Source: Planctomycetota bacterium
GTDB taxonomy: Bacteria; Planctomycetota; Phycisphaerae; Phycisphaerales; UBA1924
DNA: 64,000 bases
Direction of reading: 5' to 3'
NCBI GenBank assembly: GCA_039819165.1
Contig: JBCBSM010000001.1
Span: 682,001-746,000, forward strand
Part shown: positions 1-64,000 of the stretch, in pieces
Layout: every line of letters begins with the position of its first letter
How positions within the stretch are numbered: the first letter of the stretch is position 1
The notes under the pieces: generated by a model
What the model was told of the DNA's origin: nothing
Databases searched by the model: none
Seen by the model: the letters and a program-made list of their open reading frames with translations, nothing else
Program-made: the position numbers and the translations under genes

Positions 1-21
1 TGTGAAAAGCGATGAACCGCG

Positions 22-55
22 CTTGACTATTACACGACATGGTGTAATAGTCAAG
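22..55. promoter_or_regulatory. Perfect 14-bp inverted repeat, likely operator/promoter of cassette 1
   Basis: The arms CTTGACTATTACAC (22-35) and GTGTAATAGTCAAG (42-55) are exact reverse complements around a 6-base spacer. TTGACT at 23-28 is a good -35 box, and TAATAG at 45-50 lies 16 bases downstream with a TG two bases before it, so the dyad covers a probable sigma-70 promoter. The TTGAC...GTCAA ends resemble MerR-family operators, but those normally use 19-20 base spacers, so an ArsR- or CopY/BlaI-type repressor site is also possible. No regulator gene is visible in this part of the window. Confidence 0.6.
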
Positions 56-91
56 ATGTCGCAGGCCTGATTGACCCGCATCCCCGCATCC

Positions 92-532
92 ATGAAACAC
101 CGCCAAGCCATCTCGACCCTGCTCACCCTCTTGTTGGCCGTGGGAGCGGGCCTCGGCCCGCGGTTTCTCTGCATTTGTGCTGATGGGACCGCAAGCACCC
201 AGTTTGGCGACCAATTCTGCTGCGACGGGCCGGGTGAGGACCCGTGCCCGGTTCCCTCAGAGCACAGCGAAGAATCGAGTCACCGCATTGCCTGCCCCGA
301 CGGCGGATGCCAGTCCACCGAGGTGGAATCCGAGTTGATCGTCGCCGTTGACCGCTTCGAGAAAGACGCGGTAGAAGACTGGTCTCTCGGTGGGCCTGAT
401 GATCTGCCCTTCCCTTGGTTCGAGTTCCTCACTGACAGATCGGCAAAAACGTCCTCCGCCGTCCGACCTCCGGTGCTATCGGGAGTCGGATTCTCTGCTT
501 GCCATCTTCGCAGCGTAATTCTGCTCGTTTAG
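92..532 (+). CDS. Small exported Cys-rich protein heading metal cassette 1
   Basis: This protein of 146 residues begins with a signal peptide (MKHRQ start, hydrophobic stretch TLLTLLLAVGAGLG). A Cys-rich stretch follows, with CIC, CC, CPVP and a GGC motif in the first 75 residues. An upstream TTG at 71 is possible, but the ATG at 92 places the basic n-region correctly for a signal peptide. It sits directly after the palindromic promoter and 93 bases before the TolC-like gene. Proteins of similar size and design head cassettes 2 and 3 (7817, 16195). A periplasmic metal-binding role is inferred only from composition and context; I do not recognise the family. Confidence 0.65.
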   Translation: MKHRQAISTLLTLLLAVGAGLGPRFLCICADGTASTQFGDQFCCDGPGEDPCPVPSEHSEESSHRIACPDGGCQSTEVESELIVAVDRFEKDAVEDWSLGGPDDLPFPWFEFLTDRSAKTSSAVRPPVLSGVGFSACHLRSVILLV

Positions 533-549
533 GACGACCTGGGATTCTG

Positions 550-567
550 CGCAGTACGTGTACTGCG
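550..567. repeat. 8-bp inverted repeat between the Cys-rich gene and the efflux genes
   Basis: CGCAGTAC (550-557) and GTACTGCG (560-567) are perfect inverted repeats separated by GT. As RNA this can fold into a 6-bp stem with a 6-base loop, followed by the moderately T-rich TTCGTATTT. It may be a weak terminator/attenuator that reduces read-through into the pump genes, or a second operator. Confidence 0.4.
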
Positions 568-625
568 TTCGTATTTCCCAAAGGCTCGGTGTGCGCCGGG
601 CAATGTCTCTATCCGAGTAGAACAC

Positions 626-2032
626 ATGAGATTTACTGAACCAAAGCTGTTTTGCTGCCTGGGCGTCGTCACTCTGTTGGGCGGTTGCGCGCCGTCACCA
701 TTCGACTTCGACCCCCCCGCCGCAAGGCCTCTCTTGCGCGATATGCCTCGTTACGAAGCACCGGAGGATCCTGATCGAGTCGGACCAGGATCAGATGTGG
801 TCACCATCGGTGAGCAGTTGACCCTTCGCCAGGCTCTCGCGGCTGCGCTCGTACGCAACCCGCGACTTCGATCGCTTGCCTGGGAGCCGAGGATTGCGGA
901 AGCGCGTCGTCTGCAAGCCGGGCTCTCCCCCAATCCAAGCGTCGGAATCGAGGTCGAAGACTTCGCGGGCTCTGGAAGCTTGAGTGGCTTTGATTCTGTC
1001 GAGACCACCATAGCCTTTAGCCAGCTTCTTGAGCTTGGCGGGAAGCGAGACCGCCGCGTGCGGGTCGCCGAGGGGCAGTGGACTGTTTCTGCTCTCGACT
1101 ACGAAGCACAGCGGCTGGCCGTGCTCACCGACACCGCGTCCCGCTTCGTGCGGGTACTGGAGCTCCAGCAGCGTGTTGAGTTCGCCGTTCGCGCGCAAGT
1201 ACTCGCAGAGGAGAACCGGCGCGTCATCGATCGGAGGGTGCAGGCCGGAGATGTTTCACCCATCGACGAGATCAAGGCCCGGCTCGAAAGCGAATCCACC
1301 CGCATCGCCGCAGATCGACTCAGCCGGGAACTTGAGGCCGCGAGGCGTGAACTCAGTGCGATGTGGGATGCAACCGACCCCGGCTTTGACACGGCCATCG
1401 GATCGCTGGATGACCTCATGCCTGTGCCGTTGCTCGATGCTCTGACGGATCTCGTTGAGCACCATCCGGAAGTTCAGCGTTGGATCGCAGAGACCGAGCG
1501 ACGATCATCGGTGGTCGCTCTCGAACGGGCTCTAGCCGTCTCCGACGTGACGGCTGGTGCTGGCATTCGGTATGCCGAAGAGAGCGAAGATGTCGGTCTC
1601 GTCGTGGCCGTGTCCGTGCCATTGGCGATCTTCGATCGCAATCAGGGAGGAGTACTGGCCGCCCGGCTCCGAGCAGCACAAGCGATCGACGAGGGGCGGG
1701 CTTCCCGACGCGATTTGGCCACCCGACTTGTTCGGGCACACGCCCGATTGACCGCCGCGTATCACGAGGCCCAGGCGATTGATGCCGCCCTACTCCCCGC
1801 GGCGAAGAACGCATACGACGCGACGCGTCGGGCCTACGACGAAGGCAAGCTCCCGTACCTCGATGTCCTCGATGCGCAGCGCACCCTTTTCGATACTGAA
1901 ACCCAAAGGCTCGAAGCTCTCGCCGAATACCACGCCGCGAAGGTGCAGGTTGAGGGGCTCATCTCAGAGCCGCTGGACACCCATTCGCTCCACGAACATT
2001 CTGATCACCCCAATCAAGGAGACACACCGTGA
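626..2032 (+). CDS. TolC-family outer-membrane efflux lipoprotein (CzcC-like)
   Basis: A 468-residue outer-membrane factor that would form the exit duct of the RND pump encoded downstream. A lipoprotein signal ends in LGGC with the acylated Cys at position 21. The mature part has the paired helical repeats of TolC/CzcC: RQALAAALVRNPRLRSLAWE near 68-87 and a second copy in the C-terminal half, with the typical FSQLLELGGKRDRR segment and a C-terminal YDEGKLPYLDVLDAQRTL motif. The stop overlaps the GTG start of the adaptor by 4 bases, so the two are translationally coupled. Family assignment is firm; metal specificity is not readable from this protein. Confidence 0.9.
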   Translation: MRFTEPKLFCCLGVVTLLGGCAPSPFDFDPPAARPLLRDMPRYEAPEDPDRVGPGSDVVTIGEQLTLRQALAAALVRNPRLRSLAWEPRIAEARRLQAGLSPNPSVGIEVEDFAGSGSLSGFDSVETTIAFSQLLELGGKRDRRVRVAEGQWTVSALDYEAQRLAVLTDTASRFVRVLELQQRVEFAVRAQVLAEENRRVIDRRVQAGDVSPIDEIKARLESESTRIAADRLSRELEAARRELSAMWDATDPGFDTAIGSLDDLMPVPLLDALTDLVEHHPEVQRWIAETERRSSVVALERALAVSDVTAGAGIRYAEESEDVGLVVAVSVPLAIFDRNQGGVLAARLRAAQAIDEGRASRRDLATRLVRAHARLTAAYHEAQAIDAALLPAAKNAYDATRRAYDEGKLPYLDVLDAQRTLFDTETQRLEALAEYHAAKVQVEGLISEPLDTHSLHEHSDHPNQGDTP

Positions 2033-3804
2033 GACCATCACGCGGCGTCATTTCACTCGTTTGCATGTTCACAACGACGCTCCTGCTTGGCGGGTGCGAT
2101 GGCGAACAGGAAGCATCATCGTCATCCAACGGATCACGCGCATCTGATGTGACACAGGTCGCTCACTCGCACGAGAACGGCGAGACTTGCTTCGTGTGCG
2201 ACGCCACGAAGCGCGACGCCGGCCGCTTGTGGTGTACCGAGCATGCCCGGTACGAGGACCGGTGTTGGATTTGTCAGCCGCAGCTTGAGGATTCGTCCCG
2301 ACCGTATTGCGACGAACACAATTTGTATGAGGACGAATGCCATCTCTGCAACCCGGCACTCGATGCCTCGGAGAACACATCCGACGAGTCGTCGGGCGGG
2401 CTCCATGGACACAGTGCTGACGAGACCTGCTTCATCTGTGACCCGGCCAAGCGTGATGAGGGCCGCTTGTGGTGCAGCGAGCATGCTCGCTATGAAGACC
2501 GGTGCTGGATCTGCCAACCCCAGTTGGAAGACGCGGACCGGGCGTATTGCGAGGAGCACTTCCTTTACGAAGACGAATGCCACCTGTGCAATCCCGCTCT
2601 GCTGGGGGACGCCTCGGCGACGCCCTCCCGCGATGGTGCCCCCTCTCTCTTCTGTCATGAGCACGGGGTCGATGAGATCGAATGCGGAATCTGCCAGCCT
2701 CAGCTCGCTGGGACGCTTGAGGCTGGCGAGTCGCTGCTCGTCCGCATGCCCTCCGCGAGATCGGCAGAGCTTGCCGGGCTGACGCTTGAGCGACCGAATC
2801 GAGGCGCTGCTTCAGCAACGATCAGCTTGTTGGGCGAGGTCCGCTACAACGGGAACAGATTGGCCAAGCTCACACCGTTGGCCCCCGGTGTAATCACTGA
2901 TATCCGTGTCGATGTTGGCGACCAGGTTGAAGAAGGGCAAATTCTCGCGGTCATCAACTCCGTGGCGGTGGCACAAGCGAAGTCCGCGTACCTGTCCAAG
3001 ATCGCAGAGGTCGAAGCGAGAACCACCGTGTTCGAGCGTGAGCAGAAGCTCGTCAACGAGAACATTGCTGCACGCCGGGACTTCCAGGATGCCCAGGCAG
3101 CGCTCAAGCTCGCTGAGCTGGAAGTGCGTCGCACGCATCAGCAGCTCATCAATCTCGGCTTCACTGAATCGGAAGTCGCGGATATCGCGGCGGAGCAGTC
3201 GTCATCCTCGGACCTTTACGTCAGGGCACCCTTCGCTGGCAGCGTCGTCGAGCGGACCGCGGTTCTTGGCGAGGCAGCGGATTCAGAGGGCTCACTCTTC
3301 GAGATCGCTGATTTGTCGACGATGTGGATCGAGCTCGCGGTCCCGGAAGAGCAGGCGTTTCAGATCGAGCGCGGCGGAGAGATCATCGCGAGCGTCCGGG
3401 CTCTACCCGAGTTAGAGATCCCTGGGCAGATCACATGGATCAGCCCGCGTATCGATGAACGTACCCGGATGGTACGGGCCCGCGCGACGGTTAAAAATGA
3501 TCGTGGCATCCTTCGCCACGGCATGTTCACCGAAGTCTCCGCGATGATCGGTGGCACCTCGAACTCGCTGCTTGTCCCTGGCGAAGCGGTGCATGAGATC
3601 GATGGCTCGCCTTTCGTTTTTGTGCGGCAGGAACCGGATCTGTTCGCGGTTCGGCGTGTTGATGTCGGGCCGCGCACGGTTTCCGGCACGATCGCCATTC
3701 TGGCGGGCCTCACAGAGACTGAGTCCGTCGTGACCGGCGGCAGCTTCACCATGAAGACCGAGTTCCTCAAGTCTCGCCTCGGTGCGGGATGTGTCGACGA
3801 CTGA
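2029..3804 (+). CDS. RND periplasmic adaptor (CzcB-like) with N-terminal Cys-rich repeat domain
   Basis: A 591-residue membrane-fusion protein. The GTG start overlaps the preceding stop. A lipobox gives Cys23. Residues 52-226 carry an unusual module: seven CxxC pairs alternating with CxEH, in units of about 25 residues (for example C54xxC57 then C69xEH, C79xxC82 then C94xEH). Two nearly identical blocks lie at 52-110 and 131-190, and a third partial block at 208-226. This looks like a string of zinc-ribbon-type sites for capturing metal before the pump. From about residue 260 the normal adaptor follows: lipoyl half-motifs (LAPGVITDIRVDVGDQVEEG, VRAPFAGSVVERTAVLGE), a helical hairpin and beta-barrel. 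The adaptor links the TolC-like protein to the pump at 3817. Confidence 0.9.
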   Translation: MRPSRGVISLVCMFTTTLLLGGCDGEQEASSSSNGSRASDVTQVAHSHENGETCFVCDATKRDAGRLWCTEHARYEDRCWICQPQLEDSSRPYCDEHNLYEDECHLCNPALDASENTSDESSGGLHGHSADETCFICDPAKRDEGRLWCSEHARYEDRCWICQPQLEDADRAYCEEHFLYEDECHLCNPALLGDASATPSRDGAPSLFCHEHGVDEIECGICQPQLAGTLEAGESLLVRMPSARSAELAGLTLERPNRGAASATISLLGEVRYNGNRLAKLTPLAPGVITDIRVDVGDQVEEGQILAVINSVAVAQAKSAYLSKIAEVEARTTVFEREQKLVNENIAARRDFQDAQAALKLAELEVRRTHQQLINLGFTESEVADIAAEQSSSSDLYVRAPFAGSVVERTAVLGEAADSEGSLFEIADLSTMWIELAVPEEQAFQIERGGEIIASVRALPELEIPGQITWISPRIDERTRMVRARATVKNDRGILRHGMFTEVSAMIGGTSNSLLVPGEAVHEIDGSPFVFVRQEPDLFAVRRVDVGPRTVSGTIAILAGLTETESVVTGGSFTMKTEFLKSRLGAGCVDD

Positions 3805-3816
3805 TCCGGAGCCACC

Positions 3817-6800
3817 ATGCTGACCCGTCTTATCGAGATGTCGCTCAGGAACAGAGTGCTTGTCATTCTGCTGTTCGCGATCGCGTGCGCCGCCGGTGTG
3901 TACCGGATGATCCAGCTTCCGATCGACGCGTTTCCAGATACCACGCCGATCCAGGTGCAGATCAACACGGTGGCCCCCGCGCTCAGCCCGGAAGAAATCG
4001 AGCAACAGATCACCCTTCCTGTCGAACTCTCGATCGGCGGGCTGCCCGGGCTCCAGAACGTGCGGTCCGTCTCAAAGTTCGGCTTCTCACAGGTCGTGGC
4101 GACCTTCGATGATGACATCCGCATTATCGACGCGCGGCAGTACATTACCGAACGGCTCTCGGCAGTCGAACTGCCAGATGGTGTCGGAAGGCCGGAGCTC
4201 GGCCCGATCGCGACCGGTCTCGGTGAGGTCTTTCACTACGTCATCCGGTCGGAGACCGGCGAACACTCTATCGAAGAACTCCGGACCATCCATGATTGGG
4301 TGATCAAGCCCGAGCTTCGCAAGGTGCCGGGTGTGGCCGAGGTCAATTCGTGGGGTGGCTTGGAGCGGCAGTATCACGTCGTCGTCAAACCTGAAGCACT
4401 GATCAAGTTTGGCTTCACGCTTGAGGATGTGCTGGATGCGCTGCGCCGCAACAACGCCAACGTCGGCGGCGGGCAGATCGTGACCTCCGGTGAAGCGAGG
4501 GTGGTGCGGGGACTGGCGCGTGTTGCGACGATCGGTGAGATCGAGAACATCGTGGTTGCTTCCAGCGACGGCACGCCGGTGCGGATTCAAGATGTCGCGG
4601 AGGTTGCAATCGGTAGCGAGATCCGCCGCGGCGCGGTTTCGGCGTACGGTAAGGGCGAGGTCGTCCTCGGCCTGGCCTTCATGCTGATGGGTGAGAACAG
4701 TCGTGTGGTGACCGAGGAACTCCGCGAACGCCTTGAATCCCTCGCGCCGTCGCTGCCGCCCGATGTCGTCTTGGATGTGGTGTACGACCGGACCCTGCTG
4801 GTCGAGCAGGTCATCAAGACGGTCGAGCACAACCTCGTGATCGGTGCCGTGCTGGTGATCGTCGTGTTGCTCATCATCTTGGGTAACATCCGAGCCGGTT
4901 TGCTCGTCGCGGTCGCCATCCCGATTTCAATGCTGTTCGCCGTGCAGGGCATGTACGAGTTCGCGATCGCAGCAAGCTTGCTCAGCCTCGGCGCGATCGA
5001 CTTCGGCATCCTTGTCGATGGCTCGGTGGTCATGACGGAAGCCAATCTCCGCTCGCTGAAGGAACGCCAGAGAGAGCTTGGCCGGAAACTCTCGCCTTCC
5101 GAGCGGCTCGAATCGATCGCGAAATCCAGTGCGCGCGTGGTACGACCGATCGTGTTCGGGATGGGCATCATCACGCTCGTCTTTGCCCCCGTGCTGACGC
5201 TTGAAGGCATCGAGGGGAAGATGTTCCGGCCAATGGCGTGGACGTTCATATTCGCGCTCCTGGGAGCCCTGCTGGTCGCGGTGTTCCTGTCCCCGGTCTT
5301 GTCGTACTACTTCCTTCCGCGTCGCGCGAAACCCAAGGACGCCATTCTGCTACGTGGATTGGCCGGGGCATACGGCTGGGCCGTCGGCGGAGCGATTCGA
5401 CTCCGGTGGGTCGTGATGCTGCTGGCCGTGGCTCTGCTAGGCGTCGCGGGCTACCGGAGCACGCAGATGGGCGGCGAGTTCATCCCGCGCCTGAGCGAGG
5501 GCTCGATGGTCCTGAACACCATCCGCCTCGCTGGCGTCTCGATCGATGAGTCCGTGCGGTACAACACACGGATCGAGGAGGTCCTGCTCGATGAGTTCCC
5601 AGATGAGATTGAGCACATCTGGAGCCGCATCGGGACCGCCGAGGTGGCGACCGATCCGATGGGGATCGAACTGACAGACATTTTCTTGACGCTCAAGCCA
5701 CGTGCAGAGTGGACGCAAGCGGACACGCAGGCGGGTCTCGTGATCGAGATGGAGAAGACCATCTCACAGTTTCCCGGCGTCAACATGGTGTTCACGCAGC
5801 CGATCGAGATGCGCATGAACGAGATGGTTTCGGGCATCCGATCCGATATCGGGATCAAGATCTTCGGCGACGACTTCGACGAGTTGCTCCGGATCGCCGA
5901 CGACGTTCAGCGTGTGCTTCTGGACATCCCGGGTGCCTCAGATATCTCGGTCGATCAGATCACGGGGCAACCATCGCTGTCAGTTGCTGTCGATCAGTCC
6001 CGTGTTGCCCGCTACGGCGTCGCCGCCAGCGAGGTGTTGGACTTCGTTGAGGCGATCGGCGGGATCCGCGTCGGTGAGGTATTCGAGGGCCAGCGTGTCT
6101 TCCCGCTTGTCGTCCGACTCCCGCAGACATTCAGGGAAGATGTAGAAGCGGTGTCATCAGTACGCATTCCGACCGAAGGGGGCGTCGCGGTGCCACTTTC
6201 GTCGATGGCCTCGGTCGATCTCTCGGAAGGATCGGCCACGATCAACCGCGAGTGGAGCAGAAGACTCATCCGTGTGCAGTCGAACGTCAGCGGAAGAGAC
6301 CCCGCATCGTTTGTCAGTGAAGCAAGGGCAGCCATTGATGAACGGGTCACATTGCCCGAGGGCTATGTGCTTGAGTGGGGTGGGCAGTTTGAGAACTTGG
6401 AACGCGCCAGGACTCGCCTGATCATCGTCGTGCCCGCGGTCTTGCTTATGGTGTTTTTTCTGCTGTACTTCAGCCTGAAAAACCTACGGGATGTCGTCAT
6501 CATCTACACCTGCATCCCGTTTGCGGCCGTCGGTGCCATCTTCGCGTTGTGGTGGCGCGACATCCCTTTCAGCGTCAGCGCCGCCGTCGGGTTTATCGCT
6601 CTCACGGGCATCGCCGTGCTCAACGGACAGATCCTCATCACCGCGATCCGCGACACACTCAACACCGGCCAGCAGAGCAAGGACGCGATCATTGCGGCCT
6701 CGAAGACCCGCCTCCAGCCGGTGCTCGCGACGGCGATCACTGATATCGCTGGGTTCGTCCCGATGGCGATTGCAACGGGGGTGGGGAGCGAGATCCAGCG

Positions 6801-6930
6801 ACCGCTGGCGACGGTGGTAATCGGCGGCATGGTCACGTCGACGCTACTCACCTTGTTTGTGCTTCCGGTCATCGCATCCGTCTTCATGAAAGAAAGTGCG
6901 CAGGTTGCTGACTCGGAGCGTGATCAGTGA
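3817..6930 (+). CDS. Heavy-metal RND efflux pump (CzcA-like)
   Basis: A 1037-residue inner-membrane proton/metal antiporter of the HME-RND family. The N-terminal membrane segment is followed by the conserved LPIDAFPDTTP motif. TM4 carries DFGILVDG (395-402) followed by E408, close to the DFGxxxDG...E signature of Zn/Co/Cd-exporting CzcA pumps; the usual AxxxVEN is SVVMTEA here. Two large periplasmic loops and twelve hydrophobic helices give normal length. It lies 12 bases after the adaptor and overlaps the next gene by 4 bases. Zn/Co/Cd export is inferred from the TM4 motif. Confidence 0.93.
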   Translation: MLTRLIEMSLRNRVLVILLFAIACAAGVYRMIQLPIDAFPDTTPIQVQINTVAPALSPEEIEQQITLPVELSIGGLPGLQNVRSVSKFGFSQVVATFDDDIRIIDARQYITERLSAVELPDGVGRPELGPIATGLGEVFHYVIRSETGEHSIEELRTIHDWVIKPELRKVPGVAEVNSWGGLERQYHVVVKPEALIKFGFTLEDVLDALRRNNANVGGGQIVTSGEARVVRGLARVATIGEIENIVVASSDGTPVRIQDVAEVAIGSEIRRGAVSAYGKGEVVLGLAFMLMGENSRVVTEELRERLESLAPSLPPDVVLDVVYDRTLLVEQVIKTVEHNLVIGAVLVIVVLLIILGNIRAGLLVAVAIPISMLFAVQGMYEFAIAASLLSLGAIDFGILVDGSVVMTEANLRSLKERQRELGRKLSPSERLESIAKSSARVVRPIVFGMGIITLVFAPVLTLEGIEGKMFRPMAWTFIFALLGALLVAVFLSPVLSYYFLPRRAKPKDAILLRGLAGAYGWAVGGAIRLRWVVMLLAVALLGVAGYRSTQMGGEFIPRLSEGSMVLNTIRLAGVSIDESVRYNTRIEEVLLDEFPDEIEHIWSRIGTAEVATDPMGIELTDIFLTLKPRAEWTQADTQAGLVIEMEKTISQFPGVNMVFTQPIEMRMNEMVSGIRSDIGIKIFGDDFDELLRIADDVQRVLLDIPGASDISVDQITGQPSLSVAVDQSRVARYGVAASEVLDFVEAIGGIRVGEVFEGQRVFPLVVRLPQTFREDVEAVSSVRIPTEGGVAVPLSSMASVDLSEGSATINREWSRRLIRVQSNVSGRDPASFVSEARAAIDERVTLPEGYVLEWGGQFENLERARTRLIIVVPAVLLMVFFLLYFSLKNLRDVVIIYTCIPFAAVGAIFALWWRDIPFSVSAAVGFIALTGIAVLNGQILITAIRDTLNTGQQSKDAIIAASKTRLQPVLATAITDIAGFVPMAIATGVGSEIQRPLATVVIGGMVTSTLLTLFVLPVIASVFMKESAQVADSERDQ

Positions 6931-7529
6931 GCGGCTGCGACTGTGGAAAGGATGCCGTTGGTCTGGAGCAGCGAACGCTCATAGCGCTACTCACGATCAA
7001 CGGCGTGATGTTCGTTGCCGAGGTGATGGTTGGATGGATCGCGGAGTCCACCGCGCTGCTGGCCGACTCGCTTGACATGCTGGCAGATGCCACGGTGTAC
7101 GGCATCGCGTTGTACGCGGCGAGCCGGTCCGGCGGCGCACAGCGGACTGCAGCGCGAGTGAGCGGCGTCCTTCAAATCGCGCTGGGTCTTGGAGTTTTGG
7201 TCGAGGTAATCCGCCGGGCGGTGTTCGGCAGCGAGCCGACGAGTCATCTGATGATTGGAGCTGGGACTGTCGCGCTTGTTGCGAATCTGATCTGTCTCCG
7301 GCTTATCGCAAAGCATCGCGAGGGCGGTGCGCATATGCGAGCGTCTTGGATCTTCTCGAAGAACGATGTCATCGCGAACACTGGCGTGATCGTAGCGGGG
7401 CTTCTCGTGATGGCATTGGGTAGCCGCGTTCCTGATCTCTTGGTCGGTTCGATTGTCGCCGCGGTTGTGATTCGTGGGGGCGTTCAAATCTGGGCGGACT
7501 CAAGCAGAGACGCAGGGGTCCGGAACTGA
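6927..7529 (+). CDS. Short cation diffusion facilitator-type transporter
   Basis: A 200-residue membrane protein with a CDF-like fold of about six helices. It starts with GTG, overlapping the pump stop, and has an N-terminal CDC motif that could bind metal. TM2 reads ADSLDMLADA, like the CDF site but with Asp where His is normal, and TM5 has KNDVIANTGV in place of HxxxD. The cytoplasmic C-terminal metal-binding domain of standard CDF proteins (about 300 residues) is absent. Short CDF-like proteins of this type often sit with czc genes. Cation transport is likely, but the altered ligands make the substrate uncertain. Confidence 0.8.
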   Translation: MSGCDCGKDAVGLEQRTLIALLTINGVMFVAEVMVGWIAESTALLADSLDMLADATVYGIALYAASRSGGAQRTAARVSGVLQIALGLGVLVEVIRRAVFGSEPTSHLMIGAGTVALVANLICLRLIAKHREGGAHMRASWIFSKNDVIANTGVIVAGLLVMALGSRVPDLLVGSIVAAVVIRGGVQIWADSSRDAGVRN

Positions 7530-7816
7530 TTTCTGCTGTAGGTACATCCTCTCACGGTTTCAGGTAGGTGTCCCCCCTCACCCCCGGGTGCCCGACGGGC
7601 ATGGCTGGCCTTGGTGGTGAGACTCGGGCACCGGATGGCGGGTCCTGCGAACGGGCTCCCCGAGGCCCCGGCAATCCCTTGAACGGTCCAACCGCACTGA
7701 ACTCGGTAACCCCCAATAATCTTGGCAGTGTCAGGGATGTCCCGGCAATCGATCCGTCTCGGTCAGGTCTCCGGATCTCAAGCAACGCTCGGCAAGAGCC
7801 GAGGTATACTAAACGC
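7530..7816. promoter_or_regulatory. Intergenic region before cassette 2
   Basis: These 287 bases have no convincing gene. An inverted pair GGTGCCCG (7587-7594) and CGGGCACC (7625-7632) could form a hairpin between cassettes 1 and 2. A GAGG followed by TATACT lies just before the GTG at 7817; GAGG is a plausible ribosome-binding site. An open reading frame runs through this stretch in frame with the next gene, but it has no coding features and the signal peptide begins at 7817. Confidence 0.45.
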
Positions 7817-8242
7817 GTGAAGTATCGCCCGCTCGCCATCCTGCTCACCGCGATCATCGCCTTTAACGCCCTCGCTGGCGGTGTTGGCGGCGTGGCTGTA
7901 CTGTGCTTCGGAGGCGGCCATCAACACGCACCCGCAGAGTCCGATCACTGCGAATCCTCGTGCAGCCACGATGCGTCATGGCCACTCCCCGTGCCCGCGG
8001 GAGAGCATGAGCACGACTGCGGCTGTACCGATGTCGAGATCACAACCGCGGAACTCCTGACACTGCCCCGGAGTGACACTGGGAGCGATGTACCGCCCGC
8101 GATCGTCTCGTCGCCATCGTGGGGCGTCATCCTGGCGGAGACCGGCCTTGGACGCCGCGGCCCGCCGATGCCGCCGCGTTGGTTTGACCCCAGCGGGGCC
8201 CATAGGCTCGCGATCGTGGCGAGCGTTCGCCTGACCATCTGA
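7817..8242 (+). CDS. Small exported His/Cys-rich protein heading metal cassette 2
   Basis: The 141-residue product starts at GTG (7817), which gives a signal peptide MKYRPLAILLTAIIAFNALA. The mature protein has GGGHQH, a Cys/His group (HCESSCSH), and EHEHDCGCTD, all plausible soft-metal ligands, then a Pro-rich tail. It stands 85 bases before the TolC-like gene at 8328, matching the positions of the secreted proteins at 92 and 16195. I do not recognise a family; periplasmic metal binding or sensing is inferred from composition and position. Confidence 0.65.
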   Translation: MKYRPLAILLTAIIAFNALAGGVGGVAVLCFGGGHQHAPAESDHCESSCSHDASWPLPVPAGEHEHDCGCTDVEITTAELLTLPRSDTGSDVPPAIVSSPSWGVILAETGLGRRGPPMPPRWFDPSGAHRLAIVASVRLTI

Positions 8243-8327
8243 TTTCTGTCTGTTCCTTCGCGCGTGCCGCGGCGGCGTTGTCCGTTGCGGCTGTCATCGC
8301 TTTGGACCCAGACAGGAATCACAAACA

Positions 8328-9812
8328 ATGGACAATCTGAAACGCCCGCGTCGAACGCGGGTCATGCTGCCGGGCCTCGGCTCGACATTCGCCCTGATCG
8401 CGCTGGCGGGCTGCCAGTCCTACGAGCGGGTACCGCTGGAGTTGGCCGACCATCGGGCCGCGCTCGACGCACGGCTCGCTGCCACTGAACCCATCTCGGA
8501 TTTCGTTGAGCGGCTCTCCGAGGCCGGCAACCAGGTGCCGGAGCGGTTCGACCCGAACGACGGGCTCTCACCCGCCGAGGGCGAAGTGCTCGCCCTGTTC
8601 TATAACCCCGACCTCCGGCTCGCTCGCCTCGATGCCGGTGTCGCACTCGCGACCTTCGAGACGGCGGGGCTGTGGGAGGACCCGCAGTTCGGTTTCGACG
8701 GGGCGGAAATCCTCTCGCCGTCGGGGCCGTTCGAATACGGACTCACGCTGAGCCTGACGATCCCGATTTCGGGTCGGCTCGGCGTCGAGAAGGATCGGGC
8801 CGGAGCGGCGTACGAGGCCGAGCTCCGCCGGATCGTGGACGCCGAGTGGAGCACGCGGGCCGCGGTTCGCTCGGCCTGGGCATCCTGGTCCGCGGAATCC
8901 GAGCGGCTCCGCCTGCTGCGAGAGGTGATCGGTCAGGTCGAGCGGATATCCGCCATAACCGACCGGCTGGAGACGGCGGGAGAACTCACGCGGGTCGAGG
9001 CTCGGCTCCTGCGGGCCGAGTTGGTCGAGACCCGTGCGGATGTCGCCGAGGCGGTGTTCGCAGAAGCCCGGGCCCGTGTCGAACTTCTCGGTTTGATGGG
9101 GATTCCGCCGGACGCCCCGGTGGTGTTGCTGCCGGCGCTTCCGCCCGCGTCGATCGCCGAGATCGCCGATGCGATCGAGCGACTCATCGAGGCGAACACC
9201 ACCCTCGCGGTGCGGCGGGCCGAGTATCAGGTCGCCGAGGAGACACTCCGCCTGGAAGTCCGCAAGCAGTATCCGGACATCACCATCGGCACGGGCTATG
9301 GGAGCGAGGACAACGACGACCGACTCTTGCTTGGCGTGTCGATTCCGATACCGATTCTCAACGCCAACCGGGCGGGCATCGCGGAAGCAAAGGCTCGCCG
9401 CGAGGTGGCTCGGGCCGCGGCGGAGACCACCTTCGAGCGCCTGACTCGCGAGCTCTCGATGGCCCGTGCCGCGTACGACGCCTCGCGAACGCAGCGAGAT
9501 GCGTTCGAGCGTGACCTTGTGCCGATGCTCGACGAGCAGGCATCCGAAGTTGAGCAACTGATCGACCTTGGCGAGGTCAACACGCTGCTCTTGCTCGAAA
9601 CCGTCACGCGACGGTTCGAGGCCAAGAGCCGTCTGCTCGATCTTCGTCTGGCCGAGACCGACGCGGCGATTGAGATCACTCGCCTGCTCGGCCCGGACGA
9701 GCCGGAAATGCCGGCTGCTGTCGAGCCCGCGACCGACGATGACACCACATCCTTAACCACACCACACACCGCGGCGCGAGGCGACACGCCCGCCGAGGAG
9801 GCATCCCGATGA
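8328..9812 (+). CDS. TolC-family outer-membrane efflux lipoprotein (cassette 2)
   Basis: A 494-residue outer-membrane factor with a basic N-terminus (KRPRRTR), a hydrophobic signal and lipobox LAGC (Cys29). The duplicated TolC helical repeats are visible: GEVLALFYNPDLRLARLDAG in the first half and YQVAEETLRLEVRKQYPDIT in the second, with the strand motif FEYGLTLSLTIPISGRLGVE between them. The acidic C-terminal tail after LLGPDEPE is longer than usual. The last 4 bases overlap the adaptor start. It would be the outer duct for the pump at 11288. Confidence 0.9.
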   Translation: MDNLKRPRRTRVMLPGLGSTFALIALAGCQSYERVPLELADHRAALDARLAATEPISDFVERLSEAGNQVPERFDPNDGLSPAEGEVLALFYNPDLRLARLDAGVALATFETAGLWEDPQFGFDGAEILSPSGPFEYGLTLSLTIPISGRLGVEKDRAGAAYEAELRRIVDAEWSTRAAVRSAWASWSAESERLRLLREVIGQVERISAITDRLETAGELTRVEARLLRAELVETRADVAEAVFAEARARVELLGLMGIPPDAPVVLLPALPPASIAEIADAIERLIEANTTLAVRRAEYQVAEETLRLEVRKQYPDITIGTGYGSEDNDDRLLLGVSIPIPILNANRAGIAEAKARREVARAAAETTFERLTRELSMARAAYDASRTQRDAFERDLVPMLDEQASEVEQLIDLGEVNTLLLLETVTRRFEAKSRLLDLRLAETDAAIEITRLLGPDEPEMPAAVEPATDDDTTSLTTPHTAARGDTPAEEASR

Positions 9813-11284
9813 ACATCATGGAACGGGCGATCGCGATCGCCCTCGCGGCAGTTCTGCCGCTGACACTGGCCGCCTGCGATGGCGGATCTCCGAAGACATC
9901 CGGCGAGGCCGAGCACGGCGAGGCGGATGGGCACGACCACTCGTCAGAGGCCGAGGCCGAGGCAACCGGGTCCGACCGTGTCGCGATCCCGGCCGCGGTG
10001 CGGTCGAACCTCGGCATCAGCTTCGTCAAGGTCGAGCGCCGGCGGGTTGAGCAGACCCTCCGCGTGCCGGGTCGGTTCGAGTATCTGCCCACGGCGCGAC
10101 GCGAGTACCGGACCGCCGTCCCCGGTCGTGTTGAGCTCCTCGTCGAGCAGTTCGACCGGGTCGAAGCGGGCCAACCGCTCTATCGGCTCGATTCGCCGTC
10201 ATGGCGGGAGATGCAGCAGCAACTGGCCGACGCCGGGGCCCAGATCGAGCGTCTGGATGCACGGCTAGAGACCTTCGAGCCGCTTCTCGCGGCGCACCAG
10301 CAGCACGAGGACAGCCTCCACGAGAGTGTCGCCGTCTGGAACGAGCGGGTCGAGCAGTTGCAGTCGGTCCGCGAGGCGGGCGGGGGCCGCGTCGATGAGT
10401 TCGCCCAGGCCCGTGCGTCGCTCGCGAGCACCCGAGCCGACCTCGCCAACGTGATGGAAAAGAAGGCGGAACTCGGAGCGGACCGGCAGCAGACCGTTGC
10501 TGATCTCCGTGCGGCCCGGTCACGCCTGGACTATCTGCTCGATGCCGCCTCATCGGTCGTTTCTCGTTCGAGGGACGAACTCGCCCGGACCGTGGAGACG
10601 CCTCATGGGACCGAGCCCGTTTGGGCCACGATCGCCGCGATCGAGGTCACTGCGTCCGAAGCCGGCGTCGTGGAGATGCTGGGCCTGACGAACGGCTCGT
10701 GGGCGGACGAGAAGACACCCGTCGTCACCGTCGTGCAGCCCGATCGGCTCCGTTTCCGAGCGTCCGGGCTCCAGAGCGACCTGGGCGTGCTGCGGGACGG
10801 GCTCACGGCCCGGATCGTCCCGCCGACGCCGACCGCCGCGGGGCGCGCCGTGCCTCTGACCGCGACGATGGACGGCACGATCACACTTGGACTTGCCGGC
10901 GATCCAAACGACCGCACGCTCGAACTGTTCGTCGTACCCGATGAACTCAAGCCCTGGGCCCGACCGGGCGTCTCGGCCCAACTCGAAATCGTCACCGACT
11001 CGACGGCTTCACCCGAACTCGCCATCCCGCTCGCCGCGGTGCAGCGTGATGGGCTCTCGCCCGTCATCTTCCGTCGCAACCCGAGCAACCCGAACGAGGC
11101 GATCCGCATGGAGGCCGACCTCGGTCTCGACGATGGGCGTTGGGTCGCCCTGCTCAGCGGTCTTCGTGACGGCGACGAGGTCGTCCTCGACGGTGCTTTT
11201 CAGCTGATGCTCGCCACCAGCGGTTCGATCCAGAAGGGTGGCCACTTCCACTCCGATGGCACGTTTCACGAAGGGGAGGATTGA
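9809..11284 (+). CDS. RND periplasmic adaptor (cassette 2)
   Basis: A 491-residue membrane-fusion protein with a lipobox at Cys23, followed by a short His-rich linker (EHGEADGHDH) that may bind metal. The lipoyl half YRTAVPGRVELLVEQFDRVEAGQPLYRL leads into a long coiled-coil hairpin (residues about 130-250), then the returning lipoyl half, beta-barrel and membrane-proximal domains. The tail SGSIQKGGHFHSDGTFHEGED carries more His. It overlaps the outer-membrane factor by 4 bases and is 3 bases from the pump. Lipidation fits CzcB/CusB-type adaptors. Confidence 0.9.
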   Translation: MNIMERAIAIALAAVLPLTLAACDGGSPKTSGEAEHGEADGHDHSSEAEAEATGSDRVAIPAAVRSNLGISFVKVERRRVEQTLRVPGRFEYLPTARREYRTAVPGRVELLVEQFDRVEAGQPLYRLDSPSWREMQQQLADAGAQIERLDARLETFEPLLAAHQQHEDSLHESVAVWNERVEQLQSVREAGGGRVDEFAQARASLASTRADLANVMEKKAELGADRQQTVADLRAARSRLDYLLDAASSVVSRSRDELARTVETPHGTEPVWATIAAIEVTASEAGVVEMLGLTNGSWADEKTPVVTVVQPDRLRFRASGLQSDLGVLRDGLTARIVPPTPTAAGRAVPLTATMDGTITLGLAGDPNDRTLELFVVPDELKPWARPGVSAQLEIVTDSTASPELAIPLAAVQRDGLSPVIFRRNPSNPNEAIRMEADLGLDDGRWVALLSGLRDGDEVVLDGAFQLMLATSGSIQKGGHFHSDGTFHEGED

Positions 11285-11287
11285 GCC

Positions 11288-14200
11288 ATGTTGAAAGCCG
11301 TTATCCGCTTCTCGCTCCGCTATTCCACGCTCGTGCTCATCGCGGCGGTCATGATCGTCGGCTATGCCGGTTATCGCCTGCCGAGGATGAGTGTCGATGT
11401 GTTCCCCGAACTCAACGCCCCGACCGTGACCATCATGGCCGAGGCAGGCGGGCTCGCCGCCGACGAGGTCGAGCAGTACGTCACCTTTCCCATCGAGACC
11501 GCCGTCAACGGCATGTCCGGCGTGCGGCGGGTCCGCAGTGCCAGCGCGATCGGCCTAGGCATCGTCTGGGTGGACCTTGAATGGGGCTCGGATCTGTTCG
11601 ATGCCCGGCAGCTCGTGGCCGAACGGCTCGTGACCGCTCGCGAGAACCTTCCCGATGAGGTTGAACCCTTCATCACCCCGATCACCTCCATCGCGGGCGA
11701 GATCATGCTGATCTCCCTGTCGTCACCCGACGGTTCCGTCAGCCCGATGCAGCTCCGCTCATACGGCGAGTTCGACCTGCGGACCAAGATTCTCGCGGTG
11801 CCCGGCGTCGCCCAGGTCGTCGCGATCGGCGGCGAGCTGCCCGAGTACCAGGTCAATGTCGATCAGGAGCGGCTGAGGCTCTACGACCTGACCATCACGG
11901 ACGTGGTCGAGGCCGCGGGCGGCGCGCACAGCACCGCGAGCGGTGGCTATCTGGTGAATGTGGATAACTTCGAGATCCCGATCCGCCAGCAGAGCCGGGT
12001 GACGCGACCGGAAGACATCGCGAACACGGTCATCAAGTACCACGAAGGCGTCCCCGTGACGATCGGTCAGGTTGCCGAGGTCATCCTCGGGCCGGCGATC
12101 AAGCGGGGTACTGCTTCTGAGGGGGGGGAGCCCGCCGTCGTGCTGTCCATCCAGAAGTCACCGGGCACCAACACGCTTGCCCTGACCGACAGTCTTGATG
12201 CGCTGTTCGATCAGATCGAGCCGACGCTTCCCGGAGGTGTCCTGCTCAACCGAGATGTTGTCCGCCAGTCGCACTTCATTGACCGCGCGGTCCACAACGT
12301 CACCAAGGTGCTTGGCGAGGCGGTCATCATCGTGCTCGTCGTCCTTGTCCTGTTCCTGATGAATCTGCGGACAACGCTCATCACGCTCACCGCGATCCCG
12401 ATCTCACTGGCCGTTGGGCTCCTGATGATGGACGCGATGAACCTCGGTCTCAACGTCATGACGCTCGGCGGCCTCACGGTCGCGATCGGCGTGCTTGTCG
12501 ATGACGCGATCATCGATGTGGAGAATGTCTTCCGACGCCTAAAACAGAACCGGGCCATGCCCGAGGCCGACAAGCGTCCCTTTACGGAGGTCATTTTCGA
12601 CGCCAGCAACGAGATCCGACCGGCGATGGTCTTCGCCACGGTCATCATCGTCATGGTGTTCGTGCCGCTTCTCTTCCTGCAAGGGCTCGAAGGCCGCTTC
12701 TTCCAGCCCTTGGCACTCACCTACATGATCTCGATCCTCGCTTCACTGGTCGTCGCGCTGACGGTCGTGCCCGCGATGTGCCGGTTCCTGCTCAAGGGCA
12801 AACTCGGCGGCAAGCACGAGGACCGGGACGGATTCCTGGTCCGCCTTCTGAAGCGGGCGTACGAGCCGTCACTCCGGGCGGCCATTCGGTACCGGGCGTG
12901 GGTGCTCGGCACCGCCGGTGCCGTAACCGCCGCCGCACTCTTGCTGGCGAGCACGTTCGGAAGCTCGTTCCTCCCGTCGTTCAACGAGGGCACGTTCACG
13001 GTCTTCCTGCTCGCTCCTCCCGGCACATCGATCGTCGAGAGCGATCGGCTCGCAACGGAGGTCGAGAAGCAGCTCGTCCAGATCGAGGGCGTCCGGTCTG
13101 TCTCCCGTCGCACCGGCCGGGCCGAGCGTGACGAGCACGCCGAGCCGGTCAGCAACTCCGAGATCGAGGTCACCGTCGATGCAGGGAGCGACCGATTCGA
13201 GGTGCGAGAGCAGATCGACCGCATCCTCGGGGCGGTCCCTGGCATCACGACGATGGTCGGCCAGCCCATCGAGCACCGCCTCAGCCATGTGCTTTCCGGT
13301 ACGCCCGCGGCGATCGCCATCAATGTCTTTGGTGAGGACCTGACCGAGCTTCGCGATGTCGCCAAGGCGATCGAGGCCGAACTCCAGGGCCTGCCGGGTG
13401 CTCGCGATGTCAACGCGAATCGTGAGGTCCTGATCACATCCCTTCCCATCCGCTACCGGCACGCCGAGCTCGCGGCGGTCGGTCTCAGCCCCGCCGACGC
13501 CGCGGAGCAGGTCCGCGAAGCTCTCTATGGCGAGGTCGTGGATACGGTGAACCAAGGAGTGCGGCAGTACGACCTCGTCGTGCGGCTCGCACCCGAGGAA
13601 CGCGAGTCCATCCGGCAGGTCCGCGACCTGCTGCTCAGGGGCCGGGGAGGGGCCACCGTTCGATTGAGCGATGTCGCCGACATCGGCCCCGAGCGATCGA
13701 GCAACCTCATCACCCGCGAGAACGCACAGCGCAAGGCGGTGGTGTCGCTCAATGTGGCCGAAGGGTCCAACTTGGGCGACTTGGTGGCCCAGGTGCAGGA
13801 GCGTGTCGATCCGATTGTCCAACGGGCCGGCATGACCGTGTCCTACGGCGGTCAGTTCGAGGCGCAGCAGTCGGCCTCCCGGACCATTCTCGTGGCGGGC
13901 GTTGCGGTCGTACTCATCATGCTCATGCTGCTCCAGATCTCGACGGGATCAATGCGGGCCGCTGTGCTTGTGATGCTCAACATGCCCCTCGCGCTCATCG
14001 GCGGCATTGCGGCGATCTATATCACCGAGGGGGGTGGGCTGGTCCACAACACCTTGGCGTTGATCGGCATCGGTGGCCCGTACATCCCGCCCGTGGTGTC
14101 CATCGCCAGCCTTGTCGGCTTCATCACCCTCTTCGGGATCGCCGTTCGTAACGGCATCCTGCTCATCAATCATTATAATCACCTCATGGAAGCCGAGGGC

Positions 14201-14524
14201 GTCCCCCTCGGCGAGGCCATCGTCCAAGGGTCCATGGAGCGGCTCGTGCCGATCCTGATGACCGCGATCTCGGCGGTGCTCGGGCTCGTGCCGCTGGCGC
14301 TGGCCGCGGGTGAACCGGGCAGCGAACTGCTCGCGCCCCTCGCCATCGTCACCCTCGGAGGACTGCTGACCTCCACGTTCCTGAATCTCATTGTCGTCCC
14401 GGCGGGATACTCGCTTGTCTTCGGCCACAAGCCCGAGCGTCGTCCTGCTGGCCATCCATCCGTGCTTTCCCGGCTTGTCGGTGTGTTCCGCCGACCCAAG
14501 GCCATCACCTCGAAGGAGTCCTGA
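11288..14524 (+). CDS. Heavy-metal RND efflux pump (CzcA/CusA family, cassette 2)
   Basis: A 1078-residue RND pump with the N-terminal RYSTLVLIAAVMIVGYAGYR helix and the SVDVFPELNAPTV motif. TM4 reads GVLVDDAIIDVEN (residues about 401-413), with an extra Asp (D406) and D410 in place of hydrophobic residues; this is unlike the DFG type of cassette 1 and nearer to the VDxAIxxxEN type. Both halves of the RND fold and about twelve helices are present. Neighbours are a His-rich lipoprotein and a CDF exporter, so a divalent cation is the likely substrate, but the metal cannot be fixed from the sequence. Confidence 0.92.
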   Translation: MLKAVIRFSLRYSTLVLIAAVMIVGYAGYRLPRMSVDVFPELNAPTVTIMAEAGGLAADEVEQYVTFPIETAVNGMSGVRRVRSASAIGLGIVWVDLEWGSDLFDARQLVAERLVTARENLPDEVEPFITPITSIAGEIMLISLSSPDGSVSPMQLRSYGEFDLRTKILAVPGVAQVVAIGGELPEYQVNVDQERLRLYDLTITDVVEAAGGAHSTASGGYLVNVDNFEIPIRQQSRVTRPEDIANTVIKYHEGVPVTIGQVAEVILGPAIKRGTASEGGEPAVVLSIQKSPGTNTLALTDSLDALFDQIEPTLPGGVLLNRDVVRQSHFIDRAVHNVTKVLGEAVIIVLVVLVLFLMNLRTTLITLTAIPISLAVGLLMMDAMNLGLNVMTLGGLTVAIGVLVDDAIIDVENVFRRLKQNRAMPEADKRPFTEVIFDASNEIRPAMVFATVIIVMVFVPLLFLQGLEGRFFQPLALTYMISILASLVVALTVVPAMCRFLLKGKLGGKHEDRDGFLVRLLKRAYEPSLRAAIRYRAWVLGTAGAVTAAALLLASTFGSSFLPSFNEGTFTVFLLAPPGTSIVESDRLATEVEKQLVQIEGVRSVSRRTGRAERDEHAEPVSNSEIEVTVDAGSDRFEVREQIDRILGAVPGITTMVGQPIEHRLSHVLSGTPAAIAINVFGEDLTELRDVAKAIEAELQGLPGARDVNANREVLITSLPIRYRHAELAAVGLSPADAAEQVREALYGEVVDTVNQGVRQYDLVVRLAPEERESIRQVRDLLLRGRGGATVRLSDVADIGPERSSNLITRENAQRKAVVSLNVAEGSNLGDLVAQVQERVDPIVQRAGMTVSYGGQFEAQQSASRTILVAGVAVVLIMLMLLQISTGSMRAAVLVMLNMPLALIGGIAAIYITEGGGLVHNTLALIGIGGPYIPPVVSIASLVGFITLFGIAVRNGILLINHYNHLMEAEGVPLGEAIVQGSMERLVPILMTAISAVLGLVPLALAAGEPGSELLAPLAIVTLGGLLTSTFLNLIVVPAGYSLVFGHKPERRPAGHPSVLSRLVGVFRRPKAITSKES

Positions 14525-14526
14525 AC

Positions 14527-15036
14527 ATGAACGATCTCATCAAGATGCTCGCTGTTGCCGGTACGGCCGTCGCACTTTCGGTCTCGCTGCCTGGCTGTGG
14601 GGAGTCCTCAGAATCAGAGTCCGCCGAAGCGCACTCCGCAGACGACGGTCATGATCACGCTGATGACGGCGACGACCATGAGGGGCACGACCATGCCGAG
14701 GGTGAACACGGCGAGCACGACCACGGCGAGATGCGGTCGCTTGGCAGCGTGACGATCGCCGGAACGGCGCTGGCGGTCTCGGTATCCAGCGACATCAAGC
14801 CTTCTTCCGAAGTGCATCTCGATCTCGAAGTCGAGTCCGGGCCAATCCCCGCCGCAGTGCGTTTCTGGATCGGCGATGAGGCCGGGACGGGCGCGCTGAA
14901 ATCGAAGGCGGACGCCCACGACGACCATTTCCACGGCCAGACCGAATCGCCCGCTACCATGGCCGGTGCGAGCCTGTGGATCGAGATCGAGACCGCCAGC
15001 GGCGAACGTCAGACCGCGGCCGTATCCCTCGAATAG
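14527..15036 (+). CDS. His/Asp-rich lipoprotein of the efflux operon
   Basis: A 169-residue protein with a lipoprotein signal (LPGC, Cys24) followed by an extreme His/Asp/Glu-rich stretch (residues about 35-70, repeated DGHDH and EGHDHAEGEHGEHDH). The second half is a small domain with alternating hydrophobic residues (SVTIAGTALAVSVSSDIKPS, HLDLEVESGPIPAAVRFWIG). It lies 2 bases after the pump stop and 9 before the CDF gene, so it belongs to the operon. A role as periplasmic metal buffer or chaperone is an inference from composition. Confidence 0.75.
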   Translation: MNDLIKMLAVAGTAVALSVSLPGCGESSESESAEAHSADDGHDHADDGDDHEGHDHAEGEHGEHDHGEMRSLGSVTIAGTALAVSVSSDIKPSSEVHLDLEVESGPIPAAVRFWIGDEAGTGALKSKADAHDDHFHGQTESPATMAGASLWIEIETASGERQTAAVSLE

Positions 15037-15045
15037 GCATCCTCT

Positions 15046-15960
15046 ATGAGCGGCCATGACCATCATCACGGATCCGATCTCGGAACCCGCCGGCTCGCCT
15101 GGGCCGTCGCCATCAACCTTCTGCTGACGGCGGCCCAGGTGGTCGGGGGCGTGCTGTCCGGCAGCCTTTCCCTCGTCGCCGATGCTCTGCACAACTTCAG
15201 TGACGCAGCCGGGTTGCTGCTCGCGCTGGTCGCAAGGCGGATCTCCAAGCGGCCCGCAGACGAGCAGCGTACCTTCGGCTACGGGCGAGCCGAAGTCGTC
15301 GGCGGACTGATCAACCTCACGTCCATCATGGTCATCGCGGGTTATCTGCTTATCGAGGCCGTCACCCGCACATTCGACCGGCCAGAGGTCGATGGATGGA
15401 TGGTAGTGATCGTCGCGGGAATCGCATTTGTCGTTGATGCGGCGACTGCGTTGCTCACATACTCGATGTCCAAGGGCAGTGTGAACATCAAGGCCGCGTT
15501 CCTGCACAACATCGCCGACGCGCTGGCCTCGGTGGCGGTCATCATCACCGGCACCTTGATCATCCTGTTTGACTGGTACTGGACCGACATCGTCGCGACC
15601 ATTGGAATCTCGGTCTACATCGTGTGGGTGTCGTGGTCGCCGATGCAGCGTTGCATCCGGATTCTGATGCAAAGCACACCAGAGCATCTGTCGATCAATT
15701 TGATCGCGGAGTCGCTCAGCCTAATCGAGGGGGTAGATGCCGTTGCCCATCTGCATATCTGGCCGATCGACGAGCGGACCACTTCTTTGGAGGTATCGGT
15801 TGGTGTCGCAGAAAATGCAACCATTCAAGATATCGAGCGGATTCGCCGCGATGCCATCGATCTGTTGACCAAGCGTTACGGCATCCACCACGTCACGTTC
15901 GAAGCTAGGCTGCTCGTAGAGGTGGCCGATCGTGGGCTCATACAGGACCACATCCCCTAA
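15046..15960 (+). CDS. Cation diffusion facilitator metal exporter (CzcD-like)
   Basis: A 304-residue CDF protein of full length. A short His-rich N-terminus (GHDHHHG) precedes six TM helices. TM2 carries ADALHNFSD and TM5 HNIADALASV, the HxxxD zinc-site ligands of the family. The C-terminal cytoplasmic domain (about 215-304) has the expected fold with HLHIWPIDE. It would move Zn, Cd or Co from cytoplasm to periplasm, feeding the RND pump that starts upstream at 11288. It is the last gene of cassette 2; 234 bases separate it from cassette 3. Confidence 0.92.
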   Translation: MSGHDHHHGSDLGTRRLAWAVAINLLLTAAQVVGGVLSGSLSLVADALHNFSDAAGLLLALVARRISKRPADEQRTFGYGRAEVVGGLINLTSIMVIAGYLLIEAVTRTFDRPEVDGWMVVIVAGIAFVVDAATALLTYSMSKGSVNIKAAFLHNIADALASVAVIITGTLIILFDWYWTDIVATIGISVYIVWVSWSPMQRCIRILMQSTPEHLSINLIAESLSLIEGVDAVAHLHIWPIDERTTSLEVSVGVAENATIQDIERIRRDAIDLLTKRYGIHHVTFEARLLVEVADRGLIQDHIP

Positions 15961-16194
15961 TGCAGAGATCAATCACGTAAGCTGTAGACAGGATCACGAA
16001 GGATTTACGACTCTTGCACGACCAGGAACTCTAGTCATGTAGTCTGTGTCGTGATCTACTGCATGTTCGGCATCCGTTTTGTTTTCGTTCGCATCCTGTA
16101 CTCTCGGCACCTTCGCTGGTTGGATTAATCGCCGACGAAATATTTGAGCCCGCGTCAGCGTTCACTTGCGACCTATCCGAAGTAGACTTCAATC
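15961..16194. promoter_or_regulatory. AT-richer intergenic region before cassette 3
   Basis: This stretch is visibly lower in GC than its neighbours and has no credible gene. CATGTAGT (16036-16043) and ACTGCATG (16058-16065) form an imperfect dyad (7 of 8 pairs) that could be an operator. I cannot point to a clear -35/-10 pair, and there is no terminator with a T-tract after the CDF gene. Confidence 0.35.
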
Positions 16195-16611
16195 GTGACA
16201 CGTTTTCTTCCCATCCTGTTGCTCGCCACGGCCGGCCTTCTGCGGCTTCCAGGTCCAACTTGGGGATCGCATGGCGGTTGTGGCCATGCAGAGTGCGTGG
16301 CGGAAGTCGTTTCGCCTCCTGAAACCGGTTGCTGCGATTCGGAGCCTTCGGCTGCCGACTTCTGCCCGATGAGCAACGGGCCATGCGAGTGCCGGGTATC
16401 CCCTCTCCCTGATCGTCAGCCGGCACCGGATACTCCGTTGCCAAGGACAGATCGTGATTCGGTGACGGCAGTTCCGACTCCGCCCATCCGGGTGGAGATC
16501 GAGGTTGTTGCACAGCGACGATCATTCGTTTGGTCTTCAAGCCCGCTGAGCCTGCTCGCGGGGCTGACCCACAACGAGATCCAGGCGCTCCTCGGTATTT
16601 GGCGAACGTAG
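16195..16611 (+). CDS. Small exported Cys-rich protein heading metal cassette 3
   Basis: The 138-residue product starts at GTG 16195 with a signal peptide (MTRFLPILLLATAGLLRLPG). The mature part begins GSHGGCGHAEC and continues with CCD, FCP and PCEC motifs, at least eight Cys in about 60 residues, then a Pro-rich linker. No Shine-Dalgarno sequence is visible, so translation may be leaderless or SD-independent. It precedes the TolC-like gene by 93 bases, the same arrangement as in cassettes 1 and 2. Copper or silver binding in the periplasm is a contextual inference. Confidence 0.65.
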   Translation: MTRFLPILLLATAGLLRLPGPTWGSHGGCGHAECVAEVVSPPETGCCDSEPSAADFCPMSNGPCECRVSPLPDRQPAPDTPLPRTDRDSVTAVPTPPIRVEIEVVAQRRSFVWSSSPLSLLAGLTHNEIQALLGIWRT

Positions 16612-16704
16612 AGCCCAAGCTCGGTAGGGACAGTGCGCGCTCATATAGGCCGTGCTGACCTCGCTTGTCCCGCTCTCCAATCACCAGAAACTCAGGAGCC
16701 ATCC

Positions 16705-18147
16705 ATGGCATCGCGAATTGCCGCGAGCGCGATCTGCGCCGCAGCGGCTGGTCTGCTCGCGGGGTGTTCGTCCCCGTTCGATCGGCCCCACAACATCACG
16801 CAGTCACACGACCGAACGCTGCCGCGGGGGATCGAGCAGACGCCTCCGTCTGCCTTCCGGGAATCCTCGGCATCAACCGAGATGCTCGGGCCATCAATCG
16901 CGCCAGACGCCTCGCCCGATGCGTTTGTCCGCTACGCCCTGTACCACAGCCCCGAGGTTGAGGCGGCGTACCAGCGCTGGCGTGCTTCCGCCGAGCGGCT
17001 ACCTCAGGTCGGCGCGCTACCCGATCCTCGATTGAGTGTCGGATTCTTTCTCGAAGAGGTGCAGACGCGTACTGGCCCGCAGGAGGCGAGAGTCGGCGTC
17101 AGTCAGGCATTCCCGTGGCCGGGCCAGCTCCAAAATCGAGAGGACGCAGCGTCGAAGGCGGCGGCGGCGGCTTGGAGGCGATTCGAAGCCGTCCGGCTGT
17201 CTGTGACCGAGCGTGTCGTATCGACCCTGCACGATCTGGCGTACCTCGACGCGACGATCTCGATCACCGATGAGAACCTTGAACTGCTGCGGTCCTTCGA
17301 AGAAGTGCTGCGGGCTCGCTACCGCGTGGGATCGGGGTCGCACCCGGAGTTGATCCGTGTACAGGTAGAACTCGGTCAGCTCGAAGACCGGCTCACCCAG
17401 CTCCGGTCGATGCGCCCGGCCTATGTCGCCGAGTTGAACGCCGCTCTCAATCGCCCGTCCGGTGAAGAGGTCGCGAGGATGACCGGCTTGCCTGGACGGA
17501 TCGCCTCAGTTGATGCCGATGGGCTCGCTGAGATCGCCCGGCGCTCGAATCCGATGCTGCTGGCTATGGACGAGCAGATCGAAGAGCAGCGGCTACTGTC
17601 CGAGGTTGCAAGGCGGGATGGGCTGCCGGAGTTCATGGTGGGCCTGGATTACATCGTCACAGGCGAGGCGATGAACAGTTCGACGCCGGGCAGCGGCGAT
17701 GATCCGATTCTTCTGAACTTCGGCATCAGCCTTCCCATCTGGCGTGACAAGTACGACGCGGGCGTTCGTGAGGCGCTTGCGCGGCGGCTGGCGGTCGCCG
17801 GCGAGCGCGCCGACCAAGCCAACCGCATCGCCGCGGGCATCCACCGAGCGTGGTTCGAGCATACGGACGCTGACCGTCGGGTCCGGCTGTACGAGAACAC
17901 CCTCATCCCTAAGGCCGAGGAATCGCTTCGCGCTTCGCTCGCCGGCTTTCGGGCGGGCGAGACGAGTTTTCTGGACCTGCTTGACACGGAGCGGACGCTG
18001 CTGGAGTTCGCCATCGCGGCCGAGCGCGCACGGGCGGACCGAGGCAAAGCACTCGCGCGGCTCAATGCGCTCGTCGGTGAACCCGTTCCCACAGACGCTG
18101 CGGCTCCTTCCGCACGAACTGATCCTTCTGACGAGGTGCAGCCATGA
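16705..18147 (+). CDS. TolC-family outer-membrane lipoprotein (CusC-like)
   Basis: A 480-residue outer-membrane factor. The ATG at 16705 has an AGGAG 7 bases upstream and gives a proper lipoprotein signal (LLAGC, Cys21), so it is preferred over a GTG further upstream. Duplicated helical repeats are clear: FVRYALYHSPEVEAAYQRW and LAEIARRSNPMLLAMDEQ. The phrase LPQVGALPDPRLSVGFFLEE and the VSQAFPWPGQ turn are typical of OMFs paired with CusA-type pumps. It overlaps the adaptor by 4 bases. Confidence 0.9.
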   Translation: MASRIAASAICAAAAGLLAGCSSPFDRPHNITQSHDRTLPRGIEQTPPSAFRESSASTEMLGPSIAPDASPDAFVRYALYHSPEVEAAYQRWRASAERLPQVGALPDPRLSVGFFLEEVQTRTGPQEARVGVSQAFPWPGQLQNREDAASKAAAAAWRRFEAVRLSVTERVVSTLHDLAYLDATISITDENLELLRSFEEVLRARYRVGSGSHPELIRVQVELGQLEDRLTQLRSMRPAYVAELNAALNRPSGEEVARMTGLPGRIASVDADGLAEIARRSNPMLLAMDEQIEEQRLLSEVARRDGLPEFMVGLDYIVTGEAMNSSTPGSGDDPILLNFGISLPIWRDKYDAGVREALARRLAVAGERADQANRIAAGIHRAWFEHTDADRRVRLYENTLIPKAEESLRASLAGFRAGETSFLDLLDTERTLLEFAIAAERARADRGKALARLNALVGEPVPTDAAAPSARTDPSDEVQP

Positions 18148-20196
18148 ACACCGTCCTCGCACGCCTCCGCGTCACAATCGGTTGGGTATGGAAGCACGCC
18201 GCGGCGGGAATCGCAGTCGCGCTCATTATCGCGGCGCTGGTCATCGGCTATCGGATTGGTCGTCCCGCCCCAGAGCCCGCAACTGAACTGGCGGCGGAGG
18301 CCCACGAGCACGGCGAAGACACGAGCCAACCGCAGATGTACACATGCTCGATGCATCCGTCTGTTCGCCTGCCTGACCCAGATGCTAAGTGCCCGATCTG
18401 CTTCATGGACCTCATCCCGGTCACCGCGGATGAGGGCGAGGGGAATGAACTGCGTGTCAGGATGAGCGAGGCGGCCGCCGCGCTCAGCCGGATCGAGACA
18501 GCCCCGGTCGGCCGGTTCTTCCCGACGGCCGAGGTGCGGATGTATGGCAAGGTCACCTACGACGAAACTTCGGTGGCGCGACTGACGGCGTACTTCCCGG
18601 GGCGGATCGAGCGGTTGTTTGTCAACTATGTCGGTGTTCCGGTGTCGGCCGGAGACCACATGGCCGAGGTGTACAGCCCGGAGTTGCTCGCGGCTTTCGA
18701 GGAACTTCGACAGGTTGCCTCTGCGGCCACGGATACAAGCTCCGGCAGCGAACTGCTGCGATCCGCCACGCGGGACACATTGGCGGCGGCACGCGAGAAG
18801 CTGCGGTTGTTTGGTCTGACCTCGGAGCAGATTATCGCGGTCGAGGAAGGCCGCTTCGAATCGGATCACCTGCCCATCTATGCCCCGATCGGAGGCGTTG
18901 TCACGCATCTGGCGGTGCGCGAGGGGGACTATGTGCAGACAGGCGATCCGATCGCGACGGTCGCCGACCTGTCTCGCCTGTGGGTGGATATGGAGGCGTA
19001 CGAGTCGCAGCTCCCGCTGCTCCGCTGGGGGCAGCCCGTGACGTTCACGGTCGAGGCGCACCCGGGCGATGTGTTCGAGGGACGCGTCTCGTTCATCGAG
19101 CCGATGGTCGACGAGAGGACCAGGACCGCAGCGGTACGGATCGCGGTGGAGAACGAGCGGAATCGGCTCAAGCCGGGGATGTTCGCGTCCGGCACCGTCC
19201 GTACCCGCATCGCGAAGGATGGTGCGGTTGTCAACGATGAACTCGCCGGACGCTGGGTGAGCCCGATGCACCCGACCGTCGTCAAGGACGGGCCGGGGCA
19301 GTGCGACATCTGCGGGATGGACCTGGTGCCCGCCGAATCGCTCGGCGTGGTCGGCAATCCGAGCGCGGCCGAGGAGCCCCTGGTCATCCCCCGCTCGTCG
19401 GTCCTCTTCACCGGGACGCGATCGGTGGTGTATGTCGAGGTGCCCGATGCCGACAAGCCAACCTACGAGGGGAGGGTGATCGTGCTCGGGCCGCGGGCGG
19501 GCGATTTCTACATCGTCCGCGAAGGCTTGAGCAGAGGCGAACGCGTGGTGGTCAATGGCGCGTTCCGGATCGACAGCGCCATGCAGATCGCGGCAAAGCC
19601 GAGCATGATGACGCCCGCCGGTGGCGGTGGGAGCGACCCGCACGCAGGGCACGGCGGCACATCCGACGGCGCGATGCCGACCATGCCCGAGCGCGTCAGC
19701 GTGCCCGACAGCTTCGTGTTCGCGCTCAAGCCGATCTACGCGGCGTACCTCGACGCCCAGGAGGCGCTCGCGGCGGACGACCTCGGCGGGTTTTCGCAGG
19801 CGGCCGCGGACCTCCGAACCGCGATCGGCTTCGTCGAAGAGGCCGGACTGGTCGGCGAACCGCTCGGCGAGTGGCGGCGGGCCGCGGCCCGGCTGCGTGT
19901 CGAGCCGGGTATCACAGATATTGAGATCGCTCGGACTAAGTTCGAGGGCATGAGCGAGGCGGTCATCGCGCTCCAGCGTCGTTTCGGGCACCGGGGGAGC
20001 GAAGAATGGCAACTCGCGCACTGCCCTATGGCTTTCGATAACCAGGGAGCCGACTGGCTCCAGCGCGGCGAACAGATCAACAACCCATACTTCGGCGCAA
20101 GCATGCTCCGGTGCGGGGAGATCCGCGAGTCCTTTGAGCCGCTCAACGGTGACGCTATGAACAGCGCGACCGAGGGAAGCAGCGAGGGTCACGATC

Positions 20197-20204
<8 letters not shown>
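18144..20204 (+). CDS. CusB-like adaptor with two heavy-metal-binding modules and a DUF3347-like C-terminus
   Basis: A 686-residue adaptor, far longer than simple CusB (about 400). It has an N-terminal membrane anchor (AAAGIAVALIIAALVIGY), then a CxMHP heavy-metal-binding module (YTCSMHPSVRLPDPDAKCPI, residues about 69-92), lipoyl/barrel/hairpin domains, and a second module at about 370-395 (WVSPMHPTVVKDG...CDICGMDL) between barrel and membrane-proximal domain. The C-terminal 150 residues end in HCPMAFDNQGADWLQ and NPYFGASMLRCGE, matching DUF3347-type copper-associated domains. It overlaps the pump by 8 bases. Together these point to Cu(I)/Ag(I) capture and hand-off to the pump. Confidence 0.9.
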
Positions 20205-24035
<3,831 letters not shown>

Positions 24036-24039
<4 letters not shown>

Positions 24040-25100
24040 AGCCCGCAACCCTGATCACGTGCATCTGTCTGATCTCGTCGACTGCTCTTGTATCGGCGCA
24101 GGATTACGACTCCGGTTCGCACACCCAACAGGCTGCCGAGCCCGTCAACACCATGTGCCCGATCGGCAAGGAGCCGATCGTTCCCTCCGCGGGAACCGTC
24201 GAGTACAAGGGCAAGACCATCGGCCTCTGCTGCCCCGGCTGCGGCGAGGCGTTCCTCGCCTGGGATGAAATCCGCAAGGACGAGTTCGTCGTACTGGCCG
24301 CAGCGGGCCGCGAGCCCGGTTCGGAGCGACATGGCCAGCCCGACGACGAATCCCCAACGGGCACGGCCTCACCCGGGCCGACCTACCCGTACACCCTGCC
24401 CGACTGCCCCGTCGGCGGCCCCCTCGGATCGATGGGCGATCCGATCGTCAAGGTCTACGACAACCGAGAGGTGCGCTTCTGCTGCGCCGGCTGCATCGAA
24501 GAGTTTGAGGGCAACGAGGCCAAGTACTGGGGTGAGATAGACGAGAAGATCGTCGAGCAGCAGCTCATGCACTACCCCATCGACACCTGCATCGTCACCG
24601 GCGAAAAGCTGGGCGCTAACGCCGTGAACCATGTGCACAACAACCGCCTTGTCCGACTCGCGAGCGCCGACGCGGTTGCCGCGTTCAAGACCGATCCGAA
24701 GAAGTACCTGGATGCTCTCGACAAGCGAATCATCGACTCACAGCTCCCCGGATACCCGATGGACAACTGCCCCGTCGGTGGTCCGCTCGGCTCGATGGGT
24801 GAGCCGGTCAACTTCATCTACATGAACCGCCTCGTCCGCCTGTGCTGTGGTGCCTGCGAAAGGTCCATCGCCACTGAGCCTGCAAAGTACATGGCCAAAC
24901 TCGATGCCGCGTACGCCGATCAGCAGCGTGACGATTACGCCCTTGACACCTGCGTCGTCACCGGTGCGAAGCTGGGTTCCATGGGCGATCCGGTTGAGCT
25001 CGTCGCCGGAACGAGACTGGTTCGCTTCTGCTGCGCCGGCTGCCTGCCGAAGTTCAAGGCGAACCCGGCCGAGTTCCTCGTCAAGATGCCGCAGGATTGA
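24036..25100 (+). CDS. Secreted protein with five YHS-like Cys repeats
   Basis: A 354-residue protein starting at the ATG that overlaps the pump stop (ATGA). A signal peptide ends near SAQ (19-22). Five repeats of about 60 residues follow, each with a lone Cys (C41, C124, C185, C245, C306) and, about 25 residues later, a CCxxC group (C65-C69, C149-C153, C270-C274, C332-C336). The third repeat has lost the CC group (LASADAV instead). Repeats 2 and 4 share CPVGGPLGSMG. This matches YHS-type metal-binding domains arranged in tandem. A periplasmic copper store or chaperone is the likely role. Confidence 0.75.
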
Positions 25101-25102
25101 GC

Positions 25103-26452
25103 ATGGCAGAACACGACGAGCACAATCACGGGTCCGAGTACCGCAGCGGCAGCCTCACGCTTACCGGATCGATCGCGATGGGAACCGGCGTCATGATCGG
25201 CGCGGGCATATTCGCCCTGACCGGTCAGGTCGCCGAGCTCGCCGGCGGGCTCTTTCCCGTAGCATTCATCGCGGCGGCTGTGGTGGTGGCTTTCAGCGCA
25301 TACTCGTACATCAAGGTCTGCAACGAGTACCCGTCCGCGGGCGGCATCGCGATGATCCTCAAGAAGGCGTACGGCCCGGGCGTTGTCACCGCGGGCTGCT
25401 CGCTGCTGATGTACTTCTCGATGGTCATCAACGAGAGCCTCGTCGCCCGCACGTTCGGCACATACACGATGCGGATCTTCGGCGAGGGGTCCGACTCATG
25501 GCTCGTGCCCGCGCTCGGCGTCGGTTTGATCGTCGTCGCGTTTGTTGTCAACCTACTTGGCAACCAGGTCATCGGCGGGCTGAGCAAGGTCACCGCGATC
25601 GTCAAGATCGTCGGCATCGCGGCCTTCGCGGGCATCGGACTCTGGGTGTCGGGGCTCTCCTTCGACACGCTGGCGGGCGATGGCGCATCATCCGACGCCC
25701 AGGGCGGCATTACCGGGTTTCTGGCCGCCGTCGCACTGTCGATCCTGGCATACAAGGGTTTCACGACCATCACCAACAGCGGTGATGAGATCAAGGAGCC
25801 CAAGAAGAACGTCGGCCGATCCATTATCTTCAGCCTGCTCATCTGCACCGGGCTCTACCTGCTCGTGACGCTCGCCGTCGCGGGCAACCTTAGCGTGGAT
25901 GAGATCATCGCCGCTCGCGACTCGTCGCTCGCCGAGGCCGCCCGTCCGGCGGTCGGTCAGTGGGGCGAGTGGCTGACGATCGGCCTTGCGATCGTGGCCA
26001 CTATCTCCGGCATCATCGCAAGTATGTTCGCCGTCTCCCGGATGCTCGCGATGCTCACGGACATGAAGCTGGTCCCGCACAGCCACTTCGGCATGCCGGG
26101 TCGCATCCAGAAGCACACACTGGTGTACACCGCTGTTGTCGCGCTCGCACTTACCGTCTTCTTCGACCTCAGCCGAATCGCCTCTCTCGGCGCAATCTTC
26201 TACATCGTGATGGACATGGCGATCCATTGGGGCGTGTTCAAGTACCTGCGAACAGAGCTGAACGCCAAGGCGTGGGTCCTTCTGACCGCCCTCATCCTCG
26301 ACGCCGTCGTGCTCGGGGCCTTCCTTTACCTCAAGCTCACCACCGACCCGCTCGTAGTAGCCGTGTCGCTGGGGGGAATGGCCCTGATCTTCGGAGCCGA
26401 ATGGTGGTTTCTAAGAACCGGGGACGAGAGGGGGAAGGCGGAGACGGACTGA
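25103..26452 (+). CDS. APC-superfamily permease in the copper cassette
   Basis: A 449-residue membrane protein of about twelve helices, starting at ATG 25103 with GCAGGA upstream; a TTG at 25097 would overlap the previous stop. Its N-terminus is His-rich (AEHDEHNHG). The motif GTGVMIGAGIFALTG in TM1 is the substrate-binding GxGIF signature of amino-acid/polyamine/organocation transporters, and the order of segments is that of the family. The operon position between metal genes suggests import or export of an amino acid or metal-amino-acid complex, but this is speculation. Confidence 0.8.
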   Translation: MAEHDEHNHGSEYRSGSLTLTGSIAMGTGVMIGAGIFALTGQVAELAGGLFPVAFIAAAVVVAFSAYSYIKVCNEYPSAGGIAMILKKAYGPGVVTAGCSLLMYFSMVINESLVARTFGTYTMRIFGEGSDSWLVPALGVGLIVVAFVVNLLGNQVIGGLSKVTAIVKIVGIAAFAGIGLWVSGLSFDTLAGDGASSDAQGGITGFLAAVALSILAYKGFTTITNSGDEIKEPKKNVGRSIIFSLLICTGLYLLVTLAVAGNLSVDEIIAARDSSLAEAARPAVGQWGEWLTIGLAIVATISGIIASMFAVSRMLAMLTDMKLVPHSHFGMPGRIQKHTLVYTAVVALALTVFFDLSRIASLGAIFYIVMDMAIHWGVFKYLRTELNAKAWVLLTALILDAVVLGAFLYLKLTTDPLVVAVSLGGMALIFGAEWWFLRTGDERGKAETD

Positions 26453-26456
26453 GGGC

Positions 26457-26485
26457 TTGACAACCGCGGGCCTCTCACATACCCT
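26457..26485 (+). promoter_or_regulatory. Probable promoter of csoR-copA
   Basis: TTGACA (26457-26462) is a consensus -35 box starting 5 bases after the permease stop. With a 17-base spacer the -10 box is TACCCT (26480-26485), which lies inside the CsoR-type operator. The predicted transcript start is about 26492, i.e. at or next to the csoR start codon. Confidence 0.65.
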
Positions 26486-26496
26486 TAGGGGGTATG
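26478..26496. promoter_or_regulatory. CsoR-type operator overlapping the csoR start codon
   Basis: CATACCCTTAGGGGGTATG is a G/C-tract pseudo-palindrome like known CsoR/RcnR/FrmR sites (ATACCC 26479-26484, GGGTAT 26490-26495). It covers the -10 box and ends at the G of the csoR ATG, so the repressor would block RNA polymerase directly; Cu(I) binding would release it and turn on csoR and copA. Confidence 0.75.
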
Positions 26497-26802
26497 GGTA
26501 CCAAAAAGACACATCGGACAGCTCATGGGGTCTGCCCGGCCGATCGAGAGGCCAACCTCGCACGCCTGAAGCGGATCGAGGGCCAGGTGCGAGGCATCGC
26601 CCAGATGGTCGAACAGGATCGGTACTGCGTCGACGTGATGACCCAGATCGCAGCGGTGCAGCAGGCCCTCCGCGGCGTTGGCCGCGAAGTGCTGCGCCAC
26701 CATCTGAAGCACTGCATAACGGAGGCCGCGGGGAAGGGCGAGAAGGCTCTTAATGCGGCCAGCGATGAGCTGATCGATCTGCTCTACAAGAACGCCCGAT
26801 AG
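26494..26802 (+). CDS. csoR: CsoR-family copper-sensing repressor
   Basis: A 102-residue all-helical repressor. [11 protein letters not shown] (24-34) is the DNA-binding signature of the CsoR/RcnR family. The Cu(I) ligands Cys-His-Cys are present as C45, H70 and C74 (C-x24-H-x3-C), matching CsoR rather than the Ni/Co-sensing RcnR. No other usable start codon exists before the conserved core, so the ATG inside the operator is likely the true start. It lies 8 bases before copA. Confidence 0.9.
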
Positions 26803-26810
26803 GAGGATCC

Positions 26811-29168
26811 ATGGCACGCGACCCAGTATGTGGCATGACCGTCACCCGCGAGAACGCCGCGGCGACCATCGAGCATGACAGTACCGAGTATCTTTTCTGC
26901 AGTACGCACTGCGCCGACAAATTCAGGGCCGATCCCGAGCGATTTGTGCCAAGCGGCGATCCGGGTATGCCACAACCAGCAGCGTCGCACTCCTGTTGCT
27001 CACACACGCACTCGGACCACGCATCGCCACGGCACGAGGGTCCGAAAGATGCCATCTACACCTGCCCCATGCACCCCGAGGTTCGCCAGATCGGACCAGG
27101 TGACTGCCCGAAGTGCGGAATGGCACTTGAGCCACTCGACCCGACCGCGGCACATGACGACACCGAGCTGCGGGACATGACCCGTCGCTTCTGGGTCGCC
27201 ACCGCCTTCACCGCGCCGCTGCTGGTGTATGTGATGGGCAACATGCTCTTCGGACACCCGTTCCTCAAGTGGATTGATCCAGCAGTGAGCCAGTGGGGTG
27301 AGCTGGTCCTCGCAACCCCCGTGGTGCTCTGGTGCGCCTGGCCGTTCTTCGTCCGGGGCGTTCGATCCGTCCGCGCATTGCAGCCCAACATGTGGACGCT
27401 GATATCGATCGGCGTCTCTCTGGCATACGTCTACAGCGTGGTGGCCACGATCGCCCCGCAGCTCTTCCCGGATTCCCTGCGGGACGAGTCGGGGCGGGTC
27501 GGGGTCTACTACGAGGCAGCCGCGGTGATCGTCACGCTGGTGCTGCTTGGGCAGGTCATGGAACTCCGCGCCCGAAGACGGACCGGCGGCGCGATCCGAG
27601 AACTTCTTGAACTCGCGCCCCCGATCGCCCGTCGAATTTCCGACGATGGAAGCGAGCAGGATGTCGCGGTCGAGGAACTACACCCAGGCGATCGTGTCAG
27701 GGTCCGACCGGGTGACAAGGTCCCTATCGACGGAGAGGTCCTCGAGGGGCGAAGTACCATCGATGAGTCGATGCTGACCGGTGAGCCAGTGCCGGTGGAG
27801 AAGACGAGCGGCGACAGAGTCACCGGTGGGACGGTGAACAAGGCGGGCTCGTTCGTCATGCGGGTCAGCCGGACCGGGTCGGATACGACCCTCGCCCAGA
27901 TCGTCCAGATGGTCGCCGAGGCCCAAAGATCCCGAGCGCCTATCCAGCGGCTCGCGGACGCGGTCGCGGCCTGGTTCGTGCCGATCGTCGTTGTCATCGC
28001 CATCATCGCCTTCGGCACGTGGATGCTGGTCGGACCGTCGCCGGCCTTCAGCTACGCCTTGGTCGCGGCGGTATCCGTGCTCATCATCGCCTGCCCGTGC
28101 GCCCTCGGGCTGGCCACACCTATGTCGATCATGGTTGCGGCCGGTCAAGGGGCCAAGCAGGGCGTGCTGATCAAGAACGCCGCGGCGCTCGAGACCTTCG
28201 AGAAGATCACCACCATCGTCGTCGACAAGACCGGAACCCTCACCGAAGGCAGGCCAGAACTCGTGGTGGCCGAGGTGGCGGAAGGCATGGATGAACAGCG
28301 AGTACTCGCTCTGCTCGCGGCGGCGGAGCGGGGCAGTGAGCATCCCCTTGCCGAAGCAATCGTCTCCGGCCTGGAAAGCAGGACCGAGCTGCGTTTCGAC
28401 GCCGCGGACTTCGAGAGCATCACCGGCAAAGGAATCATCGCCACGGTTGACGGCGTGCGTGTAGCCATCGGTTCGCCCGCGCTGATGCGAGATGAGGGCG
28501 TTGCCGTTGAGTCCATGGCCGAACGTGCCGATGAGCAGCGGCGCAAGGGCGGGACCTCGATGTTCGCCTCGATCGATGGAACGCCGGCAGCCCTTCTTGC
28601 CGTTGCCGACCCGATCAAGAAGTCCACTAGGCAAGCGATCGACGCCCTGCACCGGCAGGGAATGACGGTGGTCATGCTCACCGGTGACAATCGCACCACG
28701 GCGCAGGCCATCGCCGACCAACTCGGCATTGACCGCGTCGAGGCGGAGGTGCTGCCGGACCAGAAGGCCGAGATCATCCGCAAACTCCAGAGCGAGGGCC
28801 AGAAGGTCGCAATGGCGGGAGACGGCGTCAACGACGCCCCCGCCCTCGCTCAGGCCGATGTCGGTGTCGCTATGGGCACCGGGGCCGGTGTGGCGATCGA
28901 GAGCGCCTCGATGACACTTGTCGGTGGTGATCTCAACGGTCTGGTGCGGGCACGCGAACTGAGCCGCGCGACGATGCGGAACATCCGCCAGAATTTGTTC
29001 TTCGCCTTCGCCTACAACGCCGCGGGCGTGCCGATCGCCGCGGGTATCTTGTATCCGGTGTTCGGCGTCCTGCTGAGCCCCATGATTGCCGCGGCGGCAA
29101 TGAGCCTCAGTTCGGTTTCGGTGATTACCAATGCACTTCGGTTGCGGTGGATCACTTCGAGCTCCTAG
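26811..29168 (+). CDS. copA: Copper-exporting P1B-type ATPase
   Basis: A 785-residue ATPase with AGGAGG 4 bases before the ATG. The N-terminus has a YHS domain (DPVCGMTV, C30STHC34) and a CxMHP module (YTCPMHPEV, 83-91, then CPKCGMAL) in place of the usual HMA domains. The core has the TM6 CPC motif (428-430), the phosphorylated D472 in DKTGTLTEG, the HP motif in SEHPLAEAI, and [10 protein letters not shown]. It pumps Cu(I) from cytoplasm to periplasm, where the CusCBA-like pump can remove it. Regulation by the adjacent CsoR is expected. Confidence 0.93.
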
Positions 29169-29172
29169 CAGA

Positions 29173-30525
29173 CTACTTCTTCACCGACTGCCCCGGCCCT
29201 GTAGCCTCGGTCAGCGCGCCGCTCTGGCTACTCGCGGTCGCCGAGAAGCCCGGGCCGCTGCTGGAGGCGGAGGCGCTGGCCGAGCCGCTGGAGGAGCCCG
29301 AGGAGGAGAAAGAAGAGGAGCCGCTCGATTTGCCGGATGAGCCCGAGCCGCTGCTGGAGCCCGATCCGGAGCCGGATGCGGACGCCGAGATGCCGCTGCC
29401 CGATCCGGAGGAGGCGGCGGTGGCGGGCAGGTCGTTGTGGACCCAGACGCCCTCGGCCAGCAGGGTGTTGGTGCCGGGGATGTGGATGGCCACGGTCCGC
29501 GTTGGGGCTTCCACCCGATCGACCCGTTCGACTGGTTCCTCATTGAACTGGTCGTCGACCAGGCGGTCGCCTGGTTGGACGAACTCGGCGGATGCGAAGC
29601 CCCACTCGTCGCCGCGGCGGATGAGGATCGGGTGCTCGGGCGTGGCCTTGATGCGGCGGTTGATGACGACGAAGCCTTGGTGCTCGCCCAGGGTCACGCT
29701 GGCGACGCGGGCCTCGGTGCGTTCGGCACCGTGCAGGCCGTGGTGGGACAGCCAGTTGTACTGGGCGCGGTACGGCACATCGACCTCGAGGCCGGGGACG
29801 CGGACGGAATCCACCAAATCACCGGGCTTCAGGTTCTCGATGGGCGTCATGCGGCCGTCGGCCAGGCGGACGAGGGTGCCGAAGAGGAGGCAGTTGCCGC
29901 TCGACCCTCCCCCGGAGGAGCCGCCACCACCCGACGACCCACCGCCCCCGGACGAACCGCCTCCGCCGCTGGAGCCACCGCCGCCAGAGGATCCGCCTCC
30001 GCCCGACGACCCACCGCCCCCGGACGAACCGCCACCGCCGGAGGAACCCCCGCCGCCCGAAGATCCGCCCCCGCTGGAGCCGCCGCCGGATGAGCCACCC
30101 GAGGAGCCGCCGGACGAACCGCCCGACGACTGCCCGCTGCTGAAGCCCGAGCTGCCGGCCGACGAACTCGCGCCGCCGCTCGATGAGCCGCCGGATCCGC
30201 TTCCGCTCGACTCGGTGGGTTGGCTGGAGGCGGTCTCGGTCGGGGTGCCGCTGCCTGACTGCGTGGTGCCGCTATCGGTGGTGAACGCGTCGGTCGTGTA
30301 GGTCGTTAGCGTGGGCGTGCCACCGGGCCCGGTGGTGTAGATCACGTCGCCGGTGGTCGAATAACTCGACGGCTCGCTCGACGGCATCGACGGCGACGAC
30401 GAGGGCGTCTCGCTGGGCGCGGACCCCGAGCCCGACGAGTACTGGCTCGACCCTCCGCCCTGCGGCGGCGTACCTGTCGCCCAGACGGGGATGTAGAGGT
30501 AGTAGCGCGTCGGGCCGTCGCTCAT
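29173..30525 (-). CDS. Gly/Ser-repeat protein with a Hint (bacterial intein-like) domain
   Basis: A 450-residue protein that overlaps the DUF115-like gene by 4 bases. Residues 20-215 are low-complexity Ser/Gly, including about eight GGGGSS repeats. A Hint domain fills about 216-371: it starts GNCLLFGTLVRLADG (Cys218 as the splice-site nucleophile), has TPEHPI (301-306) as the central block and ends LLAEGVWVHN-D (H369, N370). The residue after Asn is Asp, not Cys/Ser/Thr, so splicing is unlikely but C-terminal cleavage is possible, as in bacterial intein-like (BIL) domains. A Ser/Gly-rich tail follows. Position at the end of the tail operon suggests an exposed virion part. Confidence 0.8.
   Translation of the reverse strand: MSDGPTRYYLYIPVWATGTPPQGGGSSQYSSGSGSAPSETPSSSPSMPSSEPSSYSTTGDVIYTTGPGGTPTLTTYTTDAFTTDSGTTQSGSGTPTETASSQPTESSGSGSGGSSSGGASSSAGSSGFSSGQSSGGSSGGSSGGSSGGGSSGGGSSGGGGSSGGGGSSGGGGSSGGGGSSGGGGSSGGGGSSGGGGSSGGGGSSGGGSSGNCLLFGTLVRLADGRMTPIENLKPGDLVDSVRVPGLEVDVPYRAQYNWLSHHGLHGAERTEARVASVTLGEHQGFVVINRRIKATPEHPILIRRGDEWGFASAEFVQPGDRLVDDQFNEEPVERVDRVEAPTRTVAIHIPGTNTLLAEGVWVHNDLPATAASSGSGSGISASASGSGSGSSSGSGSSGKSSGSSSFSSSGSSSGSASASASSSGPGFSATASSQSGALTEATGPGQSVKK
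29878..30129 (-). repeat. Tandem 18-base repeat encoding GGGGSS units
   Basis: Repeats of about 18 bases encode GGSS, GGGSS and GGGGSS units directly before the Hint domain. They lie inside the Hint gene, are near-identical at DNA level, and are likely to vary in copy number by slippage. Confidence 0.8.
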
Positions 30526-31445
30526 CGGGCGGCCTCCTTTGCGGGCGTCTTCTCGGTCGACGGATTCGGCTCGTACCAGCCCTGCGAACTGACGCGCTTG
30601 GCGCACTCGGCGCTCGCCGCCGCCACCGCGTCCTCGTAGGTCATCGTCTCGAACGCCCGCAGCTCGCTGCCCGGTGAGCAGTTGACCACGCGGAACTTGT
30701 GCTTGTCGAAGTGCGGCCGCAGGGCTTCGAAACGCCGGGCCAGCGAATCGTAGAGCACGTTGTTGTGGCGAATGGCGTCCTTGGAGCGATACTCGTCAAA
30801 GGCGTAGCGCCGGTCCGGGGCCATCTTGAAGTCGCAGCCGAGCAGGTACACCGTTCCGAAGCCCAGATAGTGCAGCAGGCGCAGGGCGACGAGCATCACG
30901 CTCCGCTTGCCGACGATCCCGAGTGAGTCCGCGGTCTTGCCGTCGTTGCCCCAGGGGATCGAGTCCCCGGTCAGGAACCGCTCGTGGTCGAAGTGGTCGG
31001 CCCGGCGGAAGAACAGCACGCTCGGCATCTGGTGGACCTTGAAGGCGCTGTCGCGCATCGTGACGCCCCCCTGACGATCAATCGTCTGGATGCGCAGCCG
31101 CTTGGACCACATGCACGTCGGGACGATTTTGAGGATGCCCGGATCCTTCCAGCCGGTGTCGATGAACCGGCCCGGGTCGTCCACGCAGGTCCATAGCGTC
31201 GGCCGGTGGATCGTCCACGAGTTGTTCACGCCCATGGTGACGATGCCCCGCCGATTGAGCAGCGAGAGATCGACCTGGTTGAGTGACGGACCGGAGAGGA
31301 TCAGGAACGCCGAGCGGCCGCGGTAGAACCGCGCGAGCGAGACCGAGTCAAAGTCGGCGGTATACAGGCGCAGCCCGTCCCGGGCGGGCCGGCGTGACTT
31401 GAGCCCGTGCTGGAGCGCCGCGATGTCCGACTGGTTCTCGCGCAT
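30522..31445 (-). CDS. DUF115/MptE-like or glycosyltransferase-like protein of the tail operon
   Basis: A 307-residue protein starting at MRENQSD. The motif FLILSGPSLNQVDLSLL resembles the GPSL nucleotide-binding turn of DUF115/sialyltransferase-type proteins, and GFGTVYLLGCDFKMAPDRRYAFDE matches the conserved LxGCD loop. The start overlaps the methyltransferase stop by 1 base (TGATG). Proteins of this kind act on sugars or pterins; in a phage a role in modifying surface glycans is plausible. The exact substrate is unknown. Confidence 0.65.
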   Translation of the reverse strand: MRENQSDIAALQHGLKSRRPARDGLRLYTADFDSVSLARFYRGRSAFLILSGPSLNQVDLSLLNRRGIVTMGVNNSWTIHRPTLWTCVDDPGRFIDTGWKDPGILKIVPTCMWSKRLRIQTIDRQGGVTMRDSAFKVHQMPSVLFFRRADHFDHERFLTGDSIPWGNDGKTADSLGIVGKRSVMLVALRLLHYLGFGTVYLLGCDFKMAPDRRYAFDEYRSKDAIRHNNVLYDSLARRFEALRPHFDKHKFRVVNCSPGSELRAFETMTYEDAVAAASAECAKRVSSQGWYEPNPSTEKTPAKEAAR

Positions 31446-32005
31446 CAGCGGGTGAACCTCCCGATGATGTAGCGGCCGGCCGCCCGGCGATCGGTTACCG
31501 CACCCACGCGCCCGATGCGGTCGAGCCACCAGTTGATGGGCCGCACGGTCGGGTGCAGGTTCTCGCCCAGGGCCGTGATGCGGCTGGGTCGTGTGCACAC
31601 CGAGACGCAGAACCACCCCCGCGGCCGGGCGACGCGGCGCATCTCGGCCAGCACCGGGTTCACGTCCTCGGGCAGCAGATGCTCGAGCGCGTCGAAGCAG
31701 GTGACCACGTCGGCCACGCCTTCCACGAGCCCCGTCGCGTGCATGGGCTTGACGACATCGGCGTCGTCGAACGCGAAGTCCACGCCCAGCCCGTCGATGC
31801 CCAGCCGGCGCAGGTGTCGGATGAAGTCGTTGCGTCCGCAGCCGAAGTCCACGACGAGGCGCGGCTTCCAGCCCCGCACGATCGGGACCGCGTGGCGACC
31901 GTGATTGGTTGAGCCATACGCCGAGCCCGGCCGCGCGGCCAGTTCCAGGTACTTGGCCCGCTCGTGGTCGCGGCGGGTGTCGAGGTCATTCGTGGTGGTG
32001 CTCAT
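31445..32005 (-). CDS. Class I SAM-dependent methyltransferase
   Basis: A 186-residue enzyme starting MSTTTNDL, with the start overlapping the upstream stop (ATGA). VVDFGCGRND (51-60) is SAM-binding motif I, CFDALEHL (103-110) the motif IV region typical of methyltransferase-11/23 folds, and GWFCVSVCTRPSR follows in strand 5. It is short (usual 200-250 residues). Next to a DUF115-like gene, it may methylate a sugar or small metabolite on the phage or host surface; the substrate is not known. Confidence 0.75.
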   Translation of the reverse strand: MSTTTNDLDTRRDHERAKYLELAARPGSAYGSTNHGRHAVPIVRGWKPRLVVDFGCGRNDFIRHLRRLGIDGLGVDFAFDDADVVKPMHATGLVEGVADVVTCFDALEHLLPEDVNPVLAEMRRVARPRGWFCVSVCTRPSRITALGENLHPTVRPINWWLDRIGRVGAVTDRRAAGRYIIGRFTR

Positions 32006-33030
32006 GCCCCGCCCTCCACGAACAGGTTGAACTTGCGGTCGCCGTCGGCGGGGTCGGCCAGTTCCATCAGCGTCATGGCTTCGAAGACCCAGACGGGCCG
32101 CCCCTTGCTGTTGCGCTCGCAGGTGAGCTGCACGCACACGCCTTCGGGGATGGGTACGAGCGTGGGCCGAAGCGACCGCGCGGGCGGACACTTGGGCAAC
32201 ACCCCGGGCAGGTCGCACACCGGGCCGAGGCCCAGCAGGCCCTCGAAGCCCGAGCCCGGTTCGGCCGTATTCATGTGGTGCGCTTCGAAGCGGTTGATCG
32301 CCAATAGCGTGGGGTCTTCGCCGCCGCTGGGCAGCTGCGATGACAGGCCCTCCGGCACCGCCACGTAGCGGAGGTAGCTCTCGCTGCCAGGATCGCCGTC
32401 GAGGCGGGCCTCCTGCCACGGGTAGCGCCAGCGGTTGTGCTCGCTGGGGATCGGCTGGGCCGCGCCGAGGATCGCGGTGACGCGGCCCGACGAAGGCCGG
32501 CCCATCTCGATCACCGCCCACTTCTCCCCAACGCCTTCCTCCTTCCAAAGGATCGGGACGCCGCCCATGGGTGTGCTGGTGAGCACCGTCTCGTCGGGCG
32601 CGAGATCGCACGTGGTGTCGAGCTCGTTGTTGACGAACACCCGCGCGGGCGTGACGCCGGTGAGCACGCACCGCCCAAGTTCGCCCGCCTTGATCGGCTG
32701 GGTCGCCAGCACGAACGCCATCGGGCTTGAGCCCTCGGTCTCGATCTCGCCCGTCAGCGGGGTGCGGCTGTGGAACGTCCGCTCCTGGTCGTTCTCGCCC
32801 GGCTCGACCAGCACGCCCGAGATCGCGAGTACGTGGTACGGCTCGATCGTCTGATCGGAGTCGTTGCGCACGAGCACCAGGCCGCGCGGCATGGCGTCGG
32901 CCAGAGGCCCACCGCCACGCGTCTGCTCGCGCCGGCGCTCGGCCACGGCCGCATCGACGAATGCGTTATACGCCCGCGCGGGGATCACCAGCGGCTGGCC
33001 GGATCGGACTTTGCGGAAGGCGTCGGTCAT
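32002..33030 (-). CDS. Putative phage tail-tip/structural protein
   Basis: A 342-residue protein with no signal peptide or membrane helix. The beginning (MTDAFRKVRSGQPLVIPARAYNAFVDAAV) and a central beta-rich region (VFVNNELDTTCDLAPDETVL) are seen in phage virion proteins encoded after tail genes. It lies 3 bases after the previous tail gene and overlaps the methyltransferase. I do not recognise the exact family. Confidence 0.55.
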   Translation of the reverse strand: MTDAFRKVRSGQPLVIPARAYNAFVDAAVAERRREQTRGGGPLADAMPRGLVLVRNDSDQTIEPYHVLAISGVLVEPGENDQERTFHSRTPLTGEIETEGSSPMAFVLATQPIKAGELGRCVLTGVTPARVFVNNELDTTCDLAPDETVLTSTPMGGVPILWKEEGVGEKWAVIEMGRPSSGRVTAILGAAQPIPSEHNRWRYPWQEARLDGDPGSESYLRYVAVPEGLSSQLPSGGEDPTLLAINRFEAHHMNTAEPGSGFEGLLGLGPVCDLPGVLPKCPPARSLRPTLVPIPEGVCVQLTCERNSKGRPVWVFEAMTLMELADPADGDRKFNLFVEGGA

Positions 33031-33033
33031 GGT

Positions 33034-33843
33034 TCAGATCCCCAGCGCCGAGAAGTTGCCCTGGTCGTACACCCGCTCGACGTACGCCGCGACCGGGCGC
33101 TTGACGATCGCCTGCGAGCCCGCGTCCTCCGCGTCGGCGTAGCGGACCCACAGGTATTCCCAGCCCTTCTTGCTGATCCCGCTGATCGGCCCGACCGCGA
33201 TTCCCGAAGCGTTGGGACTCGCCGCAAAGCGGAAGGTGATCTCCCAGTCGGAGTCCACGCCCGTGCCGCGACGCGAGCCGGACGCGCCCAGGAACAGCAC
33301 CTCGCCCGCGCTGAAGCCCTTCCATGAGCCGCTGTTGACCTTGCCGGTCAGGTTGAACAGCGCGGCCTTGTACGCCTGCGTGACCTGGCTGGCCGGCAGG
33401 TAGTGCGTCTCGCTGAACTGGTACACCGGCACAGTGATGTCGACGCCCTCGACGCCGTCACCCGTCACGCCGATCGCGCCCTTGAAGTCGGGCGCGGTCG
33501 TCCCCGATGCCGCGTGGCTCGAGATCGTCTGCTTGCTCTGGGTGATGTGCTGGGTGCCGCCGCCGGTGTCGAAGCTGAAGACGCTCTCGCCGGTCTGCGG
33601 GAACCCGCCGCCCTGGGCCTGAGCGTACCGGGCCGTCGCTTCCCACAGCTCGAATCCCACCGGCTCGACCGACACCGTCTGCCGGGGCAGGCCGTCGTAG
33701 GTACCCGGGCTCTCGGCCTCGGCGGCGGACCGGGCCGCGAGGTCGTCGTTGGTGCCGCGCACGGTGTAGACGAGCTCCGCCGAAGGGTTGTCTCCCTTGG
33801 TGGACCGGCGGCTCTCGAACTTCTCCGTCACGGTGATCGGCAC
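33034..33843 (-). CDS. Putative distal tail protein
   Basis: A 269-residue, mostly beta-rich protein (MPITVTEKFESRRSTKGDNPSAELVYTV opening). It follows the tape measure gene by 29 bases, the place where distal tail and baseplate-hub proteins are encoded in siphophages. No enzymatic motif is visible. The tail-tip assignment rests on position. Confidence 0.6.
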   Translation of the reverse strand: MPITVTEKFESRRSTKGDNPSAELVYTVRGTNDDLAARSAAEAESPGTYDGLPRQTVSVEPVGFELWEATARYAQAQGGGFPQTGESVFSFDTGGGTQHITQSKQTISSHAASGTTAPDFKGAIGVTGDGVEGVDITVPVYQFSETHYLPASQVTQAYKAALFNLTGKVNSGSWKGFSAGEVLFLGASGSRRGTGVDSDWEITFRFAASPNASGIAVGPISGISKKGWEYLWVRYADAEDAGSQAIVKRPVAAYVERVYDQGNFSALGI

Positions 33844-33872
33844 GGGGTGTTGCTCCTACGCGAAGGTCCTGC

Positions 33873-35861
33873 TCATGCGAAAGTCAGGCCGCCACTCTTG
33901 GCGGCGTCGGCGAGTTGGCGGGTGTGCTTGGCGGTCTGCTCGGTGGCCTTGGCCGTCCGCTCGGCGACGGCGTCGTCGGAGGCCAGCCCCTGCACGGCGC
34001 TGGCGTTGAAGGTGCCGCGCACCGAGATGCCCTCGGCCACGAGGTCGCCGATGCCGCGCAGGCGGTCCTCGAACTCGGCCAGCAGGTTGCGCGGGCGGCT
34101 GTCGGGTTCGGCCTCGGCTTCTTCGCGACGCCTGCGGGCCTCTTCGATGGCATCGTCGAGCCGCTTGCGGGCGGCTTCCAGCTCGCGCTGCGCATCGGTG
34201 ACCCGCTCATCGGTCTGGGCATCGAGCGCCTTCTGGGCGTCCTCGTACTGCTTGCCGATCTCCGACAGCGTGGCGTCGTTGAGATCGCTGGATCGGTCGC
34301 GCTCGGATGATCGCCGGGCCTCGCGGTCGGCCAGGGCCGCGCGGGTGCGGTCGTCGATCTCGCCAAGCCGCTGCTCGAGCTGCTCGTCCACGGCCTTCTT
34401 GGCCGCTTCGACATCCAGTCCATCGTCGAACAGCCCCTGGATCTCCAGCATCCGCTTGGCGACGAACGACGAGGCCGACTCCCATGCCTTCTGGAACCCG
34501 CCCGTGAAGCGTGACCAGGTCTTGGAGAGGAACGCCGTCGTCTCGATCCAGCCGACCTCGAGCGCGTGCAGCACGATCTGGGCGGCCGCCAGCGCGCCGT
34601 ACCACATCGACTGGGCGGTCGAGACGAAGAACCGCCGTGCCTCGAGCCACGCCGAGTTCAACGCCGCCACGCCCTTCTGCCAGATGACCTTCAGCGACAG
34701 CCAGAGGATCTCGGCCGCCAGCGCGATGTCGCCAGCGGCGAGGGCGTCGGAGATGCCGCGGGTGACCTTGGAAACCCAATCGCGCAAGCGCGTGAACTGC
34801 TCCATGAGCCAAGCGAGCGCCTCGCCGCCCTTGCCTGAGGTGACCAGCAGCGTGCCGCCGAGCCCGACGACCGCCGCCACCACCAGCCCGATGGGCGAGA
34901 GCAGCGCGCCCAGGGCCGCTCCGACGATGCCCAGCGCTGTGCCGACGCCGGTGATGATGCTCGCCAGCAGGCCGAAGGTCGCCGCGACACCCGCCACCAG
35001 CACGCCCAGCCCGATCAGGACCACGCCCGCCAGCGCGACCGCGGCGGCGACCTTGAGCGCCGAGACGACCACGGCCCGGTTCTGGCGGATCCAGTCCGAT
35101 GCGCCGACGATGACCCGGGTGATGCGCTCGGCCAGGTCCTGGAGCACCGGCGCAAGCGCCGAGCCGATCACGAACACGCCCTGCTTGATGACCCGCCAGA
35201 GGATGTTGAGCGTGTCGTTGAGCTCCGCGGCGTCCTTGGCGGTTTGCGTTGAGACGGTCAGTCCGAGCCGACGGGCCTGCTCCTGAAGTTCCTCGATACC
35301 CGCGGCCCCGCCCTCCATGAGCGGCAAGAGTTGCGAGCCGGCGCGGCCGAAGATCTGCATCGCGATCGCGGCGCGTCGGCTTGGGTCTTCGATCTGGCTC
35401 AGCCGCTCGGCGATGAGCTTGAACTGCGCCTCGGGCGAGAGCCCATCGAGGTCGGCCATCGTCAGCCCGAGCGTGGCGAACGCGTCCGTCTGGGTGGAAA
35501 GCCCGCGTCCGAGGTCGTTGATCGACCGCTGCATGGACCGCACACCCTTCTCGAAGGTCGCGAGGTCCGCGCCTGACTGCTCGGCCGCGAAGCCGAGCTC
35601 GCTGAGCGATTCGACGCTCACGCCGGTGCGCTTGCTCATCTTGTCCAGCGTGTCGCCCATGGCCGTGAACACCTTGACCGTGCTCAGCAGCGAGGCGACC
35701 GCGCCGGCCCCGATCGCAGTCAGCCTGGTGCCGACGCTGCGGAGCCCGTCCCCGAAGGCCTTGAGCCGCTTCTGGGCGCGCCGCAGCCCGGCCGACAGCT
35801 TGTCGCTGACGCCCAGTTCGACGAACGCCCGCCCAGCCCGGATGCCTCGGGTGTCGGCCAT
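33873..35861 (-). CDS. Tail tape measure protein
   Basis: A 662-residue protein with the usual tape-measure make-up: an N-terminal region with LSAGLRRAQKRLKAFG and VKVFTAMGDTLDKMSKRTGVSVESLSELGFAAEQSG (the PhageMin_Tail signature), a central block of hydrophobic helices (about 265-335, VVLIGLGVLVAGVAATFGLL onward), and a C-terminal coiled-coil rich in Glu/Arg (about 520-620). It sets tail length and is threaded through the tail tube. The gene's ATG lies 1 base after the gp10-like stop. It is short for the class, predicting a short siphovirus tail of about 100 nm (inference using roughly 1.5 angstrom per residue). Confidence 0.9.
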   Translation of the reverse strand: MADTRGIRAGRAFVELGVSDKLSAGLRRAQKRLKAFGDGLRSVGTRLTAIGAGAVASLLSTVKVFTAMGDTLDKMSKRTGVSVESLSELGFAAEQSGADLATFEKGVRSMQRSINDLGRGLSTQTDAFATLGLTMADLDGLSPEAQFKLIAERLSQIEDPSRRAAIAMQIFGRAGSQLLPLMEGGAAGIEELQEQARRLGLTVSTQTAKDAAELNDTLNILWRVIKQGVFVIGSALAPVLQDLAERITRVIVGASDWIRQNRAVVVSALKVAAAVALAGVVLIGLGVLVAGVAATFGLLASIITGVGTALGIVGAALGALLSPIGLVVAAVVGLGGTLLVTSGKGGEALAWLMEQFTRLRDWVSKVTRGISDALAAGDIALAAEILWLSLKVIWQKGVAALNSAWLEARRFFVSTAQSMWYGALAAAQIVLHALEVGWIETTAFLSKTWSRFTGGFQKAWESASSFVAKRMLEIQGLFDDGLDVEAAKKAVDEQLEQRLGEIDDRTRAALADREARRSSERDRSSDLNDATLSEIGKQYEDAQKALDAQTDERVTDAQRELEAARKRLDDAIEEARRRREEAEAEPDSRPRNLLAEFEDRLRGIGDLVAEGISVRGTFNASAVQGLASDDAVAERTAKATEQTAKHTRQLADAAKSGGLTFA

Positions 35862-36293
35862 CTACGACCCCCTCCGTACGCTGTTGCGCCACAGCACCGG
35901 CAGCTTCGGGCGCTCGCGTTCGAGCGCCGGGGCCATGTAGGGACGGGCTGCGATCTTGACCTTGCGGCTCTGCAGGCGACCACGCCGGCGCGAGACGACG
36001 ACAGTCGCGCCGCCGTGCTCGAGTGCTCGCGGCGCGACGCTCTTCTTGAAGCCCACCGGTCCGACCACCACGCTGTCGGACCTGCGGTCGTAGCCGAAGA
36101 GGATCAGCCGCCGCAGCGAGCCCTCGTGCGAGTGCGGCGGCTTGCCGGGCGGGGCCGTGCCCTTGCGCTTGCGGATGCTGGTCCGGGCGGCGGTGCGGAT
36201 GAACGCCCCACCTTTGCTCAGCACGCGGCGCTTGGCGGCGTCCACCGACCGCTTCACCGCGGGCCGGTCGAAGAACACGTCCTTGATCCGCAT
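35862..36293 (-). CDS. HK97 gp10-like tail completion/minor structural protein
   Basis: A 143-residue, strongly basic protein starting MRIKDVFFDR. KGGAFIRTAARTSIRK near residue 30 and the C-terminal RPYMAPALERERPKL match the HK97-gp10 family pattern (AxxxRxxAxxxx ... RPFxxPA). Such proteins help join or complete head and tail. It lies between the lipoprotein and tape-measure genes, somewhat later than the usual position before the tail tube. Confidence 0.65.
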   Translation of the reverse strand: MRIKDVFFDRPAVKRSVDAAKRRVLSKGGAFIRTAARTSIRKRKGTAPPGKPPHSHEGSLRRLILFGYDRRSDSVVVGPVGFKKSVAPRALEHGGATVVVSRRRGRLQSRKVKIAARPYMAPALERERPKLPVLWRNSVRRGS

Positions 36294-36298
36294 GGTGA

Positions 36299-36763
36299 TC
36301 ACGCGGGTGTACCTCCGCTGGGCACCACGCGGCCTTCCTTCAGCCCCTTGTTGAACGACGCCTCCTTCTCCTTGCGGAGTCGCCCTGCGCCGATGAACAG
36401 TCCCGCCAGACCAGTCAGCGCCGGCAGAGCCGGGCCCGCGATGGGCACGCCCGCGAGCGTGGGGCCGAAGTCGTCGAGGGCCGAGAGGGTGATCTGCCCC
36501 AGGAGACCGCGGATCTCGCCGCCGCGTTCGATCGACGCCTTCCACTGGGCCCCGACCCGCTGGGTGTCCTCGAACCAGGCCCGGTACTCGGCCTCGGCCT
36601 CGTTGAGCGTGGTGGTGCGCGGCAGGCCGCGGGTCTGCTGGATGCCGCTCGGCGTCTTGACCTTGACGACGTCGCCCAGGTCAAAGCCGGCGCACGCGCC
36701 GAGCCCGAGCGAAAGCATCACCACGCCGAAGCCGAAGGCCAGATGCTTGGGATCAATCTTCAC
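36299..36763 (-). CDS. Phage lipoprotein
   Basis: A 154-residue lipoprotein starting at GTG with AAGGAGG 7 bases upstream. The signal ends LGLGAC (Cys24). A second hydrophobic Gly-rich segment (VPIAGPALPALTGLAGLFIG, about 105-125) could be membrane-inserted, and the C-terminus is basic. It overlaps the tail chaperone gene by 11 bases. Phage lipoproteins in tail operons may act in lysis (spanin-like) or in superinfection exclusion; neither is proven here. Confidence 0.6.
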   Translation of the reverse strand: MKIDPKHLAFGFGVVMLSLGLGACAGFDLGDVVKVKTPSGIQQTRGLPRTTTLNEAEAEYRAWFEDTQRVGAQWKASIERGGEIRGLLGQITLSALDDFGPTLAGVPIAGPALPALTGLAGLFIGAGRLRKEKEASFNKGLKEGRVVPSGGTPA

Positions 36764-36983
36764 GCGTGCCTCCTTGCTGCTTCTGGTTCCTGATGAACAC
36801 GTCCTTGAGCACCGACACGGGGGCCGGGATGACTTGGGCTCGCTTGTCAGCGGCCCGGGCGAACGGGTCGAAGTCGCCGGGCCGGAACGGGCGGGTCTTC
36901 TTGGGGTTGCGCTGGGTGTTGGCCACCAGCGCCATGACCGAACTCGTCCGGCTCCACTCGTCGCGCTGGCGGGCCTCGGCCAT
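36753..36983 (-). CDS. Tail assembly protein T segment, probably made by -1 frameshift
   Basis: A 76-residue open frame starting at ATG 36983, but the frame is open further upstream to the C6 run at 37007. Read through, it gives LTLRELVAMAEARQRDEW before the conserved SSVMALVANTQRNPKKTRPF and DFDPF, typical of siphophage T-type tail chaperones. Joined to the 172-residue G protein by a -1 shift it would give a protein of 256 residues. The 76-residue form from ATG may also be made. Confidence 0.75.
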   Translation of the reverse strand: MAEARQRDEWSRTSSVMALVANTQRNPKKTRPFRPGDFDPFARAADKRAQVIPAPVSVLKDVFIRNQKQQGGTRED

Positions 36984-37003
36984 CGCGACCAGCTCTCGCA
37001 GCG

Positions 37004-37015
37004 TCAGGGGGGCTG
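37004..37015 (-). other. Likely programmed -1 ribosomal frameshift site (CAG CCC CCC TGA)
   Basis: On the minus strand the G gene ends CAG CCC CCC TGA (37015-37004). Slipping back by one base on the six C's (37012-37007) reads CTG ACG CTG CGA, i.e. L-T-L-R, directly into the T frame. G/G-T frameshifting is conserved in lambda-type tails. The classical heptamer is imperfect here (G CCC CCC). Confidence 0.7.
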
Positions 37016-37522
37016 GATCGATGCCGAGGACGCCGGCGCACTGCCAGACGAGCCGCCAGCCGCCGCCTCGACCGTCGGCGGCACCGCTTCGAGCACCGCC
37101 CGCTCCAGCGCCCCGCCGTCGATCAGCTCGTCGATCCGGCGTTCCACCACGTCCCGGGCCTTGTCCATCACCTCGCGTGTGGCCTTGAGCACCCGCCCGA
37201 GGTTGGCCCGGTCCCTCGAGCTCGGGCAGAAATCCACCAGTTCCTCCAGGAGCGCCGCCGTGGCGTGCTCGATCGCGTCCCCGGCCATCGATGCGCCGAA
37301 CGTCTCGTCAGTGACCTGACGCTCATCCGCCTGTGGCTTGCACGCGGCGTAGATCACGTCGCACAAGAGGACGGGATCGCGCACGAGCTTCTCGATGAGC
37401 CCGTTTGACCCTTCGAGCACCTCCATGAGGTCGACGCCCGCGAGCCCACGCACGCGTTTGATCGCCGCGACGGTGATCTCGACGGTCCACTCGCGGCCCT
37501 GGTTGTCCTTGAACGTGCGCAT
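37004..37522 (-). CDS. Tail assembly chaperone (G-like)
   Basis: A 172-residue protein located between the tail tube gene and the T-segment, the standard place for the tail chaperone. It is helical, with VTIAAIKRVRG-type opening (TVEITVAAIKRVRGLAGVDL) and a flexible Ala/Gly/Ser/Pro-rich end (AAAGGSSGSAPASSASIQPP). The chaperone coats the tape measure protein during tail assembly. The Pro codons at the end form the frameshift site. Confidence 0.75.
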   Translation of the reverse strand: MRTFKDNQGREWTVEITVAAIKRVRGLAGVDLMEVLEGSNGLIEKLVRDPVLLCDVIYAACKPQADERQVTDETFGASMAGDAIEHATAALLEELVDFCPSSRDRANLGRVLKATREVMDKARDVVERRIDELIDGGALERAVLEAVPPTVEAAAGGSSGSAPASSASIQPP

Positions 37523-37538
37523 CGATGCCTCCGATCCG

Positions 37539-37967
37539 TTATCCGCCGATCCAGCTCGGGGCCGTGTCCGAGTAGGTCACCTTGGCCGTCACCGAGACGG
37601 TGATGGCCTCCTCGAGCGCCTCGTTGCGGCTGAAGTTCGTGATCGAGAAGTCCGCCTGCAGCCCCTGGCCGTCGGCCTCGTCGAGGATCTGCAGCCCGAT
37701 CAGGTCGTTGTTGAAGAACGCGTTCTTGATGGCGGTGAACCCCGCGTCGGCGGTATCCCAGACCATCTCCCACTCGACGCTCGCCTCCTTGAGCGTGGCG
37801 ACCGTCGCGCGCCAGCCCGCGTTGGCGCGGGTGGTCACGTCGGCCTCGCCCGCTTCGAGGCTGAGGGTCACGTCCCTGACGTTGTCCATCGCTGTCCACG
37901 AGCCGGCCCCGCCCTGGCCGCCGACCAGGTAGAGCAGCTTGGCTTCCATGCCGAGCTTGATTGCCAT
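37539..37967 (-). CDS. Major tail tube protein
   Basis: A 142-residue beta-rich protein: MAIKLGMEAKLLYLVGGQGG opening, VRDVTLSLEAGEADVTTRANAGWRATVATLKEASVEWEMVWD in the middle, and FSITNFSRNEALEEAITVSVTAKVTYSDTAP at the end. This pattern (alternating strands, EADVTTR) is that of the small tail tube proteins of Mu/SPP1-like and related phages. It precedes the chaperone and tape measure genes, as expected. Confidence 0.85.
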   Translation of the reverse strand: MAIKLGMEAKLLYLVGGQGGAGSWTAMDNVRDVTLSLEAGEADVTTRANAGWRATVATLKEASVEWEMVWDTADAGFTAIKNAFFNNDLIGLQILDEADGQGLQADFSITNFSRNEALEEAITVSVTAKVTYSDTAPSWIGG

Positions 37968-37970
37968 CGG

Positions 37971-38402
37971 TTACCTCCTCACCCGGTAGGTGACGCTCAG
38001 AACACTGGTGAATACGCGGTGCTGCTCGAGGCTCTCGCTGGAGACGACCGGCTCGTGCGCAAGGCCAGCCCACGCCGCCTCGGGGAACCCCGCCAGCCGC
38101 GTGTGCCGCAGGCGGTCGCCGATGGCTTCGGTGAGTTCGAGCAGCTCATCGATCGCGGGCTGATCGTCTTCCGCCGGCAGCTTCTTCTGCACGCCCACAT
38201 CGAGCACATGCTCGTAAGTGCTGCTCTCGCGGCTCGCGGCCGCGACGGTGGTCGTCCTTGGCACGACTGATACCCGCAGCTCGCCGAGCTCCTCGAGTGT
38301 GAACGCGGGCTGGTAGGTGCGGACGGCCGAGACCGGCTGGGCGTAGGTGCCCGCGTTGATGTGCTCGGCCACCGCGTCGGCGAGGGTGCTGATTGTGCTC
38401 AT
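37971..38402 (-). CDS. Putative tail terminator/minor tail protein
   Basis: A 143-residue protein directly before the tail tube gene. Opening STISTLADAVAEHINAGTY and the later beta strands (HVLDVGVQKKLP, RVFTSVLSVTYRVRR) look like gpU-type tail terminators that cap the tail before joining to the head. It overlaps the membrane-protein gene by 4 bases. Confidence 0.6.
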   Translation of the reverse strand: MSTISTLADAVAEHINAGTYAQPVSAVRTYQPAFTLEELGELRVSVVPRTTTVAAASRESSTYEHVLDVGVQKKLPAEDDQPAIDELLELTEAIGDRLRHTRLAGFPEAAWAGLAHEPVVSSESLEQHRVFTSVLSVTYRVRR

Positions 38403-38671
38403 GGTCCCTTCGCGCCTCCGATGAAGCGGCCTTCGAGGTAGGACACCCGGCGCTCGATCGCCTGGTACTCGGCCCGCAGCGACCGAGCCTCAACGATGAG
38501 CTCGTCCAGCCGCCGCTCGACGTGGTCGAGCTTGGTGGTCACCACACCCCACTGGACCGTGACGGCCAGCGCCGCCATGCCGATGGTCAGTGCGATCGCG
38601 GCCCACCGGTGCCCGCCGTTCGGTGGGGGCGTAGGCCTGGGGGGATGTCCGTTCGTGGGAACACTGGTCAC
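38399..38671 (-). CDS. Small membrane protein with coiled coil
   Basis: A 90-residue protein starting at GTG 38671, overlapping the previous stop (GTGA). A Pro-rich start is followed by one TM helix (WAAIALTIGMAALAVTVQWG, about 23-42) and a charged coiled coil (LDHVERRLDELIVEARSLRAEYQAIERRVSYLEG). The single TM plus coiled coil is seen in phage lysis and membrane-anchor proteins (XhlA- or i-spanin-like), but position in the connector cluster is unusual. No function is assigned. Confidence 0.6.
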   Translation of the reverse strand: MTSVPTNGHPPRPTPPPNGGHRWAAIALTIGMAALAVTVQWGVVTTKLDHVERRLDELIVEARSLRAEYQAIERRVSYLEGRFIGGAKGP

Positions 38672-39054
38672 GGAAGGTCCTCGGTGGCGATGTGCTTGGT
38701 GTGGATGCGAAGCGCCTTGCGGTACGGGTCGCTGTACCGCCACGGCGGCTGGCCGCCGGGCGCATTGACCTCGTAGACGAACACGGATGAACCGACGGTT
38801 TCGCGGACGCGGTCGCCGGCCTTGGGCAAGGCGGGGCCATCGCCCAGATCCAGATCAGCCGTGCGGACCAGGAAGTCACGCGACTCGATCCGGTGGATGA
38901 GCCCGGCTTCGTTGGCCTGCTCGAACTCCGTGCGGCCGATGGTGGCGTTGAGCTCGACCTGAGCAGCGCCCCGCTGGTACACCACCGGTCGCGTCATGTG
39001 CGCGTGCCGCTGGGTATCGAGGAACGATGCGCCTTGTTCGAGCAGGTCCGCCAC
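38668..39054 (-). CDS. Putative head-tail joining protein
   Basis: A 128-residue protein between the decoration protein and the tail terminator. MADLLEQGASFLDTQRHAHMTRPVVYQRG opening and a beta-rich second half (RDFLVRTADLDLG, GDRVRE, VFVYEVN) match head-tail connector proteins of the FII/gp-like kind. Assigned from position and size. Confidence 0.55.
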   Translation of the reverse strand: MADLLEQGASFLDTQRHAHMTRPVVYQRGAAQVELNATIGRTEFEQANEAGLIHRIESRDFLVRTADLDLGDGPALPKAGDRVRETVGSSVFVYEVNAPGGQPPWRYSDPYRKALRIHTKHIATEDLP

Positions 39055-39081
39055 GGTGAAGCCTCCGATCGATACGTTCGC

Positions 39082-39414
39082 TTACTGCGACAGCCGGATA
39101 CGAATGGTCGCGTCGGCGTCCGCCGCGGCCCGCACGACCTTGCCGATGAGCTTGTTGCCCGTCGCGGTCTTGGTCGCCATGTCGTTAGTGTTGTCCCAGT
39201 ACGCGAGCTGACCGGCGGTGAAGCCCGTGCCCGCGGTGGTCGCCTTGGGGAAGTCGAAGACCCCCTCGACCGCGAGCGCACCGAGCTGGCCCGCCTTGAG
39301 ATCCACCCGGGTGACCCCGACCAAATCGCCCTGCACGACGACCGTGCCCGCGGGCGTGTCGGCCCCCGGCGTGTAGTCGATCGCCGCGCCCTGCTGTACG
39401 AATGTGGTTGCCAT
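39082..39414 (-). CDS. DUF2190-like capsid decoration protein
   Basis: A 110-residue protein with start ATG 39414 preceded by GGAGG. MATTFVQQGAAIDYTPGADTPAGTVVVQGDLVGVTRVDLKAGQLGALAVEGVFDFPKA is the typical DUF2190 sequence, proteins that decorate the capsid. An upstream ATG at 39489 overlaps the capsid stop (ATGA) and would add 25 residues of Gly-rich sequence (GGGGFDPVDPGDTGNGNG); the RBS and family N-terminus favour 39414, but a coupled start at 39489 is possible. Confidence 0.8.
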   Translation of the reverse strand: MATTFVQQGAAIDYTPGADTPAGTVVVQGDLVGVTRVDLKAGQLGALAVEGVFDFPKATTAGTGFTAGQLAYWDNTNDMATKTATGNKLIGKVVRAAADADATIRIRLSQ

Positions 39415-39485
39415 CGCTATGCCTCCGTTGCCGTTGCCTGTGTCACCGGGGTCGACAGGGTCGAACCCGCCGCCGCCGAACTGAG

Positions 39486-41501
39486 TCATGCCTCACCCTT
39501 GCTCTTCACGCCGCCACGCGGGTCCTGCAGCGCCACGCCGAAGTCGTGGTAGCCGCGCATCTGGATCCCCAGCCGGTTGAAGCTCTGCTCGGCGGTCTCG
39601 ATGGTCGGGGCTTCTTGTCCGTTGAGGAACGCCACCTCGATGACCGGCAGGTCCGCCGGTGAGGCGAGCATGTACCAGGCTTTGCTCGATTGGCCCGGGT
39701 AGGCCGCGTTGCCCAGGTAGCGGCTGACCTCGACGCGGAATTTGCCCTGGTGTGGGTTGGTCACCGGGTACTTGGCGCTCGAGGTGTTGTCGCGCAGTTC
39801 CATGCTCTTGAAGAGCTGGCTGCCCAGCGCCGACAGCGCTGTGGGCACCAGCAGCACCTGCGGCATCACCCCCAGCGGCTTGCCGTCGGAGTCCACCTGG
39901 TCCATGAAGGCGACCTCGGCCTTGGTCAGCCCGTCGATTGACAGGGCGGTGTCCGCGCCGGCGAGGTAGTTGTTGTTGCCCGCCGTGTAGAAGCCCGAGT
40001 TCGCCAGGAAGGTCTTCCAGAAGATGTCGTTGATGGTCTTGCCCGAGCCCGCGCCGAGCTTGCGGGGCACGCTGGTGATCGCGCCCAGATCGTCGTTGAT
40101 GATGTCGGTGCGATCGATCGACAGCATGAGGCCATACGTCTCGGCCCGGTTGGTGTAGGTCTCCTCGCCCAGCGTGCCGTGCTTGATCTCGCCTCCGGGC
40201 GCGATGCGCTCGTACTGGTCGTTGCCCGTCAGGCGGTAGCTGGTGACGGCCTTGAAGTCGGTCACGCTGCGCACCGCGGTGATGTTCCGCCAGGTGCGTT
40301 CGACGCTGAAGAAGCCTTCGAGCAGGAACTTGTTGGCGACGTTCGAGAGGATGCCGCCGATGCTGATCGTGCTGTTGGACGCTTCGATGCCCCTTCCGAA
40401 CGCGGCATCCATCACGCCGTGCCAGTCGCGGAACGTCCGGCCGGTGTAGCCGTTGGCCCAAGCGGCGTGGAGCAGCAGTTCCTGGAGCCCGATCGACTGC
40501 CCGAAAGCCCGCGTCGCGGCTTCCAGATCCTGCTCCGCACAGTGTCGCTCGGGAGTGGTCAACCGGCCCGAGAGCACGCACGCGGCTTCGAGAACCCGCT
40601 GGTTGACCGCCGGCGCGGCGGGGGCGTGAATGGCAGGGGCCTTGGGTCGGCTGGCCCGCAGGACCTCCAGTTCGGTCTTGGTCGCGTCCCAGCCCTCGCG
40701 GATCGAGCGGGCCTCGATCTCGGGGTGCTGGCCCGCGCACAGCCGTCGCACGGCGGCGATCCGCTCGCTCTCGGCGGCGATCTGCTGCCGCATGGTCTGC
40801 ACCGGGTCGGTGATCGCGGGCTGGTTCGCTTCGGGCGCAGGGGTGCCCGCGCCCTGGACGGGATCGGATGCATCGTCCCCCGCGGCAGCGCCGGCGGCGA
40901 TGGTCGCCGAGGTCGAGCCGTCAGCCCCGAGGTCGACGAAGCTGATCTCGCCGAGCGTGGACTTGCGCACGATGTTCAAGGGGCCGGCGACCTCGCGTCC
41001 GTTGACGGTCGCGGTTTGGTTCTCGCGGAGGAACTCGAACGCCTCGACGCTCGCGCCCACCGATGCCTGCCAGGGGAATCCGTTGCGCGCTGAGACCACG
41101 ACCTCGCGGGCCGCGGGCGTGTCGCGGGAGATCATCCCGGTGGCCACCAGCCGCCCCTCTTCGACCATCACCTGGTCGGTGTGCCCGACGCCCGCCGTCG
41201 CGTCGTGCCCGAACCGGATCGGCCGCGACGGGGAGGGGATCGCCAGCCCGGCCAGGTCGATCACGACCGGGTGCCGCCAGCCGGCGACGCGCATCGGCCC
41301 GCCGCTGTAGGCCATCATCCGGAACCGCGGCAGAGGAGCGGCAGCGCCGCCGTCGCCGCTGACCGTGTCAGCGCCCTCGATCTCGAACTCCGCCTGCGCG
41401 GTGAGCGCCAGCGTCCTGGGGTGCGAGCCGGGGTTTGAGTGGGCAAGGGCAGTGGGCTGCGCGGGAGCAGCGGACGCCTGGATCATGCGGGGGTGTGACA
41501 T
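39486..41501 (-). CDS. Fused prohead protease-scaffold-major capsid protein
   Basis: A 671-residue protein with three parts. Residues about 60-195 resemble an S78/U35-type prohead protease: GHD with H99, and QASVG with S147, are likely catalytic residues. Residues about 200-330 are Ala/Glu-rich and helical, as in a scaffold delta-domain. From about 330 a HK97-fold capsid follows (RTFRDWHGVMDAAFGRG, SISIGGILSNVANKFLLEGFFSVERTW, KTFLANSGFY), near the Mu gpT type. One gene thus makes protease, scaffold and capsid. It sits between portal and decoration protein genes. Confidence 0.85.
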   Translation of the reverse strand: MSHPRMIQASAAPAQPTALAHSNPGSHPRTLALTAQAEFEIEGADTVSGDGGAAAPLPRFRMMAYSGGPMRVAGWRHPVVIDLAGLAIPSPSRPIRFGHDATAGVGHTDQVMVEEGRLVATGMISRDTPAAREVVVSARNGFPWQASVGASVEAFEFLRENQTATVNGREVAGPLNIVRKSTLGEISFVDLGADGSTSATIAAGAAAGDDASDPVQGAGTPAPEANQPAITDPVQTMRQQIAAESERIAAVRRLCAGQHPEIEARSIREGWDATKTELEVLRASRPKAPAIHAPAAPAVNQRVLEAACVLSGRLTTPERHCAEQDLEAATRAFGQSIGLQELLLHAAWANGYTGRTFRDWHGVMDAAFGRGIEASNSTISIGGILSNVANKFLLEGFFSVERTWRNITAVRSVTDFKAVTSYRLTGNDQYERIAPGGEIKHGTLGEETYTNRAETYGLMLSIDRTDIINDDLGAITSVPRKLGAGSGKTINDIFWKTFLANSGFYTAGNNNYLAGADTALSIDGLTKAEVAFMDQVDSDGKPLGVMPQVLLVPTALSALGSQLFKSMELRDNTSSAKYPVTNPHQGKFRVEVSRYLGNAAYPGQSSKAWYMLASPADLPVIEVAFLNGQEAPTIETAEQSFNRLGIQMRGYHDFGVALQDPRGGVKSKGEA

Positions 41502-41503
41502 CG

Positions 41504-43027
41504 CTACGCGGCCTCCTTGGTGGTTTCGTCGGTGACGGTCTCGTCGGTGTCGGGATTGGAGTCTTCGGGATCAGGCTCGCCCGTTGTGTCGCTTGGGCCG
41601 CCGGCCTTGGTGGTGACCGGCAGCCCGAGCTCGCGCATGAGGGCCAGTTCCTTGGCCCGCTGGCGGAGCTCGTCCTCCCAGTCGCGTCCCTGGCGTGCGA
41701 ACTCGTGCGCGAGCGTTGTGGTGTGGTTGGCCAGGCGGGTTGCCTGTGCGTTGGCTTCCTTGGCCGGGTCGACATGCTCGACGCCGTCCCAGAACCAGAC
41801 GTGCGGTGTGGCTGCGCCGCGCACACGCATCGCCTGGGGCAGCAGCCCCTCGACCAGCGCGGCCTCATCGAGCCAGGCGCGGAGCAAGCGGTCCAGCACC
41901 GTCTGCTGGAGGCGGTGCTGCTCGACACGGATGCTCTTGAAGTAGGTCTGATGGTCCAGGCGGCCCGAGGCGTAGTTGTAGCCGGAGCTGTTCCCGGCCG
42001 CGACGTTGAAGGGCATGTTCAGGCAGCGGGCGATCTCGTTGAGGATCTCGCGCTTGAACTCGCCGTAGGTCGTTGATGGGTGCTCGGCGTGGACCTGCCC
42101 GAGCTTCCAGCCGCCGGGCAGCACGGTGGCCATCCGCTTCTCGAGCTCGACCTCGTCCATCGGTTCGAGCGGGTCGGCCTCGCCGTTGGCGGGCGCATCG
42201 GTGTAGAGCACCGCCGCGAAGTCCGCGGCCGTCTCGGCGGCGGCGATCACCGCCAGCGTGTAGCGGCGGAGCTGCGCGAAGAGCGGCAGGGCGGGTGTGA
42301 TGTCCGGGATGCCGCGCCACTGGCCCGGCCGGTCGGGCCGGAAGTAGTGCAGCACGGACGCCGCGGGGTAGGTGTCGTGGTCTCGAACGGTGTGCCACGC
42401 CCCGTCGCCGGGGTGGTGCCGCAGCACGTGGTACGCCACCGGCAGCCCGCTGGGGTCGAAGACGATGCCGTCGACATCGGTCACTGCCTGACCGGTGGGC
42501 GTGCGCCCGAACCACGGCGTGCAGACCTGATCAGGTTCGAGCAGGCGCAGGTCGAGCTTGACGGGTGTGTCGAGCCCGGGGCTGGAGATCAGAAGGCCGA
42601 ACGCCTCGCCGCTCTCGGCCCGGGCCATCCGCATGCTGCGGAGCTTGCCGGGCAGGTCGATCGCCGCCGACCAGGCCTCGAAGGCTTCCTCGACGCGGGC
42701 GTTGACCGACGTGTCGGGCGTGAGCATCTGCAGCCGAGGCCCGGTGCCGATGGTGTCGTTGGCCAGCGTGAGGACGATGCCCTTGGCGTAGGAGTTGTTG
42801 GCCACCTCGTAGCGGGCGCGGTTGCGCAGGATGCGCCGCACCTCGGGGCTAACGGCCGCGTTGGGCGAGAGCCCGTCGGCCGCGGCCCAGTGGCGGCGGT
42901 TGTCGGCGGTGGTCTGTGCCGAGTCGAACCGCGCCCGGACCATCCGTGTCCGCTGAGGCACGATCGCCGTGGCGGCCCGGACCGGGTCGGCCCGGCGCGA
43001 GAGCGGGGCGAGCAGGCGCTTCAGCAT
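41504..43027 (-). CDS. Portal protein (lambda gpB family)
   Basis: A 507-residue protein starting MLKRLLAPLSRR, overlapping the small upstream gene by 7 bases. ATAIVPQRTRMVRARFDSAQTTADNRRHWAAADGLSPNAAVSPEVRRILRNRARYEVANNSYAKGIVLTLANDTIGTGPRL is a lambda-type portal N-terminus, with the GTGPRLQ motif, and SSGYNYASGRLDHQTYFKSIRVEQ the conserved stem/crown region. The acidic tail (DPEDSNPDTDETVTDE) is unusual. The portal ring at one capsid vertex is the DNA entry point and docks the terminase. Confidence 0.92.
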   Translation of the reverse strand: MLKRLLAPLSRRADPVRAATAIVPQRTRMVRARFDSAQTTADNRRHWAAADGLSPNAAVSPEVRRILRNRARYEVANNSYAKGIVLTLANDTIGTGPRLQMLTPDTSVNARVEEAFEAWSAAIDLPGKLRSMRMARAESGEAFGLLISSPGLDTPVKLDLRLLEPDQVCTPWFGRTPTGQAVTDVDGIVFDPSGLPVAYHVLRHHPGDGAWHTVRDHDTYPAASVLHYFRPDRPGQWRGIPDITPALPLFAQLRRYTLAVIAAAETAADFAAVLYTDAPANGEADPLEPMDEVELEKRMATVLPGGWKLGQVHAEHPSTTYGEFKREILNEIARCLNMPFNVAAGNSSGYNYASGRLDHQTYFKSIRVEQHRLQQTVLDRLLRAWLDEAALVEGLLPQAMRVRGAATPHVWFWDGVEHVDPAKEANAQATRLANHTTTLAHEFARQGRDWEDELRQRAKELALMRELGLPVTTKAGGPSDTTGEPDPEDSNPDTDETVTDETTKEAA

Positions 43028-43263
43028 CCGCCCTCCCGTCCGCCGGTGCCACCGGCCCCCCCGGCCCCCCCGGCCACGATCTTGAACAGCCGGATCCCCA
43101 GCCCGCGCCGGCGCGTGGCCCGCTTGGACTCGAGGTAGCGGTCCGCCTCGATCTGGTCGCGGATCGCGTGCTGCTCGACCGACTGCCCGTCCACCGAGGC
43201 CTTGGCAGGCCCGGCGGCGTTGTCGGCGATCGCCTGTTCGAGATTGGGGGTGGGATCGGGCAC
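43021..43263 (-). CDS. Small head-completion-like protein before the portal
   Basis: An 80-residue protein between terminase (once the cargo block is ignored) and portal, the gpW position. QSVEQHAIRDQIEADRYLESKRATRRRG is a charged helix seen in the small phage proteins of this position. The C-terminus is Gly-rich (GGAGGAGGTGG). A head-tail joining role is inferred from position. Confidence 0.6.
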   Translation of the reverse strand: MPDPTPNLEQAIADNAAGPAKASVDGQSVEQHAIRDQIEADRYLESKRATRRRGLGIRLFKIVAGGAGGAGGTGGREGGC

Positions 43264-43276
43264 GGCAACCTCGCGT

Positions 43277-43297
43277 GCCCCCGCACCTCGCGGGGGC
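43277..43297. other. GC-rich hairpin in the leader of the head operon
   Basis: GCCCCCGC (43277-43284) and GCGGGGGC (43290-43297) form a perfect 8-bp stem with a 5-base loop just upstream of the minus-strand 80-residue gene and 5 bases after the 15-base motif. No T-tract follows, so it is a leader hairpin or operator rather than a clear terminator. Confidence 0.5.
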
Positions 43298-43302
43298 CTC
43301 TC

Positions 43303-43317
43303 GGGTCACCTATGCCG
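43303..43317 (-). promoter_or_regulatory. 15-base repeated motif (copy 1), candidate phage promoter/operator
   Basis: On the minus strand the sequence is CGGCATAGGTGACCC, 40 bases before the head operon start. The same 15 bases occur exactly at 59544-59558, upstream of the recombination operon, and a degenerate copy lies at 48910-48924. With a sigma factor encoded in the same phage, it could be a phage promoter element. Confidence 0.5.
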
Positions 43318-43427
43318 TTCAAGAACCGACTGCACGGGTTGGCAAGGCCAAGCGTGCCGGGACCGGCAGCAGGAGGTCAGAAAAGCGCGTTCTCGGGCCT
43401 CAGGGCTGATTCCCGGCCCACTTTGTG

Positions 43428-43483
43428 GTGCCAATTCTGTCGCTTTATGGGCGAATTGACGATATAGTTGCCAGTATTGGCAC
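43428..43483 (+). promoter_or_regulatory. Operator/promoter of the hipBA cassette
   Basis: TATAGT (43463-43468) is a good -10 box. Immediately after it TGCCA (43469-43473) and TGGCA (43478-43482) form a 5-4-5 dyad, and a second GTGCCAAT (43428-43435) repeats the ATTGGCAC half-site (43476-43483) in inverse orientation 40 bases upstream. Two paired sites are typical of autoregulated HipB operators. A TTGACG at 43456 is an alternative -35. Confidence 0.55.
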
Positions 43484-43497
43484 TTTACGGACGCCCT

Positions 43498-43866
43498 ATG
43501 GACACCCCCAAGTACATGACGGATACGGCGGCTTTAACCGCGATCGGCGAACGGATCGCGCAGCACCGCCTTCGGCTCGACTGGACACAGGCCCAGCTCG
43601 CGAAGGAGGCCGGTGTCTCCAAACGCACGGTGGTCAGATTGGAGGGAGGAGAATCCACCCAGCTGACCAACCTGATCAGGATACTCCGCGCGCTCGACCT
43701 GCTCGCCAACATCGATGAGCTGCTGCCACCGCCAACTCCGAGTCCGCTCGAACTGCTGCGATCGAAGGAGAAGCGACGCAAGAGAGCGAGCGGACGCGCA
43801 GAGTCCGATGGCGAGAAGGGATCCGAGGAGTGGACTTGGGGCGACGAGGAAGGGACTGAATCATGA
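43498..43866 (+). CDS. HipB-like antitoxin/transcriptional repressor
   Basis: A 122-residue protein with ATG 43498 (also possible 43516; no SD visible). A Cro/C1-type HTH is clear: IAQHRLRLDWTQAQLAKEAGVSKRTVVRLEGGESTQLTNLIRILRALD. The C-terminal half is charged and Pro-rich, likely to contact HipA. It overlaps HipA by 4 bases (ATGA), the classical toxin-antitoxin coupling. As in HipBA, the antitoxin likely represses the promoter together with HipA. Confidence 0.8.
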   Translation: MDTPKYMTDTAALTAIGERIAQHRLRLDWTQAQLAKEAGVSKRTVVRLEGGESTQLTNLIRILRALDLLANIDELLPPPTPSPLELLRSKEKRRKRASGRAESDGEKGSEEWTWGDEEGTES

Positions 43867-45161
43867 CCGTCGCCGAAGTCCGTATGTGGGGGCGGCAGAT
43901 CGGTGCGGTCACGGTCGACGGGCCAGGTGGCGTGGCCTCGTTCCAATACACCGAACCGTTCCGCCGGAGCGGCATCGAAGTTGCGCCCTTAATGATGCCC
44001 CTCTCCTCCAAGGTCTACCGGTTCCCGGGTCTCGCCGAACGATCGTTTCACAGGTTGCCAGGAATGCTCGCAGACTCGCTTCCCGACAAGTTCGGTAACG
44101 CCGTCATCGACGCCTGGTTGGCTGCCCAAGGGCGTTTGCCATACGAGATTGATGCAGTCGAGCGCCTGTGCTATACCGGCAAACGGGGCATGGGCGCACT
44201 CGAGTTCGAACCCGCCGAGGGACCACAAGCCGATGAAGCCGTGCCTTTGGAAGTCGCGGCACTCGTGCGGCTGGCATCGCAAGTGCTCACGGATCGGGAG
44301 CGCTTCAGCACGAACTGGGAAGATGGCCAAGAAGCGGCTGCACTACGGCAGATCCTGCAAGTCAGCGCTTCCGCGGGTGGTGCGCGAGCAAAGGCACTCA
44401 TCGCCTGGAACCCAACCTCCAACGAGATCCTCTCCGGACAGATCACAGCCCCCCCGGGTTTTGAGTACTGGCTCCTCAAGTTTGATGGGGTGTCGAACAA
44501 CCGCGACAAAGAGCTTGCCGACCCGCAGGGGTACGGCGCGATCGAGTACGCATACTCGCTCATGGCACGAGCCGCGGGTATCCGCATGGCCGACTGTCGC
44601 CTGCTCGAGGAAAACGGCCGCCGACACTTCATGACCCAACGCTTTGATCGCACCAACGGGGGCGACAAGCTCCACATGCAATCGCTCGGGGCGCTCGGGC
44701 ACTTCGACTTCAACGATGCGGGGTCGCACTCCTACGAGCAGGCGATCATGGTCATTCGGCGGCTTGGGCTGTCCATGGACGACATCGAGGAGCAGTTCAG
44801 GCGTATGGCCTTCAACATCGTGGCTCGTAATCAGGACGACCACGTCAAGAACATCGCGTTCCTGATGGACAAGAAAGGGAAATGGTCGCTATCTCCGGCA
44901 TTTGACGTGTCCTACAGCTACAACCCCTCAGGGGCATGGACTTCCACTCACCAGATGTCGATGAACCGCAAACGCGACGGGTTTACACGCGAGGACTTCC
45001 GGGCCTTCGGTGACACCGCATCAATGAAACGCGGGCGAGCGGATTCCATCCTGGACGAGGTTATTGATGCGGTGAAGCAGTGGCCTGACTTCGCCGACGA
45101 GGCGAGGGTCAGCGAAAAGTGGAATAATGATATTCGCTCGACTCATCGTGTCTCGTTCTGA
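43863..45161 (+). CDS. HipA-like serine/threonine kinase toxin
   Basis: A 432-residue protein of normal HipA length. The N-terminal HipA_N region (about 1-105) contains GGVASFQYTEPFRRSGIEVAPL, the middle has ASAGGARAKALIAWN, the P-loop-like and autophosphorylation region, and NQDDHVKN (323-330) carries the catalytic D325/D326 with N330, followed by LSPAFDVSYSYNPSGAW. E. coli HipA phosphorylates GltX; the target here is unknown. It is a toxin in a plus-strand cassette between terminase and portal genes of the minus-strand phage. Confidence 0.85.
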   Translation: MTVAEVRMWGRQIGAVTVDGPGGVASFQYTEPFRRSGIEVAPLMMPLSSKVYRFPGLAERSFHRLPGMLADSLPDKFGNAVIDAWLAAQGRLPYEIDAVERLCYTGKRGMGALEFEPAEGPQADEAVPLEVAALVRLASQVLTDRERFSTNWEDGQEAAALRQILQVSASAGGARAKALIAWNPTSNEILSGQITAPPGFEYWLLKFDGVSNNRDKELADPQGYGAIEYAYSLMARAAGIRMADCRLLEENGRRHFMTQRFDRTNGGDKLHMQSLGALGHFDFNDAGSHSYEQAIMVIRRLGLSMDDIEEQFRRMAFNIVARNQDDHVKNIAFLMDKKGKWSLSPAFDVSYSYNPSGAWTSTHQMSMNRKRDGFTREDFRAFGDTASMKRGRADSILDEVIDAVKQWPDFADEARVSEKWNNDIRSTHRVSF

Positions 45162-46233
45162 TTCGAGCGGCGAGCTGCAAGCGGTACCATCTCTCGTGAA
45201 TGCCGAAAGCATCCATCTCAGTGAAGTGGACTGGACAGAGATCGAAGCCGATCTGGTCGAGCGCGGAGCCGTGCGCGGGGCGATCAAAGTGCAGAACGTC
45301 GTATTGCCTTTCGGGCGACACGTGGTCCCGCAATTTGTGTTCATCGGAGAGAAGGCATGGCGGCCAACGATGCTCCCGATCGCCATCGTCCAAGGGGACG
45401 AAGGCCAGTTCTATTGGGCCCGTGTTGACTTCGACGTCGTATTCAATAGACCCGCCAGGGCGGACATCCTGTACACCCGACATCGCCGGCTGGCTGAGTA
45501 TCCGGACGGCAGTGCCCTCTACGAGTGCCTAGTGACCGATGCGGATGCGCTTCCTCAAGAGGCAGCGATTGAACATGACGGCTTCAGGCTCAAGCTGTTC
45601 CATCACACATCTACCGAGTGTCTTCCGCTCATCAAGAAGAGCGGGCACATACGTGCCAGCAAGTGGAACTATCAGGGCAGCGCCGAGCTCGACGACAGGC
45701 ACTTCATCTACTTCACGGATGTCCCTCGCTTCGAGAACGCGACGGATTTGATGAGTGTCGCCATGACAGATGGTGGCTTCACGATCGGAATGCAGTACGA
45801 CGATCCCAAGCTGCCGCCCGAGATTATCGTGGTACCGGCTCGTGACCGTGCGCAGATGTCCGAGCGGATCGACTGCCTCGTCGAACCATGGCTGATCGAA
45901 TCATCGCCGATGCTCTTTCACGATCCGTCGCTGCGGGGAGAGGGGATTGCCAGGTACTGGGAATTCAGCCATCCCAACATCTATCGGATCCCCGTCAAGC
46001 CTGGAACCGTCTGTGAGCTTTCCAAGTCCGGTGTCGTGAATGCAGAGTGCGTCCCGGGCTGGTTGGATACGAAACGGATGGTGGCTGGATCGGCTTTCGA
46101 ACCTGGGGGCGTGCGCGCGGTGTTCGATGAGACGCCGCTGGAGCATCTCCCGATCAACATCGGTCGAGATGACCCGGATCCCTGCCCACTGAACCGTTTC
46201 CTCCGAACACCTCAGCCACCTGTCAGCCGGTGA
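45127..46233 (+). CDS. Putative ADP-ribosyltransferase-like protein linked to hipBA
   Basis: A 368-residue protein whose start overlaps hipA by 35 bases. After a novel N-terminal region of about 150 residues it reads LKLFHHTSTECLPLIKKSGHIRAS (H159/H160), then HFIYFTDVP (Y195). This is the opening pattern of ART-fold enzymes of the HYD1/DarT type (H...T near the NAD pocket, then YFTD). The third catalytic residue is not obvious. Third gene of the hipBA operon; it may be a toxin or an effector. Fold assignment is medium to low in confidence. Confidence 0.5.
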   Translation: MIFARLIVSRSDSSGELQAVPSLVNAESIHLSEVDWTEIEADLVERGAVRGAIKVQNVVLPFGRHVVPQFVFIGEKAWRPTMLPIAIVQGDEGQFYWARVDFDVVFNRPARADILYTRHRRLAEYPDGSALYECLVTDADALPQEAAIEHDGFRLKLFHHTSTECLPLIKKSGHIRASKWNYQGSAELDDRHFIYFTDVPRFENATDLMSVAMTDGGFTIGMQYDDPKLPPEIIVVPARDRAQMSERIDCLVEPWLIESSPMLFHDPSLRGEGIARYWEFSHPNIYRIPVKPGTVCELSKSGVVNAECVPGWLDTKRMVAGSAFEPGGVRAVFDETPLEHLPINIGRDDPDPCPLNRFLRTPQPPVSR

Positions 46234-46251
46234 GACCGGTTCGAAGCCCAT

Positions 46252-48558
46252 TCACACTGATGCGCGGCGGAGCTCTGAGAGTTTGATTCGAGGCTTGCTG
46301 ACGGGCTTGTGATCCGTCCCGAACAGCACCGACCCCTGCATGGACGCCGCGACCGCCGAGCCGACCAGGCAGTCGAGCCAGTGGTTGTCGAGGCCCGCGA
46401 CCCGCAGCTTCCACTCGTCGACCGTCCGGCCGCGGCCCTCGGTCTTCACCCGGTACTCGCTGGTCAGGTGGTCGGCCAGCAGGCGGTGCCGTGAGGCCTC
46501 GCGGCCGAAGAGCGACAGGCAGCCCGGGTCGCCCATCGGGACCGCGAGCCGCGCGTGCGTGAAGCTCTTCCAGTAGTTCGTGTCGTAGACCACGTGCCGC
46601 ACGGCCCGCTTGCCGGTCACCAGTGGCACGCGCCAGTTGAGCCCGACACGCTCACCGCGCTTGCGCTTGTAGTCGCTGAAGGGGATGCTGCTCGCGCCCA
46701 CGTACCGACCGTGGCTGGGCATGACGATCCCGGCGTGGGGCGACTGGCGGCAGAACTGGTACACCACGTCCGACGACTGCCCCCAGTTCGCATCGATCAG
46801 GCAGCGCTCGATGCGCAGGTCTGTCCCGTCGTCGCGCCGCCACGCCTTGCCGAGCAGGTCGCCGGTCAGGGCCTCGAGCCCGGCGTAGATCGCGCCCTCC
46901 TGGCCCGCCCTTGGGAACTCGGCCAGCAGCGTGCGCCGAGCGTCGCGCAGCGAGAAGTACTGCTGCTTTGGGTCCGGCCACGCGCCGTAGTCGAGCACGT
47001 AGCCGGTGAAGTCGTCCTCCCAGCCCGCGACGAGCCAGAACAGCAGCTTGCCCTGCACGTCGATGAACGCGGTCGCACGTGTGCAGCCGATGGGCACAAC
47101 ACCCCGCGGCATGCCATTGGTCTTGGCCGCGATCTGCTCGGGCGTGAGCAGGTCGTCGTCGGCCGCGACTTCGGGCAGCGGCTCGTTCTGGTACTCGGCC
47201 CAGAACGCAGCCTCGTCCTGGAGCTTGAGGTTCATCGCGTGCTGGACGGCGCTGAGCTCGTCGTGGTTGAACCGCGCCGGCCAGGCGATCGATGCGCCGG
47301 CGTCCATCTTCCTGCGGTTCCGCTTGTAGAACGCCGTCGCCTGCGAGAGACCCCGGTCGGCCCGCAAGCCCTCGGCCCGGATCTCGGCGTACCTGGCCCA
47401 CAGCGCCTCGTCGGCCGGGAAGGCATAGACCATCTTCGTCCGCTCGCCCTGCCACTGGGGATGCTTGTCGCGGTCGAGCAGCCGGTCGGCCAGGTCGTCG
47501 GGGCGGACGACGGTCACCGTCATCAGCCCCGCGATCTTCTGCCCCGGCCCGGCGAGGCCGAGGATGGCCCCGGCGAGCACTCGCTCCCGTGCTGCGCACT
47601 GGCTGGGGCTCCGGGCCGACTCGTCGGTCTGCGGGTCATCGATGAGCACGAGCGACGGGCGGACGCTCTGGCCGTCCGGACGCTTTCGTTTCATGCCCCG
47701 GATGCGTCCGGTGATCCCCGCAACGGCGATGATGGCCCCCGACGCCGCCGAGCCCTCAATGGTCGGCAGCACGATCTCCTTGGCGGTCCAACCGATGTGC
47801 GTCGGCTCGCCCCTGTAGAGCTGGCCCGAAGCCCGCTGGTGGATGCCTTCCAGGCTGCGGATCGGGTAGCACGCTTCCGGGAAGTCGTCGGCCAGCAGGT
47901 CGTTGTTCTCCAGTTCGCTCTTGATGCTCTCCAGCATCGAGGCCGCGTGCTCCTCGTCCGAGCCGATCAGACACACGAACGGCCGGGCCCCGATCAGGAT
48001 GGCCCAGAGGCAGGCGGTCTCGCAGAGCGTGGTCTTCCCGCTGCCGCGCGGCATGGCCATCGCGAACAGGCCGCCCTCGAGCACCGCCGTCTCCAGTTTG
48101 GCGATCACCTTGAGGTGATCGTCCGACCACGGCAGGTGGAAGGTCTGGGGAAAGTAGGTGTCGCAGAAGGCTTTGAACGACTCGGTGCAGCGTCGCTTGC
48201 GCTCGGGGTTGCCGACCGGCGGAAGCTCGCCGATGTTCCGGCCCGAGAGCGAGAGGGCTTTGTTCCTCTCGCGGGCCCGCTCGCGCACCGCGTCGTAGCC
48301 CGAGAGTTCATGCTCCGATGGCTCTGGCTTCGGCTCGTGCCGCGTCGCCACCAGCCAGGCGGTGTATCGAAACAGGTCGACGGTCTTGCCGTCCCCAATC
48401 CGAAAACCCGCCCGCGTGCGGTGGCGGTGCAGCTGCCGCTCGTTGATCACCTCGCCCAGCGGGGTCGAGTTCAGCAGCCGGCACGTCTCCGACGGCTTGA
48501 GCGAGCGCGGGTCGATCCTCGGCTGGACAGGCTGGTTCGAATCACTCGCCACGACCAC
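46252..48558 (-). CDS. Terminase large subunit
   Basis: A 768-residue packaging ATPase/nuclease of the GpA-like type. Walker A is RGSGKTT (171-177), with LVLIDDPQTDES as Walker B. The nuclease half contains ATAFIDVQGK, where the D is a likely metal ligand, and DANWGQSSDVVYQF further on. The first about 70 residues hold an extra region (RTRAGFRIGDGKTVDLFRYTAWLV) that resembles the adjacent small gene. It starts at GTG 48558 and overlaps the upstream gene by 17 bases. Protein cuts and packages DNA through the portal. Confidence 0.88.
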   Translation of the reverse strand: MVVASDSNQPVQPRIDPRSLKPSETCRLLNSTPLGEVINERQLHRHRTRAGFRIGDGKTVDLFRYTAWLVATRHEPKPEPSEHELSGYDAVRERARERNKALSLSGRNIGELPPVGNPERKRRCTESFKAFCDTYFPQTFHLPWSDDHLKVIAKLETAVLEGGLFAMAMPRGSGKTTLCETACLWAILIGARPFVCLIGSDEEHAASMLESIKSELENNDLLADDFPEACYPIRSLEGIHQRASGQLYRGEPTHIGWTAKEIVLPTIEGSAASGAIIAVAGITGRIRGMKRKRPDGQSVRPSLVLIDDPQTDESARSPSQCAARERVLAGAILGLAGPGQKIAGLMTVTVVRPDDLADRLLDRDKHPQWQGERTKMVYAFPADEALWARYAEIRAEGLRADRGLSQATAFYKRNRRKMDAGASIAWPARFNHDELSAVQHAMNLKLQDEAAFWAEYQNEPLPEVAADDDLLTPEQIAAKTNGMPRGVVPIGCTRATAFIDVQGKLLFWLVAGWEDDFTGYVLDYGAWPDPKQQYFSLRDARRTLLAEFPRAGQEGAIYAGLEALTGDLLGKAWRRDDGTDLRIERCLIDANWGQSSDVVYQFCRQSPHAGIVMPSHGRYVGASSIPFSDYKRKRGERVGLNWRVPLVTGKRAVRHVVYDTNYWKSFTHARLAVPMGDPGCLSLFGREASRHRLLADHLTSEYRVKTEGRGRTVDEWKLRVAGLDNHWLDCLVGSAVAASMQGSVLFGTDHKPVSKPRIKLSELRRASV

Positions 48559-48781
48559 CCCCGGCGCTCATCTGCTGCACGAGCCACGCGGCGTACTGCA
48601 CGAGGTTGATGCTTCCGTCCGCGTTGGTCGGCGCGCCGGCGTCGATGTCCCGCCGGAGCATGTCTTCGGTGACGGGGCTTCCGCCCACGCGGGTGAGTAC
48701 CCGGGCCGCGTCGGCCGGGGACATCGCGGCCGGGTTGAGGCGCTGCGGCCCGGCGTCGCTAGGCGCGTGTTCGGGAGTCAT
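48542..48781 (-). CDS. Small terminase-like DNA-binding protein
   Basis: A 79-residue protein (start ATG 48781). LNPAAMSPADAARVLTRVGGSPVTEDMLRRDIDAGAPTNADGSINLVQYAAWLVQQM has a helix-turn-helix appearance and resembles the first 70 residues of the large terminase (…RLLNSTPLGEVINERQLHRHRTRAG…VDLFRYTAWLV). It is in the terminase small-subunit position. Site recognition for packaging is the likely role; a longer form from 48838 is possible but lacks support. Confidence 0.6.
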   Translation of the reverse strand: MTPEHAPSDAGPQRLNPAAMSPADAARVLTRVGGSPVTEDMLRRDIDAGAPTNADGSINLVQYAAWLVQQMSAGGGRGE

Positions 48782-48939
48782 CGCGCACCTCCCGGACCTT
48801 GCCGCCACATCGCCGCAGAATCTCGAAAACATCTGCAAATGCAGGCCAAAACGCCTTCCCTTTGGCCGGATGTCATGGCTTCATGTGTCACACGCGGGGC
48901 GGATCCCCGCGGCATAGACCACCCGAAGGAGACCACGCC
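48782..48939. promoter_or_regulatory. Divergent intergenic region with hairpins and degenerate motif copy
   Basis: Between the leftward terminase genes and rightward 85-residue gene lie GGCCAAA/TTTGGCC (48844-48850, 48861-48867), CGCGGGG/CCCCGCG (48893-48899, 48905-48911) and CGGCATAGACCACCC (48910-48924), which matches 12 of the 15 motif bases. The latter is oriented toward the plus-strand genes. Confidence 0.45.
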
Positions 48940-49197
48940 ATGACGACCACGAACGAAACCGCCAGCCAGGCCTACGCAAAGCGCCGCAGCGACATCGCCC
49001 GCCTGATTGACGTCCTGCAGATGGAGCTCGACGCCCACGCCAAGCGGGCCGCGCTCGCCGAGAAGCACTGGGGCTACCCGGGCGACCTCGGCCGCATCCG
49101 CGAGGGGATGATCGAGCTGGTGATGAGCATGAGCGGGATGGAGCGCGAGCGCATCGAGGACTTCCTGGCCGAGGCGGACGACGCCGACGCCAACTAA
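48940..49197 (+). CDS. Small coiled helical phage protein
   Basis: An 85-residue protein starting MTTTNETASQ with GAAGGAG upstream. It is largely helical and charged, with SDIARLIDVLQMELDAHAKRAALAEKHWGYPGDLGRIREGMIELVMSMSG and an acidic end. No known motif. First gene of a plus-strand block of four; function unknown. Confidence 0.6.
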   Translation: MTTTNETASQAYAKRRSDIARLIDVLQMELDAHAKRAALAEKHWGYPGDLGRIREGMIELVMSMSGMERERIEDFLAEADDADAN

Positions 49198-49227
49198 ACG
49201 CACCGCACCCCGAAGGAGCAGACGACC

Positions 49228-49452
49228 ATGAGCAAAGCACGCGACACCGCCATCAACCGCATTGCCCGCGAGGTGCTCGGCCTCGAAACCCTCGAGGCCC
49301 GCAACATGGACAGCCTCGACTTCCACGACCTCTCGGTCTGGTCGATCAAGGAAGCGCTCGAGCGGGCGTACGAGGCGGGCCGCAAAGCAGCCCCGGCAAC
49401 ACGAACCACATGCCCGGCCTGCAACCGGGACATTGAGATCCGACCCCTCTGA
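49228..49452 (+). CDS. DUF6900-like small protein
   Basis: A 74-residue protein with AAGGAG upstream. INRIAREVLGLETLEARNMDSLDFHDLSVWSIKEALERAYEAGR is the pattern of DUF6900-type proteins found on mobile elements and phages. It ends with TTCPACNRDIEIRPL, a CxxC Zn-ribbon half. Function unknown. A terminator follows at once. Confidence 0.65.
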   Translation: MSKARDTAINRIAREVLGLETLEARNMDSLDFHDLSVWSIKEALERAYEAGRKAAPATRTTCPACNRDIEIRPL

Positions 49453-49483
49453 AGCCCGCTCGTTGCGGGCTTCGCTGTTTTTG
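49451..49483 (+). terminator. Rho-independent terminator
   Basis: GAAGCCCGC (49451-49459) and GCGGGCTTC (49465-49473) pair as a 9-bp stem with loop TCGTT, followed after GC by TGTTTTT. It overlaps the stop codon of the DUF6900-like gene and separates it from the Lys-rich gene. Confidence 0.85.
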
Positions 49484-49503
49484 GAACACGAAGGAGTACC
49501 GAC

Positions 49504-50019
49504 ATGACGAAGAAGACCACCACCAAGAAGACGACCACCAAGAAGGCCAGCAGCAAGACGGCTGCGAAGAAGGCCCCGGCCAAGAAGACCCCCCGCATGT
49601 CCGCGAGCGCCGCCCGGGCTGATGGCGCGGCGAAGACCAAGCGAGCCCGGCAGGCCAAGACCGCCCCGCAAGACCACGAGGTGCCCAGCCCGAAGGAGAT
49701 CGCCAACGATGCGAACCTGGAGGCGTACGCGAAGGGCAAAGCCCCCAAGCAGCCGCGCCCGAAGAAGCCCGCGACGGATCTCAAGCCGAGCGGGCTCGAC
49801 CGCGCCGCGAAGGTCCTCGCCGAAGCGGGCGAGCCGCTGGCGGCTAAGGCCATCGCCGAGCGGGCGATCGCGGCGGGCTGGACCACCAGCGGCAAGACGC
49901 CGCACGCCACGCTCTATGCCGCGATCATCCGAGAGATCTCCAAGAAGGGCGACGCGGCCCGCTTCAAGAAGACCGACCGCGGCCTGTTCGTCGCCGCCGA
50001 GCCGAAGGGGGGCCGCTGA
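49504..50019 (+). CDS. Lys-rich histone-tail-like protein with HARE-HTH domain
   Basis: A 171-residue protein. Residues 1-60 are Lys/Ala/Thr-rich like a histone H1 tail ([20 protein letters not shown]). Residues about 98-165 match the HARE-HTH winged helix: [74 protein letters not shown] domains are seen in restriction, chromatin and RNA-polymerase delta-like proteins. It probably binds DNA non-specifically. One base separates it from the next gene. Confidence 0.8.
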
Positions 50020-50382
50020 ATGTACCGGCCCGACCAAGAGCCCCGGCCCCAGCGCACCGAGTCGTTCCGCGTCGACACCGACGGCAGCCTGGTGCGCAGC
50101 GTCATACCCAGGGTCGGCTCGCCCTACGAGCACCGATGCACGATGTGGGCCTTCAAGCGCGTCTGCTGGCGCTTCGACGAACACGGCGAAGGCGACACCG
50201 TCGAGACGCTCGCCGCCGCCGCGCAGATCCCGATCACCCAGGCCGCGACGGCGCTGGCGTTCCTGCTCGAGCGCGGCATCGTCACCACCGAACGCCGGCG
50301 GAACTTCCCGGCGACGACCGATGTCCATCTCGACGGAATGACCGAGTACCACGCCCTCCGAGAGAAGGGCCCGAGCGACTGA
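50020..50382 (+). CDS. Small phage protein with wHTH-like segment
   Basis: A 120-residue protein starting MYRPDQEPRPQ, directly after the HARE-HTH gene. HGEGDTVETLAAAAQIPITQAATALAFLLERGIVTTERRRNFPAT reads as a winged-helix DNA-binding segment. Function is not assigned; it may be a small regulator. The genes lie on the plus strand and end 20 bases before the convergent methyltransferase stop. Confidence 0.55.
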   Translation: MYRPDQEPRPQRTESFRVDTDGSLVRSVIPRVGSPYEHRCTMWAFKRVCWRFDEHGEGDTVETLAAAAQIPITQAATALAFLLERGIVTTERRRNFPATTDVHLDGMTEYHALREKGPSD

Positions 50383-50402
50383 CCGCATCGCGTCCCCCTC
50401 CC

Positions 50403-51758
50403 TCACGCCTCGGCCGTCGCCGGGGCTTTCTCTTCGGCCACAGGGTTCGCCGGAACCCGCTCGGCTTTCTTCCCCGTGAACGCCTCCCACCGCTGCACGA
50501 TTACATCGCAGTACAGCGGGTCGAGTTCCATCAGAAACCCGCGCCGGCCTTGCTGCTCGCAGGCGATCATCGTCGAGCCCGAGCCGCCGAAGAGGTCGAG
50601 CACGTTCTCGCCGGGCTTGGACGAGTACTGGATCGCGCGGGCCGCGAGCTCGACGGGTTTCTCGGTCAGATGAACCATGCTCTGCGGGTTGACCTTCTTG
50701 ACGTGCCAGAGGTCGGTGGCGTTGTTGGGGCCGTAGAAGCTGTGACCCGCGCCCTCCTTCCAGCCGTAGAAGCAGATCTCGAACGCGCCCATGAAGTCCT
50801 TGCGGGTCAGCACCGGGTGCTGCTTGTCCCACACGATCCCCTGGCTGAAGTACAGCCCGCACGCCTCAAGCGGCCCCGGGTAGTTGCCGAGGTTCGCGTA
50901 GCCGCCCCAGATGTAGAACGACCCGCCCGGCTTGAGCACCCGCGCCGCGTTGCCGAACCACGCGAGCAGGAGCGCGTCGAAGGCGTCGTCGGTGACGAAG
51001 TCGTTGGCCAGCGGCCGGTCCTTCGCTCGCATCTTGCTGCCGGTTGGCTTGGCCTTCTCCGGGTGCCGAGCGAGGTCGAGCTTTTGGTGATGCGTCTGCG
51101 GCTTCCCGGCCTGCTTGCTGAACGAGCTGTTACCCGCCGCGATGGCGTTGTTGCTCCGCGGCTCGACCTTCACGTTGTACGGCGGGTCGGTGTTGACCAG
51201 GTGGATCACCTCGCCGTCGAGCAGGCGGTCAAGATCTGTGGCGCTGCTGCTATCGCCGCACAGCAGCCGGTGCTTGCCGAGGATCCACAGGTCGCCCGGA
51301 CGCGTGGTCGCCTCATCGGGGGGCGACGGCACCTCGTCGGGGTCGGTCAGCCCCGCGTTCCCGCCGGCGTTGAGCAGCTTGGTCAGCTCCTTCTCGTCGA
51401 AGCCCAGCGCGGCGAGGTCGAACTCCATCGCCTGCAGCTCGCCGAGCTCGATGGGCAAGAGGTCGAAGTTCCACTCGGCCAACTCGCCGCTCTTGTTGTC
51501 GGCGATGCGGTACGCCTTGATCTGCGCCGGGCTCAGGTCCTTGGCGACATGCACCGGGGCCTTCTCCAGCCCGAGCTTGAGCGCCGCCTTGTAGCGGGTG
51601 TGGCCGCAGACGATGACGCCCTCGGTGTCCACCACGATCGGCTGGCGGAACCCGAACTCGCGCAGCGACGCGGCAACAGCATCGACCGCGCCGTCGTTGA
51701 TCCGGGGGTTGTTCTCGTACGGGGTGATGTCGGCGAGGGGACGCAGTTCGATCTTCAT
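50403..51758 (-). CDS. ParB-like/N6- or N4-DNA methyltransferase fusion
   Basis: A 451-residue fused protein. Residues 1-95 form a ParB-type nuclease domain with GHTRYKAA (52-59). The methyltransferase has DPPY (191-194) and FGGSGST (390-396), the order of the beta class. Such ParB-DNA-methylase fusions are common orphan methyltransferases in phages, where they protect phage DNA against restriction. No cognate endonuclease gene is present nearby. Confidence 0.88.
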   Translation of the reverse strand: MKIELRPLADITPYENNPRINDGAVDAVAASLREFGFRQPIVVDTEGVIVCGHTRYKAALKLGLEKAPVHVAKDLSPAQIKAYRIADNKSGELAEWNFDLLPIELGELQAMEFDLAALGFDEKELTKLLNAGGNAGLTDPDEVPSPPDEATTRPGDLWILGKHRLLCGDSSSATDLDRLLDGEVIHLVNTDPPYNVKVEPRSNNAIAAGNSSFSKQAGKPQTHHQKLDLARHPEKAKPTGSKMRAKDRPLANDFVTDDAFDALLLAWFGNAARVLKPGGSFYIWGGYANLGNYPGPLEACGLYFSQGIVWDKQHPVLTRKDFMGAFEICFYGWKEGAGHSFYGPNNATDLWHVKKVNPQSMVHLTEKPVELAARAIQYSSKPGENVLDLFGGSGSTMIACEQQGRRGFLMELDPLYCDVIVQRWEAFTGKKAERVPANPVAEEKAPATAEA

Positions 51759-52242
51759 GGCAGGAGCCTCCGTGCTTCGGGGTTGGGGATCAGGGTGAAC
51801 AGGCCGGTGGACCGTCGGGCGACGTTCGCCCGTGCGGGGCCGGTTGGCGGGATCGGGGGTTGGATCGGGGGTCCGCCGCCGGGCGCGACACGGGCGGACG
51901 TGGGCAGACCCGGGGCCGGACAGGCGAGGGCTTGCGGGGCGGACCGGACAGGCGAAACAAACTCAGTCGGGGATTGCGGCTGTTCCCGCGGGCGTCGGCT
52001 GGCCACCCCCCCTGGGAAGTACCTACACCGCCCGTCATGGCCCTGCCCCTCCCGAACTCGGAGCGCGAACTTAGAGCGCGCACGCGCTTCGAGTTCCCGC
52101 GGGCGAAGCGTGAGCGCACGCCCGCGGGGGGGTATGGGGGGGTGCGCGCGCTTCGAGTTCAACTTGAAGCGCGCACAGATTTGGGGGTGAACTCTGTGCG
52201 CTCCGAGTTCGAGGCGCTCCGAGTTCAAGGGCGATCTACGGG
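51759..52242. other. Repeat-bearing region between replication and methyltransferase genes
   Basis: A 484-base stretch. Its right half (52054-52226) is full of short GCGCTYCGAGTTC elements (separate entry). The left half is Pro/Arg-rich in any translation and has no clear gene. One open minus frame crosses it (51755-52246) but gives a low-complexity product. Confidence 0.5.
52054..52226. repeat. Cluster of 13-base elements, possible phage origin or operator array
   Basis: Direct copies of GCGCTYCGAGTTC lie at 52084-52096, 52148-52160, 52198-52210 and 52214-52226. Inverted copies lie at 52054-52066 (GAACTCGGAGCGC), 52067-52079 (degenerate, 11 of 13) and 52160-52172 (degenerate). The 52148/52160 pair forms a hairpin of about 13 bp. 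Clustered iterons next to a primase/helicase gene fit a replication origin or a repressor array. Confidence 0.7.
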
Positions 52243-54408
52243 TCATGACGAGGCCTCCCCGCCCGGCAGTGCGTAGCCCCAGCGCCCGCCCCGGCCCGGC
52301 AGGCGGACGCGCTCGATCCGCCCCTCGCCCTCGGCGATGTCCAGCAGGTCTGCCACGCGACGCCAGGACAGCCCGGGCTCGCCCTTGGCGTCCTCGCGGA
52401 TCTCGGCCTTGCCGACCGGCTCGGCCGAGATGAACCGGGCGACGAACCGCTCCACGCCCCACGACGGCTCCGCGGGCTTGTCCGCCTTGGGCGAGGCGTC
52501 CTTCTTCTTACCGGGCCGCTCGTTCTTGAGCGACGCTGGGTCGAGCGTGTCGTCGACCGACCACACCGGGAAGTCCCAGCGCAGGCAGGTCGGGTCGATG
52601 GGCGGCCAGGACCGCACGGCCGCGTCGAGCACGACCACGCCGTCTTCCTCGTGCGGCCGCAGAACGAGGTGCGTGTCGGTGGCCCGGGACTGTGCGCCCG
52701 CCCCGGCCCCGACATCGGTCACGCTCTTGCCGCTCTGGCTGCCTTTGGTCGAGTGGTGGATGAGCACGAAACAGCAGCCGAGGCGGTCCGCGAAGGCATC
52801 GATGCGGTTGTAGATGTTGGCCATCGTGCCGTTGTCGTTCTCGTCTCCGCCGGCGGGCATAAAGCGGTAGAAGGCGTCGAGCACGATGACCTTGAACCGC
52901 CCGGGCTCGAGGGCCTCGAAGTACGGCGCGAGCGTGAAGATGTCCTGGAGCCGCCCGCGCAGGTTGTCCACGAAGATCCGCTCGGCGATCTCGCGCATCG
53001 CCACACCCCGGGCCTGGGCGACCTTCGGCAGGCGGTGGGCGCTGGTCTCGCGGTGCAGCTCGTTGTCGATGATCAGGACCGGCCCGGCCTCGGTCTGGTA
53101 GCGCCCGAGCCACGGCCGACCGGTGGCAACAGCGATCGCCAGGTCGAGCGTGAGCCAGCTCTTGCCGGTCTTGGGACTGGCGATCACGTTCATGGTCTCG
53201 CCGGCGCGGAGCAGGCCGTGGATCACGGGCTCGCGCAGCTGCGGGTACGCCGCGACGAGCTCGCCCACCGGCACGGGGCAGGGCTCGAGCGGCCCGGTCG
53301 CTGGCGGCGTGTCGGTCATGAACGCCGAGAGGTCGACGCCGGTCGTGTGCTCGCGCGAGCCGTAGCCCTCCGTCGCGAGCGCCGACGCCGCGGCCGCGAA
53401 GTCGCCGTGGTGCTCGAGCAGCGCGTAGACCGCGAACGGCGAGTAGCCCTTGTGTGCCTCGAACGGCGCGGCGTTGGTGCTGAAGACGTAGAAGACCCGG
53501 TCCTTCAGCGTCGCGCTCGTGCCCGCCGACTTGCCGGGCCGACGCCAGTGCTCGTTCCCCCCCAACTCCCCGGAACGGACCATCACCCACCCGTGCCGGA
53601 GCAGGATCTCGCGCGGGTCGCCCCGGTCGTTGAAGTCGTCGCCGGGACGGGAGGGGCAACTATTCGGGAATGCCGAAGAGTTGGAGGGTGCGAGACCACC
53701 GCCGATCACCGGCTGGGGCGTTTCGTCCAGCGCCGAGGCACACCCGAGCAGCACGTCCCGTTCGTCGGCGGTGATCAGCGGCGGCTCGCACAGGTCGCCC
53801 TGGACGACCTCGTAGCCCGGCGAGGGGTCGCACAGGAACAGACCGCCCTCGCCCCGCGTCTCGATGATGGTCACCGTGACCACCCACGCGCCCGACGCAT
53901 CGCGCCTCGGCGCGTACTCCTTGCTGCCCACGACGACCGGCTCGTCGCTATCGACATCAATCCGACGCTGGGCGAGCTTGGTGTTGCCCGACACGGGCGT
54001 CTCGCAGCGGTAGACGACGTGCCTGCCACCCGACGGCGTTGTCTCTATGACCAGCCGCTCGAGCAGTCCCGGCGACGCCGCCTCGACCGCCTCACGCCAC
54101 GCCTCGAAGGCCTCGCCGCCGCCGCCGTCCCAGTTGTCGAAGTCGATCATCTCCAGGTGGCCCGAGACCGCCCCGCACACGAGGCACATCGCGGTTGGGG
54201 ACGACTCGGGGTTGAACCACGAACCCAACTCGTCGCCAGACGGCAGCCGCGTCTGGTACGGCTTCCACGAGGACAGGGCGACGCGCTTCTCCTCGCCGCG
54301 GCGGATCGCGGGCAGGGCGCATAGCCCCGCGGCCACGCAGGCCGATGCGTGCGAAGCGAGCGTGCCGTTGCGACGGGGTGAATCCGATGGGTGCGGCGCG
54401 TCCTGCAT
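52243..54408 (-). CDS. PrimPol-RepA-like replicative primase/helicase
   Basis: A 721-residue replication protein. The first about 230 residues form a PrimPol-type bifunctional primase-polymerase with IDFDNWD (D89, D91) and PSGGRH (125-130). After a linker, an AAA/RepA-like helicase follows: Walker A SPKTGKSW (411-418), VLIIDNELHRETSAHRLP, and VIVLDAFYRFMPAGGDEN as Walker B. It overlaps the following frame by 4 bases at its stop. Together the domains can prime and unwind DNA at the origin. Confidence 0.85.
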   Translation of the reverse strand: MQDAPHPSDSPRRNGTLASHASACVAAGLCALPAIRRGEEKRVALSSWKPYQTRLPSGDELGSWFNPESSPTAMCLVCGAVSGHLEMIDFDNWDGGGGEAFEAWREAVEAASPGLLERLVIETTPSGGRHVVYRCETPVSGNTKLAQRRIDVDSDEPVVVGSKEYAPRRDASGAWVVTVTIIETRGEGGLFLCDPSPGYEVVQGDLCEPPLITADERDVLLGCASALDETPQPVIGGGLAPSNSSAFPNSCPSRPGDDFNDRGDPREILLRHGWVMVRSGELGGNEHWRRPGKSAGTSATLKDRVFYVFSTNAAPFEAHKGYSPFAVYALLEHHGDFAAAASALATEGYGSREHTTGVDLSAFMTDTPPATGPLEPCPVPVGELVAAYPQLREPVIHGLLRAGETMNVIASPKTGKSWLTLDLAIAVATGRPWLGRYQTEAGPVLIIDNELHRETSAHRLPKVAQARGVAMREIAERIFVDNLRGRLQDIFTLAPYFEALEPGRFKVIVLDAFYRFMPAGGDENDNGTMANIYNRIDAFADRLGCCFVLIHHSTKGSQSGKSVTDVGAGAGAQSRATDTHLVLRPHEEDGVVVLDAAVRSWPPIDPTCLRWDFPVWSVDDTLDPASLKNERPGKKKDASPKADKPAEPSWGVERFVARFISAEPVGKAEIREDAKGEPGLSWRRVADLLDIAEGEGRIERVRLPGRGGRWGYALPGGEASS

Positions 54409-56099
54409 CAGAACGGCACCTCGTCGTCGCTGTAGCCGAGCGCCGCGAGGGCGTGTTCAGGCAGGTTGTCGGGATCCTCCAACCGCGGCGGCTTGTCGCC
54501 GAGCGCGTAGCCGACGATCCGCTCCCACTCGTCGCCGGGCTTCTTCTCCAGCGTGATGCGCTCGGTCCGGGCCACCGCGCCCGCGTTCGCCCACTCGACG
54601 GCTTCCTCGACCGAAGACGGGGGCGCGTCATTGGACCGCTCTCGCCACCACTGCTCGGCCTTCCGCCGGGCGAAGCCGCCCTCGGGGTGCTCGAAGCAGA
54701 GCCACTCGCGGGCCCAGCGGTTGAACCCAACGCGGTACTCGACGCGCATCGTCGGCTTGGCGAGCGGGTCGTTGCGCTTGTGGTGGACGTAGTACGCGAC
54801 CTCGATGACGCGCTCGTCGCGCCGGGCCGGGCCTTCCGAGCCGGTGACGACCTCCTCGTCCGAGGCGATCGCCGCGTGCTTGACCTGCCGCGGCGGGAAC
54901 TTGTGCCCGCACTCGGGACAGACGGCATACGCCGCGTGGATCAGCGCATCGCACTCGGGGCACTGCTTGGCGGGGGCTTCACCGGAGGCGTCCTTGGTGT
55001 CCGCCAGACGGATCGCGTCTACCGGGCCATGCCGGAGCACGTTGCCGCCGAAGTCCAACACCAGGCACTCGGTCTTGCCCTCGGCCAGGCGGAATCCCCG
55101 CCCGACCATCTGGTAGTAGAGCCCGGGGCTCATCGTCGGGCGCAGCATCGCCACGCAGTCGACATTCGGGGCGTCGAAGCCCGTCGTCAGCACGTTCACG
55201 TTCGCCAGGTACTTCAGCTCGCCCGACTTGAAGCGGGCGATCAGCGCGTCGCGCTCCTTGGCTGGTGTCCCGCCCTCGACGAACCCGCACTCGACGCCGT
55301 GCCTCTCACGCAGCACCCGCACCACGTGCTCGCCGTGCCGGACGCCCGAACAGAAGATCAGCACGCTGCGCCGGTCGGCCGTAGCGAGGACGACCTCGGC
55401 GCACGCCGCCTCGACCAGCCCGTCCTCGTCCATGCGGTCCTCGAGCTCGCCGGCGACGAACTCCCCGCCCCGTACATGGATGTCGCTGGTGTCGGCGACC
55501 GCCTTCCCTGCCCGGCTCTTGAGCGGGCACAGGTAGCCCTGCACGATCAGCTCGCGCACGTCCGCCTCGAAGCACACCTCGTGCAGGACGGAGTCGGGGC
55601 CGCAGATCGTGCCGGTCTTCATGCGGTACGGCGTCGCCGTCAGACCGATGACGCGCTGGTGGTCGCACAGGTCCCGCGCGTCGGCCAGGAAGCGGCGGTA
55701 CATGCCCTCGCCGTCCGGGGGGATCAGATGCGCCTCGTCGACGATGACCAGGTCGAGCGGACCGAGATCGTGCGCCCGCTGGTAGACCGACTGGATGCCC
55801 GCGATCGTCACGGCGTACCCGAGATCCCGCCGACCGAGCCCGGCGCTGAACACGCCCACCGGCAGGTCCGGCGCAACGGCCTGCAGCTTGCCCGCCGCCT
55901 GCTCGATCAGCTCCTTCACGTGGGCGACCACGATCACCCGCCCGTTCCACTTCTGGACCGCGTCGCGGCACAGCTCGGCGATGACGTGGGTCTTGCCCGA
56001 GCCGGTCGGAAGCACGACGGCTGGGTTCGTATCGCTGGTGGCGATGTGGTTCCACACCGCATCGACCGCATCGCGTTGGTAGGGCCTGAGTTGGCTCAT
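54408..56099 (-). CDS. DEAH-type SF2 helicase
   Basis: A 563-residue helicase. Walker A is PTGSGKT (31-37), DEAH (121-124), LTATPYRMKTGT follows as motif III, and YYQMVGRGFRLAEGK is motif VI. A C-terminal zinc-ribbon-like group (CPECDALIHAAYAVCPECGHKF, about 385-407, seen as CPEC...CPEC) and a further domain extend the core. Stop and start with the primase gene overlap by 1 base (TGATG). Similar phage helicases act in replication or DNA repair. Confidence 0.88.
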   Translation of the reverse strand: MSQLRPYQRDAVDAVWNHIATSDTNPAVVLPTGSGKTHVIAELCRDAVQKWNGRVIVVAHVKELIEQAAGKLQAVAPDLPVGVFSAGLGRRDLGYAVTIAGIQSVYQRAHDLGPLDLVIVDEAHLIPPDGEGMYRRFLADARDLCDHQRVIGLTATPYRMKTGTICGPDSVLHEVCFEADVRELIVQGYLCPLKSRAGKAVADTSDIHVRGGEFVAGELEDRMDEDGLVEAACAEVVLATADRRSVLIFCSGVRHGEHVVRVLRERHGVECGFVEGGTPAKERDALIARFKSGELKYLANVNVLTTGFDAPNVDCVAMLRPTMSPGLYYQMVGRGFRLAEGKTECLVLDFGGNVLRHGPVDAIRLADTKDASGEAPAKQCPECDALIHAAYAVCPECGHKFPPRQVKHAAIASDEEVVTGSEGPARRDERVIEVAYYVHHKRNDPLAKPTMRVEYRVGFNRWAREWLCFEHPEGGFARRKAEQWWRERSNDAPPSSVEEAVEWANAGAVARTERITLEKKPGDEWERIVGYALGDKPPRLEDPDNLPEHALAALGYSDDEVPF

Positions 56100-56137
56100 T
56101 GGAATACCCCCGGCCCGGGCGGCGTTACGATGTGACC

Positions 56138-56515
56138 ATGCGACGCACCCTTGCCGGCCTCTGTCTCGTCTTCGCCCTTGTGGGATGCCAGCAGGCCGCC
56201 GCTCCAGATCCCGGAGGCGCTGTGAAGATCGAGGTACTCGGCTTTGCTGGATGTCCCAACACGCCGCCGTTCACCGAGCGCGTCGAGGCTGCTGCCGAGG
56301 CCGTCGGCGGATTCCAGGTGGTCTACATCGATCAAGAATCGCTGGCCGAGGACGACCTTCGCCGCGGCTATGCGACCCCGACCGCTCTTGTCGGAGGAAA
56401 CGACATCTTCGGGATGCCCAAGCCGATTTCGCCGAGCATGGGTTGCCGCATGTACCCCGGCGGGTTGCCAACCGCGGATGAAATCGCCGCCCGGCTTCGG
56501 GCCTCTAAGCCATAG
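56138..56515 (+). CDS. Thioredoxin-like lipoprotein (plus-strand cargo gene)
   Basis: A 125-residue lipoprotein starting MRRTLAGL with the acylated Cys17 (LVGC). The mature part has a thioredoxin-like fold: VKIEVLGFAGCPNTPPF with C39 as the single nucleophile, and GYATPTALVGGNDI with the cis-Pro near P81; C103 follows. The GCPNTPPF motif is seen in thioredoxin-like proteins associated with mercury and other metal-resistance genes. It lies on the plus strand among minus-strand replication genes, so it is a moron/cargo gene. Confidence 0.7.
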   Translation: MRRTLAGLCLVFALVGCQQAAAPDPGGAVKIEVLGFAGCPNTPPFTERVEAAAEAVGGFQVVYIDQESLAEDDLRRGYATPTALVGGNDIFGMPKPISPSMGCRMYPGGLPTADEIAARLRASKP

Positions 56516-56525
56516 GTCCAATTTC

Positions 56526-56933
56526 CTACCGTCGATCATCATCACGCTCTCCCGGTAGCACGCTTACGCGCACGACCACCTTGCCCCCGGGCACGACCGG
56601 TCCGCGCTCGATCTCGAGCCGGTCGATCTGGCCGTCGTCCTCGTACACCCCGCCGTGCCCGAGGGCGTCGAGCAGGGCCTTCATCGCGTTGTCCAGATCA
56701 CGCCGCCGCCGGTCGGGCGGGTGGGCGGTGACATGCACCGCCACCCGGCCCGACATGGGCTCGGCGGTTCGCCGCTCGAGCCGGGCGCAGACCCGCTTGC
56801 GGAACTTCCGTCCCTCGCGGCTGATGAGCGTCCGATCGCCGACGCGACGCCAGTAGTGGTTCACGCTTGGCGGGTACGGCAGCTCAACGACGAACGCGCC
56901 GTCTCCCGCCGCAGCGGCGGTCAGCGCTTCCAC
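56526..56933 (-). CDS. rusA: RusA-like Holliday junction resolvase
   Basis: A 135-residue endonuclease starting at GTG 56933 with GGAGG upstream. FVVELPYPPSVNHYWRRVGDRTLISREGRKFRKRV and DRRRRDLDNAMKALLDALGHGGVYEDDGQIDRLEIERG are the standard RusA sequence, with the active-site acids D within RDLDN and EDDGQID. It overlaps the DUF669-like gene by 13 bases. It resolves recombination intermediates and prepares concatemers for packaging. Confidence 0.9.
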   Translation of the reverse strand: MEALTAAAAGDGAFVVELPYPPSVNHYWRRVGDRTLISREGRKFRKRVCARLERRTAEPMSGRVAVHVTAHPPDRRRRDLDNAMKALLDALGHGGVYEDDGQIDRLEIERGPVVPGGKVVVRVSVLPGERDDDRR

Positions 56934-57382
56934 GGCGGCGTCCCTCCCGAGGCGGCCGCCATCGGGCGCTGCGGCGCGACGCCGGTGTCCCGCTTGGCGT
57001 AGCCCTTGATGGTGTTGGTCGGCTCGCCGTTGTCCTCGCGAGTCTTGATCGCGACGCTGACCACCACCGGCAGGTTGTGCAGTTCGACCGAGTCGCGGGG
57101 CCGCAGCACATTCACCGCCCGGCAGATCGCCGACAGCGTGCCCTTGGCGATCTCGACCGTCTGCGTGTTGGGGTGCTTGAGGGTCAGGCGGTCCCAGAGC
57201 TTGCGGCCCTTGAACGGCCCCTCCAGCACCTCCATCTCGAGTTCCAGGTACTCGCCCTTGCCGTTCTTGGTCGGCTTCATGGCGCTGGCCGTGATGGCGG
57301 CCACGTACTTGCCGGCGGGGATGGGGTCGAAGCCGGCATTGGGCTCCACGTTGTTCGCGTCGAATCCGTTCAGGTCTGCCAT
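56921..57382 (-). CDS. DUF669-like single-strand DNA-binding-type protein
   Basis: A 153-residue protein. FDPIPAGKYVAAITASAMKPTKNGKGEYLELEMEVLEGPFKGRKLWDRLTLKHPN is a DUF669 sequence, found in phage recombination operons and thought to work like an ssDNA-binding or accessory protein. It sits between an ATPase and RusA, consistent with a Red-like recombination set. Confidence 0.8.
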   Translation of the reverse strand: MADLNGFDANNVEPNAGFDPIPAGKYVAAITASAMKPTKNGKGEYLELEMEVLEGPFKGRKLWDRLTLKHPNTQTVEIAKGTLSAICRAVNVLRPRDSVELHNLPVVVSVAIKTREDNGEPTNTIKGYAKRDTGVAPQRPMAAASGGTPPWKR

Positions 57383-57385
57383 GGG

Positions 57386-58198
57386 TCAGGCTCCTTGCTG
57401 CTTGGTTTGCTGGTTGATCTCGTTCTGGTTGGCGTTCTCGATGACGACGGTCGGATCGCCCTCGCCACGCGCCAGCGCCGCGAACACGCGGTAATCCAGC
57501 GGCAGCTCGTCGGGCAGGTTCAGTCGGTTCTTGGCGACATGGGCGGGCCGCTCGGTCGTGCGGAGGATCCGCTCGCCCGTGCCGATGCCCTGCGTGCGCT
57601 TGCGGTCGAAGCCCTCGCTCTGGGTCTTCGTGTGGACGCGGTAGGTGGCGAAGAGCACTTCGTCGCACCACTCCTGGATCAGCGCCGAGGCCTGCTTCTG
57701 CAGGCGGGGCACGTAGCGGTCGTAGGTGTCGGTCTCGGGGTTGGCGAACTTCTCGATCGCGGCGTGCGCGATCAGGACCACCTGCATCCCGCGCTCGGTC
57801 CGCAAAGCGTCGAGCCCCGCCAGGACCTCGCGCCATTGCGTCAGCGCGAAGATATATCCCTTGGCGTAGCCGATGTCCTCGATCGTCTCGACGCCGCGCT
57901 TCGCGCAGACCTCGGCCCAGATCAGCCGCTCGAGCCAGTCGAGAGAGTCGATGACCACCGTCTGGTAGCCGTGCTCATCGCTGTAGAGCGCCGACAGCGC
58001 CCCGAGCACGTCGGCGTACTTGGTCGCCAGCGGGAAGCGATCGCAGTCGATGTCGTTGGTGCCCTCTTCGGTCGTGATGAAAACGGGCGTCTCGGCCATC
58101 GCGCCGAAGGTGGACTTGCCGACGCCGTGGACGCCGTAGAGCATCACACGACGCGGCATCAGCGTGCGGCCCTTCTGGATGTGTGCGAGTGCGGTCAT
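57386..58198 (-). CDS. Sak4-like phage AAA ATPase
   Basis: A 270-residue ATPase starting MTALAHIQ. Walker A is YGVHGVGKST (21-30) and VVIDSLDWLERLIW is Walker B. The sequence is that of the RecA-like phage nucleotide-binding proteins (Sak4/Rad52-type single-strand annealing partners). It lies 3 bases upstream of the DUF669-like gene and 34 downstream of a RecE-like nuclease, a compact recombination operon. Confidence 0.85.
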   Translation of the reverse strand: MTALAHIQKGRTLMPRRVMLYGVHGVGKSTFGAMAETPVFITTEEGTNDIDCDRFPLATKYADVLGALSALYSDEHGYQTVVIDSLDWLERLIWAEVCAKRGVETIEDIGYAKGYIFALTQWREVLAGLDALRTERGMQVVLIAHAAIEKFANPETDTYDRYVPRLQKQASALIQEWCDEVLFATYRVHTKTQSEGFDRKRTQGIGTGERILRTTERPAHVAKNRLNLPDELPLDYRVFAALARGEGDPTVVIENANQNEINQQTKQQGA

Positions 58199-58232
58199 GA
58201 TCGATGGGTCTCCTTGTTGTTGGTGGTGTGGT

Positions 58233-59090
58233 TCAGGACTCGGTGTTGAAGGGCATGCGGTCGTACAGCCGCAGGGACTCGAAACCCGTGGGCCACTGGC
58301 CGGTCTCCCGGCAACGGATGAGCTCTTCGATGGCGCGGTCGTTCTCGGCCTGGGCAGCATCGAGGCACCGCGGCGCGATCTGCCACACGCCGCAGCGGAA
58401 CGGCTCGCGCTTCTCGACCGCGATGATGTGGACGGGCAACGTGACACCGCTCACGACGGCGAGCAGCGCCCGGTAGAACGCGAGCTGGTGCAGGTACTTG
58501 AATGCGTCGATGTGCCACTCGAATGAGTCGATCGAGTCGCAGGTCTTCAGATCAACGAGCCCGCGTCCGTCCTTGGGGTTGATCCAGTCGAACCGGGCTT
58601 GGCACAGCACGCCGTTCATCCGGCCGCGGACGACGCCCTCCGCGACGCCCTCGGCCAACAGCTCGCGGGCAAACAGATGCTCGCGCACGCTCGCCGCCAT
58701 CTGCTCGACCGTCGCGGCGTCGGTGTCGGCCAGCACGGGCTTGCCGCGCTTCTCGGCCCACTCGGCGAACGCCTTCGTGTTCGAGCCGTAGGGCTGCCCG
58801 GTCTTCGGATTGATCGGCCCGCCGACCGCGTACTCGGCCTCGTAGCGCCCGCGGCCCTCGAGGATCAGCGTGTGCGCCGCCCGACCGACGAGGAACGCGT
58901 GGCTGTCCCGGTCCGGGATCAGCCCCATCTCCTTGCGCCGGAACAGCAGCGGGCACGAGCGGAACTCAGCCAGCCGGTGCGAGGTCAGGCAATCGCCGCG
59001 ACGGGCGTGGTAGGTCTCCGCGGGCTCGCGGATGAGCACGCTGGCGAGGCAAGAGTGGAGGTCGTCTGTGTTCTGGGGTATCGCGCTCAT
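58233..59090 (-). CDS. RecE/YqaJ-like PD-(D/E)XK exonuclease
   Basis: A 285-residue nuclease. GRAAHTLILEG (H73), QARFDW (D168), GLVDLKT (D180, K182) and HQLAFY (Y206) form the conserved PD-(D/E)XK motifs of the lambda-exonuclease/RecE type. It would resect double-strand ends to 3-prime tails for the Sak4-like partner. A 1-base overlap (TGATG) joins it to the upstream gene. Confidence 0.85.
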   Translation of the reverse strand: MSAIPQNTDDLHSCLASVLIREPAETYHARRGDCLTSHRLAEFRSCPLLFRRKEMGLIPDRDSHAFLVGRAAHTLILEGRGRYEAEYAVGGPINPKTGQPYGSNTKAFAEWAEKRGKPVLADTDAATVEQMAASVREHLFARELLAEGVAEGVVRGRMNGVLCQARFDWINPKDGRGLVDLKTCDSIDSFEWHIDAFKYLHQLAFYRALLAVVSGVTLPVHIIAVEKREPFRCGVWQIAPRCLDAAQAENDRAIEELIRCRETGQWPTGFESLRLYDRMPFNTES

Positions 59091-59410
59091 CAGGCGGCCA
59101 CCCCCTGCGGTGCGCGGGCCTGACCGCTCCTGGGCCCACCGCAGGGCATCCGCCGGACTGCGAACCCGTCGGCCCCGAACTCCTTGATCAGGAATGCCGT
59201 GAAGATGCGGACCACGGCCGACCCGCAGGGCGAGCCGCCATCGACAAGCAGCGCAGCGCGGGGCGGATCGGCGTGGTAGGACACATCGGTGCGGGTCCGG
59301 GCCTCACCGAAGAGGCCCTCCGCGGCCAGGATCGACAGGTGCAGCGTGGCCTCTGCCTCCGCCAGAGCGGCAGGGGAGGCGAATCGGAATCGAAACACAT
59401 CGGTCAACAT
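59090..59410 (-). CDS. Conserved-type phage protein of unknown function
   Basis: A 106-residue protein, opening MLTDVFRFRFASPAALAEAEATLHLSILAAEGLFGEARTRTD, with a mixed alpha/beta look and no motif I can name. It overlaps the RecE-like gene by 1 base, so it is first in the recombination operon. Function unknown. Confidence 0.55.
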   Translation of the reverse strand: MLTDVFRFRFASPAALAEAEATLHLSILAAEGLFGEARTRTDVSYHADPPRAALLVDGGSPCGSAVVRIFTAFLIKEFGADGFAVRRMPCGGPRSGQARAPQGVAA

Positions 59411-59457
59411 CAGGAGCTCCTTTCACGGGCGCACCGACCGCCACCCGTGAGACCCAG

Positions 59458-59492
59458 CCCCTCGAGCCGCGGCGTACACCGTGGTCGAGGGG
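59458..59492. other. Hairpin in the leader of the recombination operon
   Basis: CCCCTCGA (59458-59465) and TCGAGGGG (59485-59492) pair as an 8-bp stem with a 19-base loop, between the 15-base motif and the operon start at 59410. The head operon also has a GC hairpin after the same motif. Confidence 0.45.
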
Positions 59493-59543
59493 CCGGGGCC
59501 TCCGGAGGGAAGAGAGAGAACCGGCAGTCGGGGGGCGCTTCTT

Positions 59544-59558
59544 GGGTCACCTATGCCG
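59544..59558 (-). promoter_or_regulatory. 15-base repeated motif (copy 2)
   Basis: CGGCATAGGTGACCC on the minus strand, 134 bases upstream of the operon that starts at 59410, and identical to 43303-43317. It lies in the 168-base gap after the sigma factor gene. Confidence 0.5.
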
Positions 59559-59578
59559 CCACCGCCGCCGGTGCGCGG

Positions 59579-60178
59579 TCAGGCCAGCCCAAACCCGGCC
59601 GCCTCGAAGCGGGCGCGGAACCGTTCGAGGGCGTTCTGGATCTGCCGGCGGCTCACCGAAGCGCCGGATCGGCGCGACCACTCGCGCGCGGCCGCCGCCT
59701 TGCCGTGCTCGGCGACGAGCCGAAGCAGGTCCCGGTCCTTCGGGTCGAGGGTGGCCATGACCGCCGCGACGGCCTCAGCGGTCTCGGCGGTATCAAACTG
59801 GCAAGCGGGGGCGGACTGGCGGCGGCGCTGCTGGTCGGCAGGACCGAGGACCGTGCGAAGCGGGACGGCGTCGCCGTCGCACTCGACGAGCGTTCCCTCA
59901 AGGGAGATCGCCTCGTAATCGCCGCGCCGCTTGTGGCGGCCACGGAATCGCAGCTCCATCGCCACCCAGGAATCGATGGCGTTCGTGACGAACGCCTCGA
60001 TGTTCCCCCGGGCGGGATCGAACAGGTGGGCCTTCTCCAGCAGATACAGCAGCATCTGCTGCGTCAGGTCGTCGCGGTCCGACCAGGAGAAGTCGGTGCG
60101 CCGGCAGAGCTGGGCGGCTTTGATGCGGATGAGGGTGGCGGTGAAGGGGTCAGAAACAATCTGGTTGGGGTTACCCAT
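59579..60178 (-). CDS. Phage sigma-70-like factor
   Basis: A 199-residue protein with two sigma domains. Region 2: DRDDLTQQMLLYLLEKAHLFDPARGNIEAFVTNAIDSWVAMELRFRGRHKRRGD. Region 4: TLDPKDRDLLRLVAEHGKAAAAREWSRRSGASVSRRQIQNALERFRARF, an HTH. The linker is short, so it is of ECF/phage type. It lies at the head of the minus-strand genes and may direct host polymerase to phage promoters such as the 15-base motif sites. Confidence 0.8.
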   Translation of the reverse strand: MGNPNQIVSDPFTATLIRIKAAQLCRRTDFSWSDRDDLTQQMLLYLLEKAHLFDPARGNIEAFVTNAIDSWVAMELRFRGRHKRRGDYEAISLEGTLVECDGDAVPLRTVLGPADQQRRRQSAPACQFDTAETAEAVAAVMATLDPKDRDLLRLVAEHGKAAAAREWSRRSGASVSRRQIQNALERFRARFEAAGFGLA

Positions 60179-60548
60179 GACGGGCCTCCGAGACCGGAGG
60201 CAGCGCCTGGGGTGTCGCCATCAGTGCGCACGGATCGCGCCCGACCGTTTAGCGGCGGTTCGCGGAATCGTCGTAGACGACGACACCCGAACGGCACTGC
60301 TTCGCGGCCAGTTGCGAAGTTGATGATGGACTTAGACAACGATGATGGTCATGCACCTTGCGGTAGCCGCGACCATCGCGGAGGCCCCCGAGAGCGGGGC
60401 AAGACAGACTCTCTCTGTTGGTTGGTGTGGGTCATGCGGCTTCCGACTCCTGGCCGTTAGGTGTCGGAGGAATGGTGCCGCTTATCTGGTTTTCTAGTGG
60501 GTAGTTACGGCGTCTTCAGCGCGTCATCAAGGCGTCACTAGTGGGTAA
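60179..60548. promoter_or_regulatory. 370-base intergenic region with direct repeats
   Basis: No convincing gene. Direct repeats CTAGTGGGTAGTTA (60494-60507) and CTAGTGGGTAATTA (60538-60551) differ at one position; the second spans the stop of the QueC-like gene. A GTCGTC-TA-GACGAC dyad is present near 60277. The region divides phage core genes from the defence-type pair and may hold promoters for the sigma gene. Confidence 0.45.
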
Positions 60549-62324
60549 TTAGTGTGCCGTCGCTTCCGCCAGATGGGAACGGCCGCCTGGGGTAATGGCA
60601 GCCCCCGAGCGCATGCCCTTGGGATAGCACACAAAGTCCAGGTCCCGAAGTTCTTTGAGCTCGCCGCCGATGGTCTTGCGCGTGAGGCGGTGGCCCTTGG
60701 CATCCGTAGCCTCAACCATGTCAGCCTGGCTCATAAGCGATTTGGCCTCTGAGAGAACCGTGAGGAGCAGCATCTGGTTCTTGCTCAGTGGATGGGATGG
60801 GCGTGATCCGCCATCAGCTTCTGATGGCTGCGCCGCCTTGGGTAGCGCAGCTTTGTGATCACCGCCGCTCGTGCCGAAGCCAAACGCAAGCATGGATCCG
60901 TCGGCGATCTTTCCGAGATACTGGTCTTCGGCTGACGCCTGCATAGCCTCGATGATCACCGCGTTGACCTGCTCGGCATGCCGCCGATGCAGGTCGAACA
61001 CGCTATCGATGACCACGGAGGGTGCAAAAGGCATGAATCGGGTGACTCGGGCCAATTCGGCAGCATACCGTTGAGCGAAGTCGGCAGAGTCTTCTAGTGC
61101 TGCGATCTCGCGAGCAAAGCCAAGAAATCTCTCAGCTATGGTTCGATCTTCGGTTCGTTTGCGGGGCTCTGTCAGTACATCGTGTCGGTAGAGTCTAGAT
61201 GGCTCCAACGCGCCGCCGTCTACGCCGAGCGTTGCGAAGCGTCGCGACACGCATTGTGAACACACGCCGCAGTGCGGGCTCGCCTTGGTCGTTTCCCGAG
61301 TATGCATACAACTTACGCTGGAAGCGATCAGCTCTCCCTGCCCTTCGTGCTTGATGATCTCTACCACGTCCTGCTTCGTTTTCGTCAGAAATTCGTTCCG
61401 AACCTGGAACTTCTGCTCGAACACCGCTGACAGGAGTTGGCTGTACCATGCCAAGGTCTGGGGATGTGTCGTCCGGGTTGCCCGTGCACCGAGCTCATGC
61501 TCAGCCAGGGGGAGGTTGATGCTCACGACTCCATTCTCGAAGAAGTCGACAGCATCCAGGCCGAAGATCCTCGCCACAACCGCCCCAAGCGTGACATAGA
61601 GGAAGGATCGTGTCCGCTGAGTGTGATCCTTCTCCACCAACCCCTTCTTGTTGCACCAGACAGATACTGGCAGCGGGGCATTGCCGGACACGGAGGCTCG
61701 TTTGACAAGCTCCTTCACGAGACTCTTCTGCAGCCCAGCCACATGTCCCGCGGGCTTGTGGCTCACCATTGCAATGCGCCGCCCGGCAGAAAGCTCTTGC
61801 ACGGCTCCGCCCAGGGAATCGATTCCGCCTGAGAAGAGGAGGACCTTCTCGATGCCTTCTGGATTCGGGTCACCGGAGCCGAATTCCAAGTAGTTCTCTA
61901 CCGCGGGGGGTTCGTCCAGTTCACAGAAGGCGAACTCGAAGTTGTCACCGGAGATGAAGTTCAACATGCGGGACAGCAGGCCAGCAACGTCTTCCTGATT
62001 CCAGAAGTCTGGGTCACGGACAGCGATCTCCATCCGAATATCTCGGTACCACAAATCGCCGTAGTCCTGGGCCTTTCGTCCGGTTCGCCTGGACAGTTGG
62101 TCAGCGACATACACCGCCGCTGCGATCTCGATAAGATCGGCTGCTCGCTTCGGCACATTGGCCGTCAGCGACTTGGAGATCTCTGAAATCTTGATAACGA
62201 CATTGCTTGCAGGACCATCTGTGATGAGTTCTGTAGCCTTTAGCTCACGCCACAGCTTCCGGCGGCTAGAGAGGCCTGCGCCGTTGCACAAGAACAGATG
62301 CGGCTTGGGCGGATCAGGAGGCAT
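60549..62324 (-). CDS. QueC-like PP-loop protein with C-terminal winged helix, defence-type
   Basis: A 591-residue protein. SGGIDS (165-170) is the PP-loop of QueC-like ATPases, and C339, C352, C355 and C358 (HCGVCSQC) form the zinc site of that family. An N-terminal domain of about 150 residues and a C-terminal winged helix (about 510-591, MLLLTVLSEAKSLMSQADMVEATD) are additions. QueC-like proteins of this kind occur in Qat-type and CBASS-linked defence systems, where they modify proteins or nucleotides rather than making preQ0. The gene overlaps its partner by 11 bases. Confidence 0.75.
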   Translation of the reverse strand: MPPDPPKPHLFLCNGAGLSSRRKLWRELKATELITDGPASNVVIKISEISKSLTANVPKRAADLIEIAAAVYVADQLSRRTGRKAQDYGDLWYRDIRMEIAVRDPDFWNQEDVAGLLSRMLNFISGDNFEFAFCELDEPPAVENYLEFGSGDPNPEGIEKVLLFSGGIDSLGGAVQELSAGRRIAMVSHKPAGHVAGLQKSLVKELVKRASVSGNAPLPVSVWCNKKGLVEKDHTQRTRSFLYVTLGAVVARIFGLDAVDFFENGVVSINLPLAEHELGARATRTTHPQTLAWYSQLLSAVFEQKFQVRNEFLTKTKQDVVEIIKHEGQGELIASSVSCMHTRETTKASPHCGVCSQCVSRRFATLGVDGGALEPSRLYRHDVLTEPRKRTEDRTIAERFLGFAREIAALEDSADFAQRYAAELARVTRFMPFAPSVVIDSVFDLHRRHAEQVNAVIIEAMQASAEDQYLGKIADGSMLAFGFGTSGGDHKAALPKAAQPSEADGGSRPSHPLSKNQMLLLTVLSEAKSLMSQADMVEATDAKGHRLTRKTIGGELKELRDLDFVCYPKGMRSGAAITPGGRSHLAEATAH

Positions 62325-63171
62325 CCGCTCCTCCGAGATGCGTCAGCGCATCGCCCACCTTCTCCAAAGCATGACGGACAAAGCCAGCACTCTTCCGAGG
62401 TGTGATGCCGTCTTGAAAGTTGTGCTTGGAGTACCAAGTTCCCGAGAACTCTTTGAGCACAGACGACGCGGTTCGACAATGCGCTTCCATCGCCGATAGG
62501 AATGCATTGTGCTCGGACACGTCGGCGAACCTGCGGCCCGGCCCGACGTGGTTCGAGAGCTCCTTGCTCAAGTGATAGATGAGAAATCCGCTTGCCACAC
62601 GACCGAAAAAGTCTTGGGTCAGGCGAGCGAATCCTGACTGCGTGGACAGCCGACGCAATGCATCTTGAACAGCGTCCGGCCCTGTACCGAAGAGGGTATT
62701 CGCATACTCCTGACCCAGCACCGTTAGGCTTTGAGCGGCGGCCCGCTGAGCGATCTCGCTAAGGTCCGAGCGAGTTCGTGTCATGGCCAGATGGTCATCG
62801 ATGGCGTACGTGAAGTTCCCGACCAAGTCGTAGATGGTGTTGGCAATAGCGGTACCATCGCCTTGGGATGGACTGAACTCCCATGCGCTGCCCGTGACCC
62901 CAAGCTCAGCCAGGCGCTCGTTGAAGCGGTCTTCATCCCGAGCTGCCTGCGTGACCTGTGTCAGCAAGTAGAACGTATGAATCAGGCCTTCATCGTTCGC
63001 AGCACGCTCGAATCCCGCAATCGCAGCGGTGAGCATCGCGTCAGCCACCTGCGCGAGCGCAGCTTGGCCCACGCCGGGCAAACCCGTCATGCCAGCACCA
63101 TCGCCCAGCATGGCGACAACGCGTCTATGCGATGGCGTAACCGGTAGGCTTTCGACCTGATGGTGGCCCAT
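62314..63171 (-). CDS. Helical partner of the QueC-like protein
   Basis: A 285-residue, largely helical protein; ATG 63171 is taken, but ATG 63111 is also possible. The end reads SNHVGPGRRFADVSEHNAFLSAMEAHCRTASSVLKEFSGTWYSKHNF...TPRKSAGFVRHALEKVGD, which looks like the C-terminal part of QatB-type partners. It is translationally linked to the QueC-like gene (11-base overlap), so the two act together. No nuclease motif is seen. Confidence 0.6.
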   Translation of the reverse strand: MGHHQVESLPVTPSHRRVVAMLGDGAGMTGLPGVGQAALAQVADAMLTAAIAGFERAANDEGLIHTFYLLTQVTQAARDEDRFNERLAELGVTGSAWEFSPSQGDGTAIANTIYDLVGNFTYAIDDHLAMTRTRSDLSEIAQRAAAQSLTVLGQEYANTLFGTGPDAVQDALRRLSTQSGFARLTQDFFGRVASGFLIYHLSKELSNHVGPGRRFADVSEHNAFLSAMEAHCRTASSVLKEFSGTWYSKHNFQDGITPRKSAGFVRHALEKVGDALTHLGGADAS

Positions 63172-63653
63172 AGGGAGGGTTCTCCGCTAGAGGGCCGCCA
63201 AGCTATCTCGGACACGTCGAGGTGGAGAGGCCCTATGCCGATGTCCGAAACGGCCGCCCATGTTGCCGTCCGAATACCGGACTGCATCGGCACTTAAAGT
63301 GCAGCTCATGAGTCAGAGCTATAGCCAGGATCGGGATCACCACAGAGAATCAATGCCTATGCGAAACGCTCGCTTACACGAAGTGTCCTTATCGGAACTA
63401 CGGGCATCACGCACGGTCCCCGTTGGCGCAGAAGTCGGACACCGTCTTCGGACATCTTCCAGGGTCTGGCCTCTAGCATTCCGTCACTCGATCCAGCCAT
63501 TCGCACTGCTCCCGATGACCAGACTCGCAGCAGGACTGGGTGAGCTGAAGATGACATCCCGCTCAGAGCGGAAGCCGTTATTCGCCGTCGATGACTATTC
63601 CTCTTCGACCGCAATGACAACATTCTGTCCCTGGGTTGACCGGGAATCAGTGT
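63172..63653. other. 482-base intergenic region
   Basis: No supported gene. A GCACTTAAAGTGC dyad (63290-63302) is present. Open frames in both directions are Ser/Arg-rich without family features. It separates the defence-type pair from the recombinase-associated gene. Confidence 0.4.
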
Positions 63654-64000
63654 TTAAGCCTTTGCGTGACAGATTCTTGGACTTTGGTGGCCACGCCATG
63701 CTTCCCGCTGTGACGTCCAAACGCATAGCGTCACGATCTCCCGCAGATCCCGTTCCGTCACCGGATCCCGCCCCTCCGTCACAGGTGGCAGGAACAGAAT
63801 CTCCTCTTGGATATCCGGGGCCAGATGAAGCAGGTTCATGATCTGCGTCATCCGCGGCTGGGTCACTCGGGCCAAGGCCGCCAAGTCGGTCTGGCTGCCC
63901 ACCACCCCGTCCTGAAGCATCCGATCGAACTTGATCGCCAGGGCCATCAGGCGGGCGACTCGGGGCACCCGCCCCGGCGGAGGGAGCGGAGCGGGCTCGG
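63654..64000 (-). CDS. Recombinase-associated HTH protein (partial, start outside window)
   Basis: At least 115 residues; the frame continues past 64000 (PAPLPPPGRVPRVARLMALAIKFDRML). VGSQTDLAALARVTQPRMTQIMNLLHLAPDIQEEILFLPP and GRDPVTERDLREIV are seen in small ParB-like/HTH proteins encoded next to large serine recombinases on mobile elements. The extreme C-terminus (RGHQSPRICHAKA) looks eroded. This suggests that the integrase of the element lies just right of the window. Confidence 0.65.
   Translation of the reverse strand, partial: EPAPLPPPGRVPRVARLMALAIKFDRMLQDGVVGSQTDLAALARVTQPRMTQIMNLLHLAPDIQEEILFLPPVTEGRDPVTERDLREIVTLCVWTSQREAWRGHQSPRICHAKA

Follow-up and report, generated by a model that had tools for sequence, protein, structure and literature searches.

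A putative −1 frameshift site lying unusually early in the lambda-type G/G-T tail chaperone genes of a family of little-studied phages

In phage lambda, the tail protein G exceeds the fusion protein G-T by about 30:1. The two are tail assembly chaperones of a known kind, as set out in PMC5009743. In PMC10274946, the mean distance between frameshift site and stop codon is 26 nt in one set of phages and 36 nt in another. The dnaX-type −1 signal, according to PMC3711429, consists of a Shine-Dalgarno-like stimulator, a slippery site and a hairpin, and the same paper gives efficiencies of 6% and 7% for two HK97-like tail chaperone frameshift genes. Here we consider a prophage locus that, on comparative grounds, is best read as having a −1 frameshift of the lambda G/G-T type at a site placed unusually early.

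The window, by which we mean the whole 64,000-nt stretch of DNA analysed, carries on its minus strand overlapping G and T genes, flanked by a tail tube gene upstream of G (37539..37967, minus strand; PF06199, E 1.2e-12) and a tape measure gene downstream of T (33873..35861, minus strand; PHROG tape measure families, best named E 8.7e-39). G (37004..37522, minus strand) is called as an open reading frame for a tail assembly chaperone-like protein of 172 aa, with its TGA stop at 37004-37006. The T-like reading is in the −1 frame, where 101 aa counted from a conserved Trp, together with the stop, make up the T domain (36753..37058, minus strand). The same module also contains genes for a lambda-family portal (E 1.9e-59) and a gpA-type terminase (E 6.7e-21). 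The region has some further features of its own. Major head protein and head protease are fused in a single 671-aa ORF (39486-41501, minus strand; PHROG 'major head and protease protein', E 8.6e-70), and a hipBA-like pair, comprising an HTH gene and a HipA-like gene (HipA_C, E 1.6e-50), sits in the opposite orientation between the portal and terminase genes (43468-45161, plus strand). A Gly/Ser-repeat protein at 29173-30606 (minus strand) has a weak Hint-domain match that falls below the cut-off (PF13403, E 0.0013). At 36299-36763 (minus strand), a lipoprotein-like ORF of 154 aa (LGACAGFDLGDVVKVKTP...) has a GTG start that overlaps the end of T; Pfam and PHROG searches with this ORF gave no matches, and a similar reading occurs in L005 and L041.

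For comparison, T and G profiles were run over 248 loci drawn from genomes, IMG/VR contigs and named genomes (up to 80 listed matches for each of the latter two). Loci were anchored by these profile searches; regular expressions had left 5 of 49 sequences and 24 of 88 loci unanchored. Seven loci without a G match were left out, and the remaining 241 were reduced to 119 non-redundant loci by discarding loci whose identity over 260 nt exceeded 85% and loci with insufficient flank. The sequence of the slip site played no part in choosing them. In every one of the 241 loci for which the profile searches found both parts, the frame of T is −1 relative to that of G. Among the 111 loci that extend 1000 nt or more upstream, 105 have a tail tube homologue 5' of the site, encoded on the same strand. 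At least 577 of the 600 viral stretches examined encode a T relative, and about 60 of the best 80 named T relatives bear planctomycete names in their record titles, many of them Phycisphaerales, to which the window's host probably belongs as well. One relative, L245, is found in a cultured host, Victivallis vadensis DSM 14823. A single 7.4 Mb genome, G352, gave 11 matches to T (L073-L077, L079 and further places), which suggests several related prophages in one genome. Searches of 50,697 phage records with the window's T, the T of L246 and the window's G returned no match at E<=1, and we found no printed description of this frameshift in planctomycete phages in the open-access literature.

The window's G matches no Pfam or PHROG family at E<=0.01. 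In its predicted model (mean pLDDT 89.9), a helix spanning residues 82-98 ends at the residue of the proposed slip and is followed by helices 102-135 and 138-146. Its best fold matches among viral models are weak; they include entries named tail assembly chaperone, at E 0.026 and 0.033, and none reaches E<=0.001. Comparison with solved structures gave no significant fold match. The one sequence match to G, 8etq (k-cTRP5), was taken as chance, no stretch of it passing alone. PF06223 (Phage_tail_T) is matched by 31 of the 34 aligned T members at E<=0.01 (best 1.4e-6), the window's own T falling under the Pfam cut-off of 25.9; the T structure gave nothing at E<=0.001 against viral models.

An earlier, sequence-only reading had proposed that G is joined to T by a lambda-type −1 shift on a C6 run at the end of G (37007..37012, minus strand). 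Its account of the bases is accurate, since G does end CAG CCC CCC TGA (minus strand 37004-37015) and the −1 frame, open from 37307 to 36753, runs past C6 without a stop into the lambda-T-like domain. The lambda-type fusion it inferred also agrees with the −1 relation common to the 241 loci and with the position downstream of the tail tube gene, but C6 itself is an unlikely place for the slip. A shift on C CCC UGA would have the P-site CCC re-pairing perfectly one base back, with the UGA adjoining the run in the window, and a scan of L001 from −140 to +52 around Trp, which excluded the heptamer (at −174 there), lists C6 as its sole re-pairing site. Against this, C6 precedes the G stop in only 20 of 241 loci, or 5 of the 119 non-redundant ones; rather than being conserved among homologues, it occurs in the closest relatives plus a few others, and in L035 and L036, close relatives with 96% identity across the T query, its place is taken by GCC TCC CTG. 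Selection on the T frame begins 44 bases upstream of the run, and we consider this placement of the shift highly unlikely. C6 runs are frequent in the window (15 on the plus strand and 19 on the minus strand, overlapping matches counted). The T-like reading itself begins 5' of C6, at GGGWRLVWQCAGVLGIDPAPLTLREL, close to which most T matches in relatives begin too, so that a join at C6 drops conserved T residues, and the resulting fusion would lack the conserved WRLVWQCAGVLGIDPAP. Nor do the residues added by the shift improve the match to the T family, as had been claimed: PF06223 gives 18.2 bits for the extended piece and 19.0 from the ATG, both below the cut-off and both aligned only past that ATG.

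That the family alignment covers only T residues beyond this ATG, Met 36983, is one of the points that would suit T being mainly a separate protein, made by internal initiation or reinitiation at this Met or at a non-AUG codon. Met 36983 is the first ATG, GTG or TTG of the window's open −1 frame, it is conserved in 29 of 30 loci, and G's UGA is 23 nt upstream of it. However, it lies 75 nt after Trp, and it is at Trp that selection on the T frame starts; the loci have no start codon in common just 5' of Trp, where a non-AUG start was also considered and rejected, no codon being shared. A separate T would moreover leave both a conserved heptamer and the stop-free T frame upstream, described below, without explanation. 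We therefore regard a mainly separate T as improbable, although some may be made from Met 36983 as a minor extra product.

The site that we propose for the shift is U UUC UGC (37226..37232, minus strand), encoding F98 and C99 of G and situated about 215 bases 5' of C6, at the end of G's compact domain. Across the 119 loci, it is placed at the Phe that closes ...LLEELVDF... of G, and the heptamer reads T_TTT_TTC in 66, T_TTC_TGC in 25 (the window class) and T_TTT_TCC in 19, with T_TTC_TTC, T_TTT_ACC and T_TTT_TTT in two each and T_TTC_TCC, G_TAC_TGC and G_TTC_TTC in one each. U_UUY is present in 117, the exceptions being L027 (G_TAC_TGC) and L156 (G_TTC_TTC). At 18,818 other G-frame positions of the same loci, TTTTTTC does not occur at all, T_TTY occurs 34 times and XXXYYYZ 25 times. 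In 117 of 119 loci, T is the last base of the codon preceding Phe, against 22.2 expected from codon usage in the same genes with kinship ignored. Codon-choice deviation, likewise calculated with kinship ignored, reaches 3.37 for this codon, falls to 0.93 and 0.97 over the two that follow and is mostly 0.1-0.5 elsewhere, with further peaks inside the proposed hairpin at +3 (0.94), +5 (1.06) and +11 (0.83). An X XXY YYZ heptamer on which both tRNAs re-pair is found in 68 of 119 loci (TTTTTTC 66, TTTTTTT 2), and the window's TTTCTGC is not of this form. Between the site and the G stop are 123-273 nt, with a median of 198 over the 119 loci and 225 in the window.

Between the heptamer and Trp, the T frame is free of stops in 118 of 119 loci, compared with 54 expected under synonymous shuffling that ignores kinship, so that the −1-frame stop in relatives which the sequence-only reading named as evidence against a fusion occurs in one of the 119. 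The third frame of this stretch contains a stop in 103 loci, as does the T frame in 70 loci over an equal stretch upstream of the heptamer. In seven loci (L016, L026, L066, L080, L081, L084 and L246), the T frame has a TGA immediately next to the heptamer, and thus the shift can be no further upstream in these. The sole exception among the 119 is L200, which has a T-frame TGA soon after an intact TTTTTTC and before Trp; a decayed prophage, an error or a later shift are options for this locus.

The pattern of substitution changes at Trp. From the heptamer to Trp, substitutions follow G, with 52% on its third codon position, and from Trp to the usual G stop 49% are on the third codon position of T (71 disjoint pairs, kinship ignored). 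Variation over the latter stretch amounts to 0.95, 0.74 and 1.15 bits at T positions 1, 2 and 3 in the 119 loci, and a set of 30 loci has the same extremes, position 3 varying most and position 2 least. As judged from these patterns, comparison shows the coding constraint to be that of G up to Trp and that of T after it, and the third-position excess from Trp onward implies that the ribosomes translating T have entered its frame by that point. The G stop is at Trp+52 in 87 of 119 loci and earlier, at +7 to +37, in 20 (Trp being placed by profile, with a few offsets reflecting small insertions). At Trp+52, the stop overlaps conserved Leu-Thr codons of T; in the window's CTGAC, the TGA is inside CTG ACG.

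The linker that the T frame encodes before Trp is unconserved as protein, and this, along with overlap substitutions that follow G, could be expected if the −1 shift took place anywhere between the heptamer and Trp, without a fixed motif. Such a shift, though, would not require an open T frame all the way to the heptamer, and near Trp there is no slippery pattern shared among the loci, on which count a slip close to the conserved Trp was rejected as well. We give a motif-free shift very little credence. Hops or a +2 shift were rejected on inspection by eye.

The proposed heptamer is accompanied by candidate stimulatory elements on both sides. Upstream, Shine-Dalgarno-like GGAGGAA (37241..37247, minus strand) has its GGAGG core ending 10 nt before the heptamer, and the 3' end of the host 16S carries CACCTCCTTT. 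Of the 119 loci, 86 have a five-base SD core between −24 and −9, usually starting at −15 or −14, compared with 66.1 expected from synonymous resampling (sd 4.5, maximum 77 among 300, kinship ignored); the excess is modest because the Glu codons alone yield 66 of 119. These Glu codons deviate in opposite directions, the first being GAG 83 to GAA 8 and the second GAA 57 to GAG 36, against a background of GAG 733 to GAA 301. Downstream, the proposed hairpin would pair a 5' arm, GCTCGAGG (37214..37221, minus strand), that begins 4 nt past the heptamer with a 3' arm, CCTCGGGC (37195..37202, minus strand). Structure in 25-nt windows at +4 and +6 goes beyond synonymous resampling (mean z −0.85 and −0.88, SE 0.09, kinship ignored), and at offsets further away the same test gives z between −0.27 and +0.10. 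Split by class, z at +4/+6 is −1.60/−2.28 for the window class, −1.39/−0.46 for U_UUU_UCC and −0.41/−0.47 for U_UUU_UUC, the last reaching −0.84/−0.93 in 40-nt windows. Every one of the 25 window-class loci retains all 8 hairpin pairs, and the stem is so nearly invariant that covariation is silent. A dnaX-type arrangement, with an SD-like element about 10 nt upstream and a hairpin a few nt downstream, is thus present and enriched over synonymous controls. SD elements and hairpins act on ribosomes, which argues for ribosomal slippage over slippage of RNA polymerase at the T run or an error in sequencing. A run of T6 or longer in 68 of 119 loci would lend itself to polymerase slippage, but the window class has T3 only, and an identical −1 relation in 241 loci excludes random error, making this the most far-fetched of the alternatives.

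Judging from sequence comparison, ribosomes very probably undergo a programmed −1 frameshift at U UUC UGC within G, so that a 256-aa G-T fusion is made as a minor product next to the 172-aa G. What comparison of the loci brings out is the constant −1 relation, the conserved site with its codon choice, the stop-free T frame and the switch of constraint, and we infer the slip, its rate, its P-site mechanism and the roles of its products. GGAGGAA and the GC-rich hairpin 4 nt downstream would delay the ribosome, the P-site tRNA-Phe would slip from UUC to UUU, and translation would continue in the −1 frame. The product would consist of G 1-98, a 57-aa linker (37059..37229, minus strand) read over G's C-terminal coding, and the 101 aa of T; with so early a site, it would lose the C-terminal helices of G and carry a Gly/Arg/Pro-rich linker before T. 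Across the 119 loci, the linker is 23-78 aa long (median 48) and comprises 22% Gly, 15% Arg, 13% Ala and 11% Pro, and the window's is probably disordered. By analogy with lambda gpG/gpGT, G would bind the tape measure protein and T would recruit the tail tube protein. We favour a slip of the P-site tRNA-Phe from UUY to UUU, aided by the SD-like element and the hairpin, because only the P-site Phe codon is common to nearly all loci, whereas the A-site codon varies (UUC, UGC, UCC, ACC). The window's UUUCUGC is not X XXY YYZ and its A-site codon re-pairs poorly, so a one-tRNA slip must be assumed there; at U_UUU_UUC loci, a tandem slip would be equally likely. We also lean, by a little, towards a broader picture in which the G/G-T switch offers two alternative C-termini, helices in frame 0 or a disordered tether to T in the −1 frame, both encoded by about 150-200 shared bases, with the window class working on a single P-site tRNA-Phe slip and its stronger hairpin offsetting the weak second half of the heptamer, all within a large, little-cultured clade of tailed phages.

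Such a conserved signal is probably common to a large family of little-studied phages, as far as the sampled loci indicate. This would place a conserved recoding signal in a large family of phage loci whose tested members are without a match in the phage records searched. With the site some 200 nt before the G stop, a search near the stop would miss it, and T would be annotated in truncated form, starting at an internal ATG. One-tRNA and two-tRNA slippage can be tested directly against each other across the natural variants U_UUU_UUC, U_UUU_UCC, U_UUC_UGC and U_UUU_ACC.

Compared with the described systems, this locus shares with the HK97-like genes covered in PMC3711429 a frameshift in a phage tail assembly chaperone. 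The three parts of the dnaX-type signal recur here in the same order, but the slippery site there is AAA_AAA_G, in an unrelated gene, and here U_UUU_UUC, U_UUU_UCC or U_UUC_UGC. Against the means of 26 and 36 nt before the stop in the two phage sets of PMC10274946, the median here is 198 nt. Lambda, too, shifts near the 3' end of G, at another slippery sequence, and its fusion keeps nearly all of G, whereas the fusion proposed here, made 225 nt before the stop in the window, would be without G's C-terminal helices, and G here is without a sequence family match. The likeness to lambda G/G-T lies in the arrangement: two overlapping genes after the tail tube gene, with T in the −1 frame of G and a T domain probably of the Phage_tail_T kind, in one module with a lambda-type portal and terminase.
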